IMG/VR virus record: IMGVR_UViG_3300046740_000204
Span: 1-31,320 of that record
Reading direction: 5' to 3' (one strand)
DNA length: 31,320 nucleotides
DNA from: a virus
Shown: one piece after another, positions 1-31,320 of the stretch
Position numbering within the stretch: the first letter of the stretch is position 1
How the letters are laid out: each line of letters starts with the position of its first letter
Notes under the pieces: generated by a model
What the model saw: the letters and a program-made list of their open reading frames with translations, nothing else
Database searches by the model: none
Told to the model about the DNA's origin: nothing
Made by a program: the position numbers and the translations under genes

Positions 1-923
1 AGCTGCTGGATCTGCTGCGGGGTCACGCCCAGGGCCCCCTTGTTCACCTCCTGGATCTGTTGGATCTGTTTCGTATCGATCTTGACGATGCCGCCCGGCA
101 GCAGGTTGGGGTTGAGCAGACACCGCGCCTCCACGCCGCCGCCCAGCGTCGCGCTGGGCACGTCGATCAGTCCCGTCTTGGGCGTGAGGATCGGCACGGT
201 CATGGTCTGCATGGCGAGGGCTTCGTCCTTCCCGATGACATGTAGTTTCCCATTCGTATCGATCCAGATCCGCGCGTCCTTGTGCGCGGCGACGTCCCGC
301 AGGATATCGGCGGGGTTGCCGTGCAGCACCCGTGCGCGCGGGGATTTCTCCTTGCCCAGGTCCATGATCTGGCCCGGCTTCACATCACCCTTCATCGCCT
401 CGGTGGCCGCCTTGATGACGTCCTCCTGGGTCGATCCCTCGAGCAGCAGCGTGTTGATGATCGACCCGGACAGCGCCTGATCGTTCTGCAATGCGTGGAT
501 CTCGACGAAGGTGTCGGTCGCGTTCTGCCGCCCGTGTTTGTAGTAGACGATGGGCCCGGCGAAGATCTTGCCGTATTGCGCGGAACGATAGCCCGCCTCG
601 AGGGCGACGTGGGTCAGCTCCTTCTGCATCCGCCCCAGGATCTCATGCGGGATGTTGTAGACCGTGATCTGGGAAACGTAGGGCAGCAAGAACGTTGCCT
701 GTTCGACACTAAACTCGAAGGCCAGCTCCGACAGGTCGATCGCCTTGTCGCCCGCCGCCGTGCCGACGGTGAGCTTCCAGCGGCGCAGCCACAGCTCCGC
801 GCCCTGCACCTCCGGGTTCTCCGGTCGCGGGGCGCGTTCCACGACCGGCTCGGCGGGCTTCACCACCGCCGGAGGTGATTGCGCTTCTACAATGAGTTTT
901 GGGAGGATGATGTCATCTGCCAT
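1..923 (-). CDS. Baseplate hub protein, N-terminal 307 codons (cut by left window edge)
   Basis: The reverse strand is open from an ATG at 923 to the window edge, so the C-terminus is missing. After a Pro/Glu-rich leader of about 40 residues comes a region starting LRRWKLTVG and including LSELAFEFSVEQAT, ITVYNIP, ELTHVALEAGY and YGKIFAGPIVYYKHGRQNATDT. This is the usual pattern of phage baseplate hub proteins (gp27/gpD-like beta domains that sit at the tail tip). The family is recognised by pattern, not by a search. The ATG overlaps the end of the tail-chaperone fusion frame by 11 bases, and GGAGG lies about 12 bases upstream. No tape-measure gene separates it from the chaperone, which is unusual. 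Confidence 0.72.
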   Translation of the reverse strand, partial: MADDIILPKLIVEAQSPPAVVKPAEPVVERAPRPENPEVQGAELWLRRWKLTVGTAAGDKAIDLSELAFEFSVEQATFLLPYVSQITVYNIPHEILGRMQKELTHVALEAGYRSAQYGKIFAGPIVYYKHGRQNATDTFVEIHALQNDQALSGSIINTLLLEGSTQEDVIKAATEAMKGDVKPGQIMDLGKEKSPRARVLHGNPADILRDVAAHKDARIWIDTNGKLHVIGKDEALAMQTMTVPILTPKTGLIDVPSATLGGGVEARCLLNPNLLPGGIVKIDTKQIQQIQEVNKGALGVTPQQIQQ

Positions 924-1571
924 TACGGCGTTTGTCCTCCGCCGCTTCCCGGGCGCGGCGCTCGTTGTCGTGCTTAACCCGCAGCGCCTCGTTGGCCCAG
1001 GCGATGTGTTCCAGGTCGAGCGTGCCGTCGACGATGCTTTCCAGCTTGCACATACCGGCCATCACCGGCTGCATCAGGAAGTCTTCATCGTCAGGGAGGG
1101 TAATCCAGGCGACGTCTCCGTCGGGGTCGTGCCCGTATCGCTGGTCGAGGCAACGGACCCTATATCGAAAAAACCACCCAGGTTCTCCTGGATCACGTTC
1201 CAGCAAACCGCCATCAGATCCGCCAGTGTCAGATCCGTGTATTGCTCTCGACCGGCGGCGGCGTTCCACATGGGCGGGCTCCATGTGGTCGAGCCGTTCG
1301 AGCCCTCGCGCCGTCGCGTGACCGAGAGGCATTTGTTGACCAGGATGTTGACCTTGTCTTCCTCCATGTCCGCGAAGGCATCGAAGAACGGCAGCATGAA
1401 CCCGAGCTGCCGGGAGGCCACGTCCATGCCCGCTGGCCCGCCAGGCACCATGGCGAGCTGAACCATGGGCCCGAACAGGGGCCCCAGCCCGCGCATCAAA
1501 TGGAGCTGCTCGCGGGCATTCATCTTGTCGACCCGGTAGGTATGCCCCCCGGTTTCAAATTCACCAGCCAT
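913..1571 (-). CDS. Tail assembly chaperone, long frameshift product (GT-type fusion)
   Basis: Predicted -1 frameshift product: 135 residues from the ATG at 1571 to the slippery site, then 84 residues in the overlapping frame to the stop at 913, giving about 219 aa. The second frame carries EDFLMQPVMAGM, SIVDGTLDLEHIAWANEAL and a charged C-terminal tail, a pattern common in the second protein encoded after phage tail chaperones. It has no convincing start codon of its own: the only ATG upstream, at 1332, lies deep inside the first frame and has a poor leader. In lambda-type phages the long form binds the tape measure and the short form binds tail-tube protein. That role is inferred here from position and architecture. 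Confidence 0.62.
1074..1571 (-). CDS. Tail assembly chaperone, short product (G-type)
   Basis: 165 aa starting MAGEFETGGHTYRVDKMNA, with the ATG one base after the tail-tube gene's stop. The N-terminal beta strand followed by helices (REQLHLMRGLGPLFGPM; RQLGFMLPFFDAFADM) and the position between tube and baseplate genes fit phage tail assembly chaperones. The last 30 residues after the slippery site (Ser/Thr/Pro-rich, ending TMKTS) look like a low-complexity tail, as expected for the non-shifted product. It would act in the host cytoplasm, keeping tail proteins competent for assembly around the tape measure. The family call rests on position and layout. Confidence 0.65.
   Translation of the reverse strand: MAGEFETGGHTYRVDKMNAREQLHLMRGLGPLFGPMVQLAMVPGGPAGMDVASRQLGFMLPFFDAFADMEEDKVNILVNKCLSVTRRREGSNGSTTWSPPMWNAAAGREQYTDLTLADLMAVCWNVIQENLGGFFDIGSVASTSDTGTTPTETSPGLPSLTMKTS
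1167..1173 (-). promoter_or_regulatory. Slippery heptamer T_TTT_TTC for -1 frameshift
   Basis: On the coding strand the zero-frame codons read GGT TTT TTC, giving the X_XXY_YYZ heptamer T_TTT_TTC. A one-base slip back moves ribosomes from the 165-aa frame into the frame that ends at 913. The next codons after the slip are CGA TAT AGG. The phase was checked: zero-frame codons start at positions 2 mod 3, and the downstream frame at 0 mod 3 on this strand, which is exactly -1. A stimulatory RNA structure was not worked out. Confidence 0.7.
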
Positions 1572-1572
1572 G

Positions 1573-2043
1573 TTACGCCGCCTGTTGCAGTGTCGCGCCC
1601 ATCGTGCCGTCGCCGAAGATCATGTCGATGCGACCGGCGTCGAAGATCCACTCCATCGTGCCGCCCTCTTTGGCGAACGTGACGTTGGGGAACTTCTGGA
1701 AGGCGCACTGGCTGCACGAGATCTGATCGCCCCGGGCCGGGTCGGAGATCACGATGGTGTTCTGCCCCCACAGCGCCGAGCTGACCCGTTGCAGGTCATA
1801 CATCTGTTGCAGGAGCTGGTTGGTGCCGGAGGTCTTGAGGAAACGAATGGTCACCGTGCCACCGTTACCGGCATGCAACGAATGCATCACGCATCCGTCC
1901 GAGCCGATCGTCATGGTGCTCTTGTTCTCGAGCATGGCGATGGAGATGCCCTCCTCCGCCGTGCACGAGCCGTAGCCCAGGGCGAACGATCCCCCCGGGC
2001 CGACGATGGTGGCCGATACGTCAACGAAACTATACGTCGCCAT
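1573..2043 (-). CDS. Tail tube protein, DUF3277 family
   Basis: 156 aa starting MATYSFVDVSATIVGPGG. Motifs such as SFALGYG, AEEGISIAM, STMTIGSDG, MHSLHAGN, GTVTIRFLKTS, SSALWGQN, CSQCAFQKFPNVTFAKEGG and WIFDA follow the DUF3277 family, the inner tube protein of many myoviruses. I chose the ATG at 2043 because AGGAG lies six bases upstream; a longer frame to 2085 lacks such a site. The gene overlaps the end of the holin-like gene by 14 bases and is followed one base later by the tail chaperone, the usual tube-to-chaperone order. The two Cys residues in CSQCAF are a noticeable pair. Confidence 0.88.
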   Translation of the reverse strand: MATYSFVDVSATIVGPGGSFALGYGSCTAEEGISIAMLENKSTMTIGSDGCVMHSLHAGNGGTVTIRFLKTSGTNQLLQQMYDLQRVSSALWGQNTIVISDPARGDQISCSQCAFQKFPNVTFAKEGGTMEWIFDAGRIDMIFGDGTMGATLQQAA

Positions 2044-2305
2044 CTTTTTCTCCTGGGTTGTCGGGTGGTCTCGGGGGCGCGCCATGCGCCGCGAGTAACA
2101 GTGCGAGGATCGCGGCCAGGGCTTCGGCCCAGATCTCGCGCGCGAGCTGACCGAAGCTGGAGCACTCCCCTATTTTGAGTTCCCCTGACAGGAACAGGAA
2201 GTAACAGGTGGCACTACCCGCGAGCGTCGCGAGAACCTGGGCCAGTGTCACCAGCGCGAGAAGGTAAAAGCACGCCCGCAACATGTTGAATGGCGGACGT
2301 GACAA
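2030..2305 (-). CDS. Holin-like small membrane protein
   Basis: About 91 aa from a TTG at 2305 (AGGAG seven bases upstream), or 84 aa from the ATG at 2284. It shows a long hydrophobic stretch (ACFYLLALVTLAQVLATLAG and on), a short polar loop with two Cys (GECSSFGQ), a second hydrophobic segment (AEALAAILALLLAAHG) and a charged C-terminal tail rich in Pro, Asp and Lys. Two membrane segments, small size and a place right after the endolysin fit a holin or other lysis-linked membrane protein. No family was firmly recognised; the lysis role is inferred. The gene overlaps the tube gene by 14 bases, so it sits between sheath and tube. Confidence 0.6.
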   Translation of the reverse strand: MSRPPFNMLRACFYLLALVTLAQVLATLAGSATCYFLFLSGELKIGECSSFGQLAREIWAEALAAILALLLAAHGAPPRPPDNPGEKDGDV

Positions 2306-2319
2306 TTCATTTCTCCTGG

Positions 2320-2907
2320 TTACGTCAGGGCTTTTCGGAACTGGTAATAGTAGTCCTCGATCAGCGCGGCCTGATCCAGGCCGTTGACGATCTTGCGCGC
2401 GTTGTAGGGATCCGAGACGTCGTGCGATGCGCTGAAATAATCGGGCAGGCCCACACCAGTGAACCATCCCCGGATCATCCCATCATAAAGCACCAGCGCG
2501 GAGGTCCGATCATCGTAGAGCATCTGATCGGGATAGCGATGCAATTTCGTTTCGACACGGTATCCTTCCCACAGGCGCAACTGGGCCTTGAGGTAGTTCT
2601 CCTCCCAGGTGAGCTGCACGTGCCCGCGCCCGTAGTAACGCTCATTCCAGGGCCCGGTCGGTTCTCCGTAGCTCTTGCCCTCGCCCTGCCCATACTCTTC
2701 GATCGGTCGCATCGTCGCGGCTGACTCGTGGAACGTGGTGGCCAGCGCGTAGCCGAGCCAGTCGTCGCCGTCATTGGGGTTGTCGCGCGCGAAGCGACGC
2801 TCCCAGACGTCCAGCAGCACATTCATCCCATAGACCTGGGACTGGTTGAGACTGCCCGGGAACGGTGCCTCGCGCACCGCGTCGAAGAACCGTTTCCGGT
2901 TGATCAT
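2320..2907 (-). CDS. Endolysin, glycoside hydrolase 19 / chitinase-like lysozyme
   Basis: 195 aa from the ATG at 2907 (MINRKRFFDAVREAPF). The core has ALATTFHESAATMRPIEEYG, GKSYGEP and YYGRGHVQLTWEENY, the layout of GH19-type phage lysozymes: a catalytic Glu in the HES motif, a second acidic residue in the following loop, and the GRG-x-x-QLTW substrate-cleft motif. Such enzymes cut peptidoglycan for host lysis at the end of infection. No signal peptide is visible, so export would need a holin, and a holin-like gene follows 14 bases downstream. The start sits just after the sheath stop. A role as a virion-borne lysozyme is possible because of its place among tail genes. Confidence 0.8.
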   Translation of the reverse strand: MINRKRFFDAVREAPFPGSLNQSQVYGMNVLLDVWERRFARDNPNDGDDWLGYALATTFHESAATMRPIEEYGQGEGKSYGEPTGPWNERYYGRGHVQLTWEENYLKAQLRLWEGYRVETKLHRYPDQMLYDDRTSALVLYDGMIRGWFTGVGLPDYFSASHDVSDPYNARKIVNGLDQAALIEDYYYQFRKALT

Positions 2908-2912
2908 TACAC

Positions 2913-4790
2913 TCACCGATTGACGTTGACGATCACGAACGCACGATGGATCGCGCCCGCGAGCTTGATCGCGCACTGGATCGTCGGCGCGATGCGTTGC
3001 TCACGGATGCTCTGCGGCTGGCTCTCGACCAACGGTGCCCAAACGTAATAGCCTTTGGGCAGCATCTGGCCGTAGGTGAGCTGGCCAAACCCCGGGGCGT
3101 TCCACTGCCCAGGCGCGATCAGGCCGTTCACGACGCCCTGCATCAGAGCATTTTCCGTAGTCGTGACCAGAATGTGCACACCCTGGTTGGTCTGGGGAAT
3201 TTTCGTGGGTGCGGTATAAAGAACGTTGTAAACGTCGGTCTGGATCCGGTTGGCGAGCCAGTCGGTTCCGTGCACCTCATCGAAGAAAAACCCATTCGCC
3301 ATCACGCCTTCTTGCAGGATGGCCGTGTCGTTCGAGTAGTAGACGAAGACGTTGCAGCGTTTCGCCTTCAGGGTCGTCGCCTGGGTCTCGGTCAGCAGCT
3401 CGGCGACGAGGCCGGGCTCCTGTTTGAACTTCAGCGTGATCGTGGTGTTGGAGGCCTCGAAGTCGGTGGTAAACGCCCGCCCGAACGCCGAGCACACCGC
3501 GTAGGGGCTCGAGGTCGAATACTGGCCGAACGTCCGCTCATATCCGTTCGCATGCATCAACGATGCGATATCGAACTCATATGTCGCGTCGAGCACCCGG
3601 GGATCCCCGGTCGTGTAGCCGCAAATGCTGATCGGGTTAGCCCCTTCGATGTAGGCCGACACGGCGAGCTGGTCGGTGACGCTGATCGGCGGATCAGCGG
3701 CGAACACGAGCCCATACCAGCTCGCGTGCGCCCGCAGCGCGATGGCGCATTGCAACGGGGTCTCCGCGCCGATGCCGGGGACCGGGATCGACGCCCCCGA
3801 GATCTCCGTCAGGCCCAGGTGGTCGGAAACGTTGGTGCCGATACCCGCCGGGCCCGCGTAGCCGATCGACGACTGGATGCCGGTCGAGATGCTTTCGAGG
3901 TTGAACCGCGAGCCGTCCCACCAGGCATGCACGCCCTGGATGGCGTCGTTGAGGATCGACGCCACCCCGTTGAGCGTGACGACGTTCTGGAAATTCATCC
4001 CCAGTGTCCCCGCCATCGGCGGGGGCGCGCCGCTGATCGCCGTCAGCCGCAGCGTCGCCGACAGGTCGGTGCCCACGACGGCCACCGGAGGCGCGCCGTA
4101 GGACACCGTGGAGGTCGTCCCGGTGGACGCTGATTTAACCACGAACTGGGAGTTTTCATCGTCCCAGGACATCGTCCCGGCGGCCCCCAGACCCGCTTCC
4201 AGGGCGAAGGCGGCGTCCTCGAAGCCCGCGACCTCATCGGTCGGGTTGATCGTGGTCAGGTTGGTCGCTGGCAGGTCGATCACCGTGCCGTCGATCGTGA
4301 TGCTGAACGTGGCGTCGGCGGTCGACAGCAACGCACCGTGCAGCGTTGTCCGGGCGGTGACGCTGAACGGCCCGCCCTTCAGCGTGCCGGAGGACTCCGA
4401 GACGGTCCGCTCGGTGCCGTCGACGGTGATCTTGAGCGTGCCGTCGACGACCAGGCGCAGCCGGTTGAGCAGCGTGAACGCCTGTGACGGTGAGAACACC
4501 GCGCCGTGCAGCACGGCGTTGGATCCGTTGGGCGCGAACCGTCCGATGTAGAGGATGCTCGGCTGTGGGCGCTGCGAGAAGAAGAGATCCGCCGCCAGGA
4601 ACTCCGGCGCGGTGGATCCGAAATCGGCGGCCACCCCATCGAGGGAGGTATACTCGCGGATCCGCTCGCCCGGGTCGATCGCGCTCGACGATCCGGCGAT
4701 GCACAAAGCGCCGAAATTCCGCAGCGGTGCCGCCACGGGACTCAGATTGATGTCGACGCGAACGACGTCGGAAACATTCAGCCCAGGCAT
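2913..4790 (-). CDS. Contractile tail sheath protein, DUF3383 family
   Basis: 625 aa from the ATG at 4790 (MPGLNVSDVVRVDINLSP), chosen because AAAGGA lies nine bases upstream; an in-frame ATG at 4823 overlaps the preceding gene and has a weaker site. Family pattern: LRNFGALCIAGSS, ERIREYTSLDGVAADFG, APEFLAADLFFSQRPQP, LYIGRFA near the N-terminus, and GYTTGDPRV, FVYYSNDTAILQEGVMANG, WLANRIQTDVYN towards the C-terminus. This is the sheath-like DUF3383 protein and marks the phage as contractile. The middle third (about residues 150-333) holds two related inserted domains, each ending in ISGA plus prolines, which probably face the outside of the tail. Confidence 0.88.
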   Translation of the reverse strand: MPGLNVSDVVRVDINLSPVAAPLRNFGALCIAGSSSAIDPGERIREYTSLDGVAADFGSTAPEFLAADLFFSQRPQPSILYIGRFAPNGSNAVLHGAVFSPSQAFTLLNRLRLVVDGTLKITVDGTERTVSESSGTLKGGPFSVTARTTLHGALLSTADATFSITIDGTVIDLPATNLTTINPTDEVAGFEDAAFALEAGLGAAGTMSWDDENSQFVVKSASTGTTSTVSYGAPPVAVVGTDLSATLRLTAISGAPPPMAGTLGMNFQNVVTLNGVASILNDAIQGVHAWWDGSRFNLESISTGIQSSIGYAGPAGIGTNVSDHLGLTEISGASIPVPGIGAETPLQCAIALRAHASWYGLVFAADPPISVTDQLAVSAYIEGANPISICGYTTGDPRVLDATYEFDIASLMHANGYERTFGQYSTSSPYAVCSAFGRAFTTDFEASNTTITLKFKQEPGLVAELLTETQATTLKAKRCNVFVYYSNDTAILQEGVMANGFFFDEVHGTDWLANRIQTDVYNVLYTAPTKIPQTNQGVHILVTTTENALMQGVVNGLIAPGQWNAPGFGQLTYGQMLPKGYYVWAPLVESQPQSIREQRIAPTIQCAIKLAGAIHRAFVIVNVNR

Positions 4791-4806
4791 GTTGTTTGTT
4801 CCTTTC

Positions 4807-5079
4807 TCAGAATGTTCCGCCATCGATCTCTTGGGTCGATGCGAACTCTATGTTGCCGTCCATTGTCCCCCCGGCGGTCGTCAGCACGGGCACCCAGGCC
4901 GCCATGTAGCGGCCATGGGTGAGACCGTTCTCCGGTGCCTCTTCGATGATGCCCTGCGGGCCGATCGGCCCGCGCGGACCCGGCGGGCCCGCATCCCCCT
5001 TGGGCCCGATGGGGGTCATCGCGTAGACGTCGACCACCAGTGATGGCGGCACCTGACCCAGATAGATCGTTTCACTCAT
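4807..5079 (-). CDS. Small collagen-like fibre protein
   Basis: 90 aa. Residues 25-42 are six Gly-X-Y triplets (GPK GDA GPP GPR GPI GPQ), the pattern of a short collagen triple helix. The C-terminal part has TTAGGTMDGNIEFAS, which resembles the GGTMTG repeat of phage tail fibres and of the large fibres in this window. The protein is probably a trimeric fibre or baseplate-decorating protein. Its ATG overlaps the stop of the upstream gene (ATGA). It lies directly before the sheath gene. There is no known name; the function is inferred from the triplets and the fibre motif. Confidence 0.68.
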   Translation of the reverse strand: MSETIYLGQVPPSLVVDVYAMTPIGPKGDAGPPGPRGPIGPQGIIEEAPENGLTHGRYMAAWVPVLTTAGGTMDGNIEFASTQEIDGGTF

Positions 5080-5477
5080 GCCCGCCTGACTCCTTTCGGG
5101 AACGCCCGCGCCGCGACGTTGGGCACGGCCTCGGGGATGACGCGGCTGTCGGTGACATCGTCGACCACGCGGACATCGCCGCGCAGGATCGTCTGCACCT
5201 GGTTGTCCGCCGTGGTGAGCTGGAGATCCCAGACGCCCGCCTCCGGCAGGTCACGGCAGGTGAACGCCGACAGACTCAGCTCGATGATATTCGGTGCGAT
5301 GACGGAACAACTGATCACGTGCGCCGGGAGCTTCACCGGCTCCTCGCGGATCTCCGCCTTCACCGTGACGGTCGACAGGTCGAAGGGATGTTCCCGCAGC
5401 GTATCGAGCCAGATCAGCACCCGCCAGGCGTAGCTGTCGCCCCGGTAGAGGGTCATGGGCATGCGTCCCGGCATCAT
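5076..5477 (-). CDS. Tail protein with beta-sandwich fold, BppU N-terminal-like
   Basis: 133 aa (MMPGRMPMTLYRGDSYAW). The pattern LYRGDSYAWRVLIW, FDLSTVTVKAEIRE, a middle strand region, then GVWDLQLTTADNQVQTILRGDVRVVDDVT fits the Ig-like domain found in baseplate upper (BppU-like) and fibre-attachment proteins of many phages. It probably attaches or decorates fibres at the tail. The ATG overlaps the upstream stop (ATGA), and internal Met residues at 3-8 give alternative starts. It lies just before the collagen-like gene, forming a two-gene pair of accessory fibre type. Assignment is by pattern only. Confidence 0.5.
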   Translation of the reverse strand: MMPGRMPMTLYRGDSYAWRVLIWLDTLREHPFDLSTVTVKAEIREEPVKLPAHVISCSVIAPNIIELSLSAFTCRDLPEAGVWDLQLTTADNQVQTILRGDVRVVDDVTDSRVIPEAVPNVAARAFPKGVRRA

Positions 5478-6118
5478 GGTTCAATGTCCTCCATGGGAGT
5501 GAGCACGGTGTTGGGGCGCACCCGGATCTCTTGCAGCACGCCGTCCTCGTTGCGCGTGACGACGTCGGCCCCCACGAGGTTCAATACGGGGTAGACACGA
5601 TCGATCTGGTAGCGGAACTCGATCTGCATGTCGGCCCGGTTGATCCACTGCTGGTTGACCAGCTCCGGCCCGCGCGCGAGATCTTGCACGCTCTTGAGCT
5701 TGAGCGGTCGCATGCCCTCCATCTGCTGCGGAATGTAGAGCGCGTCGCGCAGCATGCCCGCGACGTCCTCCGCCTCCGGGCCGTAGAAGGTCACCAGCAC
5801 GGTGAGCGTGGAGTGCCGCCGCATGCGATCGACCCCGAAGCCCGGCGCGCCCTCGAGCATGGCCTGGCCGTCGTGGATGATCTCCGGGAAGTCGTCGACC
5901 TCTTGTTTCATCACCCCGACGCTGCCCCAGGTGACGTCCGCCATGGGCTGCGTCGGCGGGATCGGTTGCCACCTGGGCCGCACCAGATTGCCCGGCAGGC
6001 TGGTGAGGGAGGCGACCATATGTTGCAGAATGCGTTCGATCTCCGCCGACGTCAGGGTCGGCGGAGGCTTCTCCGTCAGGTAGCCGCCCGTGGCGGAGGT
6101 GTTGGCCGATGCGCTCAC
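5474..6118 (-). CDS. Neck terminator / tail completion protein, gp12-like (LIC_12616-type)
   Basis: 214 aa. After a 20-residue polar leader come IERILQHMVASLTSLPGNLVRPRWQPIPP, then VTWGSVGVMKQEVDDFPEI, HSTLTVLVTFYGPEA, MLRDALYIPQQMEGM, LVNQQWINRADMQIEFRYQIDRVYPV. This order (G-N-L-V-R-P-R-W-Q-P motif, FYGP, a RD-L-IPQ motif, the R-x-D pattern) is typical of the neck/tail terminator family that closes the end of the tail tube and joins it to the head. The ATG overlaps the stop of the upstream 78-aa gene. Its position after the gp10-like gene and before tail genes matches a head-tail joining role. Confidence 0.78.
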   Translation of the reverse strand: MSASANTSATGGYLTEKPPPTLTSAEIERILQHMVASLTSLPGNLVRPRWQPIPPTQPMADVTWGSVGVMKQEVDDFPEIIHDGQAMLEGAPGFGVDRMRRHSTLTVLVTFYGPEAEDVAGMLRDALYIPQQMEGMRPLKLKSVQDLARGPELVNQQWINRADMQIEFRYQIDRVYPVLNLVGADVVTRNEDGVLQEIRVRPNTVLTPMEDIEP

Positions 6119-6351
6119 TCGTGCGAGCCGCTCAGCCAGTAGAGCAGCTCGCTGGCCTTGGTCATGGCGATGTTGCGCGCGTTCAGAGTCAATGGGCGGG
6201 TGTTGATCAGCCGGTTGATCTCATCTCGTAACGCTGTCAGATCGTCCTTGATCGGCATCAGATGCCCGGCTTCGCGCGCGGCGTCGGCGGCGGAGGAAAC
6301 GATCTCACCCTTGGCGGCGAGCACCCCAGGCTGTTTGATTTCATCGCTCAT
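6115..6351 (-). CDS. Small helical protein of unknown function
   Basis: 78 aa (MSDEIKQPGVLAAKGE). The sequence looks all-helical: a first helix region around AADAAREAG, then DDLTALRDEINRLINTR and a final helix ARNIAMTKASELLYWLSG. The last helix (R-x-x-A-x-T-K-x-x-E-x-x-x-W-L) resembles the closing helix of Acb2/Tad1-type hairpin proteins, but the match is too short to name it. The gene overlaps both neighbours by four bases (ATGA at each end), so it is translated together with the 125-aa head-tail protein and the neck protein. Confidence 0.65.
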   Translation of the reverse strand: MSDEIKQPGVLAAKGEIVSSAADAAREAGHLMPIKDDLTALRDEINRLINTRPLTLNARNIAMTKASELLYWLSGSHE

Positions 6352-6725
6352 ATGCGTGGCCCCGGTGAGATGTTCTTGATCGTCATCAGGCCCTCGAACT
6401 GAGAGCCGAAATTGTTGAAGCGCGCGACGTTGATCACGATGAAGGTGGTATCGTTCCAGATGACATGATCCGCCCGGGTCAGGTCGGTGGCGGTGGCCAG
6501 CGGGAAGGTGGTCGTGATCTCGTAGGTGCCGCCCGTGCGCGAGGCATCGGTGGTCATGGTCAGGTCGTCACCGCCGGAGGCCTGGATCGATGCGAGAGCG
6601 ATATAACTCTCCGTCTCCCAGGAAACGATCCCATCGTCGCCGACGACCTCGACCGAGCGTTGGATCGTTACCTCATCGCAAAAGTCCGGGTCGAACAGCA
6701 GCTCGCTGACGGTGATGCGTGCCAT
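6348..6725 (-). CDS. Probable head-tail joining protein
   Basis: 125 aa from the ATG at 6725 (MARITVSELLFDPDFCDEV). It has the features of small beta-rich head-tail adaptor proteins: LLFDPDFCDEVTIQR at the N-terminus, VSWETESYIALASIQAS, a central segment with TGGTYEITTTFPL, then ADHVIWNDTTFIVINV and a final LMTIKNI strand. The sequence lies between the gp10-like and the neck terminator genes, where the head-tail connector (SPP1 gp16-type) gene usually sits. I chose this ATG because the longer frame to 6821 is a shadow of the 37-aa gene; the stop of that gene is one base upstream. Confidence 0.62.
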   Translation of the reverse strand: MARITVSELLFDPDFCDEVTIQRSVEVVGDDGIVSWETESYIALASIQASGGDDLTMTTDASRTGGTYEITTTFPLATATDLTRADHVIWNDTTFIVINVARFNNFGSQFEGLMTIKNISPGPRI

Positions 6726-6726
6726 G

Positions 6727-6840
6727 TCATACCCCGCACATATGGCGCAGCCACCAGTCGAAGGCCCGCCAGGTGATCTTGCCCTCGCGCCACAGCGCCT
6801 CGATGCGGCGGTTGTGGGCACGTTGTTCCGGCGACGTCAC
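6727..6840 (-). CDS. 37-aa protein of unknown function
   Basis: The GTG at 6840 overlaps the stop of the gp10-like gene (GTGA), and the frame closes at 6727, one base before the ATG of the next gene. The peptide starts MTSPEQRAHNRRIEALW and continues REGKITWRAFDWWLRHM. The I-x-x-L-W-x-x-G-K-I-T-W-x-A-F-D-x-W-L pattern is a recurrent tiny phage protein in head-tail modules. Tight packing on both sides and the Trp-rich helical pattern support a real gene. Its role is unknown. Confidence 0.65.
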   Translation of the reverse strand: MTSPEQRAHNRRIEALWREGKITWRAFDWWLRHMCGV

Positions 6841-7445
6841 AGCGCCGCCTTCCTGACCACGTAGGTGATGGAGGCCCGGAGCTGCCCGGTGTCGATCAGC
6901 GGCTTGACGTTGAGTCCGGCCCCGCCGCTGTCCCAGTTGGATCCGGCATAGGCCAGCAGCGCCGTGGACATGCTCATGCCCACCGCCTGCCCGCCCTCCT
7001 TGATGTCCCGCAGCTTGCGCCTGCCCCCCGCCGTCCGGCGAAGCCTGGCGCGGATGGTGGCGGGCTTCAGCGGCTCGAACGGCGGCACCGGGTTGGTGAT
7101 GCTCTCGACCACGCTGTCGCGCGCCAGCATGCCCACCCGGTTCAGCGTCTCGTCGACCGGCGCGCCCGTGCCTTGCAAAGCGTCGATCGCCGCCTGTTTC
7201 ATCATGGCCAGCGCCTGCTTCTGGATTTTCTTTACGCCTGGGTAAAGAAAAGGCCGGGCCGGGATGTTGTGCGCCGGAGAGCCAAATTCATGGATCCGGC
7301 CCAGCTCCGCGTTGGTCGGGCCGCGATCGCGCCGCCCGCTCCGCTCGGCGGGGATGCCCACGAGCACGTCGGAGTAGGTGAGCTGGGCCACCCGGTCCAT
7401 GAGCTGGCCGACGTTGTCGACGACCTTGGTGACGTCGACCGGCAT
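6837..7445 (-). CDS. HK97 gp10-like / tail completion protein
   Basis: 202 aa. The motifs SDVLVGIPAERSGR, NAELGRIHEFGSPAHNIPARPFLYPG, RDSVVESITN, PFEPLKPATIRAR and the C-terminal PLIDTGQLRASITYVVRK form the standard pattern of the HK97 gp10-like / Mu gpG-like minor tail family: a nuclease-unrelated alpha/beta protein of the head-tail junction. In relatives it completes the tail or neck. The ATG at 7445 shares one base with the stop of the 65-aa gene (TGATG). It is the first gene after the fibre cassette, which places it apart from the DUF4054 connector gene, normally its close neighbour. Confidence 0.85.
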   Translation of the reverse strand: MPVDVTKVVDNVGQLMDRVAQLTYSDVLVGIPAERSGRRDRGPTNAELGRIHEFGSPAHNIPARPFLYPGVKKIQKQALAMMKQAAIDALQGTGAPVDETLNRVGMLARDSVVESITNPVPPFEPLKPATIRARLRRTAGGRRKLRDIKEGGQAVGMSMSTALLAYAGSNWDSGGAGLNVKPLIDTGQLRASITYVVRKAAL

Positions 7446-7642
7446 CAGGGAAGCACGGGAGGCACGGGTGGCACGTAGGGCGGCGCGGCATCGGTGATCC
7501 CGCCCAGCGCGACCCAGCCCAGATAGGCATGGTAGTCATGGGACGCCGGATTAAACGGGATGACCACGCCATCACTCACGCGGAGCACCGCGTCGGAGAG
7601 CGTGCCCGGGATCGGCGCGACGAGCTGATAATCCGCTGGCAT
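7445..7642 (-). CDS. Small fibre-associated protein
   Basis: 65 aa (MPADYQLVAPIPGTLSDAV). The C-terminal half has FNPASHDYHAYLGWVALGG followed by a Pro-rich tail (PPYVPPVPPVLP). The pattern P-A-x-x-D-Y-x-A-Y-L-x-W-x-A-x-G-G is common in small proteins encoded right after tail fibres, where some are fibre-assembly or tip proteins. GGAAA lies about ten bases upstream of the ATG. It follows the large S74 fibre and the 115-aa protein, so a role in fibre assembly is likely but not shown. Confidence 0.6.
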   Translation of the reverse strand: MPADYQLVAPIPGTLSDAVLRVSDGVVIPFNPASHDYHAYLGWVALGGITDAAPPYVPPVPPVLP

Positions 7643-7669
7643 CTGATTGTTTCCTTTACAGAACGAGGT

Positions 7670-8017
7670 TCAGCCCATGCCGCCGTTGTCGAGCTGGCTG
7701 ATGTAGGGATCGGCGGCGATCCAGAAGGCTTCCCACTGGGTCACGAGCTGGTTCACCGCGTAGGCATAGTCGGTGCCGTTCTTGCCGGGCTCCGTCGGAT
7801 CCGCCGCGATGCCGAAATTATTCGGCGTCCAGGTGTTGCCCGGAGACATGGCGGCGGCCTCATACTCGGTGCCCGCGACGCCCGCGTAGCCGCTGGCCGC
7901 CGTGGCGACGGCGTCCTTCAGCCGGGCGATCGTGGTGTTCAGCCCGAGCAGCTTCGCCGTTGTCTGGTTCGTCATGCCCCCGAACGGGGTTTGGTTTGGG
8001 ATAACAAGCGCGGCCAT
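7670..8017 (-). CDS. 115-aa protein, possible fibre accessory
   Basis: The start MAALVIPNQTPFGGM shares one base with the stop of the giant fibre gene (TAATG), so translation is coupled. The middle has TTIARLKDAVATAASGYAG, then a hydrophilic Gly/Pro/Asn region, and ends LVTQWEAFWIAADPYISQL. The protein seems to have a helical start and end and no membrane segment or recognised motif. Its place directly after the fibre suggests a cap, chaperone or receptor-tip function, but nothing in the sequence proves that. Confidence 0.6.
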   Translation of the reverse strand: MAALVIPNQTPFGGMTNQTTAKLLGLNTTIARLKDAVATAASGYAGVAGTEYEAAAMSPGNTWTPNNFGIAADPTEPGKNGTDYAYAVNQLVTQWEAFWIAADPYISQLDNGGMG

Positions 8018-11000
8018 TAGTGGGTTGTCCTCTGTTCGAGTTGTTCGACCCGCGCCATCAGCGCGGTGTTCTGCTCGCTTAGTTGCTGAACCGATTTGAC
8101 CAGCAGCGCGATCATGGCGTTCTGATCCAGGGCCCAGACGCGTCCCAGGTGATCATCGAAATCATCCCCGGCGTGGACGCCCTCTGGGAACACCTCGCGC
8201 ACCTGTTGCGCGATGACACCGACCCGGGCGCGTCCGGTGATCGGACTCTTGCGCCCCCGGGTGCGCGCCTGCTTCAGGGCCCAGGGCTCATCCACGTCGA
8301 GCCAGTCGAACGCGACCAGCGGGATGCGGTTGACCGTCTCGAGCCCGTCCAGCGTGCTGGGCTCGATGTCCATTTTCAGCCGTTCGTCGCTGGCGTTCGC
8401 CATCGCGTAGACCGCGCCGCCATTGTCGATGGAGATGGTAGCGAGGCTGCCGACTACGTTGCTCCAGCCGAACAAAATGTAGGAACTGGTGGCGTATGCG
8501 CCGGACTGATATTTGACGCCGATGCAGTTGGTCTGACAAACAATCGCGGAGCCGTTTACGAAAAGACCTTGCTCCATAATGATGTTACGATCAGCGGCCA
8601 GTACCAGCGACGGGCCACTGGGCGTTACCCAGTGCAGGTTCCCGTTGCTGATGTTCCAGTCCCAATACCAGCTTGGGGCAAACTGCATGATGCGGCCCGC
8701 CCCAGCCGCCGCCATCATCATCTGGCCGCCAATGGCGTAGACGTTGCTCGCCGCCTGTAAGATACCCGTCGCGTAGCAGTGACCACCCGGCGCGACGGTG
8801 AAAGTGACCGCCCCGCCCTCGACGAAATCCCAGTTTCCGTTCGTGCCGTTGCGCGCCAGATAATAGGCTTCGTTGTTGGCGACACGGAAAACGCCCGAGT
8901 AGTTCATGATCTCGTTGGTGGTAAAGCGACCGGCGACGTAGGCTGTGCCGCCTGACTGAAGATACTGCGCGTAAACGCCCGCGTTGACGGTCAGGTTGCT
9001 GGAGCGGTCTATGCCGAACCGGCCATGAGCCGGGACGCCCGCGCCGTCGCAGTCGCCAAACCAGAGTGCGCCGCCCACGTCCTCCCACATGCCGCTTACG
9101 AGGCCCGCCGAAGAGTTGTAGACGGCGACTGATGGGTTGCTTGGGCCGATACTAAGGAGACGACCACTGTTGGATGTGATCGCGCCGCTGCTTGCCATGG
9201 GAGCCGTGGAGTAGAACCCCCCAGGCTGCATGGTGAGAAGGTGCGAGTAGACGGCCCCGCTGACGTGGTAGAGATAAGCGTATCCGTCCGTCCCGGTGCA
9301 CAGGTGGTAGCAATAATCGTTCCACGCACCCCAGCGAATATACCCGTTCGATCCCCACATGGAGTCCAGGGCGAAAGCATGTAGCCCAGGCGTTTGCAGC
9401 ACCCCGGACATCGATCCGCCCGTGAGCGGAACGAACGCGCCGCCGCCGATCGGCGCACCGTTGAAGTAAGGCATCGACCCGAAGGTTATGACGCCGGTCG
9501 CGCGGTTGATGAACAGCGGGTTGTCGATCCACACCCCGTTGTCGTCATAGCGTTGCAGGCTGTAGTCGCTGCCCGCGTTGGCACCCGTCTCGGGCTGGGG
9601 CCCGCCCAGGACAATGGCCCAGCGGATGCTGCTGCTGGTGTGCCCCTCGAGGGAACGATACTTGCCCGGCGACGGCGTCAGCCGGATGATGGCGTGGCCT
9701 TCGGTGAGCGACCCATCGCGCGGATCCCCGAAGACCTGGATGGGCCCGGCGATGCCCATCGTGTAGTTCGCCGTGATCTCCTGCTCGACGAACAGGCCGT
9801 TCTTGACGTGCACGTCGCCGACGAACTGGCTGTCGCCGTGGACGCCGAACCTGTGACCGGCCCAGTCGGTTGTCGTGCCGCCCAGGATGAGCGCCCAGGC
9901 CGGGTTGGTCGTGGTCGGGTTGATCGTCACGAGGCCGGTGACCGCGCCGCCCGTGAGTGGCAGGTAGCCGCCGCCTCCGGCGCTTATTCCGTCAACGTAT
10001 TGTTTCGTTACCGCATGAAGCGGGTCCGTTGGCGGCCCCGGCAGCAGGATCGGCGTTGTCATCGTCAGCGCGCCAGCGGTGAACCAGGCGACCCGGTTCG
10101 TGCTGCCGACATACAGGTCGACGTTGGATCCGCCGGAGACGAGGTTCAGCGTGTTGCCGGTGACCGAGATCCCGTAAGTGTAGCCCCACAGCGCGATGTG
10201 TTTCGACAGATCCTGGGCGTTGGCCCCGATGAGGTTTTCCCCGAAGATCGCCCCGTTGGGGAACTTCCCCTTGCCGATGACGGTGGCGTCCCCGGTGACC
10301 GTCAGGGCCCGGTCGATCGCCACCAGATCCTTGGTGAAACGAACCACCCGTTGCTGGGCCAGATCGGAGTTGGCGTCGTTCTGTCCGATGTTGATCCAAA
10401 TGTCGAGATATTCAGTCGTCCACCCGTTGGTCATACCGGAGCGGATGGATGTGATATACCGCGCGCCGATGTCGGCGATCGGGGTGGCGAACGTGCCGCC
10501 GAAGCGGATGATGCTCTGGCCGTCGTTGCCGTTGGCTGGCCGCAGCCATAGTTGCGATGTTGTATCGTTTGGCGTGTAGGATATGCGCAGCATACCGGTC
10601 ATTTCGTCGCCGGTATAATTCACCCACCGCCCGTCGCCGATCGAGAGGTCGACCTTGTTGTCATACAGCCATTGCAGGCTGGTCTGCACGTTGGGCCCAA
10701 GCGGACCAATAACCGGCACGACGTCGACGTCCTGGGCGATGACCTTGGCACCACCGATCGGCAGGTGAACCCACTGGGCCCCGTCGCAGACGATCCAGTC
10801 CGCCAGCGAATAAACCCCCGGAGGGATGTTGCCCACGGGCGGCGAGCCCGCCTGGGTCACGATCAGGTAGAAGCCCTTGTAGGCCGCCTGCGGCAGCGGC
10901 AGCGGTGTCAGGTCCGGCACCCCGGAGATGACCGTGTAGTTGCCCTGGTCGAGCGGCACGTTGATGCCGCCGACGAAGAACAGATCCTCGGCGAGGACCG

Positions 11001-13620
11001 CGATCTCCATTTGCAGGAACGCGTCCGCCGCGTCGACGTAGCGGGTGTTGGTGACGGAGTCGTCGCCCACGCCGGTCGCGGGTGTGATGGTCGTGATGTT
11101 CAGCGGGTAGACGCCCGCGCCGTCGGTCCAGACCTGTTGATTGCCGCCCGGCTGCACCGTGACGCCGTTGCCGTTGCTGCCCTGGAGGCGCACCGGCTGG
11201 GGCGTGATGTTCATGGCCTGCCACATCGTGCCTGGCGTGGTGGCCACCGGGACGGTCAGCGTGACCGGCCCCACCGGGCCGCCGTAGAGGTAGAGGCCAA
11301 ATTTGGCCATCTCGCCGATGGTGAGCGTGCGATCGGCGTCGGCCAGCACCAGCTCGTGGCGGAGCTGGGTCGGGTGGATGTGGTCGCTGAGCGAATAGAT
11401 CCACGGGTTGGATCCGACCCAGGCCCCGCCGTCGATCGGCGGCGGCACGGTGGCCGCCACCGGCACCTGGCTCGACAAGGCGATCGGACCCTGGTCGAGC
11501 CCGTCGACCCACAGCTTCGCCTGCGAGCCGGTCCAGGTGAAGCCGAAGACGTTGCCACCACCGAGCCCGGAGTAGGTGACGCCATACCCGGCGAGACGCA
11601 TGCTGACGAGGTCGAGCCACATCGCGTCGGTCTGTCCGACGACGAAATGATGTCGGCTCAGACCGTCGACGACGTAGTTCAACCGCCCCGACGTGACGCT
11701 GAATCCGAAGGTGCCGCCCCAGAGGGAAATGTGCTTCCACAGATCCCAGGGCGCGGTGGAGGTCACGTTGCCGAAGGTGATGCCGCCCGTGACGCCCAGG
11801 CCGTTGTAGACGCTCGTCAGCCCGTCGGACCGGCGGATGCTCATGGGCGCGCCCAGGAAGCTCCCGTCGTCATGGTAGGTATACCAGGTGAGGTTGCCGC
11901 CGCTGTCGCCGCCCTCCTCGAGGAAGGCGTCCAGCCCCACCGAGAAGCGGGTGCGCCCGGCGGACAGGTAGGTGACCGAAGCCCCCGAAGCCGTCGCCGA
12001 ATTGATCCACAGCGAAACGGCGGGCTGGGTCGACGTCCCCAGGGTCATCCCCAGGTTCGCCCCCAGCGGGCCGGTGACGGTGCCGCCGGACAGTCTCAGG
12101 TAGAGCCCGTCCGCCATCGTGGCGTCGAGCTTGTTGTCGTAGAGCCATTGCAGACTGGTCTGCACGTTGGGGCCCAGCGGGCCGATGACCGGGACCACGT
12201 CCACGTCCTGGGCGATCACCTTGGCCCCGCCGATCGGCAGGTGCACCCATTCGGATCCGTCGCACACGATCCAGTCGGCGAGATCGTAGACCCCGGGCGG
12301 GATGTTACCGGGAGGCGGCGAGCCGCCTTGCGTTACGATAACGTAATAACCTTTGTAGGCCGCCTGCGGCGGAGGCAACGGCGACAGGTCGGGCACCTGG
12401 GACACCACCGTCCAGTTGCCCTGGTCGAGCGGAACATTCATTCCGCCAACGAAATACATGTCCTCCGCCAGGATGGCGATGTAGCGCAGCAATATCTCAT
12501 CGGCGGCGTCGACGTATTGTTTCGGCACGATGCCGAGCGGGGCGGTGGGATCCGCGTTGACGAGGTTCTGTGTTCCGCCCAGCGAAATTATTCCGCCACG
12601 CAAAGAGACCGAACTGTCCAGCGTGGCGATGCGGATGCCCAGGGGTGTGCTTGCCCACGGAGCCAGAACCAGTGCGCCGGTATCGATGGCACCCGCCGAC
12701 ATCAGGATCAGGGCGTCGTTGTCCTGCGTCATCGAGGTGTAGCCGCCACCAGCGGTGCGCGGCATGAACTGGATGTTTTGGTAGCCGTTGGAAACCAGCA
12801 GCGCGTAGCTGATGGAGGGCACGTTGTGGTTGGGCCCCACGGCGATGGCACCCGTGACCGTGCCGCCCGTGAGTGGGAGGAAAGGTCCGCCCGCCATAAT
12901 TCCGTCAGCGTAACCTTTATTGACCGCGTGCATGGGTAGCGTGGGCTCGCGGTTCAGCGTGATGTCCTGCCCGGCGCTCATGGTCAGGCCACCGGTCTGG
13001 AAACGCGCGACCTCGAGCGCGCCAACGTTCAGTGTCGTTACGATACCGGTGACGATGTTGAGCGTCGAGCCGGTGACCGAGAACCCATACTGGCCGCCGT
13101 AGAGATCGATGTGCCGCGAGAGATCATACGCGAGCGAAACGACATTGTTGTTGGTCGTCAGGCCGTGAACGAAATTGACCCGGCCCGTGGCCCGGCTGAT
13201 CGAGAGCGGCGCGTCGATCGGCGAGCCGTCGTCGTGCATCCGGCTGATGGTGAAGTTGCTGCCCGCGTCCGCCCCGGTCTCGGGATCCCCCGTGACGGTG
13301 AAGTGCCAACGCCACTGGCCCGACGAGGTGAAGCTCAGCGAACGAAACGTTCCGGGTGCGGCATTAAGCGTGAGCTGCGGGTTGATGGGGCTGCTGATGG
13401 TCAGCGGGCCCAGCATGGTATCCCCGGCGCGCAACACGTAATTGCCGAGCTGGCCCTTGTCGAAAAGTAGCTTGCGTCCCGCCGGATCCAGATGCCCGGG
13501 CACGCCGACCCACAGGCGCATCGGATCGTTCATCTCGACCGACAGCTCACCCGGTGCCAGAGACCCACCGAGCGGCGCGAGGCCGGTCTCGGTGCGCTTT
13601 ATATAAACCCGATGCGCCAT
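8017..13620 (-). CDS. Giant modular fibre with C-terminal peptidase S74 chaperone domain
   Basis: 1867 aa. Residues about 20-50 (PGELSVEMNDPMRLWVGVPG, then RKLLFDK) match the N-terminus of the neighbouring 303-aa fibre and probably attach it to the virion. The shaft contains five GGTVTG-type motifs (LPLTGGTVTG, LRLSGGTVTG, LPLTGGAVTG, LTGGSMSG), several HAVTKQYVDG-type links, three copies of a module ending in DDGSPIDAPLSISRATG-like text, three DLSKHIALWG-type modules and two 117-residue repeats (residues about 381-497 and 873-989). The C-terminal 124 residues, starting SDERLKMDIEPS at residue 1744, are the S74 chaperone: Ser-Asp pair, VGVIAQQVREVFPE, LDQNAMIALLVKSVQQL. It should fold the trimer and cut itself off before Ser1744. 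Confidence 0.9.
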   Translation of the reverse strand: MAHRVYIKRTETGLAPLGGSLAPGELSVEMNDPMRLWVGVPGHLDPAGRKLLFDKGQLGNYVLRAGDTMLGPLTISSPINPQLTLNAAPGTFRSLSFTSSGQWRWHFTVTGDPETGADAGSNFTISRMHDDGSPIDAPLSISRATGRVNFVHGLTTNNNVVSLAYDLSRHIDLYGGQYGFSVTGSTLNIVTGIVTTLNVGALEVARFQTGGLTMSAGQDITLNREPTLPMHAVNKGYADGIMAGGPFLPLTGGTVTGAIAVGPNHNVPSISYALLVSNGYQNIQFMPRTAGGGYTSMTQDNDALILMSAGAIDTGALVLAPWASTPLGIRIATLDSSVSLRGGIISLGGTQNLVNADPTAPLGIVPKQYVDAADEILLRYIAILAEDMYFVGGMNVPLDQGNWTVVSQVPDLSPLPPPQAAYKGYYVIVTQGGSPPPGNIPPGVYDLADWIVCDGSEWVHLPIGGAKVIAQDVDVVPVIGPLGPNVQTSLQWLYDNKLDATMADGLYLRLSGGTVTGPLGANLGMTLGTSTQPAVSLWINSATASGASVTYLSAGRTRFSVGLDAFLEEGGDSGGNLTWYTYHDDGSFLGAPMSIRRSDGLTSVYNGLGVTGGITFGNVTSTAPWDLWKHISLWGGTFGFSVTSGRLNYVVDGLSRHHFVVGQTDAMWLDLVSMRLAGYGVTYSGLGGGNVFGFTWTGSQAKLWVDGLDQGPIALSSQVPVAATVPPPIDGGAWVGSNPWIYSLSDHIHPTQLRHELVLADADRTLTIGEMAKFGLYLYGGPVGPVTLTVPVATTPGTMWQAMNITPQPVRLQGSNGNGVTVQPGGNQQVWTDGAGVYPLNITTITPATGVGDDSVTNTRYVDAADAFLQMEIAVLAEDLFFVGGINVPLDQGNYTVISGVPDLTPLPLPQAAYKGFYLIVTQAGSPPVGNIPPGVYSLADWIVCDGAQWVHLPIGGAKVIAQDVDVVPVIGPLGPNVQTSLQWLYDNKVDLSIGDGRWVNYTGDEMTGMLRISYTPNDTTSQLWLRPANGNDGQSIIRFGGTFATPIADIGARYITSIRSGMTNGWTTEYLDIWINIGQNDANSDLAQQRVVRFTKDLVAIDRALTVTGDATVIGKGKFPNGAIFGENLIGANAQDLSKHIALWGYTYGISVTGNTLNLVSGGSNVDLYVGSTNRVAWFTAGALTMTTPILLPGPPTDPLHAVTKQYVDGISAGGGGYLPLTGGAVTGLVTINPTTTNPAWALILGGTTTDWAGHRFGVHGDSQFVGDVHVKNGLFVEQEITANYTMGIAGPIQVFGDPRDGSLTEGHAIIRLTPSPGKYRSLEGHTSSSIRWAIVLGGPQPETGANAGSDYSLQRYDDNGVWIDNPLFINRATGVITFGSMPYFNGAPIGGGAFVPLTGGSMSGVLQTPGLHAFALDSMWGSNGYIRWGAWNDYCYHLCTGTDGYAYLYHVSGAVYSHLLTMQPGGFYSTAPMASSGAITSNSGRLLSIGPSNPSVAVYNSSAGLVSGMWEDVGGALWFGDCDGAGVPAHGRFGIDRSSNLTVNAGVYAQYLQSGGTAYVAGRFTTNEIMNYSGVFRVANNEAYYLARNGTNGNWDFVEGGAVTFTVAPGGHCYATGILQAASNVYAIGGQMMMAAAGAGRIMQFAPSWYWDWNISNGNLHWVTPSGPSLVLAADRNIIMEQGLFVNGSAIVCQTNCIGVKYQSGAYATSSYILFGWSNVVGSLATISIDNGGAVYAMANASDERLKMDIEPSTLDGLETVNRIPLVAFDWLDVDEPWALKQARTRGRKSPITGRARVGVIAQQVREVFPEGVHAGDDFDDHLGRVWALDQNAMIALLVKSVQQLSEQNTALMARVEQLEQRTTH
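10654..11004 (-). repeat. In-frame 351-bp direct repeat, copy B, inside the giant fibre
   Basis: Same length and same reading frame as copy A at 12130-12480, with no insertion or deletion seen between them. It encodes residues about 873-989, with the shared segments FFVGGINVPLDQGN, PGVYSLADWIVCDG and QWVHLPIGGAKVIAQDVDVV. Differences are mostly in codon third positions, so the duplication is old and selected for protein sequence. Confidence 0.85.
12130..12480 (-). repeat. In-frame 351-bp direct repeat, copy A, inside the giant fibre
   Basis: Encodes residues about 381-497 of the fibre with YFVGGMNVPLDQGN, PGVYDLADWIVCDG and VVPVIGPLGPNVQTSLQWLY. It lies 1476 bp from copy B. A third, more distant version is visible near the middle and C-terminus of the 303-aa fibre (HDWMVSDGVAWAVLH, SGTNVQIALEQIYAL), so this domain was copied between as well as within fibre genes. 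Confidence 0.85.
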
Positions 13621-13624
13621 CGTA

Positions 13625-14536
13625 TCAGTATGTCCCCGCGTCGATCACCCCGATGTCGAGCGGTGCGCCCGGTGTGATCGCGTTGCCAACGAACGTTGGG
13701 GTCGCGAAATAAAGCGTCGGTGGCGCGGCGGCCAGCGCGTAGATCTGCTCGAGCGCGATCTGCACGTTGGTGCCGCTCGGATCCGGCACGGGTGGGATGA
13801 CGGCGATATCGCCCGCCACCGCCTGCGGCTGGTGGAAGTGCAGCACCGCCCAGGCCACGCCGTCGCTGACCATCCAGTCATGCGGGTGCAGCGGCGCGCC
13901 GGGCTCGTTCGCGCCCACCCCGGCCCCGTCGGTGACGTTGATCAGGTAGGCCCCACGGTTGGACGCCGTCGAGGCCGGGAGCGGCCCGGTGCCCTGCGCG
14001 ATCCCCGCCTGGCCGTTATAGGCCCCCGTGCTCGTGGCCGCGTCGTAGGCCCCGGCGAAGACCAGCAGGCCGAGCACCTGCTCGAGGTCGTTGATGATCT
14101 CGTTGATCGCCGGGACGATCGTCTTGGCATCGGTGACCAGAGCCGACACGTCCGAGCCGACGAGCTGGCGCAGGCCCAGGGGAGTAATCGCCGTGCTGTC
14201 GACCGTCCCCGCCGTGATCTCGGCGGACAGGGCGATGCGAAGCCCGCCGAGCTGCGCCTGGGTCGCCTGCGTGACCATGAGCGGCGAGACCGATGTGCCG
14301 TCCCCGATCAGGGACGGATCATGCACCACCGAAACGATCGCGCCGCCGGAGCTGCTCTTGTCGTAGAGCAGCTTGCGCCCCGTGGGATCCAGCGCGACCG
14401 GCACGCCGACCCACAGCCGCATCGGTTCACCCAGCTCGACCGAAAGCTCGCCCTCGAACATCGTGTTGTTCGCTGGCGGGTTATTCGGCGTGACCGTGCG
14501 AAGATGCTGGATGACCCCGTTGCGGGAGCCGCTCAT
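13625..14536 (-). CDS. 303-aa fibre protein sharing the anchor of the giant fibre
   Basis: The N-terminus (ELSVELGEPMRLWVGVPVAL, then RKLLYDKS) is close to that of the 1867-aa fibre. The next part has LRIALSAEITAGTVDSTAIT and LRQLVGSDVSALVTDA, followed by a version of the module that is duplicated in the giant fibre (LHPHDWMVSDGVAWAVLHF). The C-terminus ends in ITPGAPLDIGVIDAGTY, with no S74 domain. The protein may be a fibre base, adaptor or short fibre that pairs with the larger ones. Its ATG is one base after the stop of the glycine-rich fibre, and its stop is four bases before the ATG of the giant fibre, so all three are made from one transcript. Confidence 0.8.
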   Translation of the reverse strand: MSGSRNGVIQHLRTVTPNNPPANNTMFEGELSVELGEPMRLWVGVPVALDPTGRKLLYDKSSSGGAIVSVVHDPSLIGDGTSVSPLMVTQATQAQLGGLRIALSAEITAGTVDSTAITPLGLRQLVGSDVSALVTDAKTIVPAINEIINDLEQVLGLLVFAGAYDAATSTGAYNGQAGIAQGTGPLPASTASNRGAYLINVTDGAGVGANEPGAPLHPHDWMVSDGVAWAVLHFHQPQAVAGDIAVIPPVPDPSGTNVQIALEQIYALAAAPPTLYFATPTFVGNAITPGAPLDIGVIDAGTY

Positions 14537-14537
14537 A

Positions 14538-17500
14538 TCAGACGCCCAGCGCCGTCAGGCGCGCCTCGATCGACGCCAGCCGGGCTTCCAGGGCCTCCTG
14601 GGCCGCGACGCCGCCCAGGCCGATGTTGATGACGCCCCCGTTGTTCCAGATCGCGTCGGCGATCGTCTGGCCCTGCGTCGGGAGGAACCCGAACCGGATC
14701 TTGCCGCGAATATTGCTGAAAGTGGGGTCGCCAGCGCCGCCCTCGAGATAGACCCATCCACCGGCACCATCACCTCCGGCGATCGCGGGGCCGCCTTTGA
14801 GTTCAACGCCACCTCCGCCGAACAGCCCCTCTCCGCCGCTGATATATACGGAGCTGCCGGTGCTGGCTGTGTTTTTACCCCCCGCCAGGACCAGACTACG
14901 CGTGCCCATATCCGCTATGTCTGGCGTGATGATGGACGACCCGGACTCCATGATAAGGCGTGTCGCCACGCCCATGGTCAGGTTGCCGGTCAGCTCGCCG
15001 CCGGTCGTGGGAAGACCCGCGCCGCCAGCGGCGGCACCCGCGCCGACGTTGAGCGCGCCCGCGTTGTTCCAGATCGCATCGGGATCCGTCTGCGCCACCG
15101 TCGGCAAGGTCATCTTGACCACGCCAGCCCCGAGCGGACCCGCGCCGGGGACGAGCCTGACGTCACCGCCCAGACCCTCGTCCGACCGTCCGCCGGTCAG
15201 GACGGCGTCGCCGCCCTTCTCGGTGGTCGAGGAGTGCCCGCCGGTCACGGAGGCGTCGCCGCCCCGGGCGAGATCCGACCGGCCCGCCGTGAGCACGACC
15301 GCGCCGCCCCGGAACAGACCGGACGTCGCCCCCGCCGTGAGGATGATATCCCCGCCCTCCTGCGTGGCCGCGTCGCCGCCCTTGATGTTGACACTGCCGC
15401 CGTGGCTGTCCGGGGCGACATGCCCGCCGCCGCCCTTGATTTGAACGCCGCCGGGACGCGCGGTCGCTGTTCCCGGCGCGCCGTTCAGGATGACATCACC
15501 GCCGTCGCCCACGCCGCCGTCGCCGCCCGTGATCTCGACGTGCCCGCCGCCGCCGTCACCCGTCGTGGCACCGGCCATGATCTCGACGTTGCCGCCCCAG
15601 CCGCCCACGCCCTGGGCCTGACCCGCCTTGATGACGACCGGCGCGCCGCCGAAATCATCCTGACGGGACGCGCCCGCGCTGATCAGTATGGGTCCGCCCG
15701 AAGCCCCCGCGCCGGACGCGATGGTGATGCCGCCGCCGTAGGTCGGCCCAACACCCCCAATCAGACGGATATCACCTGAACGCCCCGCCAGGCCCGTGGA
15801 GTCGGCTGTCCGAAGGATGATGTTGCTTGAGTCGCCCGCGAGCGGATTGAAGAACGACGTGATCTCCCGGTCCTCGAAGAGGACGATATCCCCCTCGGAC
15901 ATCTGGAGATCGGCCAGGACGCGGATCTTGCCGCCCGTGCCGGGCGTCAACTGGATATCCCCGGCCTTCAGGACCGCCACGGGATCACCGAGTCCGGTCG
16001 AGAGGATCAGATCCCCACCTTCCATGCTGCTTCCGCCGGGCTCGTCCGGGGTCGAAATGGGAACGTAAGAGCTTGGTCCGCTCGCCAGGAGCAGCGGGCT
16101 GGTCAGCGTGCCGCCCGTGAACGTGCCGCCACCGCCCGCGACGCCGCCCGCGCCGAGCATCAGGATGCCGCCGCTGTTCCACAGCGCATTTGGTTCGTCA
16201 GCGAAAGGAACCACGGGCAGGTTCTCGAGGAAGATCCGCCCGTGCAGAGTCGGGTCCAGGCTGTTGACGCCGGGCGAGAGCACGAGGTCGCCGCCCTTCT
16301 GCGTGGCGCTGGCCGACGGTCCGCCCGCGATCTCCACGTCGCCGCCGGAACCCAGGCCGTTCGCGAGCGTCTCGCCGCCGAGAATGACCACCCGCCCATT
16401 GGACGCGCCCGATGCGATGCTGCTGCCGTTGTTGTTCCGGCCACCCCGGATCTCGACGTCGCCAGGCTCGGCGGTGCTGGAGTTGGCATCACCGCCCCGA
16501 ATAATGATGCCGCCCGCGAGGGCCTTGCCCGGGCCGCCCGTGATCTTGACCTTGCCGCCGATCGCCGCCCAGCCGCCGTAGAGGTCAAGATCCCCGCCGT
16601 GACCGTTCGAGCCATCGACGGAGCTGCCGTCACCGCCCGAAAGGAAGACATCACCGCCGTCCTTGTCTCCGCGACCGCCGTAGAGGTTGAGGTTGCCGCC
16701 CCGCCCCCCTGGGCCGCCGTAGAGCGAAGATCCGCCGCCGCGCCCACCATCCGGGCCGCCGCGCCCGGCGCGCATGACGATGTGCCCGCCCTCGCCGGTA
16801 TTGACCGCCGTGCCCGGGAAGATGTTGATCCAGCGCCCCAGCCAAAGCCCAGAGGGCTCGTCGCCGTTCGACGATGTGAGCCCCCGGGGTGAGCTGACCT
16901 GGATCCAGCCGGTCATCTTGCCGCCCGCCGTGGGCAGGTAGGCCGTCGTGTTGCCCTCGCCGATGTTGAGCACGCCGTTGTTGTTCCAGACGGCGTCCTG
17001 CCCCCCTGGGGCTGGCGTGGCGCGGAGGTTGGCGATGCGCAGCACACCCCACTGCTCCGGCGTGAATCCATAGCCGGGGTTGAGCACGACGTTGCCGCCC
17101 TTGCCCTCCGGGGTGTTGGTCGAGCCGCCCTGGATCAGGGTCTCGCCGCCGAAGGCCGCGCCGGATCCGGCGAGGATGTTGATGCCGCCGCCGTGACCCT
17201 CCGGCGTCCGCGAGGGCCCGCCGATCAGCCAGACGTCGCCGCCCCAGGTCGCCGTCTCGCCGCCCCGGCCCCCGCGCACGATGACGGATCCGCCGTCGCC
17301 CGTGCCGTCGCCCGCGCCCGCGAGGATGTTGATCCACCGTCCGATCTCGTTCGATTTGAGCATCGCCGTCGCCGACGTCAGGCCGCGCGGGCTCGAGACC
17401 GTCAGGAAGCCGGTCATCGTGATGTTCTCGAACGTCTTCATTCCGGTAGCGGTCTGATCGCCCGACGTCTCGATCTGGCGCAGCGGTGAGACCAGCGGTG

Positions 17501-17669
17501 CCATCGCCTTGCCGGTCCAGATCGCCAGCTCGTTGGTGCCGGGCAGGTGCGACGCCAGACCGGTGAACCCACCCGTGGCGAAGAACGGCTCCGCGTCCGC
17601 GCCCATGTCCGGCAACGACACCGGCAGGTCGGTCAGGTTCTTGCGGATTTTCAGCGTGACATAGGACAT
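14538..17669 (-). CDS. Glycine-rich modular fibre protein (1043 aa)
   Basis: ATG at 17669 with AAGGA seven bases upstream. After a 75-residue head (MSYVTLKIRKNLTDLPV) come four modules, each closing with a segment such as AVWNNNGVLNIGEGN, ALWNSGGILMLGAGG, AIWNNAGALNVGAG or AIWNNGGVINIGLGG (ends near residues 236, 508, 880, 1020). Between them lie long runs of GG-spaced strands, for example GGDVWLIGG, GGNVVLNPG, GGDVFLSGGDG, GGDVEIRGGRNNNG. Fibre motifs LPTAGGKMTGWIQ and LPTTGGELTGNL occur twice. The last 20 residues form a short coiled coil (ALEARLASIEARLTALG), probably a trimerisation tail. The GG-x spacing suggests a glycine-rich beta-solenoid or polyglycine-II bundle; the fold is inference. 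Confidence 0.82.
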   Translation of the reverse strand: MSYVTLKIRKNLTDLPVSLPDMGADAEPFFATGGFTGLASHLPGTNELAIWTGKAMAPLVSPLRQIETSGDQTATGMKTFENITMTGFLTVSSPRGLTSATAMLKSNEIGRWINILAGAGDGTGDGGSVIVRGGRGGETATWGGDVWLIGGPSRTPEGHGGGINILAGSGAAFGGETLIQGGSTNTPEGKGGNVVLNPGYGFTPEQWGVLRIANLRATPAPGGQDAVWNNNGVLNIGEGNTTAYLPTAGGKMTGWIQVSSPRGLTSSNGDEPSGLWLGRWINIFPGTAVNTGEGGHIVMRAGRGGPDGGRGGGSSLYGGPGGRGGNLNLYGGRGDKDGGDVFLSGGDGSSVDGSNGHGGDLDLYGGWAAIGGKVKITGGPGKALAGGIIIRGGDANSSTAEPGDVEIRGGRNNNGSSIASGASNGRVVILGGETLANGLGSGGDVEIAGGPSASATQKGGDLVLSPGVNSLDPTLHGRIFLENLPVVPFADEPNALWNSGGILMLGAGGVAGGGGTFTGGTLTSPLLLASGPSSYVPISTPDEPGGSSMEGGDLILSTGLGDPVAVLKAGDIQLTPGTGGKIRVLADLQMSEGDIVLFEDREITSFFNPLAGDSSNIILRTADSTGLAGRSGDIRLIGGVGPTYGGGITIASGAGASGGPILISAGASRQDDFGGAPVVIKAGQAQGVGGWGGNVEIMAGATTGDGGGGHVEITGGDGGVGDGGDVILNGAPGTATARPGGVQIKGGGGHVAPDSHGGSVNIKGGDAATQEGGDIILTAGATSGLFRGGAVVLTAGRSDLARGGDASVTGGHSSTTEKGGDAVLTGGRSDEGLGGDVRLVPGAGPLGAGVVKMTLPTVAQTDPDAIWNNAGALNVGAGAAAGGAGLPTTGGELTGNLTMGVATRLIMESGSSIITPDIADMGTRSLVLAGGKNTASTGSSVYISGGEGLFGGGGVELKGGPAIAGGDGAGGWVYLEGGAGDPTFSNIRGKIRFGFLPTQGQTIADAIWNNGGVINIGLGGVAAQEALEARLASIEARLTALGV

Positions 17670-17694
17670 CGCGAGATCCTTACATATGAAACAA

Positions 17695-18264
17695 TCAGCC
17701 GACGCTGCCGTAGTAGCCCATCATGACGCCGTGCGCCCATGAGTTGACGAGACCGGCCTGGGCGTATGACGACATGGCCAGCATTTCGACGCCGCCGGTC
17801 CCCACCATCTGGGCGATCATCGCGTATTGCTGGCCGAAGGTCGTCAGGTTGTATGGGCCCCAGCCCTCCATCGTGGACGACGAATAATCATACGACACCG
17901 AAACCTTCGACACGCTCTTCGACGACATCAGACCGACCGGCAGGCCGGGCACCACGGTGGTGGATCCGCCGCCGCCTGAAGCCGATCTGATAGCGTAATA
18001 TTGTTGCAGCGCCAGGAAGTGCGCGGTCAGCAGCTCCTGGCCGAGCACGGTGAACTGGCACCAGTAGCGCGGGATCGCCATGATGCCCGCGACGTCGAGC
18101 CAGAATTGCACGCTGTGGTCCGGGTAGGTCGCCTCGTCCTTGAACGCCGGGAAATCCGCCCGGAACCTTGTTACGGAAACGAGACGATTATGCGGGGCGT
18201 CGAACGGCGTGCTGGGCAGATACGCCGTCTGCATGATGCTGTCGTCTTTGATCAGGTCGCTCAC
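17695..18264 (-). CDS. Head-tail connector protein, DUF4054 family
   Basis: 189 aa from a GTG at 18264 with GAGGG six bases upstream. The pattern VTRFRADFPAFKDEATYPDH, VQFWLDVAGIMA, LGQELLTAHFLALQQY, then LMSSKSVSKVSVSYDYSS and GPYNLTTFGQQYAMIAQM is that of DUF4054, a head completion/connector protein common in myoviruses, which binds below the portal. A Gly/Ser-rich linker (SASGGGGSTTVV) splits the two halves. It follows the small two-segment membrane protein and precedes the glycine-rich fibre by 25 bases. In related phages the gp10-like gene follows nearby; here a 9.7-kb fibre cassette lies between. Confidence 0.87.
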   Translation of the reverse strand: MSDLIKDDSIMQTAYLPSTPFDAPHNRLVSVTRFRADFPAFKDEATYPDHSVQFWLDVAGIMAIPRYWCQFTVLGQELLTAHFLALQQYYAIRSASGGGGSTTVVPGLPVGLMSSKSVSKVSVSYDYSSSTMEGWGPYNLTTFGQQYAMIAQMVGTGGVEMLAMSSYAQAGLVNSWAHGVMMGYYGSVG

Positions 18265-18273
18265 GGCCAGCCC

Positions 18274-18441
18274 TCATTGCAAGATGAAACCGAACACCCG
18301 CCAGCCCACCAGGAAGAACAGGATCCACAGCAGCAGGCCGTTGTATTGCGGCCAGTAGACCTGCCCCTGCGGTGTGCGGCCCACGAGCCAGAAGATGAAC
18401 CAGAGCACCATCAAGACCCAGAAGAGGAGCCCGATCGACAT
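18274..18441 (-). CDS. Small membrane protein, two predicted membrane segments
   Basis: 55 aa starting MSIGLLFWVLMVLWFIFWLV, then a short polar loop (GRTPQGQVYWPQYNG) and a second hydrophobic segment (LLLWILFFLVGWRVFGFILQ). The ATG at 18441 is directly beside the stop of the preceding small gene. The shape is that of tiny inner-membrane proteins found between head genes in many phages; the function is unknown. It could act in lysis, superinfection control or host membrane changes. Confidence 0.72.
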   Translation of the reverse strand: MSIGLLFWVLMVLWFIFWLVGRTPQGQVYWPQYNGLLLWILFFLVGWRVFGFILQ

Positions 18442-18627
18442 CTACTTGGCCCCCGCCTGCCTGGCGAAACCCTTGGCCGACATGTCACCGCCCAGGGTCC
18501 GCACCGGGCCCTTCGTTCCCGTGTTGAGCCCGCTTGGTGCCGTCGCCGTCGAAGACGGACGCGGCGCGGGCTTCACCGTCGGCGGCACCGGGCTCGACAT
18601 ATTCGGCCCCATCGATGGTCCCTTCAT
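18442..18627 (-). CDS. 61-aa Pro/Gly-rich phage protein
   Basis: MKGPSMGPNMSSPVPPTVKP at the start, then a Ser/Thr/Pro-rich middle, GLNTGTKGPVRTLGG and a basic end. ATG at 18627 with GGAG eight bases upstream, a strong site. The first 143 bases of the gene lie inside the 3' part of the upstream HTH gene in another frame. Similar short K-G-P-S-M proteins are recurrent in phage head modules. The low-complexity sequence suggests a disordered protein. The function is unknown. Confidence 0.65.
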   Translation of the reverse strand: MKGPSMGPNMSSPVPPTVKPAPRPSSTATAPSGLNTGTKGPVRTLGGDMSAKGFARQAGAK

Positions 18628-18811
18628 GCGCGTTGCTCCTTTTGCGTCCTGGCTCGAGAAGTCCAAGTTTACGCCTACGGGTTTTGATGGCTTCCACGCT
18701 ACAGCCGAAACGTTCCGCCAACATTACGTTTGCCACGCCCTCGTGCACCGCCTTGGTCAGGCGCGCGTCGCGCGCCGGGGTCCAGTCCCGATCGGCGCGT
18801 GTGAAGGCCAC
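18485..18811 (-). CDS. Small putative DNA-binding protein (Myb/SANT-like helix-turn-helix)
   Basis: 108 aa from a GTG at 18811 that shares one base with the upstream stop (TAGTG); a weak GGA lies upstream. The pattern DWTPARDARLTKAVHEG, VANVMLAERFGCS, VEAIKTRRRKLGL is a homeodomain-like helix-turn-helix with a basic recognition helix, as in small phage regulators. The basic run EPGRKRS follows. The last 47 residues overlap the ORF of the next gene in a different frame and look less protein-like, so the functional part is probably the first 60 residues. It might bind DNA in late infection; its target is unknown. Confidence 0.55.
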   Translation of the reverse strand: MAFTRADRDWTPARDARLTKAVHEGVANVMLAERFGCSVEAIKTRRRKLGLLEPGRKRSNAHEGTIDGAEYVEPGAADGEARAASVFDGDGTKRAQHGNEGPGADPGR

Positions 18812-19239
18812 TACTGAGGGTTTTCCATCATCGCGAGCGTCGGGTGCGCCCGGGCCCAGGTCTGATAATCGTTGTTCAGACCGACCTCGGAGAAGACGGC
18901 GTAAATCTTGCGTTGCGCGCCGTTGTTGGTGGAGAGGAAGGTGAACAGGTCGCCTGGCGCGCCGCGCATGCGGTCGGGCACCATGACGACCCACGAGGAG
19001 GCGTCGCGGACCGCCCAGGGCGGCGAGAGGATCGCCCCGGTATCGGGCGCGGGTGGCGGCAGGGATCCCAGGATCACCGGCAATGCCGGTGCCGCGCCGG
19101 TCTCGTCGATCAGCCACGCCAGCACCGCGTTGTCGTGCAGGATCACGTAGGCCTCACCCGCCGGGATATCCCCCTCGGGCACCGCGTTATACTCGCATGA
19201 GATCAGGGTCGTCGTGACGACCGGGGTGATAGGCACCAT
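18811..19239 (-). CDS. 142-aa protein of unknown function
   Basis: MVPITPVVTTTLISCEYNAV at the start, ATG at 19239 with GGAG nine bases upstream. Segments include GEAYVILHDNAVLAWLIDET, ILSPPWAVRDASSWVVMVPD, and GDLFTFLSTNNGAQRKIYAV, with a conserved-looking VFSEVGLNNDYQTW near the end. It looks like a beta-rich soluble protein without membrane segments. Its place in the run of small capsid-module genes suggests a minor head or accessory role. I do not recognise the family. Confidence 0.7.
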   Translation of the reverse strand: MVPITPVVTTTLISCEYNAVPEGDIPAGEAYVILHDNAVLAWLIDETGAAPALPVILGSLPPPAPDTGAILSPPWAVRDASSWVVMVPDRMRGAPGDLFTFLSTNNGAQRKIYAVFSEVGLNNDYQTWARAHPTLAMMENPQ

Positions 19240-19242
19240 GGA

Positions 19243-19506
19243 TCAAGTCTCCTTTGCAACGATTGTGTAGCCCTCATCGAAGGCCTTGGCCGGGCTGATG
19301 CTGCGGTAGCCGTCGGGGTAGAGCATGGCCCAGTCGCCGACGCGGACATTGTCGAGCATCCCCGCGTGTGTCGGGGTGAACACCTCCACCAGCCCGCCGT
19401 TGCCCGGATCGACCAGGACGCTGCGCCCGCCCGGGCCGCCGATCACGTCGATGATCCGGGCCGCGCGCACGACCTTGTGGCTGACATACTCCGGCCAGTC
19501 GATCAT
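19243..19506 (-). CDS. 87-aa conserved phage head-module protein
   Basis: MIDWPEYVSHKVVRAARIID at the start. The pattern HKVVRAARI, VDPGNGGLVEVFTPTHAGML, VRVGDWAMLYPDGYRSISPA, KAFDEGYTI is a recurrent small beta-rich protein encoded in the capsid region of many tailed phages; the V-G-D-W/Y...Y-x-D-G-Y-x-S-I-S-P motif is the most telling part. The ATG overlaps the stop of the upstream gene (ATGA). The role is unknown. Confidence 0.72.
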   Translation of the reverse strand: MIDWPEYVSHKVVRAARIIDVIGGPGGRSVLVDPGNGGLVEVFTPTHAGMLDNVRVGDWAMLYPDGYRSISPAKAFDEGYTIVAKET

Positions 19507-19712
19507 TTCGTTTTTTCATCGGTTTTGTAGAGCAGCGCGCGGACGGCGCAGTCCTTCGCCTCCATGAGCTTGCGCAGCGCCACCGTTCGTTCCGGGTTGC
19601 GGGGTAACGTGTCGACGATCAGCAGCGCCAGCTCGCAGAACGGACGGCTCACCGTCTGTAGATCCGGGCGCAGATGCGCGAACCCAAAGAATTGCATGAT
19701 GGGATCTTGCAT
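19503..19712 (-). CDS. 69-aa helical hairpin-type protein
   Basis: ATG at 19712, two bases after the stop of the upstream membrane-protein gene. Pattern: MQFFGFAHLRPDLQTVSRPF, CELALLIVDTLPRNPERTVA, LRKLMEAKDCAVRALLYK. This is a frequent phage family with two long helices separated by T-L-P-x-N-P-E-R-T. The layout (N-terminal F-x-x-L start, L-P turn, then x-R-x-x-A-L-R-K-L-x-E-A-K) parallels the Acb2/Tad1 hairpin protein two genes upstream. A distant relation is possible but not shown by the sequence alone. A longer frame to 19946 is a shadow of the upstream genes. Confidence 0.72.
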   Translation of the reverse strand: MQDPIMQFFGFAHLRPDLQTVSRPFCELALLIVDTLPRNPERTVALRKLMEAKDCAVRALLYKTDEKTK

Positions 19713-19714
19713 GT

Positions 19715-19888
19715 TCAGATACGCCCCATGAGTAAGAGGATGAGAAGGACGAGCACGAGTAGCCCGCCGAAACCTATTCCGTATCCGTAATGAGGATACT
19801 GGGCGTAATAGCCCGAACGATATCCCCAGCCGCCGCCGAAGACGACGAGCACGAGGATGACGATCAGAATGAGAGTCAGTGGGCTCAT
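19715..19888 (-). CDS. Small hydrophobic protein, DUF3309-like
   Basis: 57 aa (MSPLTLILIVILVLVVFGGG) with a Gly/Tyr-rich centre (WGYRSGYYAQYPHYGYG) and a second hydrophobic segment ending LLVLVLLILLLMGRI. This resembles DUF3309 proteins, very short membrane proteins in bacteria and phages. The ATG at 19888 overlaps the stop of the Acb2-like gene by four bases, and GGAG lies about ten bases upstream. It sits between two helical hairpin-type proteins. Its role is unknown; a membrane-located partner of those proteins is a guess. Confidence 0.72.
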   Translation of the reverse strand: MSPLTLILIVILVLVVFGGGWGYRSGYYAQYPHYGYGIGFGGLLVLVLLILLLMGRI

Positions 19889-20106
19889 GGCCGTGGTGCT
19901 CCATCCGCTTCGCGGGTGATGGCGACGTTCGCCCACATCGCGGCATCGCGTAGCAGGCGCATCACGTGATCCTTGTCCGCCCCCTCGGGGAGGATCATGC
20001 CGACGCGTTCAGCGCATTCAGCGAACGAGGAGCGCGAGTCGGTCATGGCCTCCTTCTGTGCCTCGGTCGGCATCAGGTAGCCGAAGGTCGTGGAATGCAG
20101 GCTCAC
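19885..20106 (-). CDS. Acb2/Tad1-like hairpin protein (putative anti-CBASS/anti-Thoeris sponge)
   Basis: 73 aa from a GTG at 20106 overlapping the stop of the upstream gene (GTGA). The pattern FGYLMPTEAQKEAM, SRSSFAECAERVGMILPEG, KDHVMRLLRDAAMWANVAI fits the common phage Acb2/Tad1 hairpin family: F-x-Y-x-x-P-x-x-x-Q at the start, an L-P turn, and a last helix with MWANVAI ending in TRE. Known Acb2 proteins form hexamers that bind cyclic nucleotides made by CBASS, and Tad1 members bind Thoeris signals. That activity is known for the family, not for this protein. It is encoded among capsid genes, so it may be expressed late or delivered early by another promoter. Confidence 0.72.
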   Translation of the reverse strand: MSLHSTTFGYLMPTEAQKEAMTDSRSSFAECAERVGMILPEGADKDHVMRLLRDAAMWANVAITREADGAPRP

Positions 20107-20471
20107 AACGTCGCCGGATCGGTGAAGGTGGCGAGGTTGGGATCCATCTCCTTCGGCACGTCACGCCCGGCGAAACGGCGCTCCTTGCGCGTCGGGGCCC
20201 GGGTGGAGACCTCGGCGGAGGGCGCGGGTGGCTGCTTCTGGGCCTCGGTCGACTCGCCCACCCGGGCGGCCTGCGCGGCCAGCAGCGCGGTCTGAGCGTA
20301 TTGTTCATGCCCAACCTTGGGCGGGGGCTCGACGAAGCCCTCGCAGTGCGCCTGGACATACCAGTGCTCCGCGACGGCCTCGTCGACGTCGTAAGTCCCC
20401 GGCAGATACTCGGTCAGCCGGTGGTTGTCGTCCTTCAGCATAAATTGTTTCACGACCGTGATGGTTGGCAT
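20103..20471 (-). CDS. 122-aa head-module protein
   Basis: ATG at 20471 with GGAGG five bases upstream, preferred over the in-frame ATG at 20483. The N-terminal half has MPTITVVKQFMLKDDNHRL, LPGTYDVDEAVAEHWYVQAH; the second half is a disordered-looking Ala/Pro/Gln-rich linker (STEAQKQPPAPSAEV) and a basic patch (RKERRFAGRDVPKEMD). The pattern I-T-V-V-K-x-F and G-x-Y-x-V-x-x-x-V-A-E-H-W-Y is recurrent in small phage head proteins right after the major capsid gene. The specific function is unknown. Confidence 0.7.
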   Translation of the reverse strand: MPTITVVKQFMLKDDNHRLTEYLPGTYDVDEAVAEHWYVQAHCEGFVEPPPKVGHEQYAQTALLAAQAARVGESTEAQKQPPAPSAEVSTRAPTRKERRFAGRDVPKEMDPNLATFTDPATL

Positions 20472-20568
20472 GTGTTCCTCCATGAGAAGTCGGTGGGCCA
20501 GCGTGCGCGCACGAGGCGCGTGATAATCTGCGAGCCCGGGCTCAAAACGTCAAAGCGGTGAAAACGTT

Positions 20569-21573
20569 TCAGATCCCGTCGCGATAACCGCAGGTCTCGG
20601 GATAGACATACTCGAGCACACCCAACCGGCAGTAGTAGGTGGTCAGGTTGTAGAGTGAACGCCACTCCAACGGGGTGCGGCTCATCGATGTCATAGGGTA
20701 ACGAACGCGCTCGTATTCCTTGGTGTAGGCCATCATGCGCTGCGAGCCCGCCGCGCCGCGACCGTTCAACCATTTCAGCGGTTGAATGTTGAGCGGACGA
20801 CCGTTCGCGGTGTTGCAAAGCGAGTTCTCCTGAATGAAACGCATCAGGGAGATATTGCCCGCCTCGGACACCTTCATGCTGACCAGGATGCCGAACTCGG
20901 TCGGTGGCACCCGTAGTTCCGTCGGCATCACGGCCCAGCCGGAAGCTCTCCACGTCGCCTCGAGCAGCTCATTGATCTGCGCCAGGATGACGTCGGGTGT
21001 TCCAGCCGCCTGCGCAGCCGCCCATGTTCCGCCCGTGACGTTCGCCACGTTCGATACGCTTGGGTGATTAAGCAGGCCGAAAGAGTTGACCGTGGGGTCG
21101 CCGATGTAGACCAGCTTGTCGACGTCCATCTGATACTTCAGGCGGATGACGGCGTATTTCTGATCGTCGATCGGACGGCCCAGACGCATGGCCGACTCAA
21201 GCTCGGGCATCGTGTAGCTCAGCTCCATGCCCCAGAGATACAAGGGCTGCGGAACCTTGCCGATGTCCAGTTGCGCGCCCGTGATGGCGTTGGCGTCCTT
21301 GCCAATCCATGACACGCCGGTCGGGTCGATACCGCCCGTGGCCGCGTAGCTGGACAACGTGAACGATGATACCTCGTCGCCCACGGTGATGTCGTCGCGG
21401 ACATCGATGTCACGGCCCCAGGTATAAGCGACAAGGGGCTCGTGGATCGTCTGGTCGAGGCGCTCAAGCTCCCCGATCAGGAAGACGCCCGTCGCGTCGC
21501 GGGTGCGCGCGTCGAACGTGAAGGCGGGGCCGCCGTTGCCGCCCATACCAAACCGGCCCATTCCATCAGGCAT
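20569..21573 (-). CDS. Major capsid protein, DUF2184 family
   Basis: 334 aa, ATG at 21573 with GGAG about ten bases upstream. Pattern: LIGELERLDQTIHEPLVAYT, DDITVGDEVSSFTL, WGMELSYTMPELESAMRLGR, VDKLVYIGDPTVNSFGLLNH, TPDVILAQINELLEATW, LRVPPTEFGIL, GRGAAGSQRMMAYTKEYERV, RYPMTSM, ending LGVLEYVYPETCGYRDGI. This is the DUF2184 HK97-fold major capsid protein. There is no N-terminal scaffolding extension, so scaffold is provided separately, and a scaffold-like gene lies two genes upstream. A 97-base gap separates it from the next gene. Confidence 0.9.
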   Translation of the reverse strand: MPDGMGRFGMGGNGGPAFTFDARTRDATGVFLIGELERLDQTIHEPLVAYTWGRDIDVRDDITVGDEVSSFTLSSYAATGGIDPTGVSWIGKDANAITGAQLDIGKVPQPLYLWGMELSYTMPELESAMRLGRPIDDQKYAVIRLKYQMDVDKLVYIGDPTVNSFGLLNHPSVSNVANVTGGTWAAAQAAGTPDVILAQINELLEATWRASGWAVMPTELRVPPTEFGILVSMKVSEAGNISLMRFIQENSLCNTANGRPLNIQPLKWLNGRGAAGSQRMMAYTKEYERVRYPMTSMSRTPLEWRSLYNLTTYYCRLGVLEYVYPETCGYRDGI

Positions 21574-21603
21574 TTTACAGAGTCTCCTTTCGTTACGCGA
21601 TCG

Positions 21604-21711
21604 TTACGCCGCTGGCGGCGCGTCGGGCGCGGGAGGCGTGGGAACCGGCGTCGGTGTCGGCGTCGGGGTCGGCGTCGGCGGGGCTGGTCCCGCCGGAACA
21701 GTCTCACTCAT
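21604..21711 (-). CDS. 35-aa Pro/Thr-rich peptide
   Basis: From the ATG at 21711 (GAAGGG eight bases upstream), or 37 aa from the ATG at 21717 where the site is too close. The peptide MSETVPAGPAPPTPTPTP continues as (TP) repeats, then PVPTPPAPDAPPAA. It is disordered and could form a polyproline-II rod. It sits between the capsid cement gene and the major capsid gene with about 30 bases on each side. Function unknown; its place suggests a capsid-surface or linker role. Confidence 0.55.
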   Translation of the reverse strand: MSETVPAGPAPPTPTPTPTPTPVPTPPAPDAPPAA

Positions 21712-21743
21712 ACTCATTACCCTTCCAGATCATTCTCTGATCG

Positions 21744-22247
21744 TTACAGGTTGAAGGCGATCTCCGTCATGCCCGTGGCATCCGCCGGACCCGTGAAGTA
21801 GGTCGTCATCGGCGAGCCGAGCGGTGCGATCGTCGCGCCAACAGGCAGCGCGGAGATCCCGCCGATCGGCGTGTCGGCGTCACCCGGCAGACCAACGCCC
21901 ACCGCGCCGCCCTTGACAGCCGTTCCGCTCATCAAACGAACTGTCATGTAGCCGCGCTTCAGGATGTTGGCCTCGCCCCATGTCGGAGGCGTGTCGACCC
22001 CGAGCGGATCCTGCGATGCGTTCGTCGGATACGGACGCACGTAGAGTCCATAGATCGCCGGGGTGGCACCGTCGGCGGCATCAGGTGGCCGCACCTGACC
22101 GACGACGGGATCGATCATGACCGCCTGGCCGTAGAACGTCGGCGGGTTGGTGGGCATGATCATCTGGGCCTCGACGGTGGCACCCGCCCCGACCCGGTTG
22201 ACCGCGCCGGGGATACCGGCGGGCAGGCTGTAGGTAAACGCTACCAT
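21744..22247 (-). CDS. Capsid cement / decoration protein
   Basis: 167 aa, ATG at 22247 with AAGGAG upstream. The pattern MVAFTYSLPAGIPGAVNR, ATVEAQMIMPTNPPTFYGQA, VMIDPVVGQVRPPDA, IYGLYVRPYPT, LKRGYMTVRL, VKGGAVGVGL, GATIAPLGSPMTTYFTGPA matches the structural cement proteins encoded just before DUF2184-type capsid genes. They sit on the outside of the capsid at threefold or quasi-threefold points and lock it after expansion. Between it and the scaffold-like gene there are 26 bases; the Pro/Thr peptide follows. Confidence 0.82.
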   Translation of the reverse strand: MVAFTYSLPAGIPGAVNRVGAGATVEAQMIMPTNPPTFYGQAVMIDPVVGQVRPPDAADGATPAIYGLYVRPYPTNASQDPLGVDTPPTWGEANILKRGYMTVRLMSGTAVKGGAVGVGLPGDADTPIGGISALPVGATIAPLGSPMTTYFTGPADATGMTEIAFNL

Positions 22248-22273
22248 GGTGTAACCTTCTCCTTTCGTTACGA

Positions 22274-23260
22274 TCAGTGACGCGGCGCGCCGGTCTGCTT
22301 CGACCAGAAGTCGTGGTTCGCCGCGTTGATTTTCTTCAGCCGCGCCGTCTGCTCATCGCGCGCGATGAACACATCGTCGCCCGCGACGAAGTTGTCCTTG
22401 GTGTTGTTGCGGGCTTTCATCCGATCGGACGCGTCCAGGAACAGGGCCCGGACCCCGTCACAGGACATGCGCTTGATCGTTTCGGGTGTCCAACGACCCA
22501 GGATGGCCTTGCCGTCGGCGGTTTTCGCCGCCGCGTCGAGCACCGCGCGGCGCGCCCCACAGAGGGCGTCGGCGGTCTTCAGGCCAGGCTTGGCGTCGAT
22601 CGTCGGCATCTTGAACCCGGGCACCAGGATCTCGCCCCGGGCGCGGACATCCTTGATCAGCCGGGCGAGGCCCTTGACCACGGCGGCGTCGCCCATTTTC
22701 ATCTCGCCGGTCTTCTTGGACCCGTCGGCGTCCATCAGCTCCGGCTCGGCGGCGGCCAGCTTCTCCATGCTGAGCTTGCCCTCTTCCCCGTCCGGGACGT
22801 CCATGTCCTCGGTCGGAGGATCCTTCGGCGGATCCCCGCCCTCGGCGGCTGCGGGATCCCCGCCCTCGCCCTCGGCACCGCCCTGGAGCCATGGCGGCAG
22901 CTCGCCGTCCTTGGTCGCCTTCGCGATGGCGTCGCACATCAGGCTGAGCTTGGTGTCGATCGCCTTCAGCCCGCCCTCGAGCTTGCCGATGCGGTCTTCG
23001 ACCGAAGCATCGCCGCCGTGCTTGATGTGCACGTGGACGGCGGAGTTGTGCTTCTCGTCGCCCTCGTCGCCGTCGGGCTCCTGTTGGAGCAGCTCGGGCG
23101 GGATCGCCTCCTCGGCGTCCTTCACGATCGCCGCGAGCGACGCCTTGTCCCTCGCGAAGAACGCATCGTTGATGAAGTCGCGCACGGTGCGGCGCTGTGT
23201 AGCAGGCATGTCCAGGCTCCTTGTTCTGGTTTGCTGGCAGAGATCACAACCGCATGGCAT
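22274..23260 (-). CDS. Scaffold-like capsid assembly protein
   Basis: 328 aa, ATG at 23260 (MPCGCDLCQQTRT) with AAGGAG nine bases upstream. After CGCDLC comes VRDFINDAFFARDKASLAAI, VHVHIKHGGDASVEDRIGKL, a Gly/Pro/Asp/Glu-rich disordered stretch near residues 110-150, then MKMGDAAVVKGLARLIKDVR and a basic C-terminus ending LKKINAANHDFWSKQTGAPR. This resembles the scaffold part of DUF2213-type prohead protease/scaffold proteins. The protease half, normally N-terminal, is not visible. A C-x-C-x-x-C cluster at residues 3-8 is unusual. It is the first structural gene left of the plus-strand island. Confidence 0.62.
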   Translation of the reverse strand: MPCGCDLCQQTRTRSLDMPATQRRTVRDFINDAFFARDKASLAAIVKDAEEAIPPELLQQEPDGDEGDEKHNSAVHVHIKHGGDASVEDRIGKLEGGLKAIDTKLSLMCDAIAKATKDGELPPWLQGGAEGEGGDPAAAEGGDPPKDPPTEDMDVPDGEEGKLSMEKLAAAEPELMDADGSKKTGEMKMGDAAVVKGLARLIKDVRARGEILVPGFKMPTIDAKPGLKTADALCGARRAVLDAAAKTADGKAILGRWTPETIKRMSCDGVRALFLDASDRMKARNNTKDNFVAGDDVFIARDEQTARLKKINAANHDFWSKQTGAPRH

Positions 23261-23282
23261 CGCGGTTTTCTCCTTCGATTGT

Positions 23283-23313
23283 GGTTGACAACTGTGTCAA
23301 CCGTCCCTATATT
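23283..23313 (+). promoter_or_regulatory. Promoter-operator cassette P1
   Basis: Palindrome GGTTGACA-ACTG-TGTCAACC at 23283-23302. Its left arm contains a perfect -35 box TTGACA (23285-23290); after 17 bp comes TATATT (23308-23313) as -10. A ribosome-binding site AAGGA and the GTG start follow 28 bases after the -10. It drives the three genes 23342-24106. A protein bound to the palindrome would cover the -35 box. Confidence 0.85.
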
Positions 23314-23341
23314 CACTGGGTAAGCAGAAAGGAAAACCCCA

Positions 23342-23563
23342 GTGGATTACGAAGACGAAGGCCCGTTCTATCGTTTTTACCAGGACGCCAACGGCGTCCA
23401 GCACGAGAGCTACGAGGCCGCCTGCGTTTACTACGGCGCGGATACGCCGGATCAGGTTGCCGCCGAAGAGGCCTATTGGTCCTCACAGGAAGAGTCCTGG
23501 TTGGCGGCCAACGTGTTCTTCCCCCCGATGGAGGCCCCCGAGCCTCCAGCCTGCCCGTTTTGA
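23342..23563 (+). CDS. 73-aa acidic protein of unknown function
   Basis: GTG start with AAGGA eight bases upstream, first gene after promoter P1. MDYEDEGPFYRFYQDANGVQ, then many Tyr, Glu and Trp residues (CVYYGADTPDQ, AYWSSQEESWLAANVFF) and a Pro-rich end. It is strongly acidic and aromatic, a composition seen in some phage proteins that mimic DNA or bind host proteins, but nothing more specific can be said. Confidence 0.68.
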   Translation: MDYEDEGPFYRFYQDANGVQHESYEAACVYYGADTPDQVAAEEAYWSSQEESWLAANVFFPPMEAPEPPACPF

Positions 23564-23577
23564 AAGGAACTCAACCA

Positions 23578-23769
23578 ATGACCGTCGTGACCCTCGAGCT
23601 GCTGCTCCCCGACTCCTGCTCCACCACCGTCCGCGACGCCCTCGAGGCGATCGCGGGCAAGCTCTCCGACGTCGGCTACTCCGACGCCGAGTATGCCTTT
23701 GTGAAGAGCCCGGATGAAGGCACGGTCTTCCACTACCGCGTGATCCAGGGCTTCCCCACCGACCGCTAA
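23578..23769 (+). CDS. 63-aa protein of unknown function
   Basis: ATG with AAAGGA nine bases upstream, 15 bases after the previous stop. MTVVTLELLLPDSC, then VRDALEAIAGKLSDVGYSDA and a strand pair ending FHYRVIQGFPTDR. It could be a small alpha/beta protein. The gene is in the P1 unit; the frame runs open further upstream to 23221, but that extension crosses the promoter and is not coding. Confidence 0.65.
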   Translation: MTVVTLELLLPDSCSTTVRDALEAIAGKLSDVGYSDAEYAFVKSPDEGTVFHYRVIQGFPTDR

Positions 23770-23794
23770 ACCCAACCCGAAAGGATCCCAACCA

Positions 23795-24106
23795 ATGTGC
23801 GAACAACCCGACCTCTTCCCCGAATCCGTCCCCTCACGGTTCGAGGTGGACACCGTCACCGGCCCGGCCTGCTGGGCCTCCGCCCTGATCAACGGCGACG
23901 ACAGCTCGTTCTCGCTGGACGATGACGGCGGCGAAGCCGAGCTGGCCGCCCTCGAGGCCTGGCTGGCCCCGCTGACCGCCGAAGGCTGGCGGATCGTCGG
24001 CATCGTCGAGGACAGCGAACGGTTCTCGTGGAGCTTCGTCCTGCACGGCGGCACCGCCCAGGGCGGCGATGTGGTCGATTTCGAGATACTGCGGGAGGTG
24101 AAATAA
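23795..24106 (+). CDS. 103-aa protein of unknown function
   Basis: ATG with AAAGGATCC upstream, last gene of the P1 unit. MCEQPDLFPESVPSRFEVDT, then GPACWASALINGDDSSFSL, a run of acidic residues, AALEAWLAPLTAEGWRIVGI and ERFSWSFVL. The W-x-x-A-L-I-N-G-D-D-S and L-x-x-x-G-W-x-I-V-x-x-x-E-D-S-E pattern occurs in a small phage family of unknown role. It is acidic, with no membrane segment. Confidence 0.7.
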   Translation: MCEQPDLFPESVPSRFEVDTVTGPACWASALINGDDSSFSLDDDGGEAELAALEAWLAPLTAEGWRIVGIVEDSERFSWSFVLHGGTAQGGDVVDFEILREVK

Positions 24107-24119
24107 ATCGATCGGTGTC

Positions 24120-24150
24120 GGTTGACATACATGTCAACCGACACCATATC
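24120..24150 (+). promoter_or_regulatory. Promoter-operator cassette P2
   Basis: Palindrome GGTTGACA-TACA-TGTCAACC at 24120-24139 with TTGACA at 24122-24127, a 17-bp spacer, and CATATC (24145-24150) as -10. The text after the -10 (TGATGGGTAAGAGAAGGAAC) is nearly identical to P1, P3 and P4. The first gene starts 25 bases after the -10. Confidence 0.82.
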
Positions 24151-24175
24151 TGATGGGTAAGAGAAGGAACCCCCG

Positions 24176-24367
24176 ATGACGAAACCCAGATTGACGAAAG
24201 CTCAGAAGGCGGCGCTCGCCGCGTATGAGTTCCGGCTGAGACAAGAGGATCGTTACCTCGGCTCGGTGTTCGTCACGCCCTCCGGCCAGCGTGACGTCGA
24301 AGCGAAGACCCGGGCCGCCTACGAAGACTGCGTGAAGCTCGGCATGACGCACGAGCACGGTTTGTGA
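24176..24367 (+). CDS. 63-aa basic protein of unknown function
   Basis: ATG with GAAGGA upstream, first gene of the P2 unit. MTKPRLTKAQKAALAAYEFR, then EDRYLGSVFVTPSGQRDVEA and a helix ending HEHGL. The start is rich in Lys and Arg and may form a nucleic-acid-binding helix. The family was not recognised. Confidence 0.66.
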   Translation: MTKPRLTKAQKAALAAYEFRLRQEDRYLGSVFVTPSGQRDVEAKTRAAYEDCVKLGMTHEHGL

Positions 24368-24378
24368 AGGAGATTTCG

Positions 24379-24591
24379 ATGAGCAAGAAAACCCCGCTGC
24401 CCGCGACCCAGTTCTCTCCCGACGGGAACATGGCGCTCGTTCCCGAGTGGAGCGACATGGGCGGGCCCTCCAAGGTCTGGTGGACGCTTAGGATCAAGTC
24501 CCCGAAGACCGGCCAGTGGGTCAGCGTCCAGGGCGGGTCGACCTCCATGTGGATGACCGACCTCGGTTTTAACCCCTACTCGAAAGTGTAA
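24379..24591 (+). CDS. 70-aa protein of unknown function
   Basis: ATG chosen because AAGGAG lies six bases upstream; an in-frame GTG at 24364 is upstream of that site. MSKKTPLPATQFSPDGNMA, then VPEWSDMGGPSKVWWTLRIK and GQWVSVQGGSTSMWM. Trp-rich, beta-strand-like. Second gene of the P2 unit; unknown role. Confidence 0.66.
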   Translation: MSKKTPLPATQFSPDGNMALVPEWSDMGGPSKVWWTLRIKSPKTGQWVSVQGGSTSMWMTDLGFNPYSKV

Positions 24592-24596
24592 CGAAT

Positions 24597-24848
24597 ATGA
24601 CCGCTGAATCACTGCTCGGTGGCTACACCGAAGACGAACTGAAGAAGGCCTTCGAGCTGGTCGCGCCGAAGCCGAACTGGAAGATGCCGATCGACGCCCT
24701 GATCTCGTCGATCACCCCGATCAAGAAGCGGAAGCTGATCTCGTTCGCGGTGATGTTCTACACCGGAGGCATCGCGGTGTTTAAGAAAACCCCGAGCGGC
24801 AAGATCCGCGTGACCTCGCCCGGCTACTACGCCTGCATCGGCGCGTGA
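24597..24848 (+). CDS. 83-aa protein of unknown function
   Basis: ATG five bases after the previous stop, with no clear ribosome-binding site, so translation may depend on coupling. MTAESLLGGYTEDELKKAFE, then PNWKMPIDALISSI, LISFAVMFYTGGIAVFKKTP and a basic end. The pattern T-x-D-E-L-K-x-A-F-x-x-V-x-x-x-x-x-W-K-x-P-I-D-A is a recurrent small phage family. Last gene of the P2 unit. Confidence 0.68.
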   Translation: MTAESLLGGYTEDELKKAFELVAPKPNWKMPIDALISSITPIKKRKLISFAVMFYTGGIAVFKKTPSGKIRVTSPGYYACIGA

Positions 24849-24852
24849 AAAC

Positions 24853-24870
24853 TTGTCAATATCTTGACAA
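24853..24870 (+). repeat. Everted operator-like palindrome
   Basis: TTGTCAA-TATC-TTGACAA: the same half-sites as the promoter palindromes but in reversed order, 17 bases upstream of the P3 palindrome and just after the stop at 24848. It may be a second binding site for the same regulator or a weak hairpin after the P2 unit. It has no run of T after it, which argues against a strong terminator. Confidence 0.6.
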
Positions 24871-24887
24871 TTAAGTTTCGGTGGTGC

Positions 24888-24918
24888 GGTTGACATCCAT
24901 GTCAACCGACACCATATC
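24888..24918 (+). promoter_or_regulatory. Promoter-operator cassette P3
   Basis: Palindrome GGTTGACA-TCCA-TGTCAACC at 24888-24907, TTGACA at 24890-24895, 17-bp spacer, CATATC at 24913-24918. The ATG of the first gene lies 23 bases after the -10 behind GAGGAG. An everted copy of the half-sites lies just upstream (24853-24870), which no other cassette has. Confidence 0.82.
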
Positions 24919-24941
24919 TGATCGGTAAGAGGAGAAACCCA

Positions 24942-25133
24942 ATGCCTGATTTCGCCTGGACCCACCACGGTTCCGTTATCATCCTGACTGCCCTTTCCGA
25001 AGCCGGTCAGAACTGGATCACCGAGCACTTGCCCGAAGACGCCCCCTCATGGGGCGGCGGCATCGCCATCGAGCCGCGCTTCTTCGACGATATCGCCGAC
25101 GGCATCATCAACGATGGTTTGGAGTTGAACTAA
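24942..25133 (+). CDS. 63-aa conserved phage protein
   Basis: First gene after P3, ATG with GAGGAG upstream. MPDFAWTHHGSVIILTALSE, then AGQNWITEHLPEDAPSWGGG, FFDDIADGIINDGLEL. The G-S-x-I-x-L-x-x-x-x-x-x-G-x-x-W-I-x-x-x-L-P-E-D-A motif marks a recurrent small phage protein. Its stop overlaps the next ATG (TAATG). Role unknown. Confidence 0.7.
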   Translation: MPDFAWTHHGSVIILTALSEAGQNWITEHLPEDAPSWGGGIAIEPRFFDDIADGIINDGLELN

Positions 25134-25720
25134 TGTCCTACGAATATCTCTCGGTCTCCGAGACCTCGAAGCTCATCCGGGCCGCCCTCAAGAAGGCCTT
25201 CCCCGGCGTTAAATTCTCGGTCCGGTCCAGCAAGTATGCTGGCGGCGCGTCGGTCAACGTCGACTGGGTCGACGGCCCTTGCGACAAGGCGGTGAGCCTG
25301 GTCACCGGGCAATTCTCCGGCGGCGGTTTCGACGGCATGATCGACCTGAAATACAACCACAGCTCGTGGTTGCTGCCGGACGGCTCGGCGATCGTCGCCG
25401 ACAACCCCGGCACCCAGGGCAGCATGGGCATGGTCGCGCCGGAGCGGAACGAAAAGCCGGATCCGGCGGCCCGCCTGGTGCGGTTTGGAGCGGACTATGT
25501 GTTCAACCAGCGGAAGCTCAGCCCGGAGCTGTTGAACCGGGCCAAGGCGAAGCTGGCGCGGCTGGGCTACCCCGTCGAGGTCGTCGAGATCGAGCGGAGC
25601 GACTGGGACGGATCCGCCGTCGTCACCGTCCACCACGATCCCGTGAAGGCCCGGGGCTTCGACATGGAAAGGGAAATCTGGCAGCAGGCCAGGAAGACCC
25701 ACTGCGTGAAAGCGAGCTGA
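25133..25720 (+). CDS. LPD29-domain protein
   Basis: 195 aa; the ATG shares a base with the upstream stop (TAATG). The N-terminal 85 residues (YEYLSVSETSKLIRAALKKA, then FPGVKFSVRSSKYAGGASVN, VDWVDGPCDKAV, GGGFDGMIDLKYNHSSWLLP) match large polyvalent protein-associated domain 29, found in phage and mobile-element polyproteins. The C-terminal part (DYVFNQRKLSPELLNRAKAK, VEVVEIERSDW) looks alpha/beta. It may bind a partner protein or nucleic acid; no enzymatic motif is visible. Confidence 0.78.
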   Translation: MSYEYLSVSETSKLIRAALKKAFPGVKFSVRSSKYAGGASVNVDWVDGPCDKAVSLVTGQFSGGGFDGMIDLKYNHSSWLLPDGSAIVADNPGTQGSMGMVAPERNEKPDPAARLVRFGADYVFNQRKLSPELLNRAKAKLARLGYPVEVVEIERSDWDGSAVVTVHHDPVKARGFDMEREIWQQARKTHCVKAS

Positions 25721-25723
25721 ACC

Positions 25724-26191
25724 ATGGCACGAGAAAACGAAGACCACATCCTGTTCCTGGCCGCCTCCGGCGACCAGGTCCACTTCGGCCTCCACGAGGA
25801 TCCGGCGGCGTGGGCCGCCCGGCGGGAGGGCGAGACCCCGATCACGATCGTCGCCGGTTGGGTGCTGCCCCCGGAGGAGCGGCGGCTGGTGCTGAGCACC
25901 ATCCTGCGTGACCTGCGGGACGAACCCCGGGACGGCATCTGGTTCCAGATCCCCCGCGCCCGCGCGGAGGCGCTGCTGGCCGAGAAGGCCGGACGGGCAG
26001 GCGGCGCGTTCGCCTACTGGGTGCCCGGCCCGGCGGCCCCCCGGACGTCCCGGGACCGCCCCGTGATCACCGACCAGGGCCGGTTCGACTCGGCGGCGGA
26101 GGCGGCGGAGGCCTTCGGCATCTCCCGCCAGGCGGCGTGGAAGCGAGCGAGCGTCGGAATAAATGGGTGGAAATTTGAGGACGCCGGTTGA
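25724..26191 (+). CDS. Putative GIY-YIG-like (T5orf172/Mug113-type) protein with C-terminal NUMOD-like HTH
   Basis: 155 aa, three bases after the LPD29 gene. The N-terminal half (DHILFLAASGDQVHFGLHED, PAAWAARREGE, PPEERRLVLSTILRDL, DGIWFQIP) has the layout of T5orf172/Mug113-type GIY-YIG domains: strands, x-F-G followed by D-P-x-x-W-x-x-R, a Glu, then G-x-W-F. Some key residues differ (HFG for YIG-like KIG), so activity is uncertain. The last 40 residues (RFDSAAEAAEAFGISRQAAW, then NGWKFE) fit the NUMOD-type helix-turn-helix of homing nucleases. The gene is the last of the P3 unit and overlaps the P4 operator by six bases. Confidence 0.52.
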   Translation: MARENEDHILFLAASGDQVHFGLHEDPAAWAARREGETPITIVAGWVLPPEERRLVLSTILRDLRDEPRDGIWFQIPRARAEALLAEKAGRAGGAFAYWVPGPAAPRTSRDRPVITDQGRFDSAAEAAEAFGISRQAAWKRASVGINGWKFEDAG

Positions 26192-26216
26192 CAACCATGT
26201 CAACCATCACCATATC
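26186..26216 (+). promoter_or_regulatory. Promoter-operator cassette P4
   Basis: Palindrome GGTTGACA-ACCA-TGTCAACC at 26186-26205, TTGACA at 26188-26193, 17-bp spacer, CATATC at 26211-26216. The start of the palindrome overlaps the stop of the previous gene. The first gene begins 30 bases after the -10. It drives the longest unit of the island, seven genes to 28053. Confidence 0.82.
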
Positions 26217-26246
26217 TGTTGGGTAAGAGTGAAGGAGCAAACAACG

Positions 26247-26480
26247 ATGTATGATATGGCGCAACCCAACGACGCACCCGGCAGGTGCGTGAAGTGTAGC
26301 GGTTCCGGCGTGTATCGCTGGGGCGGATCGATCAACGGCAAGGCCCGGTTTGAAGGCCCTTGCCACTCCTGCCGGGGAACCGGCGAACAGTCAGCTCGGC
26401 AGATACGGACGAACGAGGCGTATAATCGTTTCAAGATCGCCCGCATCTGTGAGGGCTGGGGAGGCGAGGATGCCGCGTGA
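26247..26480 (+). CDS. 77-aa protein with DnaJ-type zinc-finger pair
   Basis: ATG with AAGGAG upstream, first gene after P4. Two CxxCxGxG motifs, CVKCSGSG and CHSCRGTG, about 18 residues apart, form the four-Cys zinc site of the DnaJ central domain, here without J-domain. The remaining C-terminus (RQIRTNEAYNRFKIARICEG) is helical and basic. It may bind host chaperones or nucleic acid. Its end overlaps the next gene by 11 bases. Confidence 0.75.
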   Translation: MYDMAQPNDAPGRCVKCSGSGVYRWGGSINGKARFEGPCHSCRGTGEQSARQIRTNEAYNRFKIARICEGWGGEDAA

Positions 26481-26646
26481 ATGTTCCTGCGGCAGCGGTC
26501 TGCCGAAGCTCCCCGTGCATGACGCACGGGGCATCTTCCTGACCTATGTGTGCTCGCGGTGCGAGCGCGAGAAGCTCAGCCACTTCCGGCCCGACGTGCT
26601 GAGTGATCCGAACTACTGGGCCGATGAACCGATCGAAGAGGAGTGA
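26470..26646 (+). CDS. 58-aa zinc-binding-type phage protein
   Basis: ATG at 26470 inside the end of the preceding gene with GGGGAGG upstream. MPRECSCGSGLPKLPVHDAR, then GIFLTYVCSRCEREKLSHFR and PDVLSDPNYWADEPIEEE. C-x-C near the start and C-x-x-C in the middle can hold one zinc ion. The D-A-R-G-I-F-x-x-Y-V-C-x-x-C-E motif with R-P-x-x-x-x-D-P-x-Y is a recurrent small phage family. Function unknown. Confidence 0.75.
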   Translation: MPRECSCGSGLPKLPVHDARGIFLTYVCSRCEREKLSHFRPDVLSDPNYWADEPIEEE

Positions 26647-26652
26647 ACGACC

Positions 26653-26988
26653 ATGGGTTTCAGAACACGCCGCCGGATGGAAAAGGCGATCGCCAGAAGG
26701 ATCATCAAGGACGCACTGGCCGAAGGCTGGTCGGTGCGGATCGACAACGGGGCGGAAGAGGAGCTGCCGCCCGCGTCGACCGACCTGCGGACGATCATGG
26801 CCGGGCTGTTCCTGACCGATGAGGACGTCCTCTACTTTTTCAAGGACGGCGTGCGCCAGGGCTGGGTTTGCCTGATCTACGGAAACGACGGCTGGGACGT
26901 CGTCAATGACTACACCGCCAACCTCGAGGCCTTCATGGAGGGCGCGAGCAGCGTGGCCGATGAACTCGAAGAACAATACGGGAGCTGA
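26653..26988 (+). CDS. 111-aa conserved phage protein
   Basis: ATG six bases after the previous stop. MGFRTRRRMEKAIARRIIKD starts with a basic helix. Then come ALAEGWSVRIDNGAEE, STDLRTIMAGLFLTDEDVLY, GWVCLIYGNDGWDVVNDYTA and LEAFMEGASSVADE. The I-M-A-x-L-F-x-T-D-E-D and V-x-L-I-Y-G-N-D-G-x-D-V pattern is found in a known but uncharacterised protein family of phages and proteobacteria. Third gene of the P4 unit. Confidence 0.72.
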   Translation: MGFRTRRRMEKAIARRIIKDALAEGWSVRIDNGAEEELPPASTDLRTIMAGLFLTDEDVLYFFKDGVRQGWVCLIYGNDGWDVVNDYTANLEAFMEGASSVADELEEQYGS

Positions 26989-26993
26989 ATGAA

Positions 26994-27257
26994 ATGCTGA
27001 CGAGCCGGAAATTCACCACCAAGGCCTACCCCACCGACGACAACGCGAAGGACAAGCCGATGATATTCATGCTGCGGATCGAGATGGACAACGCCGCGTT
27101 CGACGACAACGACGCGATCGACGAGGTCGCCGCGCTACTCCGCGAGGCCGCCCAGATAATCGAGGGCGACGGGCTCGCCGCTCCGGGCGTCGCCACGTTC
27201 CTGCGCGACAGCAATGGCAACAAGGTCGGCGGCTTCGCCGTGAAGGCGGAGGGCTGA
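26994..27257 (+). CDS. 87-aa conserved phage protein
   Basis: ATG with GGAG about ten bases upstream. MLTSRKFTTKAYPTDD, then FMLRIEMDNAAFDDNDAIDE, VAALLREAAQIIEG and LRDSNGNKVGGFAVK. The D-N-A-A-F motif, the E-V-A-x-x-L-R-E-A-A helix and the final D-x-N-G-N-x-V-G strand mark a recurrent phage family of unknown function. Fourth gene of the P4 unit. Confidence 0.72.
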   Translation: MLTSRKFTTKAYPTDDNAKDKPMIFMLRIEMDNAAFDDNDAIDEVAALLREAAQIIEGDGLAAPGVATFLRDSNGNKVGGFAVKAEG

Positions 27258-27260
27258 GCA

Positions 27261-27467
27261 ATGAACGACCCACGTGACCTCGACGACTCCGACTGGGAAT
27301 TGTTACGAGGAGGCATCAAGGCGGAGATCCTGATGTCGAACGTCTCCGACGTGTCGGCGATATCCGCCACGCTGAACGCCCTGGTCTTCCACCTCAAAAA
27401 CGAACACGGCATGAGCGTCGAAGAGGCGAAACGCCGCATCACGCAATCCCTCAACGCCTTCAAATAA
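27261..27467 (+). CDS. 68-aa helical protein of unknown function
   Basis: MNDPRDLDDSDWELLRGGIK with a start three bases after the previous stop. The rest is helical, with ISATLNALVFHLKNEHGMS and VEEAKRRITQSLNAFK. No motif was recognised. Fifth gene of the P4 unit. Confidence 0.66.
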   Translation: MNDPRDLDDSDWELLRGGIKAEILMSNVSDVSAISATLNALVFHLKNEHGMSVEEAKRRITQSLNAFK

Positions 27468-27479
27468 GGAACCTGAATC

Positions 27480-27791
27480 ATGTTGCGCTGGATCGCGAAA
27501 CACCCCCGGGCGACACCGGACATGCTGGGCTTCCTGCCGGGCATGCTGAGCGATTATGACCCGCGCCCGGCGCGGGAGCAGATGGAAACCAACTATGCCC
27601 ACGGGGGCGGCTGGACGCCGTTCCGGGGCTTCACGATGAAAGAGAACGGGATCCGCTACCCCGGCGACCCCCTGTGCGTCCTGCTGTTCGAGACCCGCCT
27701 CCGCGAGGAGATCATCCGGGTCTATGACGGCGGGCCCTGGATGGCGATCATCCAGCCCGACGGTGAATATGAGATTTGCCGGATCGACTAA
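27480..27791 (+). CDS. 103-aa conserved phage protein
   Basis: ATG with AAGGA ten bases upstream. MLRWIAKHPRATPDMLGFLP, then GMLSDYDPRPAREQMETNYA, HGGGWTPFRGFTM, RYPGDPLCVLLFETRLREEI and AIIQPDGEYEICRID. The L-P-x-M-L-S-x-x-D-P-R-x-A and Y-P-G-D-P motifs with a final Q-P-D-G-x-x-E-x-x-R-x-D are a widespread phage/actinophage family without known role. Sixth gene of the P4 unit. Confidence 0.74.
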   Translation: MLRWIAKHPRATPDMLGFLPGMLSDYDPRPAREQMETNYAHGGGWTPFRGFTMKENGIRYPGDPLCVLLFETRLREEIIRVYDGGPWMAIIQPDGEYEICRID

Positions 27792-27822
27792 AACCTCAAC
27801 CCACGACAAGGAGTTTTTCATT

Positions 27823-28053
27823 ATGAACAAGGAACAGAAAGCGACGATCGACAAGGCCGATGCCCTGATCCAGGAGGCCCAGGCGCTCATCCAGGAAATC
27901 CGGGACGAGCAGCAGGAGGTCTTCGACGAGATGTCCGACAAGGTGCAGCAGGGCCCGCGCGGCGAGGCCTTGCAGGCGGTGCTCGAGCAGCTCGAGCTGG
28001 CGTCCGACGAATGCGAAAACATCGTCAACTACCTGGCGGAGGCGCGGGGCTAA
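27823..28053 (+). CDS. 76-aa coiled-coil protein
   Basis: ATG at 27823 with AAGGAG nine bases upstream; the frame runs further up to 27724 but without a start site. MNKEQKATIDKADALIQEAQ, then ALIQEIRDEQQEVFDEMSDK, VQQGPRGEALQAVLEQLELA and a last helix. It is acidic and looks like two long helices broken at QQGPRG. The last gene of the P4 unit. Function unknown; possibly a small regulator. Confidence 0.7.
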   Translation: MNKEQKATIDKADALIQEAQALIQEIRDEQQEVFDEMSDKVQQGPRGEALQAVLEQLELASDECENIVNYLAEARG

Positions 28054-28068
28054 AATTCTCTGGGAGGC

Positions 28069-28099
28069 GGTTGACAATCATGTCAACCGTCACCATCTA
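28069..28099 (+). promoter_or_regulatory. Promoter-operator cassette P5
   Basis: Palindrome GGTTGACA-ATCA-TGTCAACC at 28069-28088 with TTGACA at 28071-28076. The -10 at 17-bp spacing is CATCTA (28094-28099), the weakest of the set, so this promoter may be the weakest or need help. The next ATG lies 26 bases after it, behind GAAGGA. Confidence 0.75.
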
Positions 28100-28125
28100 T
28101 GTTGAGTAGCAAGAAGGAACCCCGA

Positions 28126-28386
28126 ATGATCGATGTTTTGAAAACCCTCGAAAAGCTGCCCGTTGAATGCGGATCGCGCGACCTCTCGACCGACGCGCCG
28201 ATCCTGATCCGACGCGGTGTGATGGGCTTCTGGCCCATGCCTCCCCGCTTCGACCCCGATCGTTTCAACGAGGAGCACGGCATCTCCCCGGCCCAGGTCG
28301 AGGCGATGCAGATCGGATCCATGTTTGGATGGGACTGCCCGGGTGCCGACCCCGACCACGAGATCAACCAGGAGAAGCCGAAATGA
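28126..28386 (+). CDS. 86-aa protein of unknown function
   Basis: First gene after P5. I chose the ATG at 28126 because GAAGGA lies about ten bases upstream; an in-frame ATG at 28099 sits in the -10 region. MIDVLKTLEKLPVECGSRDL, then ILIRRGVMGFWPMPPRFDPD and AMQIGSMFGWDCPGADPDHE. Its ATGA end overlaps the next start. The family was not recognised. Confidence 0.68.
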   Translation: MIDVLKTLEKLPVECGSRDLSTDAPILIRRGVMGFWPMPPRFDPDRFNEEHGISPAQVEAMQIGSMFGWDCPGADPDHEINQEKPK

Positions 28387-28727
28387 GAGTGCGTGTTTAC
28401 CGGAACCTCACCAGACGCTGCCTCTCGGTGCAGCGTAAGGTGCCCGGGAAGGGCTGGCGGCTCGACCGCCACGTCCAATGGATCCAGCTCGCGGATGCCT
28501 CGTTCGAGGTGTCCCAGGCGGGCCGGGAGCGGGTGCTGAGCACCGGACGCAAGAACGTCCACGCGTTCGTCGTGGGCACCCCGGTCGAGCCCAGCGGGAT
28601 CCGGAACGGCGTGGGCGTCACCTACAACCCCCGCAAGTTTAGCTCGTTCGTCACCGCGACCGGCGAGCCCGTTACCAAGGCGGCCCTGGTCGCCATCACC
28701 GTGGGCGGCATGACCGCCGCCCTTTGA
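28383..28727 (+). CDS. 114-aa conserved phage protein
   Basis: ATG overlaps the previous stop (ATGA). MRVRVYRNLTRRCLSVQRKV, then GWRLDRHVQWIQLADASFEV, QAGRERVLSTGRKNVHAFVV, GVGVTYNPRKFSSFVT, PVTKAALVAITVGG. The V-Y-R-N-L, A-G-R-x-R-V-L, R-K-N-V-H-A-F-V and Y-N-P motifs define a recurrent phage family. Basic and beta-rich, so nucleic-acid binding is possible, but nothing is proven. Second gene of the P5 unit. Confidence 0.74.
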   Translation: MRVRVYRNLTRRCLSVQRKVPGKGWRLDRHVQWIQLADASFEVSQAGRERVLSTGRKNVHAFVVGTPVEPSGIRNGVGVTYNPRKFSSFVTATGEPVTKAALVAITVGGMTAAL

Positions 28728-28738
28728 GGAGCCCAACC

Positions 28739-29059
28739 ATGAAAAGAGATCGTTACGACCCGCTGCCGAACCCCAGGGAGCAACCCCGCCACAACAGGAT
28801 CGTGCTCGACCTGCTGAACTCCTCGGCGGGTGACCTGATCCTCGACGGCATGGGCGACCTGTGCAGGCGCGAGACCTGGGACGACAGCTACATGAAAGAG
28901 CTGCCCTGGGCCCAGCACCGCGTCGGCGAAACGCTCGCCGTGATCAACCGTTTCGGTTGGAGACTGACCCCGGCTGGTGCCGAATATATTTTGTCGAACG
29001 ACATTTTCCTCCGTAAGGATCTCAGGTTTTTGAAGGAGGTGTGCACCGGCCTGCGTTGA
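28739..29059 (+). CDS. 106-aa protein, possible winged-helix-like
   Basis: ATG at 28739 with GAGGAG eight bases upstream, preferred over an in-frame start at 28724. MKRDRYDPLPNPREQPRHNR, then IVLDLLNSSAGDLILDGMGD, AQHRVGETLAVINRFGWRLT and GAEYILSNDIFLRKDLRFL. Alternating helices with a G-W-R-L-T-P-x-G turn resemble a winged helix, but this is weak. Its stop lies inside the left arm of the P6 operator. Last gene of the P5 unit. Confidence 0.64.
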   Translation: MKRDRYDPLPNPREQPRHNRIVLDLLNSSAGDLILDGMGDLCRRETWDDSYMKELPWAQHRVGETLAVINRFGWRLTPAGAEYILSNDIFLRKDLRFLKEVCTGLR

Positions 29060-29084
29060 CAAACACGTCAACCGTCCCCATATA
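29054..29084 (+). promoter_or_regulatory. Promoter-operator cassette P6
   Basis: GTTGAC-AAACAC-GTCAAC palindrome at 29055-29072, one mismatch in the inner part and one outside compared with the other five. TTGACA is at 29056-29061; CATATA (29079-29084) is at 17-bp spacing, with TATATA two bases further. It overlaps the stop of the previous gene. The next gene starts with GTG 26 bases after the -10. Confidence 0.75.
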
Positions 29085-29110
29085 TACCTTGTAAGGAAAG
29101 GAACCAAAAA

Positions 29111-29314
29111 GTGAAAAAATTGAGCCCCAAACAGCAAGACCGCGAAATCGAACGGATCTACAAAACCCATTGCTCCGGCATGCAAATCAACATGATGCGG
29201 ATCCCGGAGCTGTTCAGGAAGGCGCGTGGCATGCTGGCGTCCGGTGCCACTTTCACCGAGATCGGTGCGTTCATGGTCGCCTTCGTCAACGCCGAAAGGA
29301 GTCAGGTCTCATGA
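29111..29314 (+). CDS. 67-aa conserved phage protein
   Basis: GTG start with AAAGGAACC upstream. MKKLSPKQQDREIERIYKTH, then CSGMQINMMRIPELFRKARG and MLASGATFTEIGAFMVAFVN. The I-E-R-x-Y-x-x-x-C-S-G-x-Q-I-x-x-M motif marks a widely found small phage protein of unknown function. The stop overlaps the next ATG (ATGA). First gene of the P6 unit. Confidence 0.74.
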   Translation: MKKLSPKQQDREIERIYKTHCSGMQINMMRIPELFRKARGMLASGATFTEIGAFMVAFVNAERSQVS

Positions 29315-29562
29315 CCAAAACCGTCTATCCTCCCGAGCCGTGGCTCATCAAGCAGACCTTGATGATGCTGGCGGCGATCGAGTGGCGCGCCAAGGAGGGC
29401 GTCCACCCCAACCCGGCGGTGGTCAAGGCCCACTTCCACGCGATCGAGAACATGGCCGCCGCCGCGATCGCCAAGATCGAGGAGCACAGCCCCTGGACGC
29501 TGGCGGAGGCGGAGACCGAGAACGGCCTCTTTATCCCGTCCTGCGTCGCTTCAGCTCCCTGA
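29311..29562 (+). CDS. 83-aa protein of unknown function, last of the island
   Basis: ATG overlaps the previous stop and has AAAGGAG upstream. MTKTVYPPEPWLIKQTLMML, then AAIEWRAKEGVHPNPAVVKA, HFHAIENMAAAAIAKIEEHS and PWTLAEAETENG. Helical, with several Trp and His. It converges with the 93-aa minus-strand gene and overlaps its end by 32 bases. The unit ends at the terminator at 29753. Confidence 0.68.
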   Translation: MTKTVYPPEPWLIKQTLMMLAAIEWRAKEGVHPNPAVVKAHFHAIENMAAAAIAKIEEHSPWTLAEAETENGLFIPSCVASAP

Positions 29563-29812
29563 CGTAGTCTCGCTTTTCCTCCAACCAGCTATCGTGCAGC
29601 GCCTGATCCTCTTTCGTATACTGCCGGGTCGGCCACGGGTCGAAGTCCGGGATATCGTTCTCCCAGGCGCTGGCGGGGGATCCATGGTAGAGATCCTCGC
29701 CGGTTTTCTCGTCCTTGTCAGGCAAGGTGGAGGAAGACGTGGGTGATCCTTCGGGCCGCTTTGGCGGCCCTTTTGATTCCTCGGTCTCCGGTTTTCTTGG
29801 CTCCTGCGCCAT
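29531..29812 (-). CDS. 93-aa protein overlapping the end of the zeta-domain head gene
   Basis: ATG at 29812 with GGGAG nine bases upstream. MAQEPRKPETEESKGPPKRP starts a charged, Pro-rich, disordered part; the C-terminal half has DLYHGSPASAWENDIPDFDP, YTKEDQALHDSWLEEKRDYV and a basic end. The first 95 bases overlap the 3' end of the zeta-domain gene in another frame, so the two are made together. The role is unknown. Its position directly after a toxin-like kinase makes an inhibitor or partner worth considering. It shares its last 32 bases with the converging plus-strand gene. Confidence 0.66.
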   Translation of the reverse strand: MAQEPRKPETEESKGPPKRPEGSPTSSSTLPDKDEKTGEDLYHGSPASAWENDIPDFDPWPTRQYTKEDQALHDSWLEEKRDYVRELKRRRTG

Positions 29813-31320
29813 ATTGCTGATCTCCCGCGACGAACTGCGCCGATGTGCCGCTGTTGTCGAACACGCTCCAATGCCTGAACTTGGGGATGAGCGTGTCGAA
29901 ATTCTTCTCGTTGTCCACGTTGCCCAGGATGACCTCGGGAGGGACGAACCGCCCGTCCCCGGTCGCCCGCTGCTTCTTGGCGAACCGCATCATGGCCCGC
30001 GACATGGCAACTTCAGCCGGGGCGTGCATGTAGTGCCCCTCGATCGCGTAGCCAGCCTTTTCGTAGCGCCCGGCGCGGTCGAGGATGCTCTGGGTCGATT
30101 TCATCGTCGCGTCGTGCACGATGTTGAGGCCCAGCTCGATCGCCGTGTCCTCCGCCATGCGCACCATCTGGTCGCTCTCCTCGTGCACCTGGTCGGCGTT
30201 CCACCCGGCATACTCGGGCTTGAGCTGTTCCTTGAACTTGTCGGCGTCGACCACGATCGCGTGCGCGGCGTCGCATGGCGCGCCCGGGCCGTCGGTGAGG
30301 GACGATTTGCCGGAGCCGCCGCGCCCGCCCAGGAACGTCACCACGGGCTTCTCGCCGGGCTTCGGGATGGCCTTGTCGATCGCCTCCTGGGTGAACAGCT
30401 TGTCGAGGATCTGCCGGTGCAGCGCCGCCCGCTCCGGCGTCCAGGAGCCGTCCGGCATCTTGTAGCCGCCGTCCTCGACCGGGTCGATCGTCTGCATCCG
30501 GCGTGGCCGGGCGTCGAGCTTCGCCCGGGCTTCGTCGACCTCTTTCGAGACGCCGAGCTTCGCCGCGATGCTGTCCGCCGTCGCCCGCGCCTCTTCCTTG
30601 GTGTAGCGGTGCGGTGGCACCCCCTTGAACAGGCTCTCGGCGGGCCCAGGCTGGTGCGCCCCGCCGGAGCCGGGCTGTGCCTGGGCTTCCTTGCCACCGG
30701 CCTCTCCACCGCCGCCCTTGGCCCCTCCGGCGGCCTCCGCGCCGCCCTTGGCGGGCTGCCCGGCGGCCTTGCCGGATCCGCCGCCGCCCTCCGATGCTCC
30801 ACGTGGAGCATCGCTCTTGCCGCCGCCTTCGGATCCGCCGCCACCGCCGCCGCCGCCCGGGCCGAACTGCCCGGAGTTATTCGGCTGGCCGCGATGGTGC
30901 TTCGACTCTTCCCAGTCCCGCCAGCCGACGTCCCGGGTCGCCTCCGCCTCGGGGTCGTCGTCGGTGGGGGCGTTCATGAGCAGCTCGCGAACCTGGTCCT
31001 CGCTGAGCGCGGACAGGCCTTTGATCGTCTGCCCGATCGCGCCGACGTATTGTTGCAGCAGCGCCATCTCCGGGCCGCTCAGCTCGTCGCCGCCACCGTC
31101 CGGCCCCCGGGGCGGGGGCTCGGCGTCCTTGCCGGTGATCTTGCGGCTGACCGCCCGGACCGACCCGGCCATGAGCCGGGCGGCATGTTCCAGGATGATG
31201 TGCTGCACAAGCTCCTGGCCGAACTCCGCCGCGAGGTGTCCGCCCGCCATCAGCGCCTGCGTGCCGAGCATCCCCGTCGCGGCATGACCGGCGACATGCA
31301 CCGCCGCCTCCGCCGCTCCG
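29718..31320 (-). CDS. Head protein with C-terminal zeta-toxin-like kinase domain (5' end cut by right window edge)
   Basis: Open in frame to the window edge, so the N-terminus is missing; the first in-window GTG is at 31301. The first 140 residues are helical (AALLQQYVG-like segments, SEDQVRELLMNA) and end in HHRGQPNNSGQFGPGG, a motif seen in phage portal or head morphogenesis proteins. A very Gly/Ala-rich linker of about 100 residues follows. The C-terminal domain is zeta-like: Walker A LGGRGGSGKSS (about residue 325 from the GTG), VVDADKFKEQLKPEYAGWN, NIVHDATMKST, then IEGHYMHAPAEVAMSRAMMR. Zeta toxins phosphorylate UDP-N-acetylglucosamine or other sugar nucleotides. That activity is known for the family; here it would be virion-linked or late-made. 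Confidence 0.75.
   Translation of the reverse strand, partial: GAAEAAVHVAGHAATGMLGTQALMAGGHLAAEFGQELVQHIILEHAARLMAGSVRAVSRKITGKDAEPPPRGPDGGGDELSGPEMALLQQYVGAIGQTIKGLSALSEDQVRELLMNAPTDDDPEAEATRDVGWRDWEESKHHRGQPNNSGQFGPGGGGGGGGSEGGGKSDAPRGASEGGGGSGKAAGQPAKGGAEAAGGAKGGGGEAGGKEAQAQPGSGGAHQPGPAESLFKGVPPHRYTKEEARATADSIAAKLGVSKEVDEARAKLDARPRRMQTIDPVEDGGYKMPDGSWTPERAALHRQILDKLFTQEAIDKAIPKPGEKPVVTFLGGRGGSGKSSLTDGPGAPCDAAHAIVVDADKFKEQLKPEYAGWNADQVHEESDQMVRMAEDTAIELGLNIVHDATMKSTQSILDRAGRYEKAGYAIEGHYMHAPAEVAMSRAMMRFAKKQRATGDGRFVPPEVILGNVDNEKNFDTLIPKFRHWSVFDNSGTSAQFVAGDQQYGAGAKKTGDRGIKRAAKAARRITHVFLHLA
29753..29774 (+). terminator. Intrinsic terminator of the plus-strand island
   Basis: GGGCCGC-TTTG-GCGGCCC followed by TTTT: a perfect 7-bp GC stem with a 4-base loop and a T run on the plus strand. 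On the minus strand no T run follows, so it acts only on transcripts from the island. It lies 191 bases after the last island gene, within the coding sequence of the 93-aa minus-strand gene and the 3' end of the zeta gene. Confidence 0.8.

Follow-up and report, generated by a model that had tools for sequence, protein, structure and literature searches.

A short hairpin gene inside a capsid operon

The window analysed here, i.e., the whole of an IMG/VR viral sequence record of 31,320 bases, harbors a capsid operon that runs from the genes of a cement protein and the major capsid protein through a phrog_2619 gene to three short genes, encoding a 73-aa hairpin protein, a DUF3309-like membrane protein (MSPLTLILIV...GGGWGYRSGYY...LLLMGRI) and what we call the KDCAVRA protein, followed by the genes at 19243-19506 and 18811-19239 (Table 1). 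A scan for promoters and terminators returned nothing informative. The coordinates that the initial annotation had given for the 73-aa gene are exact (its minus-strand orientation is added here), and the details it had listed are indeed present in the product and around it: the F-x-Y-x-x-P...Q start reads F8-x-Y10-x-x-P13...Q17, the MWANVAI helix is M57-WANVAI63, the coupling GTGA is formed by the TGA stop of the upstream gene overlapping the GTG start, and the gene does lie within the capsid cluster, starting ca. 460 bases past the end of the major capsid protein gene with one gene in between.

Table 1 Features of the capsid operon in the window, in operon order
Feature	Position	Strand	Evidence or place
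Decoration/cement protein	21744-22247		Capsid operon
Major capsid protein	20569..21573	minus	PF09950 (E 6.7e-71), phrog_264 (E 1.8e-72)
126-aa protein, gene between capsid gene and putative cassette, phrog_2619 (function not annotated)	20103..20483	minus	PHROGs
GTGA overlap of upstream-gene stop and hairpin-gene start (translational coupling)	20103..20106	minus	Sequence
Acb2/Tad1-hairpin protein, 73 aa, GTG start	19885..20106	minus	PF24729 match, AlphaFold2
ATGA overlap of hairpin-gene stop and membrane-protein-gene start	19885..19888	minus	Sequence
DUF3309-like small membrane protein, 57 aa, second gene of putative cassette	19715..19888	minus	PF11752 (E 0.0044, below cut-off)
KDCAVRA protein, 69 aa	19503..19712	minus	phrog_1761 (8e-27), phrog_1454 (1.6e-4)

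The short length and GTG start of the 73-aa gene could raise the suspicion of a chance or decayed open reading frame, a reading to which we give practically no weight, as it is already refuted by conservation: the family (hereafter, the hairpin family) has at least 351 relatives in IMG/VR and a Pfam match, and 16 positions are invariant across 45 sequences (F8, P13, Q17, M21, R25, G42, D44, R50, R53, M57, W58, N60, D68, G69, P71, and R72). It also appears to be nearly restricted to viruses, given that two partial matches in 84,980 species genomes stand against the number recovered from IMG/VR.

Family membership and predicted fold

The sole Pfam match of the 73-aa protein is the Acb2/Tad1 hairpin model PF24729 (E 1.8e-8; 34.9 bits against a curated cut-off of 27), spanning residues 10-65 of the protein and positions 2-58 of the 58 in the model, and all 45 non-redundant relatives match this model and no other in Pfam. 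When PF24729 was searched over the whole T4 genome, the only match was vs.4, i.e., the proven sponge Acb2. Both the 73-aa protein (E 4e-11) and, with a slight match, T4 Vs.4 also fall into phrog_1454, whose function is not annotated. No direct profile-to-sequence match between the hairpin family and the Acb2 proteins of T4 and Pseudomonas phage reached significance; it is the Pfam model that ties them together. Querying the PDB by single sequence and by profile likewise retrieved no Acb2, on account of divergence or short length.

The AlphaFold2 model (45-sequence alignment, pLDDT 97.2) consists of two long antiparallel helices (residues 15-38 and 43-64), with N-terminal strands absent. A structure prediction against Acb2 and Tad1, proposed as a check in the initial annotation, gave a mixed outcome: the hairpin fold was predicted and the best two of the 106 chains compared with VIA-align were T4 Acb2 (7uq2; Z 6.8, 65 aligned residues, 3.9 A) and Acb2 8h2x (Z 6.2, 63 aligned, 3.3 A), but the margin is slim, since unrelated helical proteins reached Z 5.9 and a Z of 6-7 is not decisive for a two-helix hairpin. 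A Foldseek search of the PDB with the same model gave no significant match (Acb2 E-values > 2). The structural matches of the predicted model agree with the profile result, without in themselves proving family membership.

Taken together, profile (PF24729), fold and motif support membership in the Acb2/Tad1 hairpin family. Of the combined Acb2/Tad1-like label used previously, however, only the first half describes the architecture. The domain after which PF24729 is named also occurs in Tad1 (Clostridium botulinum prophage 8SMD, SBSphiJ7), but there a four-stranded antiparallel beta sheet lies in front of it (PMC12043709). This sheet is missing from the 73-aa protein, which we do not assign to Tad1, given its length and the absence of N-terminal strands in the model. 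In the predicted model, the architecture is a plain hairpin of the Acb2 type, and we regard the protein as a real but ordinary addition to the family, found in an unusual place.

Pocket residues

With T4 Acb2 (Vs.4, PDB 7UQ2), the 73-aa protein shares PF24729, a helical hairpin without an extra domain and a similar second helix (LKEASMWA in T4, LRDAAMWA here), whereas the T4 protein is longer (88 aa, with longer helices) and its gene sits in the vs cluster, away from the capsid gene. The Pseudomonas-phage Acb2 (p26, PDB 8H2J/8H2X/8IXZ) is likewise a hairpin, though of ca. 92 aa and with 11% identity over the structural alignment. In a MAFFT alignment, Tyr10, nearly invariant among the 45 sequences, pairs with Tyr8 of T4 and Tyr11 of the Pseudomonas phage, and the invariant Arg25 with T4 Lys23 and Pseudomonas-phage Lys26, the latter of which we take to be the basic pocket residue. 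Two other T4 positions are replaced, i.e., Phe82, which stacks on the ligand, by Thr64 and Thr68 by Arg50, so that ligand choice may differ. As the Pseudomonas-phage Acb2 also lacks a Phe at the former position, Phe82 is not a family-wide criterion. In T4 Acb2, the mutation Y8A disrupts cyclic dinucleotide binding as well as Panoptes triggering (PMC12657218, PMC12657230), and T68M weakens binding (PMC12657230). The hairpin family also has a conserved C-terminal ITREADGxPR tail with no counterpart in either of the two Acb2 proteins. Judging from the aligned residues, a nucleotide pocket is likely, whose specificity is not readable from them.

A putative two-gene cassette

In another virus (L155), orthologues of the gene at 22274 and of the cement, capsid, phrog_2619, KDCAVRA and 18811 genes are found in the same order, the hairpin and DUF3309 genes are missing, and the phrog_2619 stop overlaps the KDCAVRA start directly (TGATG). 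The absence of both genes from between coupled neighbors indicates either a two-gene insertion or a loss in L155, and from this gene order the two look like an inserted cassette. The 87-aa gene at 19243-19506 (minus strand) is a second presence/absence difference of this stretch: in L155, the KDCAVRA orthologue is followed by that of 18811 without it.

A DUF3309-like gene follows the hairpin gene directly or nearly so in L002, L085, L092/L093, and L113 and with a gap in L119-L121, and the pair recurs in about five phage contexts. Across the 92 loci of the hairpin family (the window and its near-twin L002 included), such a gene is located directly or nearly directly downstream in nine and elsewhere in the locus in only four others. 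We rejected the DUF3309 gene as a fixed partner, given that only about a tenth of the relatives have one and that, of the DUF3309-like phage genes found, most have no sponge neighbor. Speculatively, the pairing may shield the membrane from attack by effectors of the defense systems that sponges counter.

The initial annotation had also described the late-module location of such genes as frequent, which finds no support in this clade. Around 51 relatives, most neighboring genes encode recombination (Sak4- and Erf-like) or ParB-like proteins, DNA polymerase, terminase, or portal, and the 25 commonest PHROGs on each side include no major capsid family. Based on L155, the capsid location looks like a local insertion.

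A probable phage-encoded signal sponge

It is sponges that determine if a phage is stopped by nucleotide-signalling immunity (CBASS, Thoeris). We consider that the 73-aa protein is an Acb2-like signal sponge, with a probability of roughly 0.7. The all-helical hairpin would assemble into a small oligomer (a hexamer in known sponges) that would bind alarm signals (cyclic di- or trinucleotides or molecules of the cyclic ADP-ribose type) and leave them uncut, and CBASS, Thoeris or related effectors would thereby be kept inactive during expression of the capsid operon. It is by inference that we assign the protein a sponge role and the phage a resistance to CBASS or Thoeris. The gene probably entered the operon within a two-gene cassette, together with that of the DUF3309-like membrane protein. 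Thoeris is able to detect the major capsid protein (PMC12043709, PMC11312562), so that a sponge co-translated with it would appear in step with the trigger. Sponges can also betray the phage, as Acb2 triggers Panoptes (PMC12657218).

The position of the gene inside the capsid operon, overlapping its neighbors, would also suit a hairpin oligomer that serves the virion, i.e., a small protein of the head or of its assembly, translated alongside the capsid genes. Such a part should, however, travel with the head genes, whereas the relatives occupy recombination, replication and other modules and the close capsid operon of L155 does without it, and we regard a virion role as very improbable. The loss of the T4 contacts Phe82 and Thr68, along with the family-specific ITREADGxPR tail, could rather point to a partner other than an immune signal, be it a protein of host or phage or a housekeeping nucleotide. 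This is unlikely in our opinion, as the pocket tyrosine is kept, an Arg aligns with the putative basic pocket residue and the tested members of PF24729 are sponges. Signal sequestration by the 73-aa protein is the reading that we favor.

A second, remote hairpin family in the same operon

The KDCAVRA gene had been missed in the initial annotation, and its placement in the hairpin superfamily is new here; we found no mention of the KDCAVRA motif or of its PHROG numbers in the open-access literature. The family is present in 312 of 50,697 phage records and in at least 573 IMG/VR loci, with members in phages of Vibrio, Erwinia, Acinetobacter, Gordonia, Myxococcus, and Microcystis, and, among the 40 of the 312 matching records that were listed, 38 annotate the protein as hypothetical. 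Most members sit within clusters of head and packaging genes, so that the frequent location near capsid genes, not seen for the hairpin family, does apply to this one. The named genes found most often beside them are those of terminase, portal, head morphogenesis, head-tail adaptor, and head maturation protease, and annotated examples from Acinetobacter phage YMC/09/02/B1251 and Vibrio phage 1.089.O have a major capsid gene close by.

None of 20 members matches PF24729 above the cut-off (best E 0.07), and the match to gp27 of Brevibacterium phage AGM1, also a member, stays under it (E 8.5e-4). A profile-profile comparison of the two families with hhalign, on the other hand, gave an E-value of 8e-6 (1.6e-5 with deeper alignments). 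In a reciprocal profile test over 25,482 ORFs, each family provided the top non-self matches of the other, in one direction for the first 40 without exception and in the other with a single exception, apparently a frame-split piece of the own family. The KDCAVRA profile, searched over whole records, also hit hairpin-family genes as judged by coordinates (G042, E 1.7e-5; G040, E 4.8e-4).

The predicted KDCAVRA model (pLDDT 94.4) has a short N-terminal helix and two long helices. In a structure search of BFVD its own family came first, and most of the named matches that followed were Acb2/Tad1 hairpin proteins, with a probability of up to 1.00 and TM 0.71. Foldseek gave no significant match to the PDB, and a further list of its structural matches contains no Acb2, which is not evidence of absence. 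Besides sharing an operon in the window, the two families (phrog_1761/phrog_5120 in the case of KDCAVRA) have in common an LPxGPxKxxxLRKLxEA turn and helix, e.g., LPDGPEKSxxLRKLLE in the Brevibacterium and Acinetobacter phage members against LPDGPDKTYxLRKLRE in the hairpin family. They differ in that KDCAVRA proteins have an invariant Ser where the hairpin family has its putative basic pocket residue, and lack a Pfam match above the cut-off. Profile comparison and predicted structure place the KDCAVRA family in the Acb2/Tad1 hairpin superfamily, as a remote branch that is not curated.

Nine positions are invariant across 55 KDCAVRA sequences (H13, S22, E41, R47, K48, E51, K53, D54, and R58), and such strict conservation suggests one conserved partner. 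We tentatively raise the possibility, at odds well short of even, that the operon holds two sponges and that KDCAVRA proteins form a widespread, unrecognised sponge branch that is expressed along with head and packaging genes and aimed at a conserved nucleotide signal, in which case hundreds of phages would carry an unrecognised anti-defense gene. An obligate pairing of the two hairpin families was rejected owing to their rare co-occurrence: a strong KDCAVRA match is present in two of 50 hairpin-family records, and in the reverse direction two of 50 are over the cut-off.

Several KDCAVRA variants were seen in other phages. The gp27 gene of Brevibacterium phages occurs in a 64-aa form (AGM1, L239:2501-2695) and an 81-aa form (3T, L238:2501-2746; seemingly also AGM11, by match length), which are set apart by 51 bases of the hairpin turn, LPDGPEKSTALRKLLET, duplicated in tandem and in frame, possibly a sign of recent selection. 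Insertions in the inter-helix turn are present in two further members (L186:1811-2053 and L204:3826-4062). In an Erwinia jumbo phage (L220:3761-4189), a P-loop segment (GPVGAGKS) precedes the hairpin as an N-terminal fusion, and an Ochrobactrum-phage member in the BFVD list is named an anti-TRAP domain protein.
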